Below are positions 1 to 64,000 of a stretch of DNA of 64,000 bases, one piece after another. The notes under the pieces are model-generated. The model saw only the letters and a program-made list of their open reading frames with translations, was not told where the DNA came from and searched no databases. The stretch lies in contig OW569366.1 in the NCBI GenBank assembly GCA_937625935.1, positions 1 to 64,000 on the forward strand, read 5' to 3'. Source of the DNA: Tetramitus jugosus. Taxonomy: Eukaryota; Heterolobosea; Eutetramitea; Acrasida; Vahlkampfiidae. Made by a program: the position numbers and the translations under genes. Each line of letters opens with the position of its first letter. Position 1 is the stretch's first letter.

Positions 1-843
1 CAAACCCAAACCCAAACCCAAACCCAACCCAAACCCAAACCCAAACCCAAACCCAAACCCAAACCCAAACCCAAACCCAAACCCAAACCCAAACCCAAAC
101 CCAAACCCAAACCCAAACCCAAACCCAAACCCAAACCCAAACCCAAACCCAAACCCAAACCCAAACCCAAACCCAAACCCAAACCCAAACCCAAACCCAA
201 ACCCAAACCCAAACCCAAACCCAAACCCAAACCCAAACCCAAACCCAAACCCAAACCCAAACCCAAACCCAAACCCAAACCCAAACCCAAACCCAAACCC
301 AAACCCAAACCCAAACCCAAACCCAAACCCAAACCCAAACCCAAACCCAAACCCAAACCCAAACCCAAACCCAAACCCAAACCCAAACCCAAACCCAAAC
401 CCAAACCCAAACCCAAACCCAAACCCAAACCCAAACCCAAACCCAAACCCAAACCCAAACCCAAACCCAAACCCAAACCCAAACCCAAACCCAAACCCAA
501 ACCCAAACCCAAACCCAAACCCAAACCCAAACCCAAACCCAAACCCAAACCCAAACCCAAACCCAAACCCAAACCCAAACCCAAACCCAAACCCAAACCC
601 AAACCCAAACCCAAACCCAAACCCAAACCCAAACCCAAACCCAAACCCAAACCCAAACCCAAACCCAAACCCAAACCCAAACCCAAACCCAAACCCAAAC
701 CCAAACCCAAACCCAAACCCAAACCCAAACCCAAACCCAAACCCAAACCCAAACCCAAACCCAAACCCAAACCCAAACCCAAACCCAAACCCAAACCCAA
801 ACCCAAACCCAAACCCAAACCCAAACCCAAACCCAAACCCAAA
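1..843. repeat. Chromosome-terminal telomere, (AAACCC)n / (TTTGGG)n
   Basis: About 140 copies of a six-base unit fill the window from base 1 with only one visible irregularity, a five-base AACCC unit at 26-30. The C-rich strand runs 5' to 3' on the top strand, as expected at a left chromosome end, so the G-strand TTTGGG would run outward. The array stops abruptly at 843 and is followed by ordinary AT-rich sequence. The assembly begins inside the array, so its true length is unknown. Confidence 0.97.
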
Positions 844-2428
844 TTCACTTTCTTCTCAAAAATCAAAAACTTCTTCCAAATTCAAAACAGAATCGATTTA
901 TCATCTAAAATCTGATCAAGCAAGATAAATGGAAGCTAAAATCACTCAGCCCATTTCTATTTCCATCTTATGACGTTCACTCCTTAGTTTTTGTCGAAAA
1001 CAGAAATCTTCTCATTAATTGCTCAACATCTGGAAGGATTAGAGGTAATCTAGTGTGTCAGTATATGTTTTATGAGTAATTAATTCTATTTCTCTTCAGC
1101 TATGACGGGTTAGGTCTGGATATTCAACTCCCCATTCAAGAAAAACACAAAATTTGAGTTCTCATTCTATCAGAGCTAATTTCTCTCAGAAGAAGAATTT
1201 TTCCCAAGACTCTCAGTCCACTATATTCATAAATCTGAATTGTCATTCAGAAAAAGCTAGTACTCTGGATTTCTGACGGGTTGAGTCTGGTGTTTCAACT
1301 ATAAACACGATTCAAATTTGAAACTTCACTATTTCACTGGCTTACAGAATTTTAAATCGAAAAGTCTCAATAATAGATAAAACATCTGACTAAACAGTGA
1401 TTATTTGATAAAAACTGTGGATTCTATCCAGAAAAACACTAAATCAAGTCAATCAAAATTTCTGAAAATCAAGTACTAAGACACTGAGTCAAAAAATACA
1501 GTTCGTAGGAAATTATGTTAAAAATGATCAAATAATGTCCCAATACTGTGATCCAAAACAAAGAAATCAGTACATCTTACCCCCAATACAGAATCAAAAT
1601 CGTCTAAAATCTGTTGCAGAGTTAACCCTGTTGCAGAGAAAATCTGTTAATTACAGTAGGGAGCGATCGTCTCTGCGAGACGATACAGATTTAATCCTGT
1701 TAAATTCTGTTAGCCAATGTTAAAATCAGTCATAATCCCTATAGGTTGGGTTTAGGCTTATGAAGTCCAAACCCAACCTAAAGTCAAAATCACTCAAAAA
1801 CCATATTTAGACATTCTCCTTCCATATTAGGCCTAATATAAAAGGGTTGTGCTAGGTTTATGTATCCCAAAACCCAAACCCAACCTCTTCTGGATAGACT
1901 CTATCTACAATAGATTCTGCCTGATTACTAACTGCTGGTATACATTTTGTCAGTAAGGTTGGAGTATGCTCCAGATGATTTGAACTGTCCAATAACTTCT
2001 TCTAGAGAGTCACACCACGCTTTTAGAGTCTTCTCCATCAATGATACAGCCAGAGACCTTAAGTATCTTTCTAGTGCAAGTGATGTCCTTCTCAGGAACA
2101 TATTCAGAGTTAACTATCTGAGATTCAGAGTAAACTAGCAATTGTTCCACATTGATAACCTTCATCTTCTCTACAATATGTCCTCGAGCTGGACAAAAAT
2201 TCAAATGCTTCTTTCTTTTCTCCCAGCATATGGTCTCATTATTTTACTTCGATCACATTGACATAGATGGCCGTTACAGTATCGGCACAAGTAAACATAG
2301 TTTGAAGTATAGTTAACTCTGGATGCGGTTTCTTCTGAATAGTTGCATACTCTCCTGTAACTTCAATAACTTCTCTAAATGCATTTAATCAAAAGGGTAT
2401 AGGTTCATTTGCTTATCGAGATTACATA
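844..2428. other. Subtelomeric non-coding stretch
   Basis: No convincing gene is seen; the longest open frames are near 60 codons and have no recognisable motif. The stretch contains a degenerate direct repeat (about 1101-1130 and 1271-1300, both centred on TGACGGGTT followed by TCTGG and TTCAACT), telomere-like motifs at 1742-1887, and a perfect 16-base palindrome at 1824-1839. Confidence 0.6.
1742..1887. repeat. Interstitial telomere-like motifs and palindrome
   Basis: The G-rich form GGTTGGGTTT (1744-1753) and the C-rich form AAACCCAACC (1769-1778) form an inverted repeat of about 11-13 bp around a short loop. A second C-rich tract, CCCAAAACCCAAACCCAACC, sits near 1866-1885. Both C-rich tracts are preceded by TAGG(C/T)TTATG, so this is also a direct repeat about 100 bp apart. 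Between them 1824-1839 is a perfect palindrome centred on AGGCCT. These look like telomeric DNA captured inside the chromosome and then diverged. Confidence 0.6.
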
Positions 2429-3013
2429 AAGCAATTTTCCAAAAAGTGTGACGTTTTTTGAGCGTCAAAAAACAGAAATAAACGTTCCAAAAAGTTGTAA
2501 ATCACCGTTAAATCAGGTTTTTCTCCAATTTCCAGTTGAATTTCCAGAAGATTAAATTTGACTTGCCTTGTTTCCAACTGTTGAAGAAAGGAATTGAGTA
2601 CATTCCTCTTGTTGCTCACGCTATCGAAGATGAAATCTTCTAATTTGACCTTGTCCACGTTGATTTTTGTTTTAGGAGTAAACACAGATGCATCCCTACA
2701 TATCACTTCTCTTCTGGAACCTGATAGTCACTCTTCCTCATCAGATGAAGTGGATTGGTCATCAAAATCGAGCTTCTGGTGCAACAGATTCGAAGCTTTC
2801 CTCTTTTTGTGCTGCACCTCAAGTCTAATTGCATTCAACTCAGACATGAACAATAGCATAAGTGCAGGTGATATCAATCCATTCTCCCTCCACTGCAAAC
2901 GTCTTTGGGCTGATGAACAGTATCTCTCCCATCCTTTATCTACAAATAAACGCTCAAAAACGCAAAAAAACACAAACCAGAAAAAAAACGTCACACTTTT
3001 TGGAAAATTGCTA
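2429..3013. mobile_element. Inverted-repeat element, MITE-like, TA-flanked
   Basis: A 30-base stretch at 2430-2459 (core CCAAAAAGTGTGACG) is the exact reverse complement of 2983-3012. The arms extend one base further with a mismatch, and a TA dinucleotide lies just outside each end (2427-2428 and 3014-3015), as in Tc1/mariner-type target sites. The 585 bp interior has two minus-strand open frames of 94 and 88 codons with no transposase motif that I recognise, so a non-autonomous element or MITE is likely. Part of its interior recurs near 11,100-11,230. Confidence 0.65.
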
Positions 3014-3204
3014 TACAGCCACTTCCCAAAACAGCTAAGAATGCACAGAAGTTCAATATCACAGCTAATGATACTGTGATTACAACTGCACCACAGCCCG
3101 CAGAAGTGATGAATGTTTCAGTTCGATACGATCAGTGGCTGAACGCAACATCTGGTGTATTAGCTTGGTTCTGGCACATGATGCGACAACTTTACAACCA
3201 ATAA
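3013..3204 (+). pseudogene. Orphan open frame directly after the inverted-repeat element
   Basis: A frame with no stop runs from the element's right edge to a TAA at 3202-3204, about 63 codons. It lacks a start at its left edge; its only ATG codons fall in its second half. The C-terminal half is rich in Trp, Tyr and Met (for example WFWHMM). I do not recognise the product. It could be the 3' end of a gene cut by the element, or a chance open frame. Confidence 0.25.
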
Positions 3205-3762
3205 TTATTATAGTCTAGACTTGGTACTCTCCACCAATTGTCTTGTGCTTGCTGTGATTGGCCATAGAGATAGATCGTGTACAATGCAACTATTACAATA
3301 ACCCCTTTTGCTATTCCTTGTTTCATCCACGTTTACTAAATGATTGTTTTCGTTGTAATGATGCTGTAGATGTTGCTGCTATTCTTCTCTTCTCAGCTCG
3401 GTCAACAGTCTATGCTTCATACTGCTCCATAATCTCAACCAATGCTATATGAATCTTAATACATTCATTATTGAAGTTGTATGAAGCACCAGACGTAGGA
3501 ATATCTATCATTGAAATGACTTATTCTATCAAACTCTGCTGTTGGAAAGCATACAACCTCGCCAGAGGTCGTCATTATCTTGACATTTATAGCCGTTAGA
3601 CTGTAGTGTGCAACTGTAAACTTTACAATCTCTGGTGACTTGTTCATAGTTGAGAAACAACAGAACATAGAGAGTATTTAACACACTAAGCAGTCAAACC
3701 TCAGAATAAGAAACAAATATGTATCCAGTGTATGGCACTCAGATAGCTGGTAGAACCCTTAG

Positions 3763-4014
3763 AAAACTTGTTGTACTTCACGTCCACAAACAATACAAAA
3801 GAATTGTATTGCATTCGTACAAAAGCACACGCAACATTTTGATAGTTCTCATGGTGTAGAACACGCATTAGCTATCTATAACAATGCTATGGACATTGCG
3901 GAACACGAGGGTGTTCTCAGAACCGATATCGTTGCAGCAGCTGCCCTCCTACATGATGTCAGAGATCATAAGTACACATGCTTGCTTGAAAGAGGAGAAC
4001 CAGTATCTGCATAG
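3763..4014 (+). pseudogene. HD-domain phosphohydrolase, N-terminal half only
   Basis: The frame reads an HD superfamily N-terminal half: HGVEH (first His), then an alanine-rich helix ending in LLHD (the paired His-Asp metal ligands) and a DHKY motif typical of YedJ-type HD hydrolases. About ten codons after DHKY the frame runs into a stop at 4012-4014. There is no ATG at the left edge. The missing C-terminal half of the same family is found at 8366-8766, so the gene appears to have been broken and its halves separated by about 4.3 kb. The 3' end overlaps the start of the coiled-coil remnant in another frame. Confidence 0.6.
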
Positions 4015-5072
4015 TCAAATTACAAAAGTATCTGCTGAGATTGAAGATTCCAAGAAGCAATGGGAGAACTCTGTCGCTGAAGGAATAGATTTGAAGCATA
4101 TTATATCAGCCAAAGACGAAGAACTCGATCAACTGGTATCATCATATCGGGAGATGAGTTCAGAATACAACAAAACCAAGGATAGTGTCTCTATTCTCGA
4201 GAGGGAGTGCTCTGATCTCAAAATTAAACTTAATCACAAAGACCAGGAGTTACAGCATCTCGCAAATCGATTGCAAGAAATGGAAGAGAGAGAGCATCAG
4301 ATGATTGTAGATTTAAATTCCTTCCATCACCAGAACGAGTTGCTATCAAACCAAAATGTATTTTATTCTGAACAAGGAAAAGAGATCGAACAAGAGAAGG
4401 AAGATTTGATGCACGAAATCTCTCATCTGAAACACATGAACATAGAGACCGAAAAACTATTGGCTGAAGCCAAAACAGAATTGATTCAAAAGAGGTTAGA
4501 CTTAGAACATGTAGCAGGTTTATTAACTGATCTAGAAGGTCAAAAATCGAGGATAGAGGACGATAATAGACAGGAAAAGGGCCGTATCTTTGATATGGAG
4601 AAGAGAATGTCAGAACTAAGTGTTCAACTCCTATGTTCAACAACAGCCGAGAAGGAGAATAAGATGTTAATTAACTCAGAGACTGAGTGAACTAGAGCAA
4701 ACAAATGAAACCTAATCAATACAAGTCAAGAAGAATCGAACAATGGAGTTGCAGTTGCAGGAGAAAGCCATGTCCAACTCGAAAACTCTAGGATAAAATT
4801 GGAGGACTTGAACCAAAAGATTGAACAGCATATCGAATCTCATTTCAAACTATCCAAAGATATGGAAGCAATGAAAGCTAGTTTAATTCAAGCAGATGAA
4901 CAAATTGACCAACTCCATCAAGCTCACTGTGAACTGAGCACTGAAAAATCAAGCAAAGATAGGTTTGTTGCATGAGATTCAGGACCTTAAAGATGAATCG
5001 AAGCAACTCAAAACAATGTTGTCTGCAATGAGACAAGACAACCAACGACTTCAAGATTTGTTACTCGAATAA
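3953..5072 (+). pseudogene. Coiled-coil protein gene, broken by frameshifts
   Basis: From the tandem ATGs at 3953/3956 to the stop at 4688-4690 the frame is rich in Glu, Lys, Gln and Leu with heptad spacing (CLKEEN, LDQLVSS, LERECSDL, HLANRLQEMEERE), a long parallel coiled coil. After that stop coiled-coil reading resumes in other frames: about 4793-4975 (LEDLNQKIEQ, IDQLHQAH) and about 4970-5072 (LHEIQDLKDESKQL). The parts together suggest one long coiled-coil protein with at least two frame breaks. Pfam-type coiled coils say nothing about function. Confidence 0.6.
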
Positions 5073-5251
5073 ACCTATTCCATGATGCAATCAAGTTTGA
5101 ACGGGTATTCTTCACAACAGGGGAGTCAAATTCCCTCAACACGAAGTTTCCAATTGACACTAGGCCAAAAAACAGAAGAAATCAAACAATAAAAACTGAT
5201 TGTTGGGTTGTCCAGACAGAGGAGAAAGAGGATATCATCAGAAGGCGAAAA

Positions 5252-5851
5252 ATGGTGAATCCGAATCACTTGCACTCCACCTTCACAACAACAATGTGCA
5301 ACAGTGATGACAATCATCATGATGAAAATTCACTCAATCTCATGTATGACAATAACAACAGTATTAATAATAATAATAATCATGCATCAATGGTGATGAT
5401 ACTTGATTCATTGAGCAATGATGTCATACAGGAGATTATGAGCTTTCTGACCTATCAAGAACTACTTCTCTGTGCATCGTTTGTCAACAAGAGATGGTTT
5501 GGATTGGCGTCGAGTGATCACTTGTGGACGCATCATTTGGATCATGAACGTAATCGATTGTCGCCGTTCACACTACGGAAACGCAAGGAAATTTCAGATC
5601 AGAAACAACAACGAAAATTATTACAACAACGACAATTACAAGTGCACAAATCGAGTAGTGGTGGTATCTATAGAGCAAGAGAAAATGATGATGATTACAT
5701 GACGATTAGAGAACGAAATGATGAGTCTACATCATGGAATCAGCAGAGTCAAAATGTTGATGAATATCACTATGGAAATCATCAGATGCATAACGGTAGT
5801 AGTAGTAGTAACAGCTCGAGTAGTGCAAAAAAAGACTTTTTACACTTGTAG
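5252..5851 (+). CDS. F-box protein, likely N-terminal part of a split F-box/membrane gene
   Basis: The ATG at 5252 opens a 199-codon frame. Residues 1-45 are Asn/Asp/His-rich. Residues about 50-95 fit an F-box: LSNDVIQEIMSFL, a CASFVNKRW segment and a LW pair (DHLWTHH). F-box proteins recruit substrates to SCF ubiquitin ligases by binding Skp1. The rest is Gln/Ser/Asn-rich and ends after an A7 run (5826-5832). One added A there would carry the frame directly into the membrane-protein frame that begins at 5857, so the natural product may be one F-box protein with a multi-pass C-terminus. As given, the two are separate frames. Confidence 0.7.
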   Translation: MVNPNHLHSTFTTTMCNSDDNHHDENSLNLMYDNNNSINNNNNHASMVMILDSLSNDVIQEIMSFLTYQELLLCASFVNKRWFGLASSDHLWTHHLDHERNRLSPFTLRKRKEISDQKQQRKLLQQRQLQVHKSSSGGIYRARENDDDYMTIRERNDESTSWNQQSQNVDEYHYGNHQMHNGSSSSNSSSSAKKDFLHL

Positions 5852-5856
5852 TAAAG

Positions 5857-6492
5857 ATGAATGCGAGCGACCGGAGCATCAAGCGCAAAATTTTACAGGT
5901 CATGACTGCGAAGCGAGTGTTTCAGAAATCGTATGGCATCGTGTTACCAGTGTTATTCTTTGTTGGACTGTCCTTGAGCTCTCTCATGTTTCCATTTGGT
6001 GAAGGATTGATATCGTGGTACATGCCATTCCTGTTCCTGTCTCTGCCCAGTTATCTACTGATATTGCTATCCGTGTTTATCGATCCTTTCTTGCTCAGTT
6101 ATATTAAAGATCAGTATCATCATGTGTTAGGCACGCAGTTGCACTCAGTGGGAGATTTTGAAACGGTCAAGAGCATGAATCTGCTAGTGTGGTCTCTGAG
6201 TTGGATACCGACATCGTTGTTGTGCATCTTTCTGAGAGGCAGGTTCTGGCCCAGCGCAACATACAGTGTCTCTCTTAGTCCCATATTTGCCATGTGTAGT
6301 GTGTTGCTGCTGGTACCTCCCATGATTTGGTTCAATCGATTCAAGAGAGGAATCCTGAATTTTCAGCAAAACATCTCCGTGTTCATCGTGTACTGTCTGT
6401 GTGCTGTCGTCAGTTTGTTTATTGTGGTTCAACGTGCGCTGTGTTACAGACATGACATGTCGACCAAGAGAAGAGATACTCGCGAGGAGTGA
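5857..6492 (+). CDS. Multi-pass membrane protein, probable C-terminal part of the F-box gene
   Basis: A 211-codon frame starting at an ATG five bases after the F-box stop. It has about five hydrophobic segments (VLPVLFFVGLSL, YMPFLFLSLPSYLLILLSVF, WIPTSLLCIFL, PIFAMCSVLLLVPP, FIVYCLCAVVSLFIVV) with basic loops and a charged C-terminal tail (STKRRDTREE). I do not recognise a named family. The frame is open upstream through the A7 run, which favours it being the continuation of the F-box frame rather than an independent gene. It converges on the discoidin-domain gene with only 25 bp between stops. Confidence 0.6.
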   Translation: MNASDRSIKRKILQVMTAKRVFQKSYGIVLPVLFFVGLSLSSLMFPFGEGLISWYMPFLFLSLPSYLLILLSVFIDPFLLSYIKDQYHHVLGTQLHSVGDFETVKSMNLLVWSLSWIPTSLLCIFLRGRFWPSATYSVSLSPIFAMCSVLLLVPPMIWFNRFKRGILNFQQNISVFIVYCLCAVVSLFIVVQRALCYRHDMSTKRRDTREE

Positions 6493-6517
6493 GAAGACAG
6501 CTGAGAAGAAGTTCCTA

Positions 6518-7060
6518 TTAGTTTAATGTGGTGTACAGCTCCCAACGCATACAAATGTTATCGACCCACTCAAGTGGTCTCAATCTGACCACCTTTGCTT
6601 TAAACGGTGTCACTGGATTAATAATGACAGTATTCCTGTCAAAATTACCAGACAACACAGTCGGATATCTAATGAACTCAGTTTCACTTTCATTCACATT
6701 GTACAATAACTCGTACTTGGTTACTCTTTGGTCAGTTTCTTCATCTCCTCTTCCTTGAGTTGCCACTCCAGTGATGGTTGTGACAGATGGCAGAGTCACT
6801 TGAATCCAATGATTGAGAGCATCTGGGATCTGATCATACTGCTTCCAAACACACCATGCACGAGCATAAGAACTATTATAGTGCAGTCTGCCATGGGTTG
6901 CAGTATGATATTGGTCGAATGAAGAGGAAACTTTGAGTCTTTCATCACCAATGACGTGACTGTGTTGGATACCAACTGGAATTAATCCAATCGACTTTAC
7001 TTGCGCTACTGTGAATAACAATACAGTCAACAAAAGGAATAAAAATAATTGTTTGTTCAT
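6518..7060 (-). CDS. Secreted F5/8 type C (discoidin-like) domain protein
   Basis: A 180-residue protein starting at the ATG at 7060. Residues 1-23 form a clear signal peptide (NKQLFLFLLLTVLLFTVAQ). The remainder is one F5/8C domain of typical size: two aromatic/Trp landmarks near the start (WCVWKQYD, HWIQV), the ITGVATQGRGD strand, VTKYELLYN, a GNFDRNT turn, then VVRLRPLEW and a final MRWELY. These beta-sandwich domains bind sugars or phospholipids at cell surfaces. With only a signal peptide and the domain, the product is probably a secreted lectin-like protein. Single frame, no defects. Confidence 0.85.
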   Translation of the reverse strand: MNKQLFLFLLLTVLLFTVAQVKSIGLIPVGIQHSHVIGDERLKVSSSFDQYHTATHGRLHYNSSYARAWCVWKQYDQIPDALNHWIQVTLPSVTTITGVATQGRGDEETDQRVTKYELLYNVNESETEFIRYPTVLSGNFDRNTVIINPVTPFKAKVVRLRPLEWVDNICMRWELYTTLN

Positions 7061-7901
7061 TTTTTTTGTTTGTGTGCTGAGAGAACTTGTTGTCGTGAAC
7101 CAATAAAAATGAACCGTGACACGATTTGCTTTGTAAAGTTCCCTACCTCAATGTCACCCATCTGGCCAAGTTGGTCGACGAAAACCCATAGTATGTATGT
7201 TAGAATTTCAGGAAATTCCTTACTGAGGAAGGTCCCGATTCGGAATGGAACGGTAACAATTTTACAGAATACTTTAACTTATTCAAGACATTATCGCAAT
7301 GATTTTTTGAATCAAAGCATTTGTTTGACATACAAGTTGACACTCGTACTGTTTTCTTCCTTTGTCCTTTTGATGTCTTTCTCTGGTACTTTGTTTTGTG
7401 TTTGATTCCAATAACACACGACAATCATAGGTCCATTCAAAAATTAAACGAATGGGCTGGATATTCCATCCATATCAACCATCACAGTCACCATCCACCA
7501 GTTAGTCTATAACAAGCATACTGTCAAAGTGATAGTCAGGAGACTTCGTCAAACAACTGGCAAAACGAATTGTTTCCATTGGGAGATTCCTGTGGGAGTA
7601 GCATTGATGCGTGCTTAGACTGATTTTTCCAACAATTGAATCTATTTGGTGTTGTTCGAAATGTCCGAATTTTGGCCTGTTCGTGCGAAAATCAAACAGA
7701 CAGAATACATGACTTGTGCTAGACGCAATGATTTTTTGAATCCGAGTATTTGTGTCAAAGTGTCAAAGCACACCGGTCAACTTTATTCGCGGTTGCGGCA
7801 CTTGCAAATGTTCAATTGATTGTGTCAGAGATCTCCATAAAGTAATGATGCTATCTTGCCGAGTAGGTCAGATCAGCAACACATACCAACTGAGATCATG
7901 A

Positions 7902-8297
7902 GACCTGTCATCACTATCCTTCTTTTCGTGCTTGCTTTGCTTTGGCCTCATATCAGGAAAGCTCGACGGAACGATCGATTACACCTGGGGTAGCATATTC
8001 ATTCCCATCTGGCTCATGTTAACAGTCATTATCCATCTGTGTCCCATTACTTGCTTCTTGAGTGTTAGAGGCAACAGTGAATTTTTTGCCGGGTTGAGTT
8101 TCGGTAGTTGTATCATGTGCATTGGTGTTCTGCCACTGACAATCTTCATGATACTCCTATCGCTCAAACTTGACAACAAGATACACTTACAATGGTTCCA
8201 CTTGTTCCTTCCATTGTATGTCTTTGAAATTGTCTTGCTACTATTGTTGCTCGTATTTGGATTACCAGGTATCCAAGAAGGACTACCAGACATATAA
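7902..8297 (+). pseudogene. TMEM185-like membrane protein fragment
   Basis: A frame open from 7902 to the stop at 8295-8297 encodes membrane segments with the pattern SGKLDGTIDYTW followed by FIPIWLMLTVII, then SLKLDNKIHLQWFHLFLPLY and a Leu-rich helix. The repeated K-L-D-x-x-I motif followed by Trp and a hydrophobic helix recalls the TMEM185 / Fragile-X-F family. There is no ATG in frame; an out-of-frame ATG at 7898 starts a hydrophobic leader that stops early. A lysine-rich tail lies in another frame just downstream. It looks like a remnant. Confidence 0.45.
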
Positions 8298-8365
8298 ACA
8301 GAACAAAAAGAAAGATTCTCCTTTCGAACATGACCTCTTTTATCCACAAACAACAACGAGAATAA

Positions 8366-8766
8366 TCATGTGTATCTGAGCAGGAATTGCACAAGTTCAT
8401 TCATAATCTGTTTGACAAGACAGATGCTAAGAGAATGATTGCTATTATCGATCATGTCTCGTATTCAAAGGAAGTAAACAACAAGAGACAGAATATGGGA
8501 GCAGACTCCTTTTGAACATAGTATCAGAAGCAGATAGAATAGCGGCATTGGGAGAAGTTGGTATTGATAGATGCAGACGGTATACTATTCAGCTACTTGG
8601 TCCAAATGCTTCAGAAGTTGAAATAGTAGCCAGAGTAGTAAACTGTGAAGAGAAATTAATGACTCTGATTGACTATATCTACACCAATAGACGCAAACAG
8701 ATTGCTCATGTAGGTAATAGCTATGTGCAGAACTACTACAGAAACAATAAGCCTGATAAGCGCTAA
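8366..8766 (+). pseudogene. HD-domain phosphohydrolase, C-terminal half, frameshifted
   Basis: Frame one (8366-8515) encodes a helical stretch with IIDHVSYSKE, which fits the HD family segment after the His-Asp pair. It ends at a TGA (8513-8515). The reading continues in a second frame from 8512 with SEADRIAALGEVGIDRCRRY, the conserved ADRL-x-A-x-G-x-x-GI block carrying the last Asp of YedJ-type HD hydrolases, to the stop at 8764-8766. It begins where the N-terminal half at 3763-4014 ends, with no overlap. An extra frameshift near 8,500-8,515 indicates decay after the split. Confidence 0.55.
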
Positions 8767-9738
8767 TGATCTATTCTGCAACAATATCTATCCTAAAGAC
8801 TCTCCGTACAACGATCGTCAATAATGGTTTAATTCATGCACAAAAGCTTTCTGATGTATGTTTATTGCATGTACACCAAAAAGTAGGAGAGTAATGCGAT
8901 TACCAGTAATACTGCAACAATTAATGCATAAACAGGCAATGATTATCACAATCACAATGATCTGCAGCACTCTATCATTATTAATATCGTGCAATTCCTT
9001 GTTGGTCAGCCAGAATGATGTTAATTGGTTATGCATGTCGATCTGTTTTATTTGAAAAAACATTCAATCGCTAAAGAGTAACCTCTTCCAGTGTTCTGAG
9101 TAGTAGCTTCTTGTATTCGTCCTTCCCTGACAATCAGTCTTCAAATAGTTTACCTCCCAGAGTAAGCTGCTGATCATTGGCATATGATACCTGCATAGTT
9201 TTCTTTCTGAATGTAATCCCATAGTTTTCTCCCAGTACAGGTACACTGAAACACCTTTTCTTCGATGAAGTTCCTCCACATGACTTTGCGTATAAGTGAG
9301 AACAGGTTTCTTGTTTGATAGGGGCTCTTTATCTCATCACTCCTCCGAACTTATGCCCTTGCTACTCTCATATTATAGAATTCAGTTGGGAGTCGCGAAG
9401 TGCCAGAGCCAGAGTTTTTTCTTTTCATCTCTGTCCAGCCAATCATTTTCGATACAGTTGCTGTATAGAATGACAGGCAGAACAATACACATATACATGG
9501 CCAGGTGATACCTTACTAAAATCTCTTTTTAGTAATGAAATTGTGTGCAAAATTTCTCAAGCACCTACTTGACACAGGGAAGAAGTATATCGTGCTTCTT
9601 TAAACCTACAAGTCGATCATCATACCAGCAATGAACAACGACATGTTCTCTGAACAGCATGATTTCTTCTTGGAACTTAGAGTAAACAGAATTCAATTTT
9701 CAATCAATCCATGATCAAGAAGTATCTGCTTGGTAGAT
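8767..9738. other. Non-coding stretch, no recognised feature
   Basis: Open frames on either strand are at most about 80 codons and show no domain signature. A minus-strand 71-codon frame at 9064-9279 is Tyr/Trp-rich but cannot be assigned. No repeat or RNA gene was recognised. Confidence 0.5.
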
Positions 9739-11051
9739 TCAGCCCCTTGTCATCCAGATTCTGATCCTTACATAGTGCAGGATTCGTTTTCGATTCCTCA
9801 AGTAACTTCCAAACATCTTTGCACAAACTGTAGCTCTCCTCAATATGATTGGCTTCAACAATTTGTGTGCGATTCCTTTTAAATTCAACATTCCAAAAAG
9901 TGTATATAACACAGAGTTATCATCAATACTTTGGATTCTGATGCAATAATAGTTGATAATGGGATCACTTCCATTGACGTTAGCATGTGGAAGTAGGAAA
10001 CTCGTAACAACTGTCATATGCTTTGGAGTAGAAAGAGGCCACGAAAGTTTCACGTGCTGTATATAAACTGAGTATGATCTTTTCTCCCTCATTTCCACTT
10101 CTGGAAAAAGAGTAGATAATTCTTCATGTGTGTAATGTCTCACTAATTCCATTCCAGCCACCTTGGAATCATAAAATTTGAAATTTTTGGCTACTAATAT
10201 GATCTTGGCTATATTGACAATGTTCCAGTCATAAGTGGTTTGAAACTTTGTCATAATAGTGTTCTTGAATGCTGAAACATTGGGAAATAGTTGAGTATTT
10301 AACTTTAGTAGATTATATCTAGTTTTCGATTTGATATCTGACCCAATCATCTTCCAGTTGAAGGAGTCGGTTTGTAGCAAATCAAATAGCATGAAATCTG
10401 TGTCTCGTACCACAGGTCTCATAAAATCATCATCAGTAAGACTGGATGTATCCAAATAAAACAATGGTTTCAATATGGCTATTGATTTCATCAAGTTGGG
10501 ATTTTTCCTCAACAGAGATTCAAAGGATGCACTTCTAACGAACCTTGGTAACGCATCTATTTTCAAGGAGGTCAATACATTGACAATAGCGGGTGCAAAT
10601 AATGTGTTGAAATCCGTTTCCTTGGACAATTGGTTCATTTGGGTATTAATGTGCCTCAATGAACTACTGGACAAATTTACTTGCTTACTTGCTGTTGCAG
10701 CTATATAGGTATTGAACAATCTCTTTGCAACATCCAACTTCTCCATAGAGTCAATAAGGTTTAGGAACTGTTCAAGATCCTTGAGAAATTCAGATTCCAA
10801 TCTGAATTTAACTCCTTCTTCAAATGTTTCAAGAAAGCATCAACTACTTTCTCTTCTTTCAGCACACCTGACCACAGAGTTGAATAGGCAAAACAATGCC
10901 TGTCATGGACGGTCTCACATACTTCACAAAAATGAGTTCGGGCAGAAGCCCAAAACACAAATTGAACAAACACCACTGATTGGTTTTGTTGTACATTCAC
11001 ACAAACGAACACTTTCGCTACAGAGGCATTAACAGAAGATGTTTGAAGCAT
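9739..11051 (-). pseudogene. RGS-START domain protein remnant
   Basis: The main frame (open from about 10,840 down to 9739, with no ATG near its 5' end) reads as the helical second half of an RGS domain: LFNTYIAATASKQVNLSSSS, then a PAIVNVL helix and LPRFVRSASFESLL, which match the RGS pattern yxxYixxxaxxqvN ... lpRFlxS. It is followed by about 200 residues that look START-like (FNWKMIGSD, YDWNIVNIAK, SYSVYIQHVKLSWPL), a lipid-binding fold. An overlapping upstream frame with an ATG at 11,051 encodes a Cys/His-containing stretch (FCEVCETVHDRHC) and joins only through a frameshift. I infer a decayed RGS-START gene. Domain names are from pattern recognition. Confidence 0.45.
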
Positions 11052-11096
11052 TTTGACGACACACCAAAAGGACTGGATGAGTTTATTGGTCGTACA

Positions 11097-11232
11097 TTCC
11101 TTTCTTCAACAGTTGGACAGCTTCTTCATACAAGGCAAGTCAAAATTAATCTTCTAAGTTGACCTTGTCCACGATGATTTTGTTTTAGGGGTAAACACAG
11201 ATCCACATACATATCACTTCTCTTCTGGAAAC
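11097..11232. repeat. Second, partial copy of the interior of the inverted-repeat element
   Basis: The bases from about 11,145 to 11,232 closely resemble 2,632-2,718 in the same orientation, sharing TTGACCTTGTCCACG and CATATCACTTCTCTTCTGG. The preceding 11,097-11,143 instead resembles the reverse complement of about 2,545-2,590 (shared CTTTCTTCAACAGTTGG and CAAGGCAAGTCAAA). No terminal inverted repeats are seen here. This is a rearranged fragment of the same repeat family. Confidence 0.55.
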
Positions 11233-11353
11233 TAAAAAACGGGTGAAAATCTGAACAATTGCTCTTTTGGTCTTGCAGTGCCCATCTTGTTTTTGACATC
11301 CCTAACGCCGCCTCTCCTTTCATGTCGTTGCATATTCCAACAAGGAAAGAAAC

Positions 11354-12481
11354 CTACGATAATGTAAAACCACCATGCTTCATTTCTTCCATTGCCCTGA
11401 TCAGTTTTTGTTTCATAATATCACTGGAATTATACTTGGGCATGTCAATACTGTAAAAACACACATGGGCAGCCGGTAGGGCATTCTTGTTTCTTGCAAT
11501 ATAAAAGTTAAATGTGATACAATTTCTTCTGTTTGGTGTCGAGTCGTTGGGATTCCAAAAAGGTTCGCTTGATCCGCCATTGAACATTCCCGTTTGTCCA
11601 GTTGCAAAGTATATTAGCATTTGTAATTGTTCCTTGTTAAATGACTTTAGTACATCTGCTAATCTTGAACAATCATTACTAGTTGCATCACCGATGAAAT
11701 CTATGTGGCTCTCCAACAACAATTGCCTATCAATAAATTGTTGATCCGTAATAAGTAGAGCCATGTCTCTTTCATTCATGTTGTCAAGATAGGATGTCAA
11801 CTCTGGAAGACTTCGAAATCCTCTACGAATGGATTTCATATTTTTCATCCGATCACTAAAAAGTTTTTTCTGCATTTTCTTCTTTATAAATTCATGTTTG
11901 TTCGAGTTATTCACATCTCTCTTGTCAGTGTAAATTATCTCTTCAAAATCTAAACACATTGCCCCAATATCATCCATCGCCAGTAGTTGTCTCATATTGC
12001 GTCCAAATTCTGCATCAACCATATCAACATCTTTCATATGTATCATTGAATGCTCGAACTCACTCTCCTTGTCATCAGGACAGAGTAAATATCTCATAAA
12101 ATATGGTGCTAAACATATAGACATTGTTCTTTGATCAAATATCATTTTGATCAACACTTTACCTATACTTTCGAACAATCTTTCATTCTTGATTTGTTGC
12201 TTTGCGTTTTTATCATCACAAATCGGTACAAATAGATTATTGTTGTCAATCTTCTCGAACAACTTCTCTGCAATATTGTTAAATATTCTTGCATAAAATG
12301 CAGTTGTCAGTGCGCCGCCATCAATTCCTTCTTCACCCTCGAATGTAACAACTAACCTCTTCATCATATTACTAGAAGTCATTGTATAAAAGCAGTTCAA
12401 AGTCGAATTAATCCAATTGGGATGATCTTGAACTCTTAACAATTTTGAGTCCCGCTGGGTAGAACGAGATTTTTCAGCAAA
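11354..12481 (-). pseudogene. HECT E3 ubiquitin ligase domain, 5' end missing
   Basis: About 375 codons, almost exactly one HECT domain. N-lobe landmarks are VTFEGEEGIDGGALTTAFY and FESIGKVLIKMIFDQR (E2-binding side). C-lobe landmarks are FATGQTGMFNGG and LPAAHVCFYSIDMPKY, in which the Cys (codon near 11,460) is the ubiquitin-accepting residue; it ends with GFTLS, as HECT proteins end near the domain. The frame opens right after an in-frame stop and has no ATG before the N-lobe; the first ATG lies about 20 codons in. All catalytic landmarks are kept. Either it is a truncated copy or the last exon of a gene whose 5' part is not recognisable. Its open frame starts only about 40 bp from the receptor's stop codon on the same strand. 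Confidence 0.7.
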
Positions 12482-12520
12482 TATATCTAATCATCGCTCA
12501 AGATCTGTAATTCAAAGCCA

Positions 12521-15500
12521 TCATGTAGTTTTCAATCCCTCATCCAGACCACCTACATCAGCCAGTTCAAAAGTTGAAACGCGTATAAGTTTGTAACGAG
12601 TGTATTCAGCAGTATCAATGAACCGAGTAAATGTGTCAGCAATGTTGGACATGGTCTCATTGTACAGCGATTTTAGAGCTGCCTCGGCCTCAAAAGCAGA
12701 CAAATGAGTATCCTTCATTGCCGATCGAATCATTTTCTTTGTTTTGTTTGGCACATTGCACTCGTAGGTAGAACCAGACTCAAGGAACTCTGAATAAATG
12801 TCATTCATCATCTCAACTCTCTGTTGAGTGAACATGATCATTGTATTCGAACGAACTTGCTCTAATCTTTTCCAAAGGAGCACATTCTCCAATGCAAACT
12901 CCTTTGCAGCGAATGCTGCGAGCATCTCGTACCCTAATTCATTCCTCAATATATCTAAAATATCTGACTCAATCGAACTGGTGCCATTCCTCATTTCTTT
13001 GATCGACTCTCTCATTTCAGACACTCGCTGATACACTTCAAGAGATGATCGATACTTGAAAAGGCTGACCATCAAAGAAAATCCCCCAAATGCAGCAATT
13101 CTGAATGCAACATACAGCACGTCAAATATGAATTCTCCAATCTTGAGGGATGAATTTGGTTGAGCTGATGAATCTAATCGATCAGAAATTCCAAATATGT
13201 AGGAGATAATCAACATTGCCATTGCTATTGCCATGAGTATCGATTCTAATCTAAACAATAAAGGATCATCTTTTGAGAAGTGAGTGAAGAATGTGTTTGC
13301 CAATGACTTGAAAGCATCTGCGCCCACAGAAAGCACTTCTTGAGGGTTTTTCTTATCCTTGCCAGAGCTGAAGTAAAATCTTCTGCCCATAACCACAGTG
13401 AGATCCCAGATGAAAACAGCAACAATCAGTCCTGCAAAACAGAATGACATGATTGAGAATGAAAGAGCATTGATGATAGAAGCAACGTTGGGAACAATGA
13501 CTCTTGTTGATTCCAGTATCGACAGGATGACAAAGTAAGCACACGAGATTACAAATATTGTGAATCCCAGAGCAACATAAACCAGTTTCGATGAAATCAG
13601 TCTCAATATTCTCATGTGTTTCTTGACTGATTTGGCAATGCTTTCTTTTGCCATTATGGAATACAAGTTCTTCAAAAAGTAGAATCTTATCATCTGCCAC
13701 AGATAAATGAACAAGGACAACAGAACAAGTGGATTGACAATTGTCAATATCAGGTACCCCAAGCTGTTCACTCCTTTGAAGTCTTTTGAGCTGTTCGCTG
13801 ATATCAACAATGAGTTTCTAATGATTCCATTCAGGATGCACTCAATAAGAATGGCACCAAGACCAATCGATGGAGCAATGAATCTCGATTTGATTGGTTG
13901 AGTGTTTCGCCACCATAATGCCATCACGATCAAAACCAATGATTGCAGAGCAAATATCGAATACATGATGATCCATGTAATATACAGTCCATTAGATGCC
14001 TTGTTAGGGTTCTTGGGATCATACACAATCATTGATGTGAAACTTGTTGTGTGATTGCAATGACAGACAATGCTAAAACCGTCAAACTGAGAAAGCCAGC
14101 AACCGTCTGTTCTCCAAGTATTGTTACTCGTTTCATCCAAGTATCGACATTCAAACATATGATTCAACGGCAATGCACTCCTATTATGAGATCCCTTCAA
14201 TACAATTTCGATCGGTTTCGTTAAATTGACGAGCTTCACTTTCTCACTCATGTCCAAAATCTTGAAAATAACAATTGGTGAAGAGATATTCTGTCCATTG
14301 TTCGACAGCGAATATGGATTCTGCTCTGCATTGAAACTGATTGATTGTACTGTGTAAGTACGAACATCGTTCAGTGAATTGATATCATCAGGAATCATCA
14401 CTGAAACAAGAGAGTTTGAAATGGAAGCATTGCGAAGTGTCGATGCAGTATCAACCCGAACACTCAAGTCAAATGAGCTCGTTGAAACAACAGTTTCAGC
14501 CTCCAGCACTATTTTGTCCCTTCCAATCAGGGTGACGAGTTGCGAAATGATATCAAGAGTCTTATTACTCAAACTGATAACTTGCTCGCCATAAATATTG
14601 GAGATAGTTGATGCCAATTGTTGTGTTTCGTTCGATCCAAGCGAAACAGCAGAAGTTAAACAGCTCTGAACAGCTAGGCTCAGAATGGTTAGAGACTTAT
14701 CAGCTGTTGATAGTGAAAACAAAGAGCTGAAACTTGACAATACATTGATTGTACTGATTTTTGAGAGAATAAAGTGCTCAGTGACGGAATCATTGCTGTT
14801 TTGAATCTCATCCAAAGTACTATTTAACATGAAATCAACCATTCCAGAATAAATAATCGTGATTTGGTGCACCGGCACACTGATGTTGGTAGCAAGCTGA
14901 CCCACTGTTGCAGCAACAATATTCAACACAGATTCTCCATTGTCTGTTCTGTTTTCTGAGTTCAAACCTTGCAATAATTGTTCGGCTCGATTCATTCGTT
15001 CGGTCGCACTAGCTTCAGAGCTGACAGGAATTGAAAACTCCGTCGATGATTCTCCTCCTTGTGAGTTCTGGACTGTGCATCGAATTCTCAGATGAGAACT
15101 GAAAGAAGGAAGAGCTGTATTAATTGTGCTGTAAATAGAATAATCTTTCAGTGCAGCAAATCTCTGAAGTATTTCATTGAAATACTCAAAAGAGTAATAC
15201 AAGGGATACGCTTCAGGGATATCAGTTGAATTGATAGAGATAGTAAACAATGTAGAAAGAGCATTTCCATCCACTGGATCAAACGTGAAACCTGTAATTA
15301 TTGGGGGAGCTGACGTTCTTGAAGTGACCGAAGCAAAGGAAACAAGTTGACCGGATGCAACATTGGCATATCGAGCTCTGATCATGAAAGTGTAACTGTT
15401 GTTGTACTTGAGTGTATATTCTGGGATAACCAAGGGAATCAGAGTGGAAGATGTTCGCATGAAAATAACACTTTGAGATGAATCTGCTCTCACTGACCAT

Positions 15501-17176
15501 TCATATTCAACTCCATAACCACCAATGATATTTGATACATTGGCAGAAATTCTCAAAACTTTGAGTGGATTCAGAATGGTTGGGACAACACTCGAGATCT
15601 TCAACACTGGAATCACACTTTCTCGATTCACAATCTGTATGATTATACTTGCATTTCCAACTCGGTTCGTTACGAAAGGATTTGGAGTATACATTAATGA
15701 TATTGTATAATTTCCAGGACCTTCATCCAAGAGAGTTGTGACTCCAGAAGGAAGTTGTTTTGAGCATGAATCGCAACTCCACTTGTAGATTGCTCCAGTA
15801 ATCGAGCCATAAAGTGGATCACTGCTTTGACTGGCATCAAGCAAAATCGTATTTCCAGCCAATACCATTCGATTTCCACCACTGATAACAGCATTTGGTT
15901 TCGTTTCAATCACTGTTACAGGAACTGATCGAATAGCTTCTAAATGATCAGAAACAATCTGAACCGAAATACTTCCAGCAGCTTTAACCGTAAATGACAA
16001 ATAGTTCAATGTTGTGGAATAAGATTGACCTTGAATGAACCAAGTCTTTTTGGTGCTCACCAAACAACTTGGAATCTCGGTCAGATATGCGAAGAGAGAT
16101 AAAGAGCCGGTGTCTTTTACAGATAAGGTGCCCGTTCCTGACAATTCTATTTTAGCAATGGCTTTTCTTCGAAAGAATGTCAATGAATTCGATTCACTCA
16201 ATTGATTTCCTTGGAGAGCGTAAATAAACAATGATATCGTCACATTTTCATTCGTAGGAATGAATTGATTGGGAACAATCAATGTTTTGTTGTTCTGGTT
16301 GACCAAATATTGAGTGATGTTCTGAGATGTTGTTGATGTCTTCCAAACATATCTCCTTCCACTCATATCATTGTTGCTCTGAATTGATTGTATACTAATA
16401 TCTTCACAAGGATCTATCATTGTGTAATTGGAGCTGATCAAAACCTGCAAATTTTCGATAGCACAATTAGTGGTTGTGTATCCCCATTCACATTGACACT
16501 TATCTGTGAAAAGACAACTTCCATGACCTGAACAAACAGCGGTGTCGTTAGAATCCACTCCAAAACAAAAAAACTTTGGACAACTGATATTGAATGTCAA
16601 TGAGTTCGAGACTGCCAGTTGATTTTCTTGGAGATCATAAATGAACAATGATATCGTCACATTTTCATTCGAGGGAAAATATCCATTGGGAACAACCAGA
16701 GTGTTGCTCTGTTGATTGATTAAATAGTTTGTAATGTTTTGAGATGTTGTTAAAGCCCTCCAAATATACTTTCTTCCACTCATATCATGGTTGCTCTGAT
16801 TTGATTGAATAACAATGTCTTCACAAGGGTACAATGAATTATTAGAGCTGATCAACACCTGCAAATTTTCAATGCCACAATCAAGGTCCTCATAGCCCCA
16901 TTCACATTGACACTTATCAGCGGAAATACAATTTCCATTCCCTGAACAAACGGCAGTATTATTAGAATCCACTCCAAAACAAAAAAACTTTGGACAACTG
17001 ATATTGAATGTCAATGAGTTCGAGACTGCCAGTTGATTTTCTTGGAGATCATAAATGAACAATGATATCGTCACATTTTCATTCGTAGGAAAGTATCCAT
17101 GGGAACAACTAAAGTGTTGTGTTTCTGGTTGACCAAATATTGAGTGATGTTCTGAGATGTTGTTGATGTCTTCCAA
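12521..17176 (-). CDS. Adhesion-GPCR-like receptor with REJ, GPS, 7TM and C-terminal RGS domain (3' part of giant receptor)
   Basis: A 1,551-codon frame with no ATG at its 5' end; its first 25 codons are an out-of-frame tail of a repeat. Residues about 25-330 are tandem modules of an EGF-like Cys motif (CSGNGNC, CQCEWGY) and a roughly 100-residue beta-rich unit (YIWRALTTSQNIT). About 340-720 is REJ/PKD-like (ISGGNRM, LLDASQSSDP, YKWSCDSC). About 1010-1055 is a GPS motif with paired Cys/Trp and CHCNHTTSF, the expected autoproteolysis site at HT/T. Seven hydrophobic helices span about 1066-1375. About 1405-1530 is an RGS domain (AKEFALENVLLWKRLE, FTRFIDTAEY), which would speed GTP hydrolysis by a G-alpha subunit. 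It continues the 17,314-20,727 frame across a 1-base deletion and a nonsense codon. Confidence 0.85.
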   Translation of the reverse strand: MEDINNISEHHSIFGQPETQHFSCSHGYFPTNENVTISLFIYDLQENQLAVSNSLTFNISCPKFFCFGVDSNNTAVCSGNGNCISADKCQCEWGYEDLDCGIENLQVLISSNNSLYPCEDIVIQSNQSNHDMSGRKYIWRALTTSQNITNYLINQQSNTLVVPNGYFPSNENVTISLFIYDLQENQLAVSNSLTFNISCPKFFCFGVDSNDTAVCSGHGSCLFTDKCQCEWGYTTTNCAIENLQVLISSNYTMIDPCEDISIQSIQSNNDMSGRRYVWKTSTTSQNITQYLVNQNNKTLIVPNQFIPTNENVTISLFIYALQGNQLSESNSLTFFRRKAIAKIELSGTGTLSVKDTGSLSLFAYLTEIPSCLVSTKKTWFIQGQSYSTTLNYLSFTVKAAGSISVQIVSDHLEAIRSVPVTVIETKPNAVISGGNRMVLAGNTILLDASQSSDPLYGSITGAIYKWSCDSCSKQLPSGVTTLLDEGPGNYTISLMYTPNPFVTNRVGNASIIIQIVNRESVIPVLKISSVVPTILNPLKVLRISANVSNIIGGYGVEYEWSVRADSSQSVIFMRTSSTLIPLVIPEYTLKYNNSYTFMIRARYANVASGQLVSFASVTSRTSAPPIITGFTFDPVDGNALSTLFTISINSTDIPEAYPLYYSFEYFNEILQRFAALKDYSIYSTINTALPSFSSHLRIRCTVQNSQGGESSTEFSIPVSSEASATERMNRAEQLLQGLNSENRTDNGESVLNIVAATVGQLATNISVPVHQITIIYSGMVDFMLNSTLDEIQNSNDSVTEHFILSKISTINVLSSFSSLFSLSTADKSLTILSLAVQSCLTSAVSLGSNETQQLASTISNIYGEQVISLSNKTLDIISQLVTLIGRDKIVLEAETVVSTSSFDLSVRVDTASTLRNASISNSLVSVMIPDDINSLNDVRTYTVQSISFNAEQNPYSLSNNGQNISSPIVIFKILDMSEKVKLVNLTKPIEIVLKGSHNRSALPLNHMFECRYLDETSNNTWRTDGCWLSQFDGFSIVCHCNHTTSFTSMIVYDPKNPNKASNGLYITWIIMYSIFALQSLVLIVMALWWRNTQPIKSRFIAPSIGLGAILIECILNGIIRNSLLISANSSKDFKGVNSLGYLILTIVNPLVLLSLFIYLWQMIRFYFLKNLYSIMAKESIAKSVKKHMRILRLISSKLVYVALGFTIFVISCAYFVILSILESTRVIVPNVASIINALSFSIMSFCFAGLIVAVFIWDLTVVMGRRFYFSSGKDKKNPQEVLSVGADAFKSLANTFFTHFSKDDPLLFRLESILMAIAMAMLIISYIFGISDRLDSSAQPNSSLKIGEFIFDVLYVAFRIAAFGGFSLMVSLFKYRSSLEVYQRVSEMRESIKEMRNGTSSIESDILDILRNELGYEMLAAFAAKEFALENVLLWKRLEQVRSNTMIMFTQQRVEMMNDIYSEFLESGSTYECNVPNKTKKMIRSAMKDTHLSAFEAEAALKSLYNETMSNIADTFTRFIDTAEYTRYKLIRVSTFELADVGGLDEGLKTT

Positions 17177-17400
17177 ACATATCTCCTTCCACTCATATCA
17201 TTGTTGCTCTGAATTGATTGTATACTAATATCTTCACAAGGATCTATCATTGTGTAATTGGAGCTGATCAAAACCTGCAAATTTTCAATACCACAATCAA
17301 TGTTTGTATATCCTCATTTACAATGACACTTATCAGGGGCAATACAACTTCCATTCCCCGAGCATACAGAACTGTTGTTGAAATTCACTCCAAAGCAAGA
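16150..17400 (-). repeat. Tandem ~418 bp repeat units inside the receptor gene
   Basis: Three units of about 140 codons follow one another, each with an EGF-like Cys motif and a beta-rich block. They share long exact stretches: 16,293-16,456 equals 17,123-17,286 (164 bp), and 16,548-16,671 equals 16,962-17,085 (124 bp). The outer unit (17,100-17,316) carries the nonsense codon and the frameshift. Exact identity over such lengths points to recent unequal exchange or gene conversion. Confidence 0.85.
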
Positions 17401-20400
17401 AAACTTGTCACAAACGAAACCACTGTATCCTGTCTCACATATACATGTGCTCATATCAACACATGCTCCATGGCCTGAACAATTGCTATTTGCATTTTCT
17501 TTCACACTGCATATCGCAGATGATGAGCAATTCAAAGTTGGAAGACGCGGGTCTGTTTTTATGCTCGTTTCAATCTGAACAAAAGCACTCAGTCCCAATG
17601 CCACACTGCTCGATAAAGGATATGGTTGATTGAGATTGAAACTGTCACAAGCACGTTGTTCATCAAACCACCAACCTGACTGAGTTTGAGTTGCACATGA
17701 ATAGTTTGAGACACCCGGGAATGAGAACTGAACTCCATCCAATATAAAGTCAGGATTAGAGGAGTTTTGTGGAAATAGAGATCGGAAATCAATTGTGTAA
17801 TTGTTGAGACTTGAACCGACTGACATATAAGCTGTTTTCGATTCAGGAGTCGATGAAATTGTAACCGTGTCAAAAAAAACATCGGCTCCCATCGAAGTCA
17901 GTGTGTGAAGTTTCTTCAATCCCAAGAAAAATTCTCCATCCAACAAGCCAAAGCCTTCCTCATATTCATACTTGTTTCTACTAAATGATGATAATCCATT
18001 GTATCGCTTGTGAACAACAATTGACCTTCTTTGTGTGTTACAAACAACGAGCATCGATCCACAAGATGTTGGTTGAATCTCATAAACACCGGATGGAGCT
18101 CTTGGCCACAAAGACACAACATCAGAACAATCTCTAACAGTTGCATTGAACAAAGTAACTTGAACTGGATTCGAGGAAGAGTCCAAGAAAGGAAAGGGTA
18201 GAATATCGCCTGTTCCATTCATTAGTGAATCGAGATTCGAGACTCCAGCTAGGGGAAGGATTTCACTACTTGTGAAAACTCCCCAATTGTTGAATTGGGC
18301 ATTCAGTGCAGTTGGAGAATTGATGTTGGAATGTCGCAATATAGTACCTGGTCCCTGTTGCACAAAAGAATTTCTTCTGATTTTGACAGGATTTTGAACT
18401 TCAAGCAAGCAATGTGAAGAAGTTCCTCTCAGCTCGTTCCAACTGAATTCAATTGAGTCTGGACAATTGGTGGTACTCAGGCGAACAGGTTCCTCATTGT
18501 ACAAAATTTTGTTACTGGAAATCAATGTTTGTCCACCACAATCAAAGGCAGCAACATACAAAGGAGAATCAATAACTGTACTCTCGATTACATTATTAGA
18601 TATGTCTACGTCTCCCGCGTTGTATTTTTCTATCCTCATTGTTGCTTTCGTGAGAGTATTATTTTGAATCAAAATCCTTCCCTCGAAACCCGTCACATTA
18701 GACATCGAGAATATCGCTTCAAACTGCGAGTTCGAAGCGATAAATCGATTATTATCTATTGATATGGTTCTTACTGCATATGATCTCACAACTACACCTC
18801 TTTGGGAGTCTATGATACTGTTCAATGAGAATTTACACTCCTCGAGCGTAAAATTTTTAGTGTTGGTGTATTCTGCTCCAATGCTGACTCCTGAGAACGT
18901 ATTATTGATAATATTCATAGTCACTAATTCTATCGAAGAATCATCCTGTAAAACCACTATTCCATCAAAATAGTTGGAGGAATCTGCCACAAATGAGCTG
19001 TACATGACAGACAAGCCTCGAACATTGTGAGCAAACACACATCTCTGATTACAGGAAGAGAATGAAGTATGATTCACATTCACTGTGCCACCATTGATAA
19101 ACAATCCCAATCCTTGAACATCAGCAAAACTTAAATTAATTTCCGAATCTGAGTTAACTGTGATGTTTCTGAAACCTTGAAAGCAATGAACCTTGGCTAA
19201 AGAATTATCAGCTATTCCTTTTGCATTCAGCCGACCATTCTCCAAATGAAGATCTTCATAAGTAATCATTGTTCCCAAGATAGTCAATGACGATCTTACA
19301 ATCAACTCAGACCGAATGTGATACTCAAACTCTTGGGAAAAAAAATTATCTTGTATCATATTTGGAAAATCAATGTAAATTCTTGGTGCAGTAATCGACT
19401 GAACCGATGTTGTCATCCGAGCAAACATCATGTTCTGCTTCTCATTCAACAATGGAATACTTGCACCCCATACTCTGTTCTGACAATCTGAGTGAGCAAC
19501 AAAAATCAAGTCGGACGCACCAAAAGCAATGAGAGCAACACCTCTGTTGACTCCATCACCATGAAGCTTCACATCGACCCTTTCAACTGCAAATGAACTA
19601 TTTAACTGGATAATGAACCCCATTGAACTGTTTGCAGCAGCGGATAGATGTGTTCCATTCACGTCAACTGCACCAAAAATCTCACCCGTGAGAAAAGTGT
19701 ATGGCGAGAATTGAACCGCACTTCGAAAAACAATGATGTTATCAGCTGATCCCACCGTAGACAGAAGGGAATGGACATGCTGTGCAGCCCCAGATCCATC
19801 AATGTCTATTGCCTTGATTGAAGCATTTTCGTCTGGAAAGAAATACACATTAGCAAAGAGAGGATGACGAGAAGGAGGATAACCATAGGTTGTTTTAGGA
19901 TGCAAATAGCACCATGACCAAGAGGAACTTTGGTATTGAGCAACAAATGCAGTTTTTTGAGTGATGGGCGTTGTGTTTTGGGGATTGAATTGCACTGATC
20001 CTTCGATAACACCAGATACGATATAGTTAGGCATTCGATCTTGCAATACATAACCAGCATTAATTCCTTCTGCAAGCGAGCTTTGGCCATAGAGAACATT
20101 TTGGGGATTGATCACCTGCTGACATGAGACGAACACACTGGTGAACGTTGAATGCGTATCATCATCAATATAACCCATATATCCTGTGAAACATACCCCA
20201 CTAGGGATCCTAGGAATAATATCAAAAACTTTTGCTATTGTTGTGTTAAATGAATTCGGATTGGTTGCTCTGATACATCCCAACAAATTTCCATCAAGGT
20301 CCAACTCACACACAGTTGCCTCACTCGAAGGTGAGTTTTCCATTTGAGTGAAACCACCAATGAATAGCATGTTGGTAAAACCACCATCCATTGACAAAGT

Positions 20401-20727
20401 TGCACTCGTGGGATAAAATCCTTTTGTCAAAGTTTCATCGATCAGAGCCTTGTACCACACCAAAGTACCATCACCCGTGTACCTCATGACACCACATGGA
20501 TATGTTCCATTTTGAGACAATGGTGAAGCAGGACTCAACTCACCAATCATGAATACACTATCATTGGACGCATCAGCACAACTATCTTTAACTGTGAATT
20601 CATTGTCACCACCTGCAAAATTGAAATAGCGTGTCTGAAGGGCAAGACCACTGACTTTTTGTGACAAAAAGTAGAGAGCAAGGAACAGGGAACAATGCAG
20701 CAAAAAAAGCAAAAGTTTTCCCTTCAT
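17314..20727 (-). CDS. Ectodomain of giant receptor: signal peptide, beta-rich region, fibrinogen-related and EGF-like domains
   Basis: The ATG at 20,727 begins a 1,137-codon frame. Residues 1-27 are a signal peptide. About 30-460 is beta-rich and resembles a repeat propeller (VWYKALID, LFIGGFTQ, FLTGEIFG). About 480-830 is Asn-rich with short repeated strands (NNTFSGVSIG, ISNNVIES, ISSNKILYN), typical of a parallel beta-helix. About 865-965 is fibrinogen-related: RDCSDVV, GVYEIQP, RYNGLSSF, GFGLLDGEFFLGLKKLHTLT. Near 1085-1137 are two EGF-like motifs (CSGHGACVDMSTCICETGY, CSGNGSCIAPDKCHC). The frame ends at a TGA (17,314-17,316) exactly where the neighbouring repeats have TGG (Trp) in C-x-C-x-W-G-Y, and the same protein resumes beyond it. 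It is therefore the N-terminal part of the 12,521-17,176 receptor. Confidence 0.85.
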   Translation of the reverse strand: MKGKLLLFLLHCSLFLALYFLSQKVSGLALQTRYFNFAGGDNEFTVKDSCADASNDSVFMIGELSPASPLSQNGTYPCGVMRYTGDGTLVWYKALIDETLTKGFYPTSATLSMDGGFTNMLFIGGFTQMENSPSSEATVCELDLDGNLLGCIRATNPNSFNTTIAKVFDIIPRIPSGVCFTGYMGYIDDDTHSTFTSVFVSCQQVINPQNVLYGQSSLAEGINAGYVLQDRMPNYIVSGVIEGSVQFNPQNTTPITQKTAFVAQYQSSSWSWCYLHPKTTYGYPPSRHPLFANVYFFPDENASIKAIDIDGSGAAQHVHSLLSTVGSADNIIVFRSAVQFSPYTFLTGEIFGAVDVNGTHLSAAANSSMGFIIQLNSSFAVERVDVKLHGDGVNRGVALIAFGASDLIFVAHSDCQNRVWGASIPLLNEKQNMMFARMTTSVQSITAPRIYIDFPNMIQDNFFSQEFEYHIRSELIVRSSLTILGTMITYEDLHLENGRLNAKGIADNSLAKVHCFQGFRNITVNSDSEINLSFADVQGLGLFINGGTVNVNHTSFSSCNQRCVFAHNVRGLSVMYSSFVADSSNYFDGIVVLQDDSSIELVTMNIINNTFSGVSIGAEYTNTKNFTLEECKFSLNSIIDSQRGVVVRSYAVRTISIDNNRFIASNSQFEAIFSMSNVTGFEGRILIQNNTLTKATMRIEKYNAGDVDISNNVIESTVIDSPLYVAAFDCGGQTLISSNKILYNEEPVRLSTTNCPDSIEFSWNELRGTSSHCLLEVQNPVKIRRNSFVQQGPGTILRHSNINSPTALNAQFNNWGVFTSSEILPLAGVSNLDSLMNGTGDILPFPFLDSSSNPVQVTLFNATVRDCSDVVSLWPRAPSGVYEIQPTSCGSMLVVCNTQRRSIVVHKRYNGLSSFSRNKYEYEEGFGLLDGEFFLGLKKLHTLTSMGADVFFDTVTISSTPESKTAYMSVGSSLNNYTIDFRSLFPQNSSNPDFILDGVQFSFPGVSNYSCATQTQSGWWFDEQRACDSFNLNQPYPLSSSVALGLSAFVQIETSIKTDPRLPTLNCSSSAICSVKENANSNCSGHGACVDMSTCICETGYSGFVCDKFSCFGVNFNNSSVCSGNGSCIAPDKCHCK

Positions 20728-21127
20728 CTCGAACTGTGCGTGCTTAACAAAGCCTTAGAGATGGTGAGCTCACTAATGTTGAATAGTCTTGATCGATTTG
20801 TTGTTTGTTGGGATCACTGCCAATGATATCTGATACCTGGTGGCCCAAGAGGGAAAACAAAAACAACGACCTCACATGTCGCGGAGAAAAAAACGCGTTT
20901 TTTCACACAACAAAGGACGCTTTTCCGCAATTGGGTTCTTGTGATCAGAGACCTTCTCGCACATGCTTCATGCCGTGGTGTCGAAAAAGTACGCACTCTA
21001 CAAGTGCATGCATCTCAATCTATTTCATAGCTCTATCTCATCCCAGTAATTTCCCCTCTACCACAGTCTTCACATGTGTTCGTTTCTTGTTCTGCTTGTC
21101 TAACTTTTTGTGTGTTTCAGAAAAATA

Positions 21128-21766
21128 ATGAACCAACGGTTACGCGACATGCATTTGAGTGACATTCCACCCGAGATCATTCACACTCACATCTTCAAGT
21201 TCCTTACCACTGAAAAACAATTGGTTACTCTATCCTTGGTGTGCCAACAATGGAACCAAGTCATTGATGTACCCATAGTCGTCGACACTGAAACTCCCCA
21301 AATTCAACAAAGAGTGAGTGACACTGGTTCAGCATTGGAATTAGTCCTTGTTCAATTCAACCCAATAATCAACAATTATTGGAACGCCAAAATGAATTAT
21401 GAGAAGCATCGTTTGTCAGCCAAGTACTCGTTGATTCATATTGCTAAGGGAGCTACTTTTGAGTTTGAAAAGATGCAAGGAAGGCAAGAAGACTATAAAG
21501 AATTTCTGGAGGGATATTCCTATGCTTTTGGATCAGCTCCATATGGTGTACGGACTTCGACTGGACTGTTTCAAGAGTTGAATGATTGCTTGTTTGGTGG
21601 TACTTCTGATGACAACATACAACATTTGGAAATATACTCGTGGGTGGATCAACCATGGTCTTCCTTCTTTGATGCTGGATTGGAATGGTGGGGTGTCTTC
21701 ATCTCCACCATTTACAACAAGAAAACAGGAACAATGTGTTGTGTCGCTGCTTCAACAACAGATTAA
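21128..21766 (+). CDS. F-box protein
   Basis: A 212-residue protein from the ATG at 21,128. Residues about 10-50 are an F-box (LSDIPPEIIHTHIFKFL, then LSLVCQQWNQVI), the Skp1-binding module of SCF ubiquitin ligases. The remaining 160 residues have no repeat or domain that I recognise; they contain aromatic clusters (SYAFGSAPYG, SWVDQPWSSFF, LEWWGVF). Just before the start, TTTTTGTGTGTTTCAG resembles a 3' splice site, so a 5' leader intron is possible. No frame defect. It is divergently arranged with the giant receptor, with about 400 bp between starts. Confidence 0.75.
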   Translation: MNQRLRDMHLSDIPPEIIHTHIFKFLTTEKQLVTLSLVCQQWNQVIDVPIVVDTETPQIQQRVSDTGSALELVLVQFNPIINNYWNAKMNYEKHRLSAKYSLIHIAKGATFEFEKMQGRQEDYKEFLEGYSYAFGSAPYGVRTSTGLFQELNDCLFGGTSDDNIQHLEIYSWVDQPWSSFFDAGLEWWGVFISTIYNKKTGTMCCVAASTTD

Positions 21767-22159
21767 TACTCATGGCGGCTCGAGTGATGGATGAGAAAGC
21801 GACCTTAGCCTTAATACTCTATATCTGTTGAGCAATTCTTCATTAATTAGTGACTGAATAGAACAGGAATAAGGACAAAAGTGGGCAGTATTTTACAATG
21901 AAATATAATTTCGTTAATCTTTCACCAAACAGATTTGACGTCTTTACCAGAAATGCCTCAACAGTCACGTGCCTACATCATTAAGGAGACGATAGTTGTG
22001 AATACCAGTGCCACAACCATAAGAATTCTCATTGGTTTCAACGAATTGTGTGCTAATGATGCATCGCCTTTGGAGTTTCCAGCAGCGATCTTGAGGAAAG
22101 AAAAACTGTGAGATTACTCATTGTTGTTCACCTTATTCTCTTGGTGCAAGTATCTAGCA

Positions 22160-24053
22160 GCGTTATTGAGTTGAAATATTGGATTCACAAGTTCTGCTTT
22201 CCACATCAACCAACGCATTCACATCAAATGAGAAGATGGAACTCTTTTGTCCTGCCGAAATGATAGTAGTGGAAGTACTCGAATTGGGTACTCCCTTGTT
22301 CACCAGTTGGAACCACCTGGACATTGATTGTGAATCATACACAGTGCATCCTGGTCTATTCTGAGAAGGATTGAACTCTGGCATTCCTCCCGTGTATCCA
22401 CTCTTCATACAACACAAATGCATTGTGAACTTGAAGGAGTTGGTCATTGGACAGAACAGGACCTGATTGAGACAAGCACTTGATCACCAGAAGAAAATTC
22501 TCTCTTCTCAATGCCATTTATTATTGGACAAGACAATATCAGTTGCATAGGCTAGATTCAATGGGGGATTGGGCAGAATGATCTCATAAGATACTTCGAA
22601 TGGAATGGAATAATTAGAGATTGGAGTATGGTTGGTAAGAGAGGCTAGCAGAACAAAGGAATCTGAGAATGAACTCAAATTTTCTCTCGAAATGAGCTTC
22701 ACATTGTAAACTATGGCTGATGGCGAGGATAGAGTGAAAGCTCACTTCGAACTTGTCTGCTCCCAATGAGGAATATTTCAAATAAATACTGGATAGAGTA
22801 TATCCACTCATCAAGATACTCAACTCAGAGCCAATAACAATAACTTGATCACCTTCTCTTGGATACACAGATTGGACAGACAACTTGATCAATTCTTGGG
22901 CCTGATTACTAGTAGTGTTGAACACTGTGAATGTCTGACTGCTCAATTGTGCATAGATAGCTTGCGAGGCATGGAAGGAAACAACAGTTCTCTTCTCATC
23001 ATTCACGTAATGAATATACAATGTCGCCCAGATTTTGAGGATTTGATCTCTCTTGAGTCGAGACGAAGTTCATGGAATCACAACTCTGTAGCCGTTGGTG
23101 CAATTACTTTTTGAAATTAGCTCTCCAATAGAGACAGTGGAGTTTTGGAACAAATTCTCACCATTAAATGCTTCATAAGTGATCAAGTGCCTCATCGAAG
23201 GGGCAATCTCTTGTTGGTCATTGAAATGAAAAACTGAAGAGACTCAGAGTTCCATTGTGCCGACACAGGGGTCGTGGTGCTCCAAAAATTTCACTGCTCA
23301 TCCATCGATAGGAAGTTTCTTGCGGTCAAAAGTTGTAATATCTGAACGATTGCATTGACAAGTATCAGGAGCAATACATTGACCCGTTTCCTTGCAGTAG
23401 ACACGTAGAGCACTGATCCAGTGAGACCAGTCACTTGAGTTGGAGTCTTGACAGTTGTAGTTGTGTTACCAAGTCCAAGTTGACCATCAACATTGCAGTA
23501 CCATCAGTGGTACCAAATGCAATACTAGTGACATTGCCTCCCTTCAATCCATTGAACTCCTTTGGTGCAAAGACGTGTAGCTTTGACTCTCCCTTGGTCA
23601 AGAAGGCGTTTGGGTATCTCTGAGCGCCCCACAAGAACAATTTTCCACTGACTCTAGCAATGGCTCCAGAGACAGAGAAACTAGCAGCAATCTTCTCAAT
23701 CATCATCTCTTCGCTTTCATCAGAGTATACATTGATGACAGTAGGGAGAGAACGTTGGTTTGAGGATCAGGTAATCTTGAGACATCTCCCTGAACATGAA
23801 GCTTTTGGTCACTTCTGAGAACAAAGAGATTACTGTCGAGGGATTGAATGGTGGTGCCGTTGGGAAACCTTTGATCAGAGAGCTTTGTCCAGGAGAGAAA
23901 TGCTGGCGGCAGGCTGTCATGACTTTTCAACACTCCCAAGCTACCAAAAGTGTTGTTACCAACAACCCAAATCTCATTTAAGTAATCAGTTGAATCCACG
24001 GTGACCACGCTCAATGAAAATCTACCTAGACTGAGTATGTAACTAACACTCAA
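22160..24053 (-). pseudogene. RCC1/EGF-type receptor remnant
   Basis: Several minus-strand frames, each closed by stops, read in order as parts of one ectodomain. About 24,053-23,431 holds RCC1-like propeller motifs in two frames (IWVVGNNTFGSLGV, GKLFLWGAQRYPNA). At 23,341-23,400 is an EGF-like motif (CKETGQCIAPDTCQCN), close to the EGF motifs of the giant receptor. From about 23,020 to 22,160 is beta-rich extracellular-like sequence (VQSVYPREGDQVIVIG). There is no usable start and at least four frame breaks. No membrane or intracellular part is seen, so the locus is a truncated relic of a large surface protein. Confidence 0.5.
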
Positions 24054-24229
24054 ATTGTGCTGAACATGTTTCTGTCGGTTCGGGACCTCGAGAAAACTCT
24101 GGAATCAGTCTGACAGAATACGCGCCATTTTGAAATTACAATCAGAAAAACCGTTATCTACGATTTTAAGGTCTTCTGAAGCGAAGATCTTTTTGCTCTT
24201 TACTTCGAAGATAAAACAAACCAAACAAG

Positions 24230-25153
24230 ATGTCTGAATTTAATCTTTCTCCTGTTGAAACAACTCCCATGTACAACTCTGAAAAAGGATCTAATTCTCA
24301 AGAGATGCCCACTGAAACCGGACTCATCGAAGCCTTTCAGATCACTTCTGAAGTAAATTTTGGGGACTTCGGGGAAATGAAGGAATCATCTACCGATCCC
24401 CAGTTTGTGTTGGCACAGAAAAGAACATTTTCGCATTTTCGTGCTTTTCAAGACTTGCAGAGTACTGCTGATTTCAAGATGCCGTTGGTGAAGAGGGCAA
24501 AATTTTACAAGGAGCAGTCTGTCAAAGATTTTATGAACCAAACTAATCGCAAATTTGAAAAGATCCAAGAGGAACTGCAAACAATTCAAGAGAGGTTGAA
24601 GGAACAAGAGAGAACCAATCAAGCGAAGTTGAAGCAACAAGAAAGAATCAATCAGAATGTCCAAGAAGAACTGCAAGTGCAAGAGAGTATCAATCAAATA
24701 ATTCAAGAGAAACTGCAAGCAACTCAAGAGAAGTTGAAGGAACAAGTGAGAATCAATCTGAAGATACAAGAGAAGCTTCAAGAGAAAAATAATAAGATCT
24801 GCTCCCTAGAGGACTGTTTCGCCATTCACAACAAACGCTTCATTTTCGAGAAACAGGTTGCTCTCAACACCTGTGAAACGGAACGAAAAGTGCTAGATCT
24901 AGTGATCGAAGTCATGGCTGAACATGAGGTTCAATCTATTGCGTCGGACTCCCAATCAATGAGTGGCTTTTTAAACCTTCTCCGTGGTCGCTTGGAAGGA
25001 TTGATCCAGGTCAGCGTTGATGTTGAAGCCAGAAAAATCCTTGGGACATTTGGAGTTATGGACCTTCAACAGACTGGTTACAGAAGAGTGGAATTTGCAA
25101 AGGCGTTATCTGACTTATTGTTCAAGTCCTGTTCTCAAAACCTCTCACAGTGA
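24230..25153 (+). CDS. Coiled-coil protein with degenerate EEL/EKL repeats
   Basis: A 307-residue protein from the ATG at 24,230. Residues 1-90 are polar and probably disordered. Residues about 100-195 form a coiled coil built from repeats of roughly 14-17 residues (IQEELQTIQERLKEQERTN and variants with QQERINQ, VQESINQ, VRINLKIQ). Residues about 200-307 are a separate, probably helical C-terminal region. I recognise no family. The repeated block suggests growth by internal duplication. The frame is intact, unlike its neighbours. Confidence 0.65.
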   Translation: MSEFNLSPVETTPMYNSEKGSNSQEMPTETGLIEAFQITSEVNFGDFGEMKESSTDPQFVLAQKRTFSHFRAFQDLQSTADFKMPLVKRAKFYKEQSVKDFMNQTNRKFEKIQEELQTIQERLKEQERTNQAKLKQQERINQNVQEELQVQESINQIIQEKLQATQEKLKEQVRINLKIQEKLQEKNNKICSLEDCFAIHNKRFIFEKQVALNTCETERKVLDLVIEVMAEHEVQSIASDSQSMSGFLNLLRGRLEGLIQVSVDVEARKILGTFGVMDLQQTGYRRVEFAKALSDLLFKSCSQNLSQ

Positions 25154-26481
25154 TCAATCACAATGCGCCAATTGGGGAAGTTGGCCGAGTCAAAGACTTA
25201 GTAAACGTTAATACTTAAATACAAAAGCAACAACAAACACAACTCTATCGAGTATCATTTAAGGAGAAGGGTTTATTACAAGAAACATTCCATACCGTGT
25301 CTCAGTGCGAGGTTAGTTGAAAACTTGTGATGTAGCTTGAAGCACAATGAAATCGCGAGTAAAAGAAGAGCGATTCCTGCAACAACTCTACTTATCAGTC
25401 TTCACTATCAAGAGTTAATATACAACACATGAGCTCCCTCTTCCTGAGGAAACCATCATCATTGCTCTGTCTGTAGCGCCAAGTTGCTTGTGTTGTGTCT
25501 GTTTTCAATAGTGTTGATATTATGCATTGGATCAGATTGGCGCAGGTATGACTTTTGTGCCACAATTGATGTTGGTCAGTTACACTTCTGAAAGACCACC
25601 AGGGAGATGATCCCAAACTTGCGGTACTTGGGCAAAGTGCAAGTGTACGAATGACTGAGTCGAGGGAGAGACAAGACCCTGAGAGGGAGAGAAACCCAAG
25701 CCCAGAATGGATGGGTCAATCAAACTCTGACAGGAGTCAAGGTTTTTCTGGCTATGTGTTGATTCTTTCTGTTCATGAGTATTTTCTAACTGTTATCGAT
25801 TTGTGAAGTTGGGTATTTGGTTATGTTCATTAATTGAGCTATGAACATGGTAGTGGACGATGTGATATTGTGAGTGAAGGACCAGAAGAACCACACGTGC
25901 ACTGCAAAAGGTCAAACTTAAACAACTTTCTCATTGGTACCGGAACCAGAATCAGAATGAGGAACGCAATAGCACCGGGTGTCCAAGTAACAACATAGAC
26001 ACATCTCAGCATACACCCTGAAGAGTATCAGTAACGATATGGAACATTGGGACCTTGAATATAAATGGATGGGAAATATCTGGCGGCTGACTCTATCAGC
26101 GAACTGAATGTCATCAAATCCAATCGGACCAACAAACAGGAACAATGCAGAAGATGCTTTATGTTGAGTCAATCTCAATACTTTCTGCCCAAATATCTCG
26201 TCTTAGAATCGAGTAACGAGAGAATAAAGGATACAACAGTATTACACTGAGTGCATACGGCAAGAATGATGATTTTCTTATGGGTGGACGAAATTGAGGT
26301 GACGCACAATTCGTCGGACGAAAAGGCTTAAAAAGGCATTAACCTCTAGCCTGACCGGTCAAGTCTTCCCAAAAACCGCAGTAATTTTCTCAATTGTCAG
26401 AACAGTGTCGGAACTCACCGTGCAAGGAGCCAAGAAACAAAAACCAATAGAGCAAATTACCAGAACAACACAATAGCACCA
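25154..26481. other. Long intergenic stretch, no recognised gene
   Basis: About 1.3 kb without a convincing gene. Short frames (up to 86 codons, such as the minus-strand one at 25,918-26,178) carry no known motif. The stretch separates the decayed subtelomeric zone from the compact genes to the right. Confidence 0.5.
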
Positions 26482-27870
26482 ATGCATTTGTCTCACTCTC
26501 GCTATGGTCACTCAAGCAGTGTCATTGGTCACAGTGTTTACATTTTTGGTGGTCTTCTGTTGGATGACAACAGCAAACAATTAACAACTTCCAATGATTT
26601 GCTCAAGTATGATGTGGACGCTTCTTCTGCTTTGCCAAATACGATGACAATTACCATTTCTCACAGCAGCCTGACAAAGATTGAACCAAGTACTGGAGTG
26701 GCTCCCATGCGCAATTTTCACTCCTCTGTTGTTTACAATGATTGCCTCTATGTATTCGGTGGAAAGAGCAATGGCTACTTTTCTGATGTGCACATGTATG
26801 ACCCCTTAACCAATTCATGGGCAAGATTGAATACCACGAATGAGAATGGGACAGAGAGTAATGCTCCGTCCAATCGATATGCACAGACCGCTGCCATGAT
26901 CAACAATCAAATGTTTGTGTTTGGTGGTTATGATCACAATGGCTATTGCTGCAATAATTTGTTTGCTTTGAATCTGGATACGCTACAATGGAGATCTATT
27001 GCTTTACAGCTCAATGGAAGTGATAGTGTTCATCTCGAGGGACGTTTTCATCATACGATGCTTGCCTTGGACAATCGTTTTCTGTTGATTCATGGAGGAA
27101 CGAATGGCAAACGTGACATCTTGGATGATTTGACTGTGATTGATGTTGAGAATCAGCAATGGCATCGAGTGAACATTCAAGACTCCTGGAAAGCTACATT
27201 TGCAAGAAATGGTCATGTTTCTTTCTTGGTGAATCACCATGACGATGAGAATCATGAAGAATATTATTTGCACATTGTTGGAGGCTGTACGAGTAACAAA
27301 AATTTGTTCAAGGAGTCATTCTTTGTCACTCTGAACAAGGACTTAACTCAAGGTATCATCACAGACACGTCTGGTCAGATGTGTGACATGTCTCCTCCAG
27401 TGGATGACTATGTTGTTGATCCATCTGTCGTGCAGTGCTCTCCTTTCTATTGCACAGTCAGTGGTATCAATGGTCTAAATAGTGAAGCCGATTTCTCTGT
27501 TGCATTCTTTGGAGGCACAACCAAAATTTTCACCACTGAACAAACAGCTGTTTCTCCTGTCAGTCAAGAGAAAAAGAAGGCAATCATCGATCAGAGTGTC
27601 ATTGATCTCATTCACCAACTGCCAAGTGATGCAGCACTTGTTATTTTATCCTTTTTGGAAATGAGTGACTGGATGAATATTCGACTCGTTTCCAAAACAC
27701 GTAAGTTTTTCGAACTGACTGAACACAACCTGCTCTGGACATCTGTGTTCCACTCTGTGATCAATCATCCAAAATATGAACCAATTTTGAAGGGTGTCTC
27801 AGGACGAATCGCTGATGCGGTCAACTATAGAAACAAGTTGTTGATTCTGAGAAAGGCTCATATGAAGTAG
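26482..27870 (+). CDS. Kelch-repeat protein with C-terminal F-box
   Basis: A 462-residue protein from the ATG at 26,482. Residues about 1-300 carry Kelch repeats, each with a hydrophobic strand ending in FGG or HGG (VYIFGGLL, LYVFGGKS, MFVFGGYD, LLIHGGTN, IVGGCT) and a downstream Tyr/Trp, forming a beta-propeller for substrate binding. Residues about 370-420 are an F-box (HQLPSDAALVILSFL, IRLVSKTRKFF, LLWTSVF). Most Kelch/F-box proteins place the F-box first, so this order is reversed. The likely role is a substrate adaptor of an SCF ubiquitin ligase. Single intact frame. Confidence 0.85.
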   Translation: MHLSHSRYGHSSSVIGHSVYIFGGLLLDDNSKQLTTSNDLLKYDVDASSALPNTMTITISHSSLTKIEPSTGVAPMRNFHSSVVYNDCLYVFGGKSNGYFSDVHMYDPLTNSWARLNTTNENGTESNAPSNRYAQTAAMINNQMFVFGGYDHNGYCCNNLFALNLDTLQWRSIALQLNGSDSVHLEGRFHHTMLALDNRFLLIHGGTNGKRDILDDLTVIDVENQQWHRVNIQDSWKATFARNGHVSFLVNHHDDENHEEYYLHIVGGCTSNKNLFKESFFVTLNKDLTQGIITDTSGQMCDMSPPVDDYVVDPSVVQCSPFYCTVSGINGLNSEADFSVAFFGGTTKIFTTEQTAVSPVSQEKKKAIIDQSVIDLIHQLPSDAALVILSFLEMSDWMNIRLVSKTRKFFELTEHNLLWTSVFHSVINHPKYEPILKGVSGRIADAVNYRNKLLILRKAHMK

Positions 27871-28494
27871 CGGAAATCTTAAAAGCAGGAAGGGAAACCT
27901 TATGCGCAGTAAACCTGAGAAACAGTAACTTTACTGCCAGGAAAGCAGTAAAATAGTTAACGTATCTGCAATCAACAGATACGAAAGCTAAAAACAATAT
28001 CAAGATCGTTTCTAATTTAATGAATAAACAACAGCTTCGCTCCTACATATCCAACAATTTCAACCGTATACGCTTCATTACTCTTCAGTATGATGATGAC
28101 GAATTAGAAAGAATTAGAGTACGACATTCCCCAACACAGCTCTCTGATATGCGTAGTAGAAGCAAGTAGTAGTTTTGCTTTATAAAATTTCTGCTTTTCA
28201 TCTTTTATGACTGCCTTTCAGTCAGTAAAGTTACTGCTTTTCAAAATTCCTGTTTTTCCGTTTCCGTTACTGCCTTTCATCTCCCTGCATATGAAGTACA
28301 TGGCCAAACTGGTTTCGAAAAGAATTGCTTCAATGCAATCAAAACAACCTGTTTTGAAATCCCCAAATCATAAGTACTATGGCCTGGACAAATTGAACGC
28401 TTTCTTCAACCAGTTCTAATCGCAGAAGTCTCATGAACAATTTTTTGGAACCTATGATCCTAACGAATCATTTACCTCAAAAACCATATATACC
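27871..28494. other. Intergenic stretch with imperfect inverted repeat
   Basis: No gene is recognised. The 27 bases at 27,923-27,949 match the reverse complement of 28,210-28,236 at 23 positions, including a 14-base identical core (CAGTAAAGTTACTG). Related CTGC-TTTTCA words recur around 28,185-28,280. It may be a small non-autonomous inverted-repeat element of about 310 bp. Confidence 0.4.
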
Positions 28495-29097
28495 ATGAAG
28501 GCTCAAGGTAATATCAAAGTTGTGGTTGTTGGAGATGGAGCCACGGGAAAAACTTCTCTGTTGATTAGAGCAGTCACAGGCGCTTTTCCATACGAATACA
28601 TTCCCACAGTGTTCGATAACTATACAACGACCGTTGGTTGGTATGGTACAAGAAAGGTTACCTTTTGGGACACGGCAGGACCTGAGGGATATGATAGACT
28701 CGGACCACTCCTCAGCTATCCATGCACAAATGTTTTCCTATTGTGTTTCTCTGTGGTCAACATATGCAGTTTTGAAAATGTTGCAACTAAGTGGTTGCCT
28801 GAATTGATGAATTATTGTCCTCAAGCAGTAGTTGTGCTCATGGGCACCAAAGTTGATCTAAGAGATTCTTCAGAAATGCTAGCAAATCTCAGAGCAGAGA
28901 GCTTGGAGCCCATAACCGTAGAGGAAGGCGAAGCAATGGCCAAACATCACAACTGTCTCATGTACACTGAAACGAGTGCCCTCAAAGGTCTCAACTGTGG
29001 AACCGAATTTTATGAAATGCTTGTCAAGAGTTCTCTAATGGGTCTTCATTTGAACAACTCCTCCGGTAGAAAAGAAAAGAAGTGTGTCGTGTGTTAA
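28495..29097 (+). CDS. Rho/Rac-family small GTPase with altered switch II
   Basis: A 200-residue protein from the ATG at 28,495. G1 is GDGATGKTSLL, the Rho-type effector loop is PTVFDNY with its Thr, G3 is WDTAG, G4 is GTKVDLRD, G5 is TSALK. The C-terminus is basic and ends KKCVVC, a CAAX-type prenylation box. Rho GTPases switch actin and membrane dynamics. The oddity is residue 63 (codon CCT at 28,681), equal to Gln61 of Rac: here Pro (DTAGPEG instead of DTAGQE). Gln61 positions the hydrolytic water, so slow intrinsic and GAP-stimulated hydrolysis is expected, comparable in principle to the atypical Rnd proteins. Confidence 0.93.
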   Translation: MKAQGNIKVVVVGDGATGKTSLLIRAVTGAFPYEYIPTVFDNYTTTVGWYGTRKVTFWDTAGPEGYDRLGPLLSYPCTNVFLLCFSVVNICSFENVATKWLPELMNYCPQAVVVLMGTKVDLRDSSEMLANLRAESLEPITVEEGEAMAKHHNCLMYTETSALKGLNCGTEFYEMLVKSSLMGLHLNNSSGRKEKKCVVC

Positions 29098-29226
29098 CCT
29101 TTAGAATACTCTTCGTTGCTGCCAATGGTAAATAAAGCGGTTGTCTGTTGTGTATCGGATGAATTTTTCGCTCACGTTCACATCACACAAAAACACGTTG
29201 CACGAACAAAAATCCACCGTAAAACA

Positions 29227-30879
29227 ATGAACATTCGCTTGTTCTCATCCCTTCGTAAACAGAACAACACCAACACCACGCATGCCGCAACAAACAATGA
29301 TGATGATGACTCCACAATCAGCAGCAGCAGCAGTTCTAGTGATGATGAAAGTTGTGACGAAGCCATTAGCATGATCAGTAATCCAATCATGATGCCTACC
29401 AGTCAAAGCTCACCTCATCCTCATGACGCGTCAACAACATCCACTACTACTGCTCATCCACAACAACAACAACAACAAAATGCATCAAGCAGTAGTCACA
29501 TCTCACCCACTGCTTTTTTTTTTTCTCATAAAATGAATCAAAGTCGTCAAAACAACAACAACCATACTACTAAGAAGAATACGAATAGGAACAAGAAACA
29601 GCATTCTGTACATGATGCTGATGCTGATGACGATGCTTTTAATCATCATGTGAGTCCAATGAAGAGACAAATGCGAGCTCTACGAAAATCTCAACGAAAA
29701 ATTTTTAGACTTGTGAGTAGAGATACAGCTGGTCGAGGCAGCACTGGTCACTTTAATTTGATCAAGCACAATATTCCATTGTCTCAGAGGTTTGTTGCCT
29801 ATCGTGACATGTATCATGCATTGTTGAATCTCAGGTGGTACAAGTTGTTTGCGCTGTGTCTTGCTTTTTATGCATTGATTCACTTTTTTTTCGGCCTATT
29901 GTACTACTTGGGTGGCAAGGGTGGTTTGGAGAATTCGGACACGTACGACTACTGGAATTGCGTATTTTTTTCTGTTCAGACATTTTCTACGATTGGTTAT
30001 GGCAAAGTCTATCCGAGCAGTTATTACACCAATGTGATTGTTTCGATAGAGTCGTTTGTGGCCATGTTTGCAGAGTGTTTTGTGTTGAGTTTGGTGATTG
30101 GTAAGTTTACGAGACCTAGTTTACTCAAGAGACAAGTCATGTTTTCAAATGTTGCTGTGGTGAATCACAAGGACTTTGAGGGTCGAACAGATGACGAATA
30201 TCAATACTTGTCATTCCGTTTTATCAACATGCAAAAATCTCAGTTTGTTGATGCTCATTTCCGATTATTGTTGCTGCATTGGAATTATGAGGAGGAGTCG
30301 AATGATGATCCATTACTACTGGATTATGCTGGACAGCAGCAGCTACATGGAGAGGATCTTGCTCATGGTACAACGGATCCCAACATATCTGTTCCCTATC
30401 AGAGCATCAATGATCACACAGCGCTATTGAGTCATCATGTACCTCACAGTAACAACAATAACAGTAGTAACAATAGCAGTTACAATCACAAAAAGAAAAA
30501 GGGGAGGAGAGCTTTGGCACCTACTGTTTATGAACTGGACTTTCAGATCAACGTGCAAAAGGGTTTTGCAAGAACAATCGATCACGCTTCTCCAATCCTG
30601 CCTATTCCTTGGACAGTGATTCACAGAATTGATGCACACAGTCCTCTCTATCCAATGATCCAAGACAGGAAGCTGATGAGAAACATTGAAATTATTGCCA
30701 TTTATGATGCGATCGATGAAGCCACCAGTCACAACATTCAATCCCGTTTTTCATACACCAAGAACGAAATCTTCATTGGTTCGGCATTCCAGAATTGCAT
30801 GTTCCGAGAGAAGAATCGGTTTGCTGTGGATATGAAGTTTTTTGATGAGATAGTGCCTTGCAATTCACATGATATCTGA
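29227..30879 (+). CDS. Inward-rectifier potassium channel (Kir family)
   Basis: 550 residues from the ATG at 29,227 (an in-frame ATG at 29,125 is also possible). The first 170 residues are low complexity (Ser, Gln, His, Asn tracts) and basic. Two membrane helices follow: WYKLFALCLAFYALIHFFFGLLYY and NVIVSIESFVAMFAECFVLSLVIG. Between them lies a pore loop with the filter TIGYG (Thr at residue 255). The C-terminal cytoplasmic domain is Kir-like and beta-rich: LSFRFINMQKSQFVDAHFRL, PWTVIHRIDAHSPLY, and a final KNRFAVDMKFFDEI. An Asn/Ser/Lys-rich insert interrupts it near residue 415. It should conduct K+ across the plasma membrane or a vacuole membrane. The frame is intact. Confidence 0.9.
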   Translation: MNIRLFSSLRKQNNTNTTHAATNNDDDDSTISSSSSSSDDESCDEAISMISNPIMMPTSQSSPHPHDASTTSTTTAHPQQQQQQNASSSSHISPTAFFFSHKMNQSRQNNNNHTTKKNTNRNKKQHSVHDADADDDAFNHHVSPMKRQMRALRKSQRKIFRLVSRDTAGRGSTGHFNLIKHNIPLSQRFVAYRDMYHALLNLRWYKLFALCLAFYALIHFFFGLLYYLGGKGGLENSDTYDYWNCVFFSVQTFSTIGYGKVYPSSYYTNVIVSIESFVAMFAECFVLSLVIGKFTRPSLLKRQVMFSNVAVVNHKDFEGRTDDEYQYLSFRFINMQKSQFVDAHFRLLLLHWNYEEESNDDPLLLDYAGQQQLHGEDLAHGTTDPNISVPYQSINDHTALLSHHVPHSNNNNSSNNSSYNHKKKKGRRALAPTVYELDFQINVQKGFARTIDHASPILPIPWTVIHRIDAHSPLYPMIQDRKLMRNIEIIAIYDAIDEATSHNIQSRFSYTKNEIFIGSAFQNCMFREKNRFAVDMKFFDEIVPCNSHDI

Positions 30880-31102
30880 TCCTTTTCAGTAAAAAAAGTG
30901 TTCATCCACAAAGCAGCAACACCAATTCTTGGCTTGGTTGTATTCCCCAACAAATTCGCCCACCCGGAGAAAAAAAGCCGTGCACCATCAAAAATTCGAC
31001 TTGGGGTGAGTGAAAACCATCTTTGAACTAAACAACAACAACAAGTAACAACAACAACCCATATATAACATCACATCCTTCCATCATTCCTTTGAGTAAC
31101 TT

Positions 31103-33274
31103 ATGGTGATAACATGTCCACATTTTCAACAATTCCTCTCACAAGCGGTTCACTCCTCACGCACCCATAACAACAACAATAACAACAACAATAGTAGCAA
31201 TAGCAACAATAGTAGTATTCATACGGATCATAACACGACAGAAAAGCGTCAAAAGAAGAGAAAATTAAACAACAGCAACACATTGAGTGACTCTAGTGAA
31301 TCACATGTGATGATTTTAAAAGAATTGAATTCAATTGTCGATTCCATCATCAATAGTACCAATGATCATCACACACCACCCAATCATCACTCCAAATCTT
31401 CATCATCATCATCGTCATCTGCACAACAACAACAACAACAACAACAACGAGCTCTACTGATTCAATATATTTGTGCGCACTGTTATCACACATGTCATTC
31501 AAAATTGGAATTTGAAAAACACATGAACAATAGTACTGCTACTACTACTACTACTATGAGTAACAACAAAAAGAAGATGAAAACCGAGATGAAAGCAGAA
31601 GGAGTCATTAATGACAATAGCAATAGCAACTCTAGAGAAGGAATGTGTGATGGTAGTACTCATCAAGTTGATCATCATCATCAGCATCAGCATCACATTG
31701 CTTTTTCAGTGTCTCATCGAGAATTTTACTGCTTTTCATGTCAAGATTTTATCATGTTTGAGAATGATTGTGCAAAACTTGAGTATTTGCCATGTCTCAT
31801 GACAAGAATAGTCAAATCATCATTACACAAAAACTCATCTGGGGGTAGTGGTAGTGGTAGTGGCAATGGTAATGGTAGTAGTAGTAGTGGTGGAAATGTG
31901 GGAGAATCATCTTTAGTGGATGGATCATTGACTGCTTCACCACAAAATTCTCATGATTCAACTGTTGTTGTTGTTGTTGGCAAGGGAAGAAAACGAAAAT
32001 TGAGTGAACAGCAACAACAACAGAATTTAGCAGAAGACAGTACAGGTAGTAGTCAATCTGTGTCAAAACTACAGCGAAGAGATTGTGATGCTTATCATAC
32101 ACAGAGTCAGGCTTATATTGGACTACGAGGATTGAACAATCTGGGAAATACTTGCTTTATGAATTGTGTGTTACAGAGCTTGTGTCACAATCCATTGATT
32201 CGAAACTATTTTCTGGGAATGATCCGACCAAAGAAGGTACCTTCTTCAAGTAGTGTTGTTGTTGTTGATGGTGATGATGGTGGTGGTGATAGTGCCGGAT
32301 CAACCAAGACGATTCATTTTGAGTTGCAACGATTGATGCGTGAGATTTACAGTGGCTCTTCACAACCATTTAGTCCGCACTCCTTCTTATATAGCATGTG
32401 GAATCTTGCAGGTCATATGGCAGGGTATCAACAACAGGATGCACACGAGTTCTTGATGGCTATTCTAGATGCTGTTAGTTCGAATGATGGACTATCCGCA
32501 GAAGATGCAACCATGTTGCGCGTAGCGCCATCCATGTTTTACAACAGTATGCACAAGGATGGTGCTCGCGGTATTTTACGTGATGGTTTTACTCACAAGA
32601 GTCCCACAAATATCATTGATTTGACATTTCGAGGCGTGTTTCAATCTGATCTGATTTGCTCCTCCTGTGGACATACATCGACCACTTATGATCCATTTTT
32701 GGATATATCCCTGCAATTGAAAACGTCAGACATGGAGGAATTGACCACTTTGTCAGACTGCCTACATCGCTACACTCGAGAAGAGAACCTGGGCAGAGAT
32801 GTTTATTTTTGTGAAACATGCAAAGCAAAGCGAGCTTCTACGAAACAATTAACAGTACGATTACTGCCACAGGTTTTGTGCTTACACTTGAAGCGTTTTG
32901 CTCATGGATCATCAATGGACGTGTCCGGAAGAAGCAAAAAGTATTCATCGAACGCGAGTGGAAAGAAGATTAGTTCGTTTATTAGTTTTCCATTGGAGCT
33001 CGATATGAGTCCTTACATGTCACACTCAAAATTGCATGATCGTGCAAAAAAAGAACACGTGAACGATTCCAAGTATCACTATTCCTTATTTTCTGTGATA
33101 CAACACAAGGGATCAATGGATAGTGGTCATTATACCAGTTATATCAAACATGATAACAAGTGGTACTTGTGTGATGATTCCATGATCTATCTGGGTAGTG
33201 AGCAGGATGTGATGACCAGTCAGGCCTATCTCTTATTTTATGTGAGGAATGAACTGCAGTACAGACATTCCTAG
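31103..33274 (+). CDS. Ubiquitin-specific protease, USP22/Ubp8-like
   Basis: 723 residues from the ATG at 31,103. N-terminal zinc-finger-UBP ligands are scattered through low-complexity inserts (CPHF at 5-8, YICAHCYHTC near 122-131, CFSC near 209). The catalytic USP domain starts with GLRGLNNLGNTCFMNC, catalytic Cys 351, followed by QQQDAHEFLMAIL, two CxxC pairs (CSSCG, CETCK), LPQVLCLHLKRF and the His box DSGHYTSYIKH (His 676), ending in a D-D-S Asp box and AYLLFY. The ZnF-UBP plus USP layout and the CLHLKRF block fit the SAGA deubiquitinase that removes ubiquitin from histone H2B. Long Asn, Gln, Gly/Ser and His tracts enlarge it relative to human USP22. Confidence 0.9.
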   Translation: MVITCPHFQQFLSQAVHSSRTHNNNNNNNNSSNSNNSSIHTDHNTTEKRQKKRKLNNSNTLSDSSESHVMILKELNSIVDSIINSTNDHHTPPNHHSKSSSSSSSSAQQQQQQQQRALLIQYICAHCYHTCHSKLEFEKHMNNSTATTTTTMSNNKKKMKTEMKAEGVINDNSNSNSREGMCDGSTHQVDHHHQHQHHIAFSVSHREFYCFSCQDFIMFENDCAKLEYLPCLMTRIVKSSLHKNSSGGSGSGSGNGNGSSSSGGNVGESSLVDGSLTASPQNSHDSTVVVVVGKGRKRKLSEQQQQQNLAEDSTGSSQSVSKLQRRDCDAYHTQSQAYIGLRGLNNLGNTCFMNCVLQSLCHNPLIRNYFLGMIRPKKVPSSSSVVVVDGDDGGGDSAGSTKTIHFELQRLMREIYSGSSQPFSPHSFLYSMWNLAGHMAGYQQQDAHEFLMAILDAVSSNDGLSAEDATMLRVAPSMFYNSMHKDGARGILRDGFTHKSPTNIIDLTFRGVFQSDLICSSCGHTSTTYDPFLDISLQLKTSDMEELTTLSDCLHRYTREENLGRDVYFCETCKAKRASTKQLTVRLLPQVLCLHLKRFAHGSSMDVSGRSKKYSSNASGKKISSFISFPLELDMSPYMSHSKLHDRAKKEHVNDSKYHYSLFSVIQHKGSMDSGHYTSYIKHDNKWYLCDDSMIYLGSEQDVMTSQAYLLFYVRNELQYRHS

Positions 33275-33472
33275 GTCATCGATGGGAATCATGGAGAAGT
33301 AAAACCAAAAGAATGGAATCGAATTTTGCTCAGAAATCGAACTGTCCAGCAAAAATGCATTAAAAGAAGGAGCGGAGTAATACAGCTGTTGTATTTCTGT
33401 TTGATCACACGCGAATTTTGATGTTCCATAAAGCGAGAAAGTTGTCCTATACTCATAAAACGAGAAGAGAGA

Positions 33473-35793
33473 ATGACGAGGGATATCGACATTGCTCTAC
33501 CCTTTCAAAGTTGGAGAAACAGTCCCGGTGAATGCGAAAACCATAAGACACGACGTAAGAATCCAAAGATTAAATCGCCTCTCATTCGCGATGCACTGAA
33601 AATGGCATGGAGTTTCAGTTTTGTTTTTCTGGTCGTTTTATTACTGTCATTGCTTGTCATTGGATTATCCACGTGGCTCGTGAATCGATATCTGAGACAA
33701 ACTGCAGTGAACGATCTTGCACGTAAGAATGGAGAGGCCCTCCTGGAGAGAACCATTAACATTATCCACTTTTTCACGGATCGGTTGCCCAATCACCTTC
33801 GCACTTTGAGAAGTGAGATTCAACTGGGAGATAGATATGGGTTGAACACGAGTGATCCATTGAGCACAAAAGGGCAGTTATCTCTTCTCATCATTGTAAC
33901 CAGTCAAGTTGAGTTTGTCTCATTCTCACTCATCAATTCCTTCTGGTTTGGAACGAAAGAAGAATATTTCACAGGCGTGGTAAGCACTAATTTGAATGGT
34001 TCCGACAGTCTCACTTACCAAGTATCTAATGCGAATGGAATTCTTAGCAATTATCGTCTTTCCGACAGATTAGTCATTGCTCCGAAACCATTCATGCAAA
34101 AGGATGACTATTTCCCAACGAATCGCTCTTGGTTCAAAATTGGAGAGATCAGTCCTACGTTCCAGTGGGATACTATTTCTTTTTCTGAAGAATTACCAAG
34201 CATTCTGACTGTTTCACTGTCAGGTCCATACTCGAAAGAACGAGGCGGAGAGGTGCTTGGAGTAATTGGTGGTTCTATGAACTTGTTTACCCTATCTGCT
34301 ACTCTCGGAATGTTTCCTGTGCTTCAGGATACGAGATTGTTTATTATAGATCCTAACATGTTCTTGGTTGCATCGAATACGGAAGGTCTTGCAAATTTTT
34401 CTGATCCAATCAAACCCACACTATTGGACACACGAAACAGCTTTGATTCTGTTGTACGAGATACTGCAAGAACGATACAAAACAAGTTTGGTGTGCCCTT
34501 ACACGTCAGTAACAAGACCACTTCAGAGTTGAAGTTTAAGGATTCCACGGGAATTCACCGGAGGGCAACAATGCTCGCAGTTAATGATCCATATGGTTTG
34601 GATTGGATATGTGTAACTGTGCTTTCGGAAAAGGAACTACTACGATCTGCGCGGAAAGCAACGCGAACTGCAACTATTGTAACAGTTTGTTGTATAGCTG
34701 GTTCTGTTATCATTGCGTTTTTGGTCAGCTCTCTGACTATGGTACCATTGTACAAATTATCGAGAGAACTTCAGAATATTGCCTGGATGAATTTTCAAAA
34801 CAAAAGGAAGGACAGGATACCATCATTTCATTTTTATGAGCTAGAAGTTATGGCCTCTTCGATACGCCATCTAAAACATGGTCTTCAATGTTTTGATATT
34901 TATGTTCCATCAGATGTTGTCCGAGTTCTTGTTAGGAACAATGCAAGTGCACGGTTGGGTGTTGTGAAAAGACGAATGACAATCAGTTTTGCTGATATAC
35001 AATTTAGTTACACCGAAAGAGTATCACCTCAAATAATAGTAGAAATTCTGCAAGTGATATTCACAGAATTATCTCAAATTATATCGAACAATGGCGGAGT
35101 AGTTGATAAGTACATCTCTGAGTGCCTCATGTCTCTCTTCAATGCGCCACTCCAGTTGGAACAACATGAATTATGTGCAGCCAGAGCCGCTTTGCAAATG
35201 GTTGAAGCACTTGAAGAGTTAAACAAGAGGTGGATCTCTCAAAATTATCCTCAGGTATCCATTCGAATCGGCTTGAACTCTGATACTTGCTTGGTGGGTA
35301 ATGTGGGAAGTAGGAAGAGAGTTAGCTATACTGTTCTTGGCGATGCAGTTAATGTTGCGAGTCGTTTGGTATCTCTTAATTCGCGTTATGGAACGAAAAT
35401 TGTGATTGGCCCACTCACAAGAGAAGCCATATCCAATCAATATGTTTGTCGATGGCTTTCCTCTTTGGTAGTGAAGGGAAAATCTGAGAAATGTATGTTT
35501 CTATTACTTTGTATTTCACGATGTGTCAATGAGAAAGCAAACCTAACGTCATCAATTAAGTAAATGTGTATGAGTTGCTAATTGAGAGAGAAAGAGCTTC
35601 TACAGATCAGAGTGAAAAAGAGAAGTGGTTCGAACAAGTCAAGTTATCTCTCGAAGCTAACAATTTTGAAAGAACAGCTCATCTTGTCCGCCTTTTGCGT
35701 GGCAGATACCCAGAGGATAAAGCAGCGCTAGAGCTTGAAGAACGGCTCAGGGATCCAAATTTCAACCCAGTTCTAGTTTTACTTGATAAATGA
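33473..35793 (+). CDS. Membrane sensor nucleotidyl (adenylyl) cyclase, class III, one intron
   Basis: From the ATG at 33,473; exon 1 to 35,492, intron 35,493-35,560, exon 2 to 35,793, giving 750 residues. TM1 near residues 43-68 is followed by a large Cache-like extracellular sensor, TM2 (TATIVTVCCIAGSVIIAFLVSSL) and a HAMP-like linker. The cyclase domain begins TISFADIQ (Asp 508, first metal ligand), keeps the purine-specifying Lys in VDKYISE, and has GDAVNVASR, with the Asp typical of adenylate specificity and the Asn/Arg pair. Two motifs deviate: FSYT replaces GFT, and SE replaces GD, so the second metal Asp is Glu 550. Without splicing the frame stops at residue 696 inside the conserved end of the domain. 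Confidence 0.88.
35493..35560 (+). other. Spliceosomal intron in the cyclase gene
   Basis: The bases at 35,493 are GTATGT directly after AAAT, and 35,555-35,560 is ATTAAG, giving a 68 bp GT-AG intron. Removal joins GKSEK to LNVYELLIER, restoring the usual end of the cyclase domain and a continuous frame of 54 further codons. Reading through instead gives an unusual hydrophobic tail and a stop. Confidence 0.75.
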
Positions 35794-35943
35794 AAGTTCT
35801 TTACAGCTATTTATGAAAACCACCAATGAATCATCCAAGGTGATACAAGTTTTTTGTTCCAAACTGAAACTCGAACCCGCGACCACAAAACTGCCAAATC
35901 CACATTGGAAGAATTTCCTTTCCGGAGAAAAAACTTGAAAAAA

Positions 35944-37329
35944 ATGAACAACTATTCCACATGCTCCCTCGGCAAGTTACTTGTTGTCTTGTTGTTGTTC
36001 TGTAGTGCAATTACTTGTTTGTCAGCAGTACAACATTCGGCAGGGATGAGAACATTCTCATCTGATATCAATCAGTACGATCTGCCATTCATTGGAGCCG
36101 ACAACAAGTACAAACACGAGTTTGGTCAAGGTATTCTACGCGCAAGAGCAGCTGCCCATAAGCGCAAGACAAGAGTGTCTCGTCTGGAACCCATTATCCT
36201 TATTCCAGGTCTCGGTGGATCAAGACTCCAGGCAACAAAGAAGGATGTCAAGGATGAGCCGCACTGGTGGTGCGAGAAGACTACTTCTGAACCGTATAGC
36301 ATGTGGATCGCGTTGCAGAGAATGGTGCCCTATGTTACATTGGGTTGCTTCTTGCACGATTTTCAACCACATTACGATACGGAGAAACGTGTCATCTCAT
36401 CCACATCTGGTGTCACAGTCTTTCCATACAAGTTTGGTGATGTAGATGGTGTGACTTATCTCGTGGATCATTATGAAAAATTGCAGTACATGCAACCAAT
36501 GATTCAATACTTTGAAATGCATGGTTACAAGGCTGGACACTCGATCCGAGCTGCTCCCTATGATTTTCGAATGGGATTTTCAGAGTATTCTCAACCTGGA
36601 AATTACTTTGCTCAATTAAGAGATCTTGTGGAGGATACCTATGCTCGTAACAATGGGAGTAGGGTTCATTTGTTGGGTCATAGTCTCGGAGGACCTCTAG
36701 CCAACTTCTTCCTTGTCAAGTATGTGTCACAAGAATGGAAAGATAAGTACATTGCTAGTTTAATGCCTGTTGGGCCTCCCTTCGGAGGTGCTCCAATCAC
36801 TGCTGCTCTCGCCTTTACTGGAGTCAATTACGGTATTCCTACACTCAAAAATAGTGATCTCCTAAAAGTGATTAGACAATCGGGAACTATAGCAGCCATG
36901 TTCCCTCGATCAGGACCAAAAAACATACCTCTCATTCAGTCATCTCGCGGAAACTATACAACCGACAGAGTCACGCAATTTTTCAAAGATATCGGTGACC
37001 AGAGATACGTCTCATTGCTCGACCGGGAATTATCTGAAAACTTGGCTGAGGCACCGCGTGTACCAGTTTATTGTATCTATGGCCTAGGATATGCCACTCC
37101 AAGCGAATTTACGATAACAGACTTTAGTGATCCAAGTTTCGATATAACAGGAGCAGTGGATGGAGACCAGACTGTTCCTGCAGAGAGTCTCAAGCTATGT
37201 GACAAGTTTTCTGAATTGCAAGCTGAGCCTGTGAACGTTTGGTTATTCTCAAAGAATAGTAGTCATATTGAAATTATTTACAACCCAAATGTGTGGGATA
37301 AGATACTAAGTGTCACGATAAAGAATTGA
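35944..37329 (+). CDS. LCAT / group XV phospholipase A2-like acyltransferase
   Basis: 461 residues from the ATG at 35,944; the first 32 form a signal peptide (LLVVLLLFCSAITCLS). Family landmarks are EPIILIPGLGGSRLQA at the start of the alpha/beta-hydrolase fold, a Trp-rich lid (HWWCEK), the nucleophile elbow GHSLGG with Ser 247, Asp in GDQTVP, and His in SSHIEII near the C-terminus. These proteins transfer or hydrolyse phospholipid acyl groups in lysosomes or outside the cell. The frame is intact and keeps all three catalytic residues. Confidence 0.92.
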   Translation: MNNYSTCSLGKLLVVLLLFCSAITCLSAVQHSAGMRTFSSDINQYDLPFIGADNKYKHEFGQGILRARAAAHKRKTRVSRLEPIILIPGLGGSRLQATKKDVKDEPHWWCEKTTSEPYSMWIALQRMVPYVTLGCFLHDFQPHYDTEKRVISSTSGVTVFPYKFGDVDGVTYLVDHYEKLQYMQPMIQYFEMHGYKAGHSIRAAPYDFRMGFSEYSQPGNYFAQLRDLVEDTYARNNGSRVHLLGHSLGGPLANFFLVKYVSQEWKDKYIASLMPVGPPFGGAPITAALAFTGVNYGIPTLKNSDLLKVIRQSGTIAAMFPRSGPKNIPLIQSSRGNYTTDRVTQFFKDIGDQRYVSLLDRELSENLAEAPRVPVYCIYGLGYATPSEFTITDFSDPSFDITGAVDGDQTVPAESLKLCDKFSELQAEPVNVWLFSKNSSHIEIIYNPNVWDKILSVTIKN

Positions 37330-37475
37330 ATGATTGACATTCATATTTGTTGATAATTGGGTGCTTGGAGAGAGGTAAACTTCCGTGGCTTAGCCTGTAA
37401 TAGAACTCTTACTCTGGATGCGGACACAACAACAATTCATCAGACTGATATTTTCAATATTGTTTTATTCTTCAT

Positions 37476-40400
37476 CTACTTTTTTCTCTTTTTGATACCA
37501 GTCAAACAGAATCTCATCAAATCTGAACACAAGTCATCACACTTGTCCAAGTCATTGTTGAAATCGTACAAGTCAAGATTACATAGCTCCTTGATCACAA
37601 TATCGGAATTGGTCTTTGCTCCCAAACCAATCTTGACCAATTCGACAGTGTTGTGAATATTTACGTGTTCGTCCAATTGCAACAGATATGGATGCTTCTC
37701 TCTCAGAATTTGCAAGAAAGGCAATGCTTGCATAATGGTTGCAGATCGTTCTTCTTCATCTCTCTGCTTATCAAGCGCATGTTGGTCGACAAAGATTCTA
37801 TTGGTTCTCCACATTGGGAACACCATCTTGAAATTACCAGTTTCATTGTCTCTGTACTCCTCGTAGACCTTGACCTTGTCGTTACCTGCAACGCACACCT
37901 CATGGAAATCAGGTGGTGTTTGCTTCTCAGCCTCCTCTGATTCCTCACTCTCTGGCAGAGTCAACTGATAGACGGCATTTCTGACAAGGTACCGAATGGT
38001 TGGATCAGGGTTCGTCAGAGGATACCAAATAAACATGGTGTCCGTAAAGTCAAATATCAATGGATAGTGACAATCGGTTAAATCAGCTTGCAAGATATTG
38101 TCACCCACATTACCAATATCCATCACTCTAAAGTTATTGTTGCTGGTGATGGTGCACTCAAAGACATTACCACGCTCATAGTTGATCTTGTCCACTGGGT
38201 ACTTGTCATTGACAGATATTTGACCCAGATCCTCCCAGAACTCTTCTGGCTCCTGATCTTCATCAATTGCCAAAACTCTCTTGTTACCAGTGATGATTGC
38301 CTGTGCCAGTTTGAATGCAATCTTCTTGTTGCTGGATCCGGCGTAGCTTCCTACCCAAATGTATGCAGTCTTGGTCGATACGAGAACAAAGATGTCATTG
38401 GAGTTGAGTGAGGACTTTCTTCTCACGACTTCAACGGCCTTTGAGTTGTATGATGAGCCATCCTCAGGATCAGTCTTGCAATAAATTCTGTACAGTGCAC
38501 TATCGTAGCTTTCTCTGCTGTCTGTGCTCTTGCCACGATGAATGGTCATAATATGCTCAAACACGCGCATAAAGTGCTTGCTTTCCTTTCCTTCGTACAG
38601 GGTGAGAACAACGGCTGGATTGATTGCATCAGATGCATAACCGTGGAAGTTCTCCTTCAAGATACGAGCAGCAACCTTCTTGTCACTCTCTGCTCCCTCC
38701 CAGCAGTATAGAATCTTACGAGTCAAGTAAGCAATACGCTTCTTCTTCACGTCGGCCGACTTGGTCACGAGACCGCGCTTCTCATAATCATCTTCCTCCT
38801 CGGACTGTGACTCATAGTCATAGTCTTTGTAGTCACCGTCACTCTCTTCGTCCTCTTCCTCTTCTTCCTCGTCTTCACCTTCTTCGTCTTCACCGTACAA
38901 TACATCGGCTCTGTTGAACTCGTACAAGACCAAATAGCACTCACCAGTATGGAAGTTTCCAATGTCTTCCTCTGGCACTGGTTCAGCAATATCAAAGTCG
39001 ATCACTCTCCAGACTTGAACAGTGCCGCTACCGTCATCCAACTCATCAATCAACTTCTTTTGTCTCTCGGCTTCAATGTCCAATTGACTGTACGAGTCAA
39101 AGTAACTCTGAGAATCAGTAGTCAGCTTTCTCTTGCTAATGTTACTGAGATTTTGTCTTCTCTCTTCGTATGATTCTCTGGTCTCTGTTGAGGTGTAACC
39201 AGAGAAACGTTCACGCATGAGAACAGGTTCATGACCACAGAAGAAGGAACATGTGAGCACATTGGCATTGTCTTGCTTCAATTTGGTCAACAATTGCTTG
39301 AGGAATCGTCTCTCCATTGGCAACGTATCTCTTCCCATCCATCCATACACTTCATATTGAGTCTCAATCAAATAACAGTAATGATTCTCAAACCTGTGAG
39401 CATTGAGCTCAAAGTCCTTCAATGGAACAACGTCAATCAACTTTGATTCTTCGTTGAGTCCCACTTGATGAACCACAGTGTCCAAATTGACCATGGCTGG
39501 TGAGTATTCGGGCAATGATTGACTCTCGGGCAACAGTGCAAGGAACTCTTGTGATTCAGAGCCTTGTGTCTCAATGACAACAATGCCCTCCTTTCTGTGC
39601 TCTTCATACATGATCAACTTTGCAGTTTCAATCATCTTGATTTGCAATGGTTGGAAGCACTCGGATCCCATCCAGACATAAATCTTGTCATTGGCATTCA
39701 CAATGAAAGCACTCTTCTTGTTTTGTTCATTCTGAGAGAGACCGTCCTTTGAATAACGCTTATTCCATGGTATTCTAGTGACGACAACCTTGTGTCTATT
39801 GGCATTAATCTTCTTGTGCTTTGACTTAGCTTCTTCTTCGTGCTTGTTTTCAACCAACAACAATGAAAAGACGAGCAAATGAGGCAACTCTCCTGCAGCA
39901 GGTGGTGCATTGACAGATGATGACACTTCCGATTGTGCTCTCACTGGAATACTCTCATCCGTAAAGCTCTTCTTCTCATACTTTAAATGACCACCAAACA
40001 AATCTCTAAACTCTGCACTCTCTTCATACTGCTTCTCCATGCGCAATCGTTTCATACCAGTGGTCAACTTGTCCCTCAATTCCTGAACAAGGAACGCACA
40101 AATGGCTCTCTTTTGCCAATTCGATTCTTCGCCCATCCATGTATAAATGACTCTCAAACGTTCATCCTCATTCTGAGCATTAAACGTCTTCATCACAATG
40201 TAACAATCACCTGACATGAAGCATCCCCAGTCCCAATCATCCTCCTCCAACAAGATGGGTTCCATGCCTTGCATGTGCCACACCATGACCTCATCCAACG
40301 CATAAGTCACTGTTTCAAACAACTCATCTGCTACAATCGATTCGGTCGTTGCTGCCAAAACAGCTTCCTTTGTACTCTTTTGTACCCAATCGGACAATTC

Positions 40401-41273
40401 ACCTCCAATGGATTCAATGGCTTGAGACACTTTGGATTTTTGTTGTAAAATTTTTTGTTGTGAATTTTTTTGTTCATCATCATCATCAATGGGATAAGAG
40501 AGGAATTTTCGAGGATTGACAGGCAATTGAATAGGCACGTGAACCACTTCTGAAACGTTCATCTTTCTCAATTTTCGATTCTTGCGTCTCTCTTCCTCCT
40601 CTTGTTGTCTTCTCCAGTACAATTCTTCTTCATCTGGTTCTTCTGCATAATCATCATCTTCTTTTTCATCATCTTCATCTTCATCATTACCACCACTCTT
40701 TTTATGAGTAACAATAGCTGTTGTTGTTGTGTTGTCGACAATACTTCCCTCGTACAATGGATTCTTGTAACTCACAAATTTTTGCTTTCGCGTATCAATT
40801 TCGTCTTCTAAATCTCCGACGACGGACTGTGTTTGCTTCATGTACATTTCTTCGTACATTTTGGCCAATGGATCCATCTCTTCTTCTGCTTCTTCTGTAG
40901 CTTCTTCCACCACTTTTTGTGATGACTGCTTCTTCTTCTTCGATGCTGATGATGATGTTGTTGTCGATGTTGATGTAGATGATTGTTGTTTTACATTGTT
41001 ATTTGTGGTGGCAGAAGCAGCTTGCTTCTTTTTTGCCATTAATTGTTGCAATTGAGCTTGTTGTTGCTGAATTTGAGATTGTTGACTGGCGAATGGATCT
41101 TCATCTGATGATGATGATGATGACTGTTGTTGTTTGGCTGATGTCGGAGTATTAGGTGTAGTGGGTGAAGTAGGGGTAGCTGTGACAGATGAACCAGTAC
41201 TGCTGCTGCTGCTGCTACTGTCTTCAGAGTCAGTTCCACCACGTGCTCTTCTCTTCTTGAACAAAAAACTCAT
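37476..41273 (-). CDS. Gelsolin/villin-repeat actin-binding protein
   Basis: 1,265 residues from the ATG at 41,273. Residues 1-300 are low complexity (Ser, Gln, Lys, acidic) with possible short coiled coils. From about 325 on I count six gelsolin-like repeats, for example VMVWHMQGMEPI ... GDCYIVMKTF, IYVWMGSECFQP, CYLIETQYEVYGWMG, VQVWRVIDFD ... GECYLVLYEF, NDIFVLVSTKTAYIWVG and FRVMDIG ... MFIWYP. A 40-residue acidic block (about 805-845) splits the fourth. The C-terminal 120 residues are helical and contain no clear villin headpiece. Gelsolin repeats cap or sever actin filaments, usually with Ca2+; the long N-terminal extension is unlike classical gelsolin. Confidence 0.88.
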   Translation of the reverse strand: MSFLFKKRRARGGTDSEDSSSSSSSTGSSVTATPTSPTTPNTPTSAKQQQSSSSSSDEDPFASQQSQIQQQQAQLQQLMAKKKQAASATTNNNVKQQSSTSTSTTTSSSASKKKKQSSQKVVEEATEEAEEEMDPLAKMYEEMYMKQTQSVVGDLEDEIDTRKQKFVSYKNPLYEGSIVDNTTTTAIVTHKKSGGNDEDEDDEKEDDDYAEEPDEEELYWRRQQEEEERRKNRKLRKMNVSEVVHVPIQLPVNPRKFLSYPIDDDDEQKNSQQKILQQKSKVSQAIESIGGELSDWVQKSTKEAVLAATTESIVADELFETVTYALDEVMVWHMQGMEPILLEEDDWDWGCFMSGDCYIVMKTFNAQNEDERLRVIYTWMGEESNWQKRAICAFLVQELRDKLTTGMKRLRMEKQYEESAEFRDLFGGHLKYEKKSFTDESIPVRAQSEVSSSVNAPPAAGELPHLLVFSLLLVENKHEEEAKSKHKKINANRHKVVVTRIPWNKRYSKDGLSQNEQNKKSAFIVNANDKIYVWMGSECFQPLQIKMIETAKLIMYEEHRKEGIVVIETQGSESQEFLALLPESQSLPEYSPAMVNLDTVVHQVGLNEESKLIDVVPLKDFELNAHRFENHYCYLIETQYEVYGWMGRDTLPMERRFLKQLLTKLKQDNANVLTCSFFCGHEPVLMRERFSGYTSTETRESYEERRQNLSNISKRKLTTDSQSYFDSYSQLDIEAERQKKLIDELDDGSGTVQVWRVIDFDIAEPVPEEDIGNFHTGECYLVLYEFNRADVLYGEDEEGEDEEEEEEDEESDGDYKDYDYESQSEEEDDYEKRGLVTKSADVKKKRIAYLTRKILYCWEGAESDKKVAARILKENFHGYASDAINPAVVLTLYEGKESKHFMRVFEHIMTIHRGKSTDSRESYDSALYRIYCKTDPEDGSSYNSKAVEVVRRKSSLNSNDIFVLVSTKTAYIWVGSYAGSSNKKIAFKLAQAIITGNKRVLAIDEDQEPEEFWEDLGQISVNDKYPVDKINYERGNVFECTITSNNNFRVMDIGNVGDNILQADLTDCHYPLIFDFTDTMFIWYPLTNPDPTIRYLVRNAVYQLTLPESEESEEAEKQTPPDFHEVCVAGNDKVKVYEEYRDNETGNFKMVFPMWRTNRIFVDQHALDKQRDEEERSATIMQALPFLQILREKHPYLLQLDEHVNIHNTVELVKIGLGAKTNSDIVIKELCNLDLYDFNNDLDKCDDLCSDLMRFCLTGIKKRKK

Positions 41274-41623
41274 GACTAATTAATTGTTGTTTTTATCGGT
41301 GTGACTAATTAATTGTTGTTTTTTTTTTGGGTGGGAAAAAAAATGTTCAATGAGTGTCCAATAGTTGTTTTGTTTGTTGTTGTGTTTTTTTTGAATGTTT
41401 TTCAGCTGCTGTGGCTCCGATGAGTTATCTTCGTTCTCGCCCGCGTACAAGTGGAGGGTTTGTTGTCTGTGTTACTGAGGCCCAAAGGATTTGTTTCCCT
41501 GTGCTGACATTTTTTTGACGAGTGACACCTGACTGTCAATCGACGGAGTTTATATTTCTCCAGATTCAGTGGAATCATTTTTTTTTCATTGTATCATTGT
41601 TTATTTGCCTCTTCAAGATTGCT

Positions 41624-43300
41624 CTAGACCTTCAGGACTCTTCCGTCAGTTTGGGCCACAATCTTTTGGTCATTGGTCATCTTTTGCATCAGTATGCTGA
41701 CCAATGTGGGAGTCGTGTCAGGATCAACAAGATCTGGCAGCCCGGCGAACATTGAGAATTGATCTCCACCCTCGTGCAAGAAACTTGAGGTAGCCATTGA
41801 CATGACCATCTCCGGTGTAATGTCAACCAACTGATCATTGACCATTCTTTTCATGGAGATCACACGAGACCCCACAGGACGGCTTAACGAGTAAGTGATC
41901 CTGAAGCCGGAGATGACTGGAAACTTGCCGGATATTTGATCAACAGCGGACAGACCGAGCTCCACGGCAGCTGCCAGAACGGAACCATTGACAGAAACGA
42001 CGGCCAGGTTGTTTGAGAATGGGAAAATATCAAATACATCGCCCTTGGTAATCCTGGTTCCAGCGGTAATATACTTGTTACCTCTGACACCACCACCGTT
42101 TGTGAATGAAATATCTGAATTGTCATAGCTACGGAAAGCATCAGCAATGTAATCTCCAAGATTTGTCTCCATTGTTCGCATACTAAACTCTCGACCATCC
42201 AATGTCACATCTGCAGTCGCTATCTCAACCTTAAACTCCTTTCCTGCCTTTTCGTCATACTCTGCAATCAATTTCTCCATTTGAGGATCGGTTGGCATTT
42301 CGGGTGTAATTGCAATATTGGAGAAACCAACCAACGGTGCAGCAAATGAAAAATCAATCTTCACATGCCAAATATTGATCCAATCTTGGGATGCCTTCAA
42401 ATACATGGCATGACCACAGTCCATACTGGACATTGATCGATGATCATGACCTCCCACAATTAAATTAATCTCTGAAACTGCGTTAGACAGAGCACAGTCA
42501 TCGACACCAGTCTGATGAGTCAGAGCAACAATATATTGAGCTCCCTTTTCCTTCAATAGCTTCACTTGCTTCTTTGCCGCTTGAATCACATCTTCAATCA
42601 CAACAGTCTTATCTGCTGGACCAAAATCGTACAAGACACCAAACAATCCCAATTGAACAGGACCGACTTTGACCACTACATTCTCAACTGTTTTAAACGG
42701 AAGTTTCACATTGGAATTTATCCAAGTAAATGCACTCTCCTTGACTCTCTGCTCCAAATTTTGCACACCAAAATCAAACTCATGATTGCCCAGTGCAGAA
42801 TAATTGAGACCCAGGATATCATTGGCCCGAATCATTTGCTCACCATGGAACAGTGTAGACATGCTCGACGGCGACAATGTGTCACCACCACTCAACACAA
42901 GAACATGGTTTGGATACTTTCTCTTGCTCTTGACATCTTGAATGTACCGAGAGACTCTTGATGGACCACCTCTCTCTTCTCCGTCCTCTGTCTTGACCAT
43001 GTGCAGTTGATACACGTCATTGTACGTAATGAGCTCAATGTATTGACTATTGTCCAATTTTTTCGTTGCGGCATTATTTTGCTTGGCTGTAAATCTTGCG
43101 ACAGCGATCGCCAACGAAAGAATGACAATTAGTGACACGAGCACGATCACAACCAAGATTATGGTCGCAACAGGGTGTCTCATTGGGTCACTCACCTTTT
43201 TTAAAATGGATTTGTTTTCTTCATAGTCACCATGAACCATCAAGTGATCATCTCCTTCGTATTCAGCTGATCGATAATCTGTCTCGCTGTTGTTTGTCAT
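41624..43300 (-). CDS. Membrane-anchored 5'-nucleotidase-like metallophosphatase
   Basis: 558 residues from the ATG at 43,300. One hydrophobic helix near residues 43-70 follows a cytoplasmic N-terminus, making a type II anchor. The catalytic half has metallophosphatase motifs: YNDVYQL (in place of the usual DxH), GGDTLSPS, GNHEFDFG, and GGHDH. The second half is the 5'-nucleotidase C-terminal domain (TNLGDYIADAFR, SFTNGGGVRG). UshA-type enzymes hydrolyse extracellular nucleotides. The first motif is D-V-Y rather than D-x-H, so metal site 1 is altered; this needs alignment to judge. Confidence 0.88.
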   Translation of the reverse strand: MTNNSETDYRSAEYEGDDHLMVHGDYEENKSILKKVSDPMRHPVATIILVVIVLVSLIVILSLAIAVARFTAKQNNAATKKLDNSQYIELITYNDVYQLHMVKTEDGEERGGPSRVSRYIQDVKSKRKYPNHVLVLSGGDTLSPSSMSTLFHGEQMIRANDILGLNYSALGNHEFDFGVQNLEQRVKESAFTWINSNVKLPFKTVENVVVKVGPVQLGLFGVLYDFGPADKTVVIEDVIQAAKKQVKLLKEKGAQYIVALTHQTGVDDCALSNAVSEINLIVGGHDHRSMSSMDCGHAMYLKASQDWINIWHVKIDFSFAAPLVGFSNIAITPEMPTDPQMEKLIAEYDEKAGKEFKVEIATADVTLDGREFSMRTMETNLGDYIADAFRSYDNSDISFTNGGGVRGNKYITAGTRITKGDVFDIFPFSNNLAVVSVNGSVLAAAVELGLSAVDQISGKFPVISGFRITYSLSRPVGSRVISMKRMVNDQLVDITPEMVMSMATSSFLHEGGDQFSMFAGLPDLVDPDTTPTLVSILMQKMTNDQKIVAQTDGRVLKV

Positions 43301-43394
43301 TTTATGAGTTTTATGTCGTGTCGTCAAAGAGAGATCGTGCGTGTGCTTCTTTTTCGACAAGTGTGTGAATCCCCGATTTCGGTTTTTATCTCTT

Positions 43395-44069
43395 TTACAA
43401 AAGTTTTTTGAGCGGAGATATCGAACCGATATGACTTGCTGCGCACAGCGAATCGACTTGTCGTAATCTTTGCAACACTGTCTCTACATTGATGTTCCAC
43501 GAAGTGTCATAGTAAAAGACGAACCTATTCCAAAAGGAGTCATACCGATCGGATGTAATGTGCATGTGCAAATGGTTAATTGAATAGAATGGAGGCACGT
43601 GGAAGGACAGTGTTACTTCTTGTGGCTCCATTCTTTCGTGTTCTCTGGCAAACTCTAGAGCTACTTTCTTCATGTGCTCAAGAGTGGCCAAGTGTTGCGC
43701 TCCTCCTTCGCGCAACACTTGCTTGATGTTTGTAATGTGCTTGACGGGTATGACCAGATAGTGAACCGGTCCCTTGGGCTTATAATCCTTGATGACATAA
43801 CAAATTTCATCACTGTACAGCATCTTGTTCTTCCCACCAAGTACCTTTTCTTGATATTCCCTTGTCTGACAATTGCAAAAGATGCATTGGTGCACTGGAG
43901 TCAACTCTGGATCCTTCTTTCCCAGTAACCATGTCTGAACGAGCCACAAGAGATGATAACCTATCGCTCCAAAGGTCAGAAACACATGAGAGAAGAACCA
44001 GTTGCCAGGAGCGTACTTTGACGACACACTGGACGATGATTGATGATCATCATTCGTCGAGGTGTTCAT
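43395..44069 (-). CDS. HIT-domain nucleotide-binding protein with membrane segment
   Basis: 224 residues from the ATG at 44,069. A hydrophobic stretch near residues 25-50 (FFSHVFLTFGAIGYHLLWLVQTWLL) suggests a membrane anchor or mitochondrial/ER targeting. The HIT domain follows: CIFCNCQ Cys motif, HYLVIPVKHI, and SINHLHMHI, the His-x-His-x-His triad with the central catalytic His. HIT proteins such as HINT hydrolyse nucleotide phosphoramidates. A CxxC at the front of the domain is also found in HINT3/aprataxin-like members. Confidence 0.87.
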   Translation of the reverse strand: MNTSTNDDHQSSSSVSSKYAPGNWFFSHVFLTFGAIGYHLLWLVQTWLLGKKDPELTPVHQCIFCNCQTREYQEKVLGGKNKMLYSDEICYVIKDYKPKGPVHYLVIPVKHITNIKQVLREGGAQHLATLEHMKKVALEFAREHERMEPQEVTLSFHVPPFYSINHLHMHITSDRYDSFWNRFVFYYDTSWNINVETVLQRLRQVDSLCAASHIGSISPLKKLL

Positions 44070-44232
44070 CTTTCGTTGGGAAGAATGAAAAAAGATGTTC
44101 TGAAGGGCAATCTGGAAGAAAAAGAATTTGTTCGCTTTATATTTCCGCTCACTTCAGGCGGATAAATAGATGAAAATGCGAGTGCAAAGGGGAACTTGTG
44201 TGAAGCAAAACACGGGAAAGCTCAAGGAATTC

Positions 44233-45462
44233 CTAGCTCTGGTAACATGCCATCAACAGATCGGCGACTCTATCGTACTTTTTGATGACAGATTGGAGCT
44301 TTCTTCGATCGGCAGGCTTTCTTCTCTCAATGGCTTGAGAATGAGTAATGTTCAAAATCATTTGGCTGCATGCTCTCAAGTCTTGTTCGCTGTAGCCAGA
44401 GTAGTATTGCAAGTTGCTATTCCAGGCGTCAGGGAAGCCCAAGAACTTTTGAGCCAAATAAATAGAGCTGCAAGCAATCATTGATGGAGTAAACTTCAAT
44501 GCTTCAATCTCGAGCATGACAAGCTCAGAAAGCATGTAGGCCATGTAGTGAGCTCTCTGTGAGCAAGCACCGCACTTGAGGTATCTCATCAAGAATGGAT
44601 AAGCAGTAGTCACTGTTACATTAAAGTTCAAAGAGGAGAGAATGAGTCTTTCCATGCGCAATAGCTCATCCTTTGAGAATGCATTGGCAGAAATCTTGAT
44701 AAACTCGTCAACATCAGGGCATTCAATCTCTTCATACTTGGAAGCAATGAGCATGGCTGCTACACCGGCCAATTGGAGCTTGCTGCGGCTAATGACAACA
44801 GTAGACAAGAATCGATCAATAAGGTTAATGGTCAGGTAGAGAGTGTCAGGCATGAGTTCAAACGACTCATGAACCTCAATTAACCAATCAACCAAAACAG
44901 ATCTCATGTTGCTAGTCACATCAGTTTGTCTTTCCATGTAATTGTGAGGTGCCATGTACTTGGTTTCAGCAGACTTGTGATATACGAAAATATCATAGAC
45001 ATAGTCAGTAGCATGCTGTGGATCCTTAAGGTGCAATGAATCGATTCCAGGGCTTCTTGGAGGTGCAACAAATTGTTCTGGCTTGGCCAAATAGCTCCTT
45101 CCAGCTTCACTGACTGGTGACACTGCCATTGGTTGAGACATGGATGGAGCAGCATGAAGTGTTCTTTGTTGTTGCTGTGGATAGACCTGGGCAGTGCTCT
45201 GTTGTTGCTGTTGGAAAGCAACACCACCAGAGTTGGCCAATGGGACACGAGTGGCTTGTTGTTGTGGCTTCTGAGGATAACCAAGACCAGAGTTGTTGTT
45301 TGGCTTGTAAACACCGCTTGCAGATTGGTTGTACGCGTGTTGCTGGTTGGAGATGTCACCTAGGGCGCTTCTCTGTTGTGTGGCCGGTTGTTTAGCTTGG
45401 CTCAAATGAGGGTGCCCAATGGCATTCTCGTTAGCGTGGTGTGGTCTGTATGACTGGTTCAT
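44233..45462 (-). CDS. Mitotic-type cyclin (A/B-like)
   Basis: 409 residues from the ATG at 45,462. Residues 31-39 (RSALGDISN) are a perfect destruction box of the R-x-x-L-x-x-I-x-N form, predicting APC/C-driven degradation. Residues 40-135 are Gln/Asn/Pro-rich. The cyclin fold (about 150-385) shows MRSVLVDWLIEVHESF, the signature that binds the CDK, KLQLAGVAAMLIASKYEEI and PSMIACSSIYLAQK. The domain order and signature fit A- or B-type cyclins; I cannot tell which without alignment. Confidence 0.93.
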   Translation of the reverse strand: MNQSYRPHHANENAIGHPHLSQAKQPATQQRSALGDISNQQHAYNQSASGVYKPNNNSGLGYPQKPQQQATRVPLANSGGVAFQQQQQSTAQVYPQQQQRTLHAAPSMSQPMAVSPVSEAGRSYLAKPEQFVAPPRSPGIDSLHLKDPQHATDYVYDIFVYHKSAETKYMAPHNYMERQTDVTSNMRSVLVDWLIEVHESFELMPDTLYLTINLIDRFLSTVVISRSKLQLAGVAAMLIASKYEEIECPDVDEFIKISANAFSKDELLRMERLILSSLNFNVTVTTAYPFLMRYLKCGACSQRAHYMAYMLSELVMLEIEALKFTPSMIACSSIYLAQKFLGFPDAWNSNLQYYSGYSEQDLRACSQMILNITHSQAIERRKPADRRKLQSVIKKYDRVADLLMACYQS

Positions 45463-46138
45463 GATTCAGATGAGTGGGATCACTTTAAAAAAAGGTAGGG
45501 CAGAAGTACAGGGTTGTTGTGGTTGTTGTGAATTGATCTGTGATTGCAACAAAGGGTGCTAGGTGATAGAGAGACACACAGGTACGACTTTGAATGATGG
45601 TGATGACAACACAAATGGTTCAAATTTATGTTTTGATACTTGAGAGGAGTAACAACAATACTTGAGGGCTCTTTGGGTCCTTGGTATCGATGAGGCTTGT
45701 AGGAATGATTGGTCCAACAATATGGGTTATGGATGAGTGATCTCAGAGGGAACAGGTGTCGTAATGGATGGGTTGATATTTGTTGCTGGTGTTAGTATTT
45801 CTCTTTATGCATTGCATGGTGTGCGGCGAGGTTGGAGGGTTCGGGGCTGACAATCCACATTTTCCATAACGCATAACGATCAAAAATTTCATATTTCGAC
45901 ATTACAAAAAAGATTGTAAAAGAGCACGAAAAGGCGCAGTAATTGAAAAAGCGCGGGTTCTTCTGGTTGGAGAATACAGGTGCTACCGAACCAAAAAAGT
46001 GTATTCTACAGTTGTAAAAGTTCAATGCTGGTCAAACTGCGCAGTTGTAAAAGTTCAATACTGATCAAAATGCAATAATTTATGACAGTTTTGTGAAATT
46101 ACCCCCATTTATGTTAATTAACATTGTATTCGCCACAA
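45463..46138. other. Intergenic stretch upstream of cyclin with 33 bp tandem duplication
   Basis: No recognised gene; one minus-strand frame of 77 codons at 45,792-46,025 has no ATG at its start and no known motif. A 32-base unit starting CAGTTGTAAAAGTTCAAT is repeated at 46,009-46,040 and 46,042-46,073 with a few differences. It lies just beyond the stop of the copper ATPase and may be untranslated sequence. Confidence 0.5.
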
Positions 46139-49100
46139 TTAGGCAGACAGCACTCGAAGGTGAGGATCTTCTGATGGCTCTTCAATCAACTTTGGTTTTC
46201 TGTAAAGTCGAAGTGCCAGAGATGAAAGGGTGACACTGATGGATGAAAGGACCATGGCCAAACCAGCAACCCATGGAGGAATCATGATTTGAACCAAAGG
46301 ATAGAACACTCCTGCAGCCAATGGAATCGCCAACACATTGTAACCAAATGCCCAAATAAAGTTCATGATAATTCTTCTGTAGATGGTTCGTGACAGGTCA
46401 ATTGCTGTAATTAATCCATCAATATTGTCTCTCATGAGAACAATGTCTGCACACTCCACGGCTACATCGGTACCAGCACCAATAGCGACTGAAGAATCAG
46501 CTTGTGCGAGTGAGGGTGAGTCATTGATGCCATCACCAACCATGAGTACAACCTCACCAGCCAATTGCAACTCCTTAACCTTCTCGCATTTCCCTCCGGG
46601 TGTCAATTGGCTGAACACATTCTGTGGTCTGATTCCCACCTGAGCAGCAATATGATTCGCGGCAAATTCGTTATCACCAGTCAGCATGTACACTTGAATA
46701 GGCTTGGAACCCTTCTTGAATGACTCAAGAGTGGCAACCACAGCCCTAGATTCATCACGCACAGTGTCGGACAATAATAGAGTAATGGCCAGTCGATCTT
46801 CGACAGCAACAAATACAATAGTGCTATGTTTGTTGTAGCTGTGGTCATTTGTCATCTGGATCTTTTCATCATTCATGAACGCTTCGTTTCCAATGAGGAC
46901 TCGAGTATTGTTAATGAGTGCAGAAACACCTCTTCCTGGAACGTTGATAAAGTCGGATGGAGCCACAGATGACTGAGAATTGTTGTCTGCCATGTGGTGT
47001 TCTGCGAATGAACTGACTGCACGAGCAATTGGGTGCTCGCTTGCTCCTTCAATGGCACGAATCCATCCACATAGCTTACCAAAGGTCTCCTTGTCATTAT
47101 ATTGCTCATCAAAAATCTTGTGCTCTGTTACCATCAGGTCGCCTTTTGTTAGAGTTCCGGTCTTGTCAAAGAGAACAGCAGTGCACTTTGCAACAGATTC
47201 AAGCGCTTTTCCTCCCTTGATCAAAATACCATTCTTTGCAGCAACGCCTGTTCCGGTCATCACAGCAGTAGGAGTCGCCAGACCAAGAGAGCAAGGACAT
47301 GCGATAATAACAGTGGCTGTTGACAAGAGAAGGGAGAATACAAAGTTGCTCATTCCTGCAGGTCTCCATTTCGCAGGATAAGCATCTAACGCTCCCAATA
47401 TCATCCATACCGCAAAAGTGATAAATGACAGACCAATAACAGCAGGTACGAAGAATCCAGAAATACGATCAGCCAACGACTGCAATTGAGGCTTTCTCAT
47501 TTGTGACTGTTCAACCAAGTTTGCGATTGTGCTCAAAGTGCTGTCTGCCCCCACTCGTGAAGCCTTGATGAGCAAAAGACCATCAGTATTGATTGTACCA
47601 CCAATGACCTTTGAGTCAATTGTCTTGTATACAGGCAATGACTCACCCGTAATCATGGCTTCATTAACTGAACTAGAACCGTGGAGAACAATACCATCAA
47701 CAGGTATTTTGCTACCTGGAGTTACCTTGAGCATATCACCTGTAGATACCAAGTCTATTTCAATTTCTCTTTCTTCGAAGCTTGATGGGTTTTGAATGTA
47801 TTCATCAACAGTTGTACTATGCAGAGGCTTGTTCACATCTTCCAACAGCACAGCAGATGAAGGCTGGAGGTCCATGAGAGCAACAAGGGCAGACGATGTT
47901 TGTCCTTTGGCTACATTCTCCATCCATCTACCCAGACTCAAGAACATGATGAGGGAGGCAGATGTTTCGAAATAGTGATGATTGGTGGTTTTGGTAACCA
48001 TGCTGTAGATGACCGCAAACACAGAATAGACATAAGCTTCAGTGGTAGCAATTGCAATCAACACATTCATGTCAGCTGATTTGTTGCGGAGAGCTTGGAA
48101 AGCCAACTTAAAGTATGGATAACCACAATAGAACTGAACAGGAGTTACCAGCAAGAATAGTAGCAAAGCCTCGACAGTCAATCCACGTACCAATTGATAA
48201 TGCATGTATGGCATTGTAGCAGGAAGCATAGACAATCCCATAGAGATAATCATGGTTGGAATAGTGAAAATCAAGCTAATAATGAATAGCTGCTTCCATT
48301 TTTTGATCTCGGCGGTTCTCAAAATGGAGGCCTTGGCATCATAACTGTCCTCCTTAAAAATGGAGCATTCAATATCATTGTCTTGCAAATAATCAATAAT
48401 TCGTCTGTTGCATGTCATTCGTTCATCAAATGATACGTCCACAACACTTTCAGGCAAGTCAAACTGTTGTTTGTCAACACCTGTAAAGGTGCTCAACAAA
48501 TGATCCACCTGATCAGACACAGCACTCAAATTACGAACAAATATTTTGATCTGACCGCCACTGGAGGACAGACTCTGTTTGGTTAGACTAGAAGACTCAT
48601 ATCCGAGGCGAATGATTTGGTCGATAATCGCTTTTTCGGACACTCTGGACTCATCATACTTAATCTGCCCTTTTTGAGTGATCAAGTTGACCTCGCAAGT
48701 CTTCACTCCCGGAATAGACAAAATCTTGTTCTCAATCTTCGATACGCAGGATCCACAAGTCATTCCCTCGATCGAAACGAGAGCAGTCCTGGGAATTTCA
48801 ACCGCATCGTCCAACAAGATTTCTTGAAGGGCATTTGGCTCAATAATGGTCTCACTGAACATCGGCTCATTCTTCTCCATAACTTCGCAAATGTATCCGA
48901 GTCCAGAAAGAACTTCCATGAGAGCATGGGCATCAACAGTGGAGTGCAGAACAGTGACTCTATTTTCACTCAATTCGACTTCTACTTGACCAATTTCGTT
49001 TGGATATCTCGCTTTCAGAGTCTGTTTTACCTTGTTGACACAGGAGCCACACTTCATTCCCAAAACTCTCAAATCAATTGTTTCTCCACCAGACATTCTG

Positions 49101-50188
49101 GTGCATGATTGATCGACAGACAACATTTCGCAGTTAAAGTTCAATCTTCTAATGGTGGAGAGCAATAGTTCACTCACAGCCTCCATATCATTCGGTTCAT
49201 GCTCACACAGAGTGTTACAAACCTTTTCAATTAGATCAACATCGACATACTTGACAACAGGGATCTGAGTCACTGCATTGGTAATCTTTCCAACGCAACC
49301 ATTGCACTTCATACTGCTGACAGAAATGTGATAGGCATGAGTAGAGCAACGAGGAGAACTAGAGAGTCCTCTCTGATCCAAGTACTTTTTCCAATCATCA
49401 ATGAGAACTTGACTCTGTTTTCCGAGTTCTTGAATCGCACTTTGACAAATGGTAGCAGATAATTTTCGGTTCAATACATTACTAAACAAGAACACACGCT
49501 TATTTTCCAAATCACAATGGACATGGTAGGAGCTCTTGGCGACATCATTATCACCGTTCAATGCATTCAATTTTCCAGTAATTGATCTCACACAATTCAT
49601 GCATCTCATTGGCATCACTTGGTTCACAGCAGAAACAAATTGTTCTCTTGCTTGATTAATGACAAACGAGGGATGATCAGCCAACTTGATCAAAATGTTT
49701 TTCATTGAGAATTTGATGCCTGTTCCCTGAGTTAAGATATCACCCACAAAGAACAAGTCAAACACATGAAAATCTTGATCATTTTCACTTGCTTTCACTG
49801 GCTTCACACCAATCAAAGAGCTGCTACTGGCTCCCAAAAATTGTTTTACGCTGTCCATGACGGAATTCACATCACTTGTCAACAATTCAGTCTCAACTCT
49901 AATCACATAATGAAAAATGTGATTAATCTTGGTTGAGAAACAGTCTGGAGAGTGAGCAGTAGAAGGGTCTTCTTTCCATTGATCTTCCTTTGTGATACCA
50001 CAGCTACAACAAGAAGGTGACTTGTTGTGAACGGGATAGAGACTTGATTTCTTGTCTTCCCATGAACGAAACACGTACTTGATAAGATCATCACAGCGAC
50101 ATTCTTGGCATGAGCAAGGGCAGGACAAGTTCTTGTCGAACAATGTTCCTCCCAGAGTAGTTGAAAGCTTGTTCAACAGAGTAGACAT
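46139..50188 (-). CDS. Copper-transporting P1B-type ATPase (ATP7-like)
   Basis: 1,349 residues from the ATG at 50,188. A Cys-rich N-terminus (CPCSCQECRC near 22-31) precedes four heavy-metal-associated modules with CxxC pairs (MRCMNCV, MKCNGCV, MKCGSCV, MTCGSCV). Eight membrane helices include the metal site ACPCSLGLATP. The cytosolic part has the TGES phosphatase loop, DKTGTLTKGD (phosphorylated Asp 1008), SEHPIARAV, and GDGINDSPSLAQAD. Such ATPases pump Cu+ out of the cytosol into the Golgi or out of the cell. The count of four HMA modules exceeds that of yeast Ccc2 and is fewer than human ATP7A/B. All catalytic motifs are intact. Confidence 0.95.
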   Translation of the reverse strand: MSTLLNKLSTTLGGTLFDKNLSCPCSCQECRCDDLIKYVFRSWEDKKSSLYPVHNKSPSCCSCGITKEDQWKEDPSTAHSPDCFSTKINHIFHYVIRVETELLTSDVNSVMDSVKQFLGASSSSLIGVKPVKASENDQDFHVFDLFFVGDILTQGTGIKFSMKNILIKLADHPSFVINQAREQFVSAVNQVMPMRCMNCVRSITGKLNALNGDNDVAKSSYHVHCDLENKRVFLFSNVLNRKLSATICQSAIQELGKQSQVLIDDWKKYLDQRGLSSSPRCSTHAYHISVSSMKCNGCVGKITNAVTQIPVVKYVDVDLIEKVCNTLCEHEPNDMEAVSELLLSTIRRLNFNCEMLSVDQSCTRMSGGETIDLRVLGMKCGSCVNKVKQTLKARYPNEIGQVEVELSENRVTVLHSTVDAHALMEVLSGLGYICEVMEKNEPMFSETIIEPNALQEILLDDAVEIPRTALVSIEGMTCGSCVSKIENKILSIPGVKTCEVNLITQKGQIKYDESRVSEKAIIDQIIRLGYESSSLTKQSLSSSGGQIKIFVRNLSAVSDQVDHLLSTFTGVDKQQFDLPESVVDVSFDERMTCNRRIIDYLQDNDIECSIFKEDSYDAKASILRTAEIKKWKQLFIISLIFTIPTMIISMGLSMLPATMPYMHYQLVRGLTVEALLLFLLVTPVQFYCGYPYFKLAFQALRNKSADMNVLIAIATTEAYVYSVFAVIYSMVTKTTNHHYFETSASLIMFLSLGRWMENVAKGQTSSALVALMDLQPSSAVLLEDVNKPLHSTTVDEYIQNPSSFEEREIEIDLVSTGDMLKVTPGSKIPVDGIVLHGSSSVNEAMITGESLPVYKTIDSKVIGGTINTDGLLLIKASRVGADSTLSTIANLVEQSQMRKPQLQSLADRISGFFVPAVIGLSFITFAVWMILGALDAYPAKWRPAGMSNFVFSLLLSTATVIIACPCSLGLATPTAVMTGTGVAAKNGILIKGGKALESVAKCTAVLFDKTGTLTKGDLMVTEHKIFDEQYNDKETFGKLCGWIRAIEGASEHPIARAVSSFAEHHMADNNSQSSVAPSDFINVPGRGVSALINNTRVLIGNEAFMNDEKIQMTNDHSYNKHSTIVFVAVEDRLAITLLLSDTVRDESRAVVATLESFKKGSKPIQVYMLTGDNEFAANHIAAQVGIRPQNVFSQLTPGGKCEKVKELQLAGEVVLMVGDGINDSPSLAQADSSVAIGAGTDVAVECADIVLMRDNIDGLITAIDLSRTIYRRIIMNFIWAFGYNVLAIPLAAGVFYPLVQIMIPPWVAGLAMVLSSISVTLSSLALRLYRKPKLIEEPSEDPHLRVLSA

Positions 50189-50532
50189 TTGGGCAACTGT
50201 TTTTTGCAATAAATGATATTTACACACACGCAATTGGGTAGTTGTTCTTGTCTTTTTTGTGGATCGTAAAAAAAAGGCGGCATTTACAGAAAAACATGTT
50301 TTTGAGCATGTGCGCAACGCAAGTCCGCAATTCAATCACCACAGTGAAGAGCGTTATTCCGTCGACAAAAAACTCAAAATAGCTCTCTTCAAGTTATTCG
50401 CTGAAGATTTGCATCCATCTCCGATTGCGACCACTGAGATTTGATCACACACAAAAAAGTCGCCGACTTGTCAAACAAAAACCAACTCAACAACAACAAC
50501 AAGAACAATCAATTCATTCAACCAACACACAC

Positions 50533-52548
50533 ATGAGTAGTAGCAGCAGCAGTAGTAACAACAGTGCTCCTCTCACTCTCTTCTTCAACACCAAGAGAGG
50601 CATAAGCTCATGTGACATTACTCACAATGACTCTGATGCCACCGCTACCAAAGAACAACAATTATGTATTCGTGAGTATGAGAGTGTAGACACTGAGACT
50701 TGTGGTGTTGCCAATGAAGGTGTCATTTATTCACCCAATGGTCAATACATGGCCATCATTTATCGTGAAAAATTGTGTGTGTATGACATTAGTCGTCAGA
50801 GCCATGATCAACAAGGTTTTCGCATGATCAAGTGCATTACTGGTGAACTCGGTTCTTCCATTTCTGAGGCTCAATTCTCTCCATTGAACACTTTTTTGGT
50901 CACTCTTGGAAAGTATTCACCTCATAAGAGTACACTTGGTAATTTGATTGTTTGGAAATTGTTTCCTGAAGAAGAAGAATCAGCAGAAGAATCAGAGAAC
51001 ACTCAATCTCTTTCATGCAAAGTACTATTGAGAACAAAGTACAACAAGGCCAGTGGAAGTGACATTTGGCCCATTGTTCAATGGAATGACAATGAGAGCA
51101 TTTGTGCCATATGGCAACAGAATCAGCAATCGTTGAACTTTTACAAGTATGCTGTTCCCAAAGTACCTACCACTACAGCAGCAACAGCAGCAACAGGAAC
51201 AACAGGAACAACAACATCTTCATCTGCTGCGTCAGAAGAAGAGGAAGAAGAGCACATTCCACAAGCGACACATGCCAATGAAAAACAGTTTGAACTCGTG
51301 TCACGATTCAAGAAACCCAAAGTTCTCAAGTACAGCATGTCATCCAAGACGACATTCTCAATTCACACGTTTAATGCTCAAACGCAGCAACACTTGGTTC
51401 AAATCTATCGATATCCAAACTTTAAGAAACCAACGTGTTTCATATCGTTTGCATCCGAGAGAAGAGGCGTCGAAGTCGATGTGGACATGAAGTGGAATCG
51501 TATTGGTAGTGCTCTGTTGGTTCACGCTCATTCCTCCACAGACACGGACAATCAGAATTATTATGGAAAGTCTCAAGTGTACTTTTTGAGATCCAATGGT
51601 CACTTTACGTGTCAAGTCACACTGTCTCAGACTGGACCAGTGCACGATGTGGCATGGTCTCCCAAGGGCAACGAATTCTGTTTGGTGTACGGCTACACCC
51701 CTGCAAAGGCCACTCTCTACAATGAGTCCACTCAAGTCATTTATGAGTTTGGTACGGGCACGAGAAACAAGTGTTCTTGGTCACCGAATGGCAAGATGCT
51801 CGTATTGGCTGGATTCGGTAGTTTGACTGGTCGAATGGAGTTTTGGGATCGTGACAAGAAGCGAATGATTGGTCAGGCTGAGGCCAAAGAAGCCAGTGTG
51901 TATGCATGGTCCAGAGACAGTCGATTGTTCTTGACTGCTACTGTGACTCCGACTCTCAGAGTCAGCAACAAGATTCAACTGTGGAAGTACAATGGTGTGT
52001 TGCTCAATGAGAAGCATTTTGACACATTGTACGGTGCTCATTGGAATCACTTTGTGCCTGCTTTGGCCATTTCCACTGCTGGAGAAGAGGAATCAGAAGA
52101 GTCCAATAACAAGCAGTCAAAGGAGCAAGACAAGGACTATAGACCAATTAGTCCTCGTGCTCTGAATGAAGGAAAGCTCTTGATGCAGACTCAAGTGTCC
52201 ACTGTCAAGAAGGCTTACGTTCCACCTTCATTGAGAGGTTTGGGACCAGTCGACGATGACATTTTCAAGAGATCGGGTGTTGAGGCACCAAGCAGACCAG
52301 TGAATGTCAACAAGAAGGCTCAACCAACTGTTCAACAACAGCAGGCAAAGGTTGCACAACTTCAGCGCATGATTCCTGGATTGCCAACGTCTGCTGCCAT
52401 TCAACAAATCAATGTTACATCAGGCGGTGCTAATGCAATGAACACTGAAGCAGCCAAGAAGAAGCGCAAGAGAAAAAAGAAGAAAAAGGCTGATGGTTCC
52501 TCGACAGGTGCCGATGAGGATGGCGATGATGATCAGAGCGCTCCATAA
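50533..52548 (+). CDS. EIF2A: Eukaryotic translation initiation factor 2A (eIF2A)
   Basis: 671 residues from the ATG at 50,533. The body is a WD-type beta-propeller: VIYSPNGQYMAIIY, ISEAQFSPLNTFLVT, LIVWKLF, VHDVAWSPKGNEFCLVYGY, CSWSPNGKMLVLAGF, MEFWDRDKK, YAWSRDSRLFLTATVTP and IQLWKYNG. The C-terminal tail has KKAYVPPSLRG, a hallmark of eIF2A, and a Lys-rich end (KKRKRKKKKK). eIF2A is an alternative initiator-tRNA factor. The Glu/Ser and Ala/Thr inserts in the propeller are low complexity. It starts 344 bp from the divergent copper ATPase. Confidence 0.92.
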   Translation: MSSSSSSSNNSAPLTLFFNTKRGISSCDITHNDSDATATKEQQLCIREYESVDTETCGVANEGVIYSPNGQYMAIIYREKLCVYDISRQSHDQQGFRMIKCITGELGSSISEAQFSPLNTFLVTLGKYSPHKSTLGNLIVWKLFPEEEESAEESENTQSLSCKVLLRTKYNKASGSDIWPIVQWNDNESICAIWQQNQQSLNFYKYAVPKVPTTTAATAATGTTGTTTSSSAASEEEEEEHIPQATHANEKQFELVSRFKKPKVLKYSMSSKTTFSIHTFNAQTQQHLVQIYRYPNFKKPTCFISFASERRGVEVDVDMKWNRIGSALLVHAHSSTDTDNQNYYGKSQVYFLRSNGHFTCQVTLSQTGPVHDVAWSPKGNEFCLVYGYTPAKATLYNESTQVIYEFGTGTRNKCSWSPNGKMLVLAGFGSLTGRMEFWDRDKKRMIGQAEAKEASVYAWSRDSRLFLTATVTPTLRVSNKIQLWKYNGVLLNEKHFDTLYGAHWNHFVPALAISTAGEEESEESNNKQSKEQDKDYRPISPRALNEGKLLMQTQVSTVKKAYVPPSLRGLGPVDDDIFKRSGVEAPSRPVNVNKKAQPTVQQQQAKVAQLQRMIPGLPTSAAIQQINVTSGGANAMNTEAAKKKRKRKKKKKADGSSTGADEDGDDDQSAP

Positions 52549-52756
52549 GGTGACCAGGTTTTCAATTTTCTGAGCTAGCGGCTTTGCATCAAGAAAATTC
52601 TGGTTGTGAAAACGTGTCACACATGTGATCAGACTACTATCCCCTGTGAAATCAAGCAGAAGAACATTGTCGGTCACTGCACTTGGTCTTTCTCAAACGA
52701 CTCATGTGATAAAATGAATTATTGTTCACAAGCGATATAGATGTACTGAATGCTAT

Positions 52757-54937
52757 TTACTCTTGTTTGTTACGGAATACTTGTCGAATCTCTAAAACGA
52801 GCGACGATACAATGAACATGTGGAGCCAGAGCCCACAGGGAGAAAGCAGAGCCGAGTATTGACCATATCTTCTGACATACAAATCCCAGAACACTCTCAT
52901 CCTCTTTATCGCCAGAATAAACGACAGGAGAAGGATGAAGAGCTTGGTGTACTTGTGTTTCGTTCTGGTGCTTTTTGGAAATGAGTAAATGACACCAAGA
53001 GTGACATAAAATGGGAGAATGGTGAGTCCAAGGAGTGGTAGCAGTAGCCCAAAATATAGATCAGGAGTTAGTACAATAGTTTCCGTTACACTTTCACTCT
53101 GTAAGTACTGAAGTCCCCAGTGATAAAACAGGGCATATCTGTTCGTGGCGGCTTCACCAACAAATAGAGGCAAAACAGGCATCCACAACAAGACACTTAT
53201 CAGCACATAAAAGTAACAACTATTGGATACGCGAGCAAATCCGTGAAGCAAAGAGAACCGTTTGTGAGCTACAGTCGTGTGTTGTCGCATGACAACGAGA
53301 GTTATGATGCCCAGAGCGATACCAACATGGAAAAGGAAGGGCAACAAGCGATCAAATCGAGTGAACAAAATGATCTTTGTGACAATAATCTTGAACATGC
53401 CAATGATTGACTTTCCGCAGTTTGAATCGTCCAATGAGAAGGTGTGTTGAATCGTTTGTCGATTATGCAAAGTATCTTCGACAATAATATTGAGTTGATG
53501 AACTCCTGTTTGATACTTTAGCGGATCGAACCGAAGTCGAATCATATTTGATTTTTGATTGTTGAATTGTTGTATCTGAGACCTGAGCTCATCCTCATCG
53601 TTGAAACCAATATTATCGATTGTGATGTTGATCGATACTAACTTTCCAGGAGAGAATATCAATAGTCTGATTTCATCGAGTACTGGATCACAATGACAGT
53701 TGGCTTCCATTGGATGAGTCACTACGACTTTTGGCCATACATCCAAGGCAGTGTCCAGGTGAGATACTTTGTCATGGTCGATCGACACAATACGAAGTAT
53801 ACGGTTTTCCTTGAAATCGGCCATTTCCCATTCGTCATGACCAATCGGAGACCTATGTTTCATAGTTCGCAGCAGATTGTATAGCGTGTGCAAATGCCCA
53901 CTCAGATAAACATCATACGGATATTGCTCTTCCAAATCTTGTAGACTCTTACCGGATGACGTCTTTGCATAGGATATCACTGATTGAGGATAGTGTCCGT
54001 ACATGACAATTGAATTTCTATTGTTCCTGTGAGCTCTTGAGAGAGCTTCTTCCAATTGATCCATCATGCTAGTGCTCATCTGACCAAAGAAATTAATGGG
54101 ACTGAAGGATCCGACTCTTGGCGTGGCATCGATTTGGATGAATTCATGTGTTGAGCCTGACTCAGTTTCCAATGTGAAAGAAATGACACGATCACCGGCT
54201 TCTTCTCTCAATTCTTGACCTAGGCAGCATTGGTACTGTGTAAACATGTTTGAGGACTGATCAGACATTAAGGGTGTATCGAAACGATCATGGTTCCCTG
54301 GGCAATCGATCCACACAACAGAATCTAACTCTTTCCTACTGCTATTGTTCAACAAGTTAATATACAATTTGCTATTATCATGATTCAATTGATGAGAGGT
54401 TTCATTTGAATCTGATAGAGCTTTCAATAACTTCTCATTCGCCGTTTTAGCAATCTTGTGATAGGCTGTCCATTCACTCTTGCTCTGTCGACCTCGATAG
54501 AAATTTAATATTCTTTCGAACCAGTTCCGACCTTGATGCTCTGGCTCTAATGGTGGTGATCCATGTGTCAAATCCCCTGTTACAAGCACAAATCTAGGCT
54601 TGATAATGTTGGGAATGATATCCCAGGCTGTTCGTTCCAAGTCCGTAGTGATGCTCTCCATCTTCTTCAAGTGAGACACATGGAGATCACTCAACTGTAC
54701 AAAATGAAACCTATTTTGATCGGATTTGTTGTCCGAAACAGAATGGACCCTGAATTGGTTGGTATTGGCACCACATTTGTTTCTCCTTGACAAATGTTCC
54801 TTGAAATGATTTTCTTCACACGTCCGATTTCTTTGAACAAAAAAGGAAAGAAATGACGGATTGAAAAAGGTCAACAACTCGTATCCGATCAAACAAAACA
54901 ATGGAAGTGATATCGCTATCAACAGTAGAGATTTCAT
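52757..54937 (-). CDS. TMEM62-like membrane metallophosphoesterase
   Basis: 726 residues from the ATG at 54,937. A signal-anchor helix (residues 1-25) precedes a calcineurin-like phosphoesterase domain facing the lumen: HFVQLSDLHVSHL, VLVTGDLTHG, CPGNHDRFDTP, MYGHYPQSV and YLSGHLHTL, which supply the metal ligands. A beta-rich segment follows, then about six hydrophobic helices from residue 510 to the end. This layout matches TMEM62. The substrate is unknown in the family. The frame is intact. Confidence 0.85.
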   Translation of the reverse strand: MKSLLLIAISLPLFCLIGYELLTFFNPSFLSFFVQRNRTCEENHFKEHLSRRNKCGANTNQFRVHSVSDNKSDQNRFHFVQLSDLHVSHLKKMESITTDLERTAWDIIPNIIKPRFVLVTGDLTHGSPPLEPEHQGRNWFERILNFYRGRQSKSEWTAYHKIAKTANEKLLKALSDSNETSHQLNHDNSKLYINLLNNSSRKELDSVVWIDCPGNHDRFDTPLMSDQSSNMFTQYQCCLGQELREEAGDRVISFTLETESGSTHEFIQIDATPRVGSFSPINFFGQMSTSMMDQLEEALSRAHRNNRNSIVMYGHYPQSVISYAKTSSGKSLQDLEEQYPYDVYLSGHLHTLYNLLRTMKHRSPIGHDEWEMADFKENRILRIVSIDHDKVSHLDTALDVWPKVVVTHPMEANCHCDPVLDEIRLLIFSPGKLVSINITIDNIGFNDEDELRSQIQQFNNQKSNMIRLRFDPLKYQTGVHQLNIIVEDTLHNRQTIQHTFSLDDSNCGKSIIGMFKIIVTKIILFTRFDRLLPFLFHVGIALGIITLVVMRQHTTVAHKRFSLLHGFARVSNSCYFYVLISVLLWMPVLPLFVGEAATNRYALFYHWGLQYLQSESVTETIVLTPDLYFGLLLPLLGLTILPFYVTLGVIYSFPKSTRTKHKYTKLFILLLSFILAIKRMRVFWDLYVRRYGQYSALLSPCGLWLHMFIVSSLVLEIRQVFRNKQE

Positions 54938-55162
54938 TCTTTAGTTTGACTCGCGTTTTACTTGTTTTGTTTTTTGATCAAAACTGCTCGAGTTCAGCTT
55001 TTTTGGGAGAGATAAAAGGACAAGTGGCCAAAAATCAGGCATAATGGGACTTAGTACAAGAGAAGAGTAAATTGTACAAAATGAAGGTGATTATTATGCC
55101 GTTCCTTCCATTTAAGCAAAAGTTTGTTTCTCGGGTGAATGTCACCTCTTCTCCGGTTGATG

Positions 55163-56200
55163 TTAGTTGCTCTCCAGGAGTCTATCATAGTTGGTCATGG
55201 TAGCGTTAATATATCGTTGCATGTATCGGGGTACTGTCACACAATCGTCTATCCTGTGATGCAAAATGAATGCCTTGGATATCCTACTGTGAGCTTTGGC
55301 TAGATCTCTTGGCTCCTTACAGAAGGGTATGCGGTAGCCCCACTGGGGATCCGTGAGGCAGCGATCCACACCTGTCAAGTTACATTTCAAGTTCCTGTTG
55401 CAATAGAGTGATAGAGCATCGTTGAGTAACCAACTCCTTATCGTAGGTTGTACAGAATGATCTGGTCGTATCATGTGACAGAGGGATTGGGTCAACTTGC
55501 GACCTGTTCCAGAATTCTTGTGAATGTGCAAAATGTGATTGTTCATTCGCTCGCCATGAATCAGTGTAGAGAATTCGTGAGCAATGGAGATGAGAGGCAT
55601 CAGATTCTTCATGAAGAGAACGTCTCCATCGACCCATATGCCACCGAATCGATTCAACAACAGCACACGCACCACATCGCTCTCCATTTGAACTCGAATC
55701 TTCTTTAAAAACCGATCGAACATTGCATTATTGTCCATGCATGTTCCCTTTTTCATCTCATTCATGTCGAAAACTCGAAATTCAATATTGTTTCGATGAC
55801 GATTACGGAGCTCCTTTATCATTCCGTAGTTTTGCAGCTTGTGGAGAGGTGTCGGTGACCAAATAATGAGCTTTGAGATTTCTGTTGGTTGAGTCACGAG
55901 ATAGGACTTGATGAGCAATGGCAACATCCACAAGATCTTTTTCCTCCAATACACGTGATAGTACACTGGATCTGCCGCTGTATAGTTGTAGTTGATTCTC
56001 TTGCACGTGTTCCAAATATCTGTTGCACAGTCAAGTTGGCTGCATCGACTCAAACCTTCCTGTTCATTGAATGTAGTTGTCAACTTGTCTGAGACGACTG
56101 CAATTGGAGTTGCTTGCAGCCAATTCATCAGATAAAGCACTCCGAACAAGTAACTGAAGCAGCACAGCAAGAAGAGTATTCTTGCGTTGGATATCCTCAT
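55163..56200 (-). CDS. GT32-like glycosyltransferase, shorter of a tandem pair
   Basis: 345 residues from the ATG at 56,200. An N-terminal signal anchor (ILFLLCCFSYLFGVLYLMNWL) places it in the Golgi as a type II enzyme. The catalytic domain has LIIWSPTPL, then DVVRVLLLNRFGGIWVDGDVLFMKNL, with the D-x-D metal/nucleotide-sugar motif (DGD), and LLNDALSLYC near the end. It is about 75% identical by eye to the neighbour at 56,651-57,919. A relic of an N-terminal extension lies upstream in other frames, so the present start replaces the older one. Confidence 0.85.
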   Translation of the reverse strand: MRISNARILFLLCCFSYLFGVLYLMNWLQATPIAVVSDKLTTTFNEQEGLSRCSQLDCATDIWNTCKRINYNYTAADPVYYHVYWRKKILWMLPLLIKSYLVTQPTEISKLIIWSPTPLHKLQNYGMIKELRNRHRNNIEFRVFDMNEMKKGTCMDNNAMFDRFLKKIRVQMESDVVRVLLLNRFGGIWVDGDVLFMKNLMPLISIAHEFSTLIHGERMNNHILHIHKNSGTGRKLTQSLCHMIRPDHSVQPTIRSWLLNDALSLYCNRNLKCNLTGVDRCLTDPQWGYRIPFCKEPRDLAKAHSRISKAFILHHRIDDCVTVPRYMQRYINATMTNYDRLLESN

Positions 56201-56450
56201 TCTTTCGTTGATTATTATTTTGTGCCAGAGAAGGGAAAGTGGCAAAATGATTTGGCTTTCAATATGCTGTTGTTCTAAGTCATGTTATCTTTGGGGAATG
56301 GCTTCATCTATCTCCTTCTGTCCAAGGACGAGAAAAACTTGGCCAGCAGTCACAGATACCCAAACGCACTCTACGTTTTTTCTAACAAGTTCTTCTGCAT
56401 AGTATTTTGAGTTGTTGATCCTGTTTGTATTTTCATCGAACTGGACAGAA
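56201..56450 (-). pseudogene. Decayed N-terminal extension of the shorter glycosyltransferase
   Basis: Upstream of the 56,200 start, DNA matching the first 70 codons of the paralogue is still visible (shared words such as AATGATTTGGCTTTC, and GGACGA(A)AAAA). In the paralogue it encodes a hydrophobic helix. Here it is interrupted by stops and a one-base length difference just before the ATG, so it can no longer be read in frame. Confidence 0.5.
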
Positions 56451-56650
56451 CTAATTTAGGATATCCATTCTGGAAGAGTTTGATATTTTTTCCGGAACTT
56501 TTCGAGCGTTTTTTTGTAGATGATATGATGCAAAGAACAAAACTTATGGCGACACGGACCAGATAAAGGAATGATTATTATTCGATTCATTGAGACAAAA
56601 TGAGTTTACTCTCGAGTGATGGACTCGAAAGCCCTAGGACAAGGACATCG

Positions 56651-57919
56651 TTAGCCAAGGAGTCTATTATACTTGTTCTTGGTAATGTTAATATATCGCT
56701 GCATATATAGGGGTACGGTTTCACAACTGTCCATTCGGTGATGCAGTATGAACGCCTTGGATATCTTGCTGTGGGCATTAGCCGGATTCTTTGGTTCCTT
56801 ACAGAATGGAATACGGAAGAGCCATTGAGGATCTGTGAGACAACGATGCACACCAGTCAAATTACAATTCAGATGCTTGTTGCAATAGAGTGATAGAGCA
56901 TCGTTGAGGAGCCAGTAATTCATCTTTGGCTTCACAATATGTTCTGGCTGTATCATGTGACAGAGTGATTCGGTCAACTTGCGACCTGTTCCAGAATTCT
57001 TGTGAATGTGCAAAATGTGATTGTTCATGCGCTCACCCTGGAACGTTGAAGAGAACTCATGGGCAATAGAGATGAGAGGCATCAGATTCTTCATGAAGAG
57101 AACATCTCCATCGACCCAAATTCCACCAAATCGATTCAGCAGCAATACACGCACCACATCACTCTCCATCTGTCGTTTTATCTTGGACAGAAACTCATCG
57201 AAAAGTGCATTATTGTCCATGCATGTTCCCTGTTTCATCTCATTCATGTCGAACACTCGAAATTCAATATTGTTGGGGTGTCGATCACGAAGCTCCTTGA
57301 TCGTCTCATAGTTTAGTTGAGTGTGAAGAGGTGTTGGTGACCAAAGAATGAGCTTGGAGATTTCTGTTGGTTGAGTCGCCAGATAGGACTTGATGAGCAA
57401 TGGCAACATCCACACGATGTCTCCCCTCCAATACACGTGATAGTACAATGGATCTGCCGCTGAATAGTGATAATCGACTCTCTTACATGTGGCCCAACTG
57501 TCAGAATTACAACCGAGTAGGCTACATCGATCCAATCCCACATCTTGTTCCTTGAATGCAGTTGTCGACTTGTCTGAGACAAGAGCGAGGTCTCCAATTG
57601 GTGTTCTTTGCAAAGACCACCAATTCAATAGATAGAAGATTCCAAACAAGTAGGTGACACAGCACAGCAGGATGCATATTTTTGCATTGGAAAATCTCAT
57701 TCTTTCTTTCATCATTGTTTGAGGAACCCAGAACTTGTTGGTGAAATGATTTGGCTTTCTAAATACTTTCGTTCTCAAGCATGGTATCTTAAGAGTAGCT
57801 CGCACTTCCGGTTTCGGAAGGACGAAAAAAACTATTGGCATTAATACCAAACCCACAAAGGTAATTGATGCATTTAACATTAGGTTGCGATCCTCTTTCC
57901 CATATTTTCGAACATCCAT
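56651..57919 (-). CDS. GT32-like glycosyltransferase, longer of a tandem pair
   Basis: 422 residues from the ATG at 57,919. An N-terminal extension of about 70 residues with one hydrophobic helix (ITFVGLVLMPIVFFVL) precedes the second helix (ICILLCCVTYLFGIFYLLNWW) that matches the anchor of the paralogue. The catalytic domain has the same LILWSPTPL, FGGIWVDGDVLFMKNL (D-x-D) and LLNDALSLYC blocks. An internal ATG (MRFSNAK) matches the paralogue's start. Two helices would make the topology differ from the usual single anchor. Confidence 0.85.
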   Translation of the reverse strand: MDVRKYGKEDRNLMLNASITFVGLVLMPIVFFVLPKPEVRATLKIPCLRTKVFRKPNHFTNKFWVPQTMMKERMRFSNAKICILLCCVTYLFGIFYLLNWWSLQRTPIGDLALVSDKSTTAFKEQDVGLDRCSLLGCNSDSWATCKRVDYHYSAADPLYYHVYWRGDIVWMLPLLIKSYLATQPTEISKLILWSPTPLHTQLNYETIKELRDRHPNNIEFRVFDMNEMKQGTCMDNNALFDEFLSKIKRQMESDVVRVLLLNRFGGIWVDGDVLFMKNLMPLISIAHEFSSTFQGERMNNHILHIHKNSGTGRKLTESLCHMIQPEHIVKPKMNYWLLNDALSLYCNKHLNCNLTGVHRCLTDPQWLFRIPFCKEPKNPANAHSKISKAFILHHRMDSCETVPLYMQRYINITKNKYNRLLG

Positions 57920-58061
57920 CGGCTCCTCCAATTTTTTTTGGGAGCTCAAGTCAAATTATTTTTGGTGGACAGATGTCACATCATTTGTGAAAGAAATGCT
58001 TATCTTTGGTAGCTGATTTCCAGACTATTCACGTTTTCAAGCACAAGAAACTAACAACATC

Positions 58062-59780
58062 ATGCCTCTTAAGCTAAATCCCAGTCGCCTATCCATCACC
58101 TCGAGCTTGGTTATCAAAGTATTCTTCCTGACGGTCATCGTCCTGAATGTTTTTCTCATCATTCAATTCATCACTTTTCGTAAGTCGAATCGAACATTGG
58201 AGAGTGGTGTTGCTGTCACCTCCACAGTGACCCCAATCAAGTTTGATCTCTCTTCCTATCCTCAAGAGAAGATCTGGGAAATGTTAAGGAATGACACTTA
58301 CAATGATTGTCGTTTCAAGAAATTCGACATCTTGTACAAGAAGAAACTGACAGACACTTATGAAGGATCTTGTACTCAGACTCATACGTGGTTCAACCCT
58401 ACCCAACAAACGATTCGAATGAAGTGTGCTCATGAATCTCATGTCCCCTTCCTCTACCACACATTAGAGCGGTTCCAGGAGCCAAGAGATGAGAGACTGT
58501 GGAAGATTTTCCCGGGATTAAACAACAAGAATGGCGAATTCTCAGTCGAGGGAATGAATCTCATCCATACTGCATGTGTCAACTTGGAAACTAGAACCAG
58601 TTATCATAACTTCTTTGTTCAATTGATCAGAGATGAAGCACTCGTCAGGGAGCGAAGAGAAGCGTACGAAAAGAGTAAGAGGAACTCTGGATCCGGTGAG
58701 TCCACTAATGATAATGAGGAAAGTGAACCACTCAATATTCATGTGATAATCATTGATTCCGTCGCTAGAAAATACTTCCATAGACACTTCCCTCACACGG
58801 AGCAATTCTTAAATCAACTTGATGAATCATCAGAGCACAGTGTAGTAGAGTTTGAGCAGTATCACATTGTGGGACACAACACAGCCGCAAACATGTATCA
58901 ATTCTCAACTGCCAAGGACATTTCGATGAAATTTACAGTGGAGCAACCATTCTTTGATGAAACAGAGAAGAGATTGGCAGGAGGACCAATCGAAATTCCA
59001 CTGCTTTGGGACCACTTGAAAACCATGGGATACATTTCGTCCATTGGAGAAGAAGCTGGTAATTGGTCATCTCCAATCAAGAGAATGATCGGTTTTAGAC
59101 ACAATGCAGTTACGTTCGACGTGGATCCTGTTTACCCTCAAGTGTACAGTTACATTGCAGAAACTGTTGGTAGATGGTTCTTGTATCGACCTTTCACATG
59201 CCCGTGTGCAGGAAACAAATTTATGAGCACAATTGCCTTTGAGTATGCTCAATCATTCTTTGAGAAGTATGATGATCTTCCAAAATTTTTGATGACAGCA
59301 CATAATGAAGGTCACGATCCAAGAGCCAACCACGTATTAATTCTCGATCCTGAATTGAAAAAATATTTGGAGTGGATGCGTGATTCTGGTCAACTCAAAC
59401 GCACAGCAGTGCTTTTGATGGGCGATCACGGTTTGAATTTCGGACCAATTTTCAAGGCTAGTGAAAAGCAAGGTGACTGGGAACATCAGCGTCCATATGC
59501 ATCATTAATTCTTCCCAAACGATATGCTACTGATCGCTTGAAGGAGAATGCGAAGAGATTGATCAATATTAGAGATTTCCACATGACAATTAGGGATTTG
59601 GCTACTTTCCCTCACCGTAGCACAGAGGGCATTGTCAGTCCAATTGCTCAATCCCTCTTGTTCGACGAAATTGATAAGGACAGATCCTGCGAAGATATGA
59701 AGGTAGGATACAAGTATCGAATGGCATGTGGAGAGAAGGGACAGCAGATTGCCAAAAAATTGAAGGATAAGGAATATTAA
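58062..59780 (+). CDS. DUF229 protein (alkaline-phosphatase/sulfatase-like fold)
   Basis: 572 residues from the ATG at 58,062. A signal-anchor helix (IKVFFLTVIVLNVFLIIQFI) is followed by the DUF229 domain: IIDSVARKYFHRHFP, GHNTAANMYQ, IPLLWDHLKTMGY, MTAHNEGHDPR and MGDHGLNFG, where Asp/His residues resemble metal ligands of the alkaline phosphatase superfamily. The substrate is not established for this family. It lies 142 bp from the divergent glycosyltransferase and both are predicted type II membrane enzymes, so they may act on the same glycans (inference). Confidence 0.82.
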   Translation: MPLKLNPSRLSITSSLVIKVFFLTVIVLNVFLIIQFITFRKSNRTLESGVAVTSTVTPIKFDLSSYPQEKIWEMLRNDTYNDCRFKKFDILYKKKLTDTYEGSCTQTHTWFNPTQQTIRMKCAHESHVPFLYHTLERFQEPRDERLWKIFPGLNNKNGEFSVEGMNLIHTACVNLETRTSYHNFFVQLIRDEALVRERREAYEKSKRNSGSGESTNDNEESEPLNIHVIIIDSVARKYFHRHFPHTEQFLNQLDESSEHSVVEFEQYHIVGHNTAANMYQFSTAKDISMKFTVEQPFFDETEKRLAGGPIEIPLLWDHLKTMGYISSIGEEAGNWSSPIKRMIGFRHNAVTFDVDPVYPQVYSYIAETVGRWFLYRPFTCPCAGNKFMSTIAFEYAQSFFEKYDDLPKFLMTAHNEGHDPRANHVLILDPELKKYLEWMRDSGQLKRTAVLLMGDHGLNFGPIFKASEKQGDWEHQRPYASLILPKRYATDRLKENAKRLINIRDFHMTIRDLATFPHRSTEGIVSPIAQSLLFDEIDKDRSCEDMKVGYKYRMACGEKGQQIAKKLKDKEY

Positions 59781-59949
59781 CTCTCCTAAACTCTCCTGTA
59801 TGATGAATGTAAATATAGTTGATGCTTTAATTCCTGAGTGGAACTATCAAAGAATAAACAATCTTTCCTAATCCTATCGTGTATGGTTCGAAAATATTCT
59901 GATGATTTAAGTGTCATTGTAAACATTCTGATTCTTTTGGCGCTATCAC

Positions 59950-61839
59950 TCATACTCCTGTAACTAAGTGCGAAGAGTCACTCTCTTCTTCTGTTGCGTT
60001 GTAGTCTTGTAATTCCTCGTTTTTGTCATTGTCATCGTCCGAATTTGGTGTCTCAACTTCTTTCTGCACATCAGATCTTCTCACTCTCTCCTGGGCGTTG
60101 GCAACTTCCTGCTCAAAATCCACTTTCATAATCGTATAGAGTACAAGGAGACAAGAAACTGAGAATAAACCGAGGAACAAACCATACCATAATCCTGCGA
60201 GTTGCCATTTGAAATAGAAGCATAGAAAAATACCAAGTGGCAGTGCTAGCAAGTAATAGGAGACAAAGTTCGCTATGGCTCCCACGCCTTGCTTTCCAGT
60301 ACCTCTCAGAATACCTCCCAATGCCACTTGAGCTCCATCAAATATTTGAAACATTGCACCAATCGGTATAACTGATGCCACAATGGTAAGTACTTCCTCA
60401 TTGTCTGTGAACATGCGACCAATCACCCTTCTCGTCGAGAGTAGTACAAGTGCATTGGCTGCCATAATTGTTAGACAAATCATAAAGCCTACACTGCTTG
60501 CAACTTTAGCCCGAGTGGCCTGTTGAGCTCCAAGTGAAATACCAATACGAATCGAGGAGGCCACAGACACAGAAAGAGGAAGCATAAATGTGACCACACA
60601 GATATTCAAAAGAATCGCATGAGCTCCCAAATAAGCTTGATTGGCCAACAAACCAGCAAAAACACTGGTCACCTCGAATCCCCACACCTCCAGGCATAAT
60701 CCTAGCGACGCAGGCACACCAAGCTTCATGTATTCCCATAAACCTCTTGGTTGCAGTACCATTTTGACAGTATGGACAAACACTCCAATCGATGAGCGAT
60801 TGTTGTCCGAGGTCTCTTCTGAACTCTCCTGCTCTTTCAATCTTCGTCTCTCAATGTACAAGGCATAAGAAGCCAATGAAGTCATGATGAAAAATCGCGT
60901 GCAAGTCGTCGCAATAGGTGCGCCTATGAATCCAAGTCCCTTTATCCCAAACACTCCAAATATCATCACATAATTGAGACCTGCATTGAGCAAGACTGAA
61001 AAGAGGGAGGCAACCATGGGAAAGTACACCAATTTTTGAGCAGTCAAATACCGACTCACTAAACGCATCACACAATAGGGCCACAAACCAATTCCCACTA
61101 ACCGCAGAAAACTTCCCGTGAGCTTTGCCACTTCCTTGTGTTGACCCAATAGGAGCAAAATGGGCTCAATGAACATGAACAGCACCAATATAGGCACAAC
61201 CGACAGTGTAACAACCAACAAGGATCTCAGCACAACCATCCGTCTCATTCTTTCATTTCCCATGCCAGTGGACTGAGAAATCAGAGTGTCTTGCGCTCCC
61301 AGAAAACCTACAGGAATAAAGCTCAATGCAAAAAAGATGGCATTGGCCAAAGCAGCAGCCGCAAGTTCATTCTTGCCTAACCGACCTATAAAAGCCATAT
61401 CAGTCGTGCCCAACAACGCACCACACACTGAAGAGATCAAAATGGGCCAACAAAGGAAAAATGTGTCTTTTAGCTCTTGTTTCCAGTGCGCTCTCAGTGT
61501 AACGAAAAAATCTTTGAGCCGATCTCTTGCCGTAGCAGATCGCGTATTTGTCGTCGTCAACTCCAAGTTTCCCTCTTGCTCCAACTCGACTTGTTCCTGT
61601 TCATCTTCTTCAATGACCATATCCATTGTTTTTGAAAGCTCAGCCATGTAGGGGTCTTCTTCTTCTTCAATAATCGCTTCTTGTGTTGATGATACATCAC
61701 GATGATCACTATCCAGAAAGGTAGGTTCGTCCTTGTTTCGCGCCATTTTTTTCACACTAATTTTTGTTCTGTTCTCGTGTTTCGTTGAACAATCCTTCTT
61801 GGTGGTAGAACACAAAAAAGCGAATCCGTCATCCAACAT
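59950..61839 (-). CDS. MATE-family multidrug/toxin extrusion transporter
   Basis: 629 residues from the ATG at 61,839 (an in-frame ATG at 61,746 is an alternative start). Residues 1-115 are acidic and cytosolic. About twelve helices follow in two matching halves; landmarks are WPILISSVCGALLGTTDMAFIGRLG, AAALANAIFFALSF, GFLGAQDTLISQSTG, and in the second half a VPASLGLCLEVWGFE segment. MATE proteins export organic cations using H+ or Na+ gradients. The C-terminal tail is acidic (DDDNDKNEE). Confidence 0.93.
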   Translation of the reverse strand: MLDDGFAFLCSTTKKDCSTKHENRTKISVKKMARNKDEPTFLDSDHRDVSSTQEAIIEEEEDPYMAELSKTMDMVIEEDEQEQVELEQEGNLELTTTNTRSATARDRLKDFFVTLRAHWKQELKDTFFLCWPILISSVCGALLGTTDMAFIGRLGKNELAAAALANAIFFALSFIPVGFLGAQDTLISQSTGMGNERMRRMVVLRSLLVVTLSVVPILVLFMFIEPILLLLGQHKEVAKLTGSFLRLVGIGLWPYCVMRLVSRYLTAQKLVYFPMVASLFSVLLNAGLNYVMIFGVFGIKGLGFIGAPIATTCTRFFIMTSLASYALYIERRRLKEQESSEETSDNNRSSIGVFVHTVKMVLQPRGLWEYMKLGVPASLGLCLEVWGFEVTSVFAGLLANQAYLGAHAILLNICVVTFMLPLSVSVASSIRIGISLGAQQATRAKVASSVGFMICLTIMAANALVLLSTRRVIGRMFTDNEEVLTIVASVIPIGAMFQIFDGAQVALGGILRGTGKQGVGAIANFVSYYLLALPLGIFLCFYFKWQLAGLWYGLFLGLFSVSCLLVLYTIMKVDFEQEVANAQERVRRSDVQKEVETPNSDDDNDKNEELQDYNATEEESDSSHLVTGV

Positions 61840-61872
61840 TTTTTTTTCAAACGTTTGATTCTCATAAATGAT
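61840..61872. promoter_or_regulatory. 33 bp divergent intergenic interval, MATE / GPCR
   Basis: The ATG of the MATE gene (61,839, minus) and the preferred ATG of the GPCR gene (61,873, plus) are only 33 bp apart. The interval holds a T tract and a perfect 12-base palindrome, TCAAACGTTTGA (61,847-61,858). Both genes must be started from this interval or from within each other's 5' coding region. Confidence 0.5.
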
Positions 61873-63771
61873 ATGAACATTACTGGATTGCGCTTCATCA
61901 TCTACTCTTGTCTCTTTCTTCTCTTTTGGCTCATTTCAAGCGCACTTTTATACACTTTTGAGCCAAAACATCATCACAAAACAACAACAACAACAACCAC
62001 CACCACTATCAATACTAATACTAATAATAATAATATTGAACAATTACTCTATTACAATGTCAAGGAACGAACAAGTAGTGATTCATCATTGATACACATA
62101 CTTCTCATTGTTACGTCATCCATCTCTATGACTGCCAACTTGTTTATTATGATTCACTATTATTTTGGTGTGAATTGTTGTGGATGGATGATACACAAAA
62201 CGAATCATCCTATCGCACTCGTGTATAATGATGATGATGATGATGAAAATGAGAATGAGACAAGTACGTGTGATGATAAGAGTAGTTCTTCGTCTACTTT
62301 GTCTTCGAATAGGAGTGTCAATAATAATGATCAAGAACATGAACATCATGAAACGAACAATATTGTGGTGAAACACAAGAGTAAAAATCATCATGATGTG
62401 GAAGATGAGGATTCTGAAAATTCAGCTTGTTGTGTTTGTTGTCAGTCATGGGTGCAACGCATCAAAAATCTCTTGTTTCCAAAGAGAAATTTGCAAACAA
62501 GACTCATTTTTTACATTTCAGTGGTGGATACAGTGAGATGTGTTGCCTTTTTAATGACATTGGTCCATGTGAGTGTTGCCGTGTCAGCAGAAACAACAAT
62601 GGACAGTACTGCTCGCGCACTGAAACTAAAATGGGCAAAATACTTGTGTTTTACACAGGCGTTTCTCGTTCAATTCAGTAGCTTGGCCATCGTACTGTGG
62701 ACCAACATTTATTGTTGTTTCATTTATGTGGAATCAGAGGTGTTTCAACCCTTGTCAAAGTCGATTGTTCGATGCGAGTGGATGTTTCATTTGTTTGTGT
62801 GGCCTTGTGCGATATTGACTGCGATTGCTGCTCAATTGATGAACATTAATGGATCATCTGCACCAGTGTGGTGTTGGATCTCTCACCCGAGACTTGGATT
62901 CTCCTTCTTTTATATTCCCCTGCTACTCGTATTTTTGACCAATTTGTTGGCTCAAGCGGTGGTTCTGATGGTCCAGTGGTATCGCATGTGGAAACGGTGG
63001 CGTCGCATGACTAGAGGAACCGGATTGGAAGAGGGTGCAGAGCATCCCGAAGTGTCTCTGTTGGCCATGCAGAGTGCTCATCCGATATCATTCTCTGTTG
63101 CTTGGCAACTGAGACTGTTTCTGTTGGCATTCATGACTACATGGATATTCGGACTCGTATTTAGAATCATCAATCTCTTTATGACGTATAAACCTCCTGA
63201 ATGGCTCGGTTATGTGCACTCGACATTGCTACCACTCAATGGCTTCTTGAACTTTTTGGCCTATTTGGTGATCACGAGAGGTGGTGCCATTGACTGGATA
63301 GTGTTCTCCGTTCGCTTGATCTGGCGTCTGCTCTCATGTCAATTGAACTGTCTTCCAAAACAACGGAAGATCAAGTCACAAACACTCCGAACACCCAATG
63401 ACCGTACGTCACTTTTGCACTCAAATCCAAATGAAGACAAGCAACCATATGCTGTTCCACCGAATCGCACTGCAATTGTCCCTGCTTCTCACAACAAGAG
63501 CAACAACTCTACACTGAACCGGTTCAGTGTGAATCCCGACGTGTTTATCAACAAGTCACTCATTAGCTCCTCACCAAAGCCGAACTTTAGGCTCTATGGC
63601 TCCACAATTCGTTCAATGTACATGAACAATAATTGTAATGATAGTCACAACAATGACAATCATAACAATGATGAGGATAGTACCAATACGGAAGACAATG
63701 AATCCATAACAACAGTTACACACAACGAGAACTTTATTGATGATGTTGATCAAAACAGCAGACAAACATAA
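61873..63771 (+). CDS. Class-E (cAMP-receptor)-like GPCR
   Basis: 632 residues from the ATG at 61,873. Eight hydrophobic segments: a first (IIYSCLFLLFWLISSALLYTF) that could be a signal peptide, then seven (for example ILLIVTSSISMTANLFIMIHYYF, FYISVVDTVRCVAFLMTLV, FFYIPLLLVFLTNLLAQAVVLMV, LFLLAFMTTWIFGLVFRIINLF). The WCWI before the fifth receptor helix and the F-Y-I-P start of that helix match cAMP-receptor-like and related amoebal GPCRs. Between the first and second receptor helices is a loop of about 100 residues, acidic and low complexity, far longer than usual. The C-terminal 150 residues are polar and Asn/Ser-rich. The ligand is unknown. Confidence 0.8.
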   Translation: MNITGLRFIIYSCLFLLFWLISSALLYTFEPKHHHKTTTTTTTTTINTNTNNNNIEQLLYYNVKERTSSDSSLIHILLIVTSSISMTANLFIMIHYYFGVNCCGWMIHKTNHPIALVYNDDDDDENENETSTCDDKSSSSSTLSSNRSVNNNDQEHEHHETNNIVVKHKSKNHHDVEDEDSENSACCVCCQSWVQRIKNLLFPKRNLQTRLIFYISVVDTVRCVAFLMTLVHVSVAVSAETTMDSTARALKLKWAKYLCFTQAFLVQFSSLAIVLWTNIYCCFIYVESEVFQPLSKSIVRCEWMFHLFVWPCAILTAIAAQLMNINGSSAPVWCWISHPRLGFSFFYIPLLLVFLTNLLAQAVVLMVQWYRMWKRWRRMTRGTGLEEGAEHPEVSLLAMQSAHPISFSVAWQLRLFLLAFMTTWIFGLVFRIINLFMTYKPPEWLGYVHSTLLPLNGFLNFLAYLVITRGGAIDWIVFSVRLIWRLLSCQLNCLPKQRKIKSQTLRTPNDRTSLLHSNPNEDKQPYAVPPNRTAIVPASHNKSNNSTLNRFSVNPDVFINKSLISSSPKPNFRLYGSTIRSMYMNNNCNDSHNNDNHNNDEDSTNTEDNESITTVTHNENFIDDVDQNSRQT

Positions 63772-64000
63772 CACTCGAGCTATTGAAACACTAACGGAAT
63801 CATTATTATTTTTAAAAAAAGTGAAGGTAGTGACTTTGCTTTGTGTGCTCTTACATATTCGTAGCCAAAGCATCTCCTTATTTGACCAATCCTTTGCAGC
63901 AAAAAACATCTACTGGAACGTACGGATGACGACGAACACAACCGCAATGCCACATCCAAGCGAATGGGGAGTTTAGACAAGTATGATGATGAATGTTTTG
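63772..64000. other. Right-edge intergenic stretch
   Basis: No convincing gene. A minus-strand frame of 66 codons (63,780-63,980) has no recognised motif. Confidence 0.4.

Follow-up and report, generated by a model that had tools for sequence, protein, structure and literature searches.

An interrupted copy of a large GPS-7TM-RGS receptor family, with fibrinogen and REJ modules, at a contig end of Tetramitus jugosus

Proteins in which seven transmembrane helices (7TM) are followed by an RGS domain have been described in Naegleria fowleri, and the main text of that report lists 28 of them, a number of which carry a GPS and several of which carry EGF and lectin domains, and calls them 'reminiscent of the adhesion GPCRs' (J Biol Chem 2022, PMC9283941). 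According to the same main text, N. fowleri has self-activating G-alpha subunits alongside slow-exchange ones, isolated 7TM-RGS domains show GAP activity, and the 7TM-RGS chains of AtRGS1 and of Trichomonas are GAPs for self-activating G-alpha. That text nowhere uses the terms REJ, fibrinogen, GAIN or 'tethered'. A second paper gives up to 10 putative adhesion GPCRs per Naegleria species (PMC8296547). No other paper on the combination of GPS, RGS, REJ, GAIN, fibrinogen and Naegleria was found in the open-licence literature (subscription papers could differ), and the term RGS is absent from the first 300,000 of the 412,533 characters of a 2026 review of adhesion GPCRs. Here we describe a locus of Tetramitus jugosus that is best read as an interrupted copy of a large GPS-7TM-RGS family, the intact members of which may be adhesion-gated GAP receptors; we give this reading a probability of about 0.5. 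The receptor class itself is already published (2022, N. fowleri). New here are the presence of REJ and of fibrinogen, an invariant H-T-T with a tethered-agonist-like motif, and a 7TM without clear class. The initial annotation knew of no described protein with the whole domain set, which holds for REJ and fibrinogen only, since 7TM-RGS proteins with GPS and EGF had been reported (PMC9283941).

The window, by which we mean the whole stretch of 64,000 nucleotides that was analysed, forms the left end of contig C23 (OW569366.1) in a genome of 26.3 Mb and 56 contigs. A telomere-like CCCAAA/TTTGGG array of 843 bases (140.7 copies) occupies positions 1-843 at the contig end. The receptor locus consists of two minus-strand frames, the upstream one at 17314-20754 (1146 codons, first ATG at 20727, codon 10) and the downstream one at 12521-17197 (1558 codons). 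Its parts, from the N-terminus, are as follows.

20665-20727, minus strand: start codon and signal-peptide-like hydrophobic stretch (hydropathy peak, frame residues 12-30)
19438-20664, minus strand: N-terminal beta-rich region, propeller-like by eye only, about 50% identical to the paralogue L036
18145-19437, minus strand: probable right-handed beta-helix, judged from paralogue segments
17620-18138, minus strand: Fibrinogen_C (PF00147, 55.1 bits, E 1.2e-13, genome search)
17130-17316, minus strand: interruption, an in-frame TGA (17316-17314) and then a frame switch, ahead of the point where the second frame resumes (sequence and translations)
16175-17406, minus strand: tandem array of three 414-bp units, in each of which an EGF-like motif is joined by a stretch of Ig-like size (Tandem Repeats Finder, 3.0 copies, 81% matches)
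14972-15970, minus strand: REJ (PF02010, 67.2 bits, genome search)
14024-15007, minus strand: GAIN, helical part and beta sandwich
14036-14152, minus strand: GPS with a putative H-T/T cleavage site, followed by the tethered-agonist-like TSFTSMIVY (PF01825, 33.1 bits)
13001-14002, minus strand: seven-transmembrane region (seven hydropathy peaks; model helices 367-700)
12593-12955, minus strand: RGS (PF00615, 48.4 bits, E 2.2e-11; RGS14 and RGS2 by sequence)

Just downstream, at 9739-10839, lies another minus-strand RGS frame, with a HECT ubiquitin-ligase frame (11354-12490) between it and the receptor. The window also holds an inward-rectifier-type potassium channel frame (29098-30879) and a nucleotide-cyclase frame (33422-35563) with a weak match to a PDC-type sensor.

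When the whole frames were scanned with Pfam, Fibrinogen_C (51.9 bits, 1.1e-13), GPS (3.7e-6) and RGS (6.7e-11) scored above cut-off. REJ was absent from the output of that scan and was recovered by the genome search and by scanning the fragment 14671-15997 (70.6 bits, 1.3e-19, cut-off 25). The GPS motif precedes the first helix, and hydropathy has seven peaks in the stretch from GPS to RGS, giving seven helices and then a C-terminal RGS in the one chain of the downstream frame. The Pfam scan returned no match for 19438-20664 or for the window's own beta-helix segment, and EGF models stayed below cut-off in the window frames; they were above it in the intact relatives L035, L036 and L037. Two of seven aligned family segments matched the beta-helix model PF13229 (best 3.4e-8) and one of the seven matched NosD. 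A profile search of PDB found no beta-helix relative; on the evidence of the paralogues, a beta-helix is probable. The domain set and order first proposed for the locus are thus upheld for fibrinogen, REJ, GPS, the seven helices and RGS, the GPS and RGS calls by Pfam profiles and the 7TM by hydropathy and an AlphaFold2 model, and its EGF and beta-helix parts rest on paralogues.

The initial annotation had further read the two frames and a small bridging frame as one protein. For this copy that reading is not supported: a TGA and a frame switch, both inside the first of the three tandem 414-bp repeats, separate the halves, and neither the sequence nor its translations join them in a single frame. 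An uninterrupted full-length reading frame is absent from the window copy, which belongs to the family by descent. The one-chain order as such is borne out by the intact paralogues L036 (2444 codons from its ATG) and L037 (2482 codons), which establish it: both run without a break across the whole frame, with Fibrinogen_C, EGF_Teneurin, GPS and RGS each above cut-off. Across 17 intact proteins of the genome scanned with Pfam, GPS was above cut-off in all and RGS in 16, L021 falling just under (20.1 against 23.9 bits).

Profile searches of the genome, whose domain counts are lower bounds, found at least 41 GPS and at least 130 RGS domains in the 26.3 Mb. For 33 of the 41 GPS, the same strand carries an RGS domain 928-1084 bp further downstream, in 32 cases within the same open frame. 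So regular a pairing, like the E-values of the domain calls, exceeds what chance would give; it used all 41 GPS rows and 57 of the 130 RGS rows, and a check of the remaining RGS rows by eye gave no further partner for the eight leftover GPS. REJ was present within 3.5 kb upstream in 27 of the 33 GPS-RGS genes (26 in the open frame of the GPS), and fibrinogen within 6 kb in 15, every one of which also has REJ. These counts draw on every one of the 44 REJ rows and on 19 of the 31 rows for fibrinogen, the other 12 belonging to tandem arrays on contigs C10 and C30. Each of those arrays (C10:79850-86911 and C30:375132-382193) has seven fibrinogen domains in tandem; the open frames that carry them are 5449 and 4461 codons long, respectively.

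It is highly improbable that the locus holds two genes, the upstream one for a secreted adhesin with fibrinogen and EGF parts and the downstream one for a shorter receptor of REJ-GPS-7TM-RGS type, even though the sequence as it stands has two open frames. The second frame starts in the middle of a repeat and has no signal peptide, intact paralogues carry both parts in a single frame, and fibrinogen and GPS share one open frame in 13 of the 15 fibrinogen-bearing members, the exceptions being the window copy and C47c.

The closest relatives of the window copy, C47a, C47b and C47c, lie on contig C47. C47b (L036) reads uninterrupted from its ATG to the stop codon. C47c is divided between two frames, one of 1600 and one of 903 codons. 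In C47a the frame breaks close to the 5' end, and the ATG that now opens it is therefore unlikely to be the one first used. Towards the opposite end of C23 lies a fourth copy, with 92% protein identity, six in-frame TGA and several segments missing. When C23:480500-498800 (L005, L033, L034) is set against window positions 21163-24000 and 12.5-20.1 kb, this decayed receptor copy appears in pieces that are 95-99% identical, and the two ends of C23 have further blocks in common, in mirror order.

Comparison of the window copy with the C47 copies gave dN/dS of 0.20-0.21 for the downstream half (last ~895 codons), in a test with three comparison genes of which two (C47a and C47c) are themselves broken. 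For the upstream half dN/dS was 0.24-0.26 over 853 and 1110 codons, with dS in the 1110-codon pair at 1.06, near saturation. Changes private to the window copy numbered 88 nonsynonymous and 109 synonymous. These ratios and counts indicate, at the sequence level, that both halves have been under purifying selection in the past and that the protein was constrained for most of its history. With past constraint on both halves and lesions in this copy, recent death is the simplest reading, and the window copy is probably a recently broken or inactivated gene.

The same constraint would also be expected if the gene were intact in the living cell and a full-length receptor were made, the break being either an assembly error or removed with an intron. 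We hold this to be possible, at less than even odds. The lesions do fall in a tandem repeat, a kind of sequence prone to assembly error, and introns were seen by eye in G-alpha genes of the same genome; 645 GT-AG pairs could join the two frames, too many to discriminate. However, L036 and L037 read through the corresponding region continuously, so no intron is conserved there, and breaks cluster in this subfamily (C47a, C47c and the far-end copy on C23), which gene death fits better than random error.

The motif C-x-C-x-H-T-T-x-F was found in the window copy and in 26 of 26 other loci of the genome that were read, the H-T-T pattern itself having served to pick the frame within each locus. Among proteins from outside the genome, 18 of 20 have H-T-T, one has H-A-T and one gave no match. 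The GPS site of adhesion GPCRs is usually H-L-S/T, from which H-T-T departs. The T-S-F-x-x-[MF] stretch that follows the site resembles the tethered agonist of adhesion GPCRs. Seven residues of the RGS domain, E734, E738, N739, N782, D822, T823 and R826, do not vary among the 20 rows of an alignment that includes the window copy (A1). Their counterparts in RGS2 and RGS10 are the E-N, N and D..R positions, which we take to contact G-alpha. With these key residues conserved, RGS may be an active GAP in this family, and G-alpha genes are present in the genome, with matches at many places.

The AlphaFold2 model comprises GAIN, seven membrane-length helices and RGS with a mean pLDDT of 77.6; its pTM is only 0.52, and the relative packing of the domains is not readable from it. 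GAIN and RGS of the model match solved folds, and GAIN also matches adhesion receptors by sequence profile. The modelled 7TM has a GPCR fold, for which VIA-align favours class C and Foldseek lists CD97 and GLP-1R. The class B profile 7tm_2 matched three other genes of the genome and none of the 33 GPS-RGS genes, and a 7TM profile matched no PDB chain.

An intact member would thus run, in order, from a signal peptide through a beta-rich region, a probable beta-helix, fibrinogen, EGF-like repeats, REJ, GAIN/GPS and seven helices to RGS. In the mechanism we propose, the outer modules would bind a surface, prey or a sugar ligand, and GAIN would cut itself at H-T/T and hold the T-S-F-x-x-[MF] stretch as a tethered agonist. 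A pull or a ligand would free that stretch and change the 7TM, and the changed 7TM would cause RGS to speed up, or to release, GTP hydrolysis on a self-activating G-alpha. Such a GAP receptor is preferred over a braked exchange-factor receptor because N. fowleri, in the main text cited, has both self-activating G-alphas and GAP activity in its 7TM-RGS domains (PMC9283941). The alternative, a conventional exchange-factor GPCR that adhesion switches on and that RGS in the same chain limits, seems to us possible but less likely. It would suit the GPCR fold of the 7TM, the homology of GAIN to that of animal adhesion GPCRs and the slow-exchange G-alphas of N. fowleri (PMC9283941, main text); against it are the lack of any sequence match between the 7TM and class B or a PDB chain, and the description of the precedents AtRGS1 and Trichomonas as GAPs. 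As regards outcome, regulated GAP activity appears at least as likely as the self-limited G-protein signal first envisaged, which presupposes a 7TM that works as an exchange factor.

Relatives from protein searches came from Naegleria gruberi, N. lovaniensis, N. fowleri, Willaertia magna and metagenomes. At E 0.01, the 20 rows of alignment A1 have RGS in 20, GPS in 13 and REJ in 3, and fibrinogen is not among the families listed for them. One metagenome protein, P0013, combines fibrinogen and GPS and is incomplete at its C-end. Another, P0025, is 96.7% identical to the paralogue L018 over 1798 residues, which indicates that the same or a near species is present in that metagenome. In a tree of 47 rows with 27 of the 33 GPS-RGS genes, the window copy falls among heterolobosean GPS-7TM-RGS proteins and groups with the C47 copies (L004, L035, L036) at 100/100. 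The fibrinogen label changes three times on this tree: one clade holds 15 of the genome's genes (L016, inside it, is without fibrinogen), and P0013 stands far off beside P0004. These changes imply that the fibrinogen domain was acquired repeatedly, or acquired and then lost again, while the core stayed constant.

Of the eight GPS genes without RGS, seven have REJ and none has fibrinogen, and their frames reach 4720 codons. The two that were read (L044 and L045) show 8 and 9 hydropathy peaks after GPS and look polycystin-1-like; both carry C-x-C-x-H-T-T-x-F, and their GAINs match those of the receptor family (phmmer, own set). We put forward, tentatively and as a doubtful proposition, that a REJ-GAIN/GPS unit common to the local polycystin-1-like proteins, H-T-T included, became fused with a 7TM-RGS signaller that is unrelated and not of class B; the family would then have been assembled independently of animal adhesion GPCRs, its tethered agonist gating a GAP and not an exchange factor. 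If the proposed mechanism is true, self-cutting mechanosensing domains can connect not to an exchange factor alone but also to the off-switch of a G protein. Within a single genome the family offers about 30 natural variants of the ectodomain, all on the same core, and with a REJ-GAIN unit that polycystin-like proteins have in common with 7TM-RGS proteins, ideas on how adhesion receptors arose can be put to the test outside animals.

The family compares most directly with the 7TM-RGS proteins of N. fowleri, which also have 7TM followed by RGS, GPS and EGF-like repeats and form a large family (28 proteins, against 33 GPS-bearing genes here); in contrast, neither fibrinogen nor REJ is mentioned in the main text on those proteins, and the window copy is interrupted (PMC9283941). 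The two closest named Naegleria relatives are without fibrinogen in precomputed Pfam lists. With animal adhesion GPCRs (latrophilins, BAI, CD97) the family has in common the fold and sequence of GAIN, a GPS, a tethered-agonist-like stretch and a modular ectodomain, but it differs in its C-terminal RGS, in H-T-T and in a 7TM that does not match class B by sequence. To our knowledge, the plant protein AtRGS1 has no giant ectodomain and no GPS. Like the present family, it fuses a 7TM to RGS and is likely a regulated GAP (PMC9283941, main text). Polycystin-1 and other REJ proteins have the same succession of REJ and GAIN/GPS, and REJ is also present in seven of the eight RGS-less GPS genes of this genome; where polycystin-1 continues into eleven helices or a longer membrane tail without RGS, the heterolobosean family continues into seven helices and RGS.
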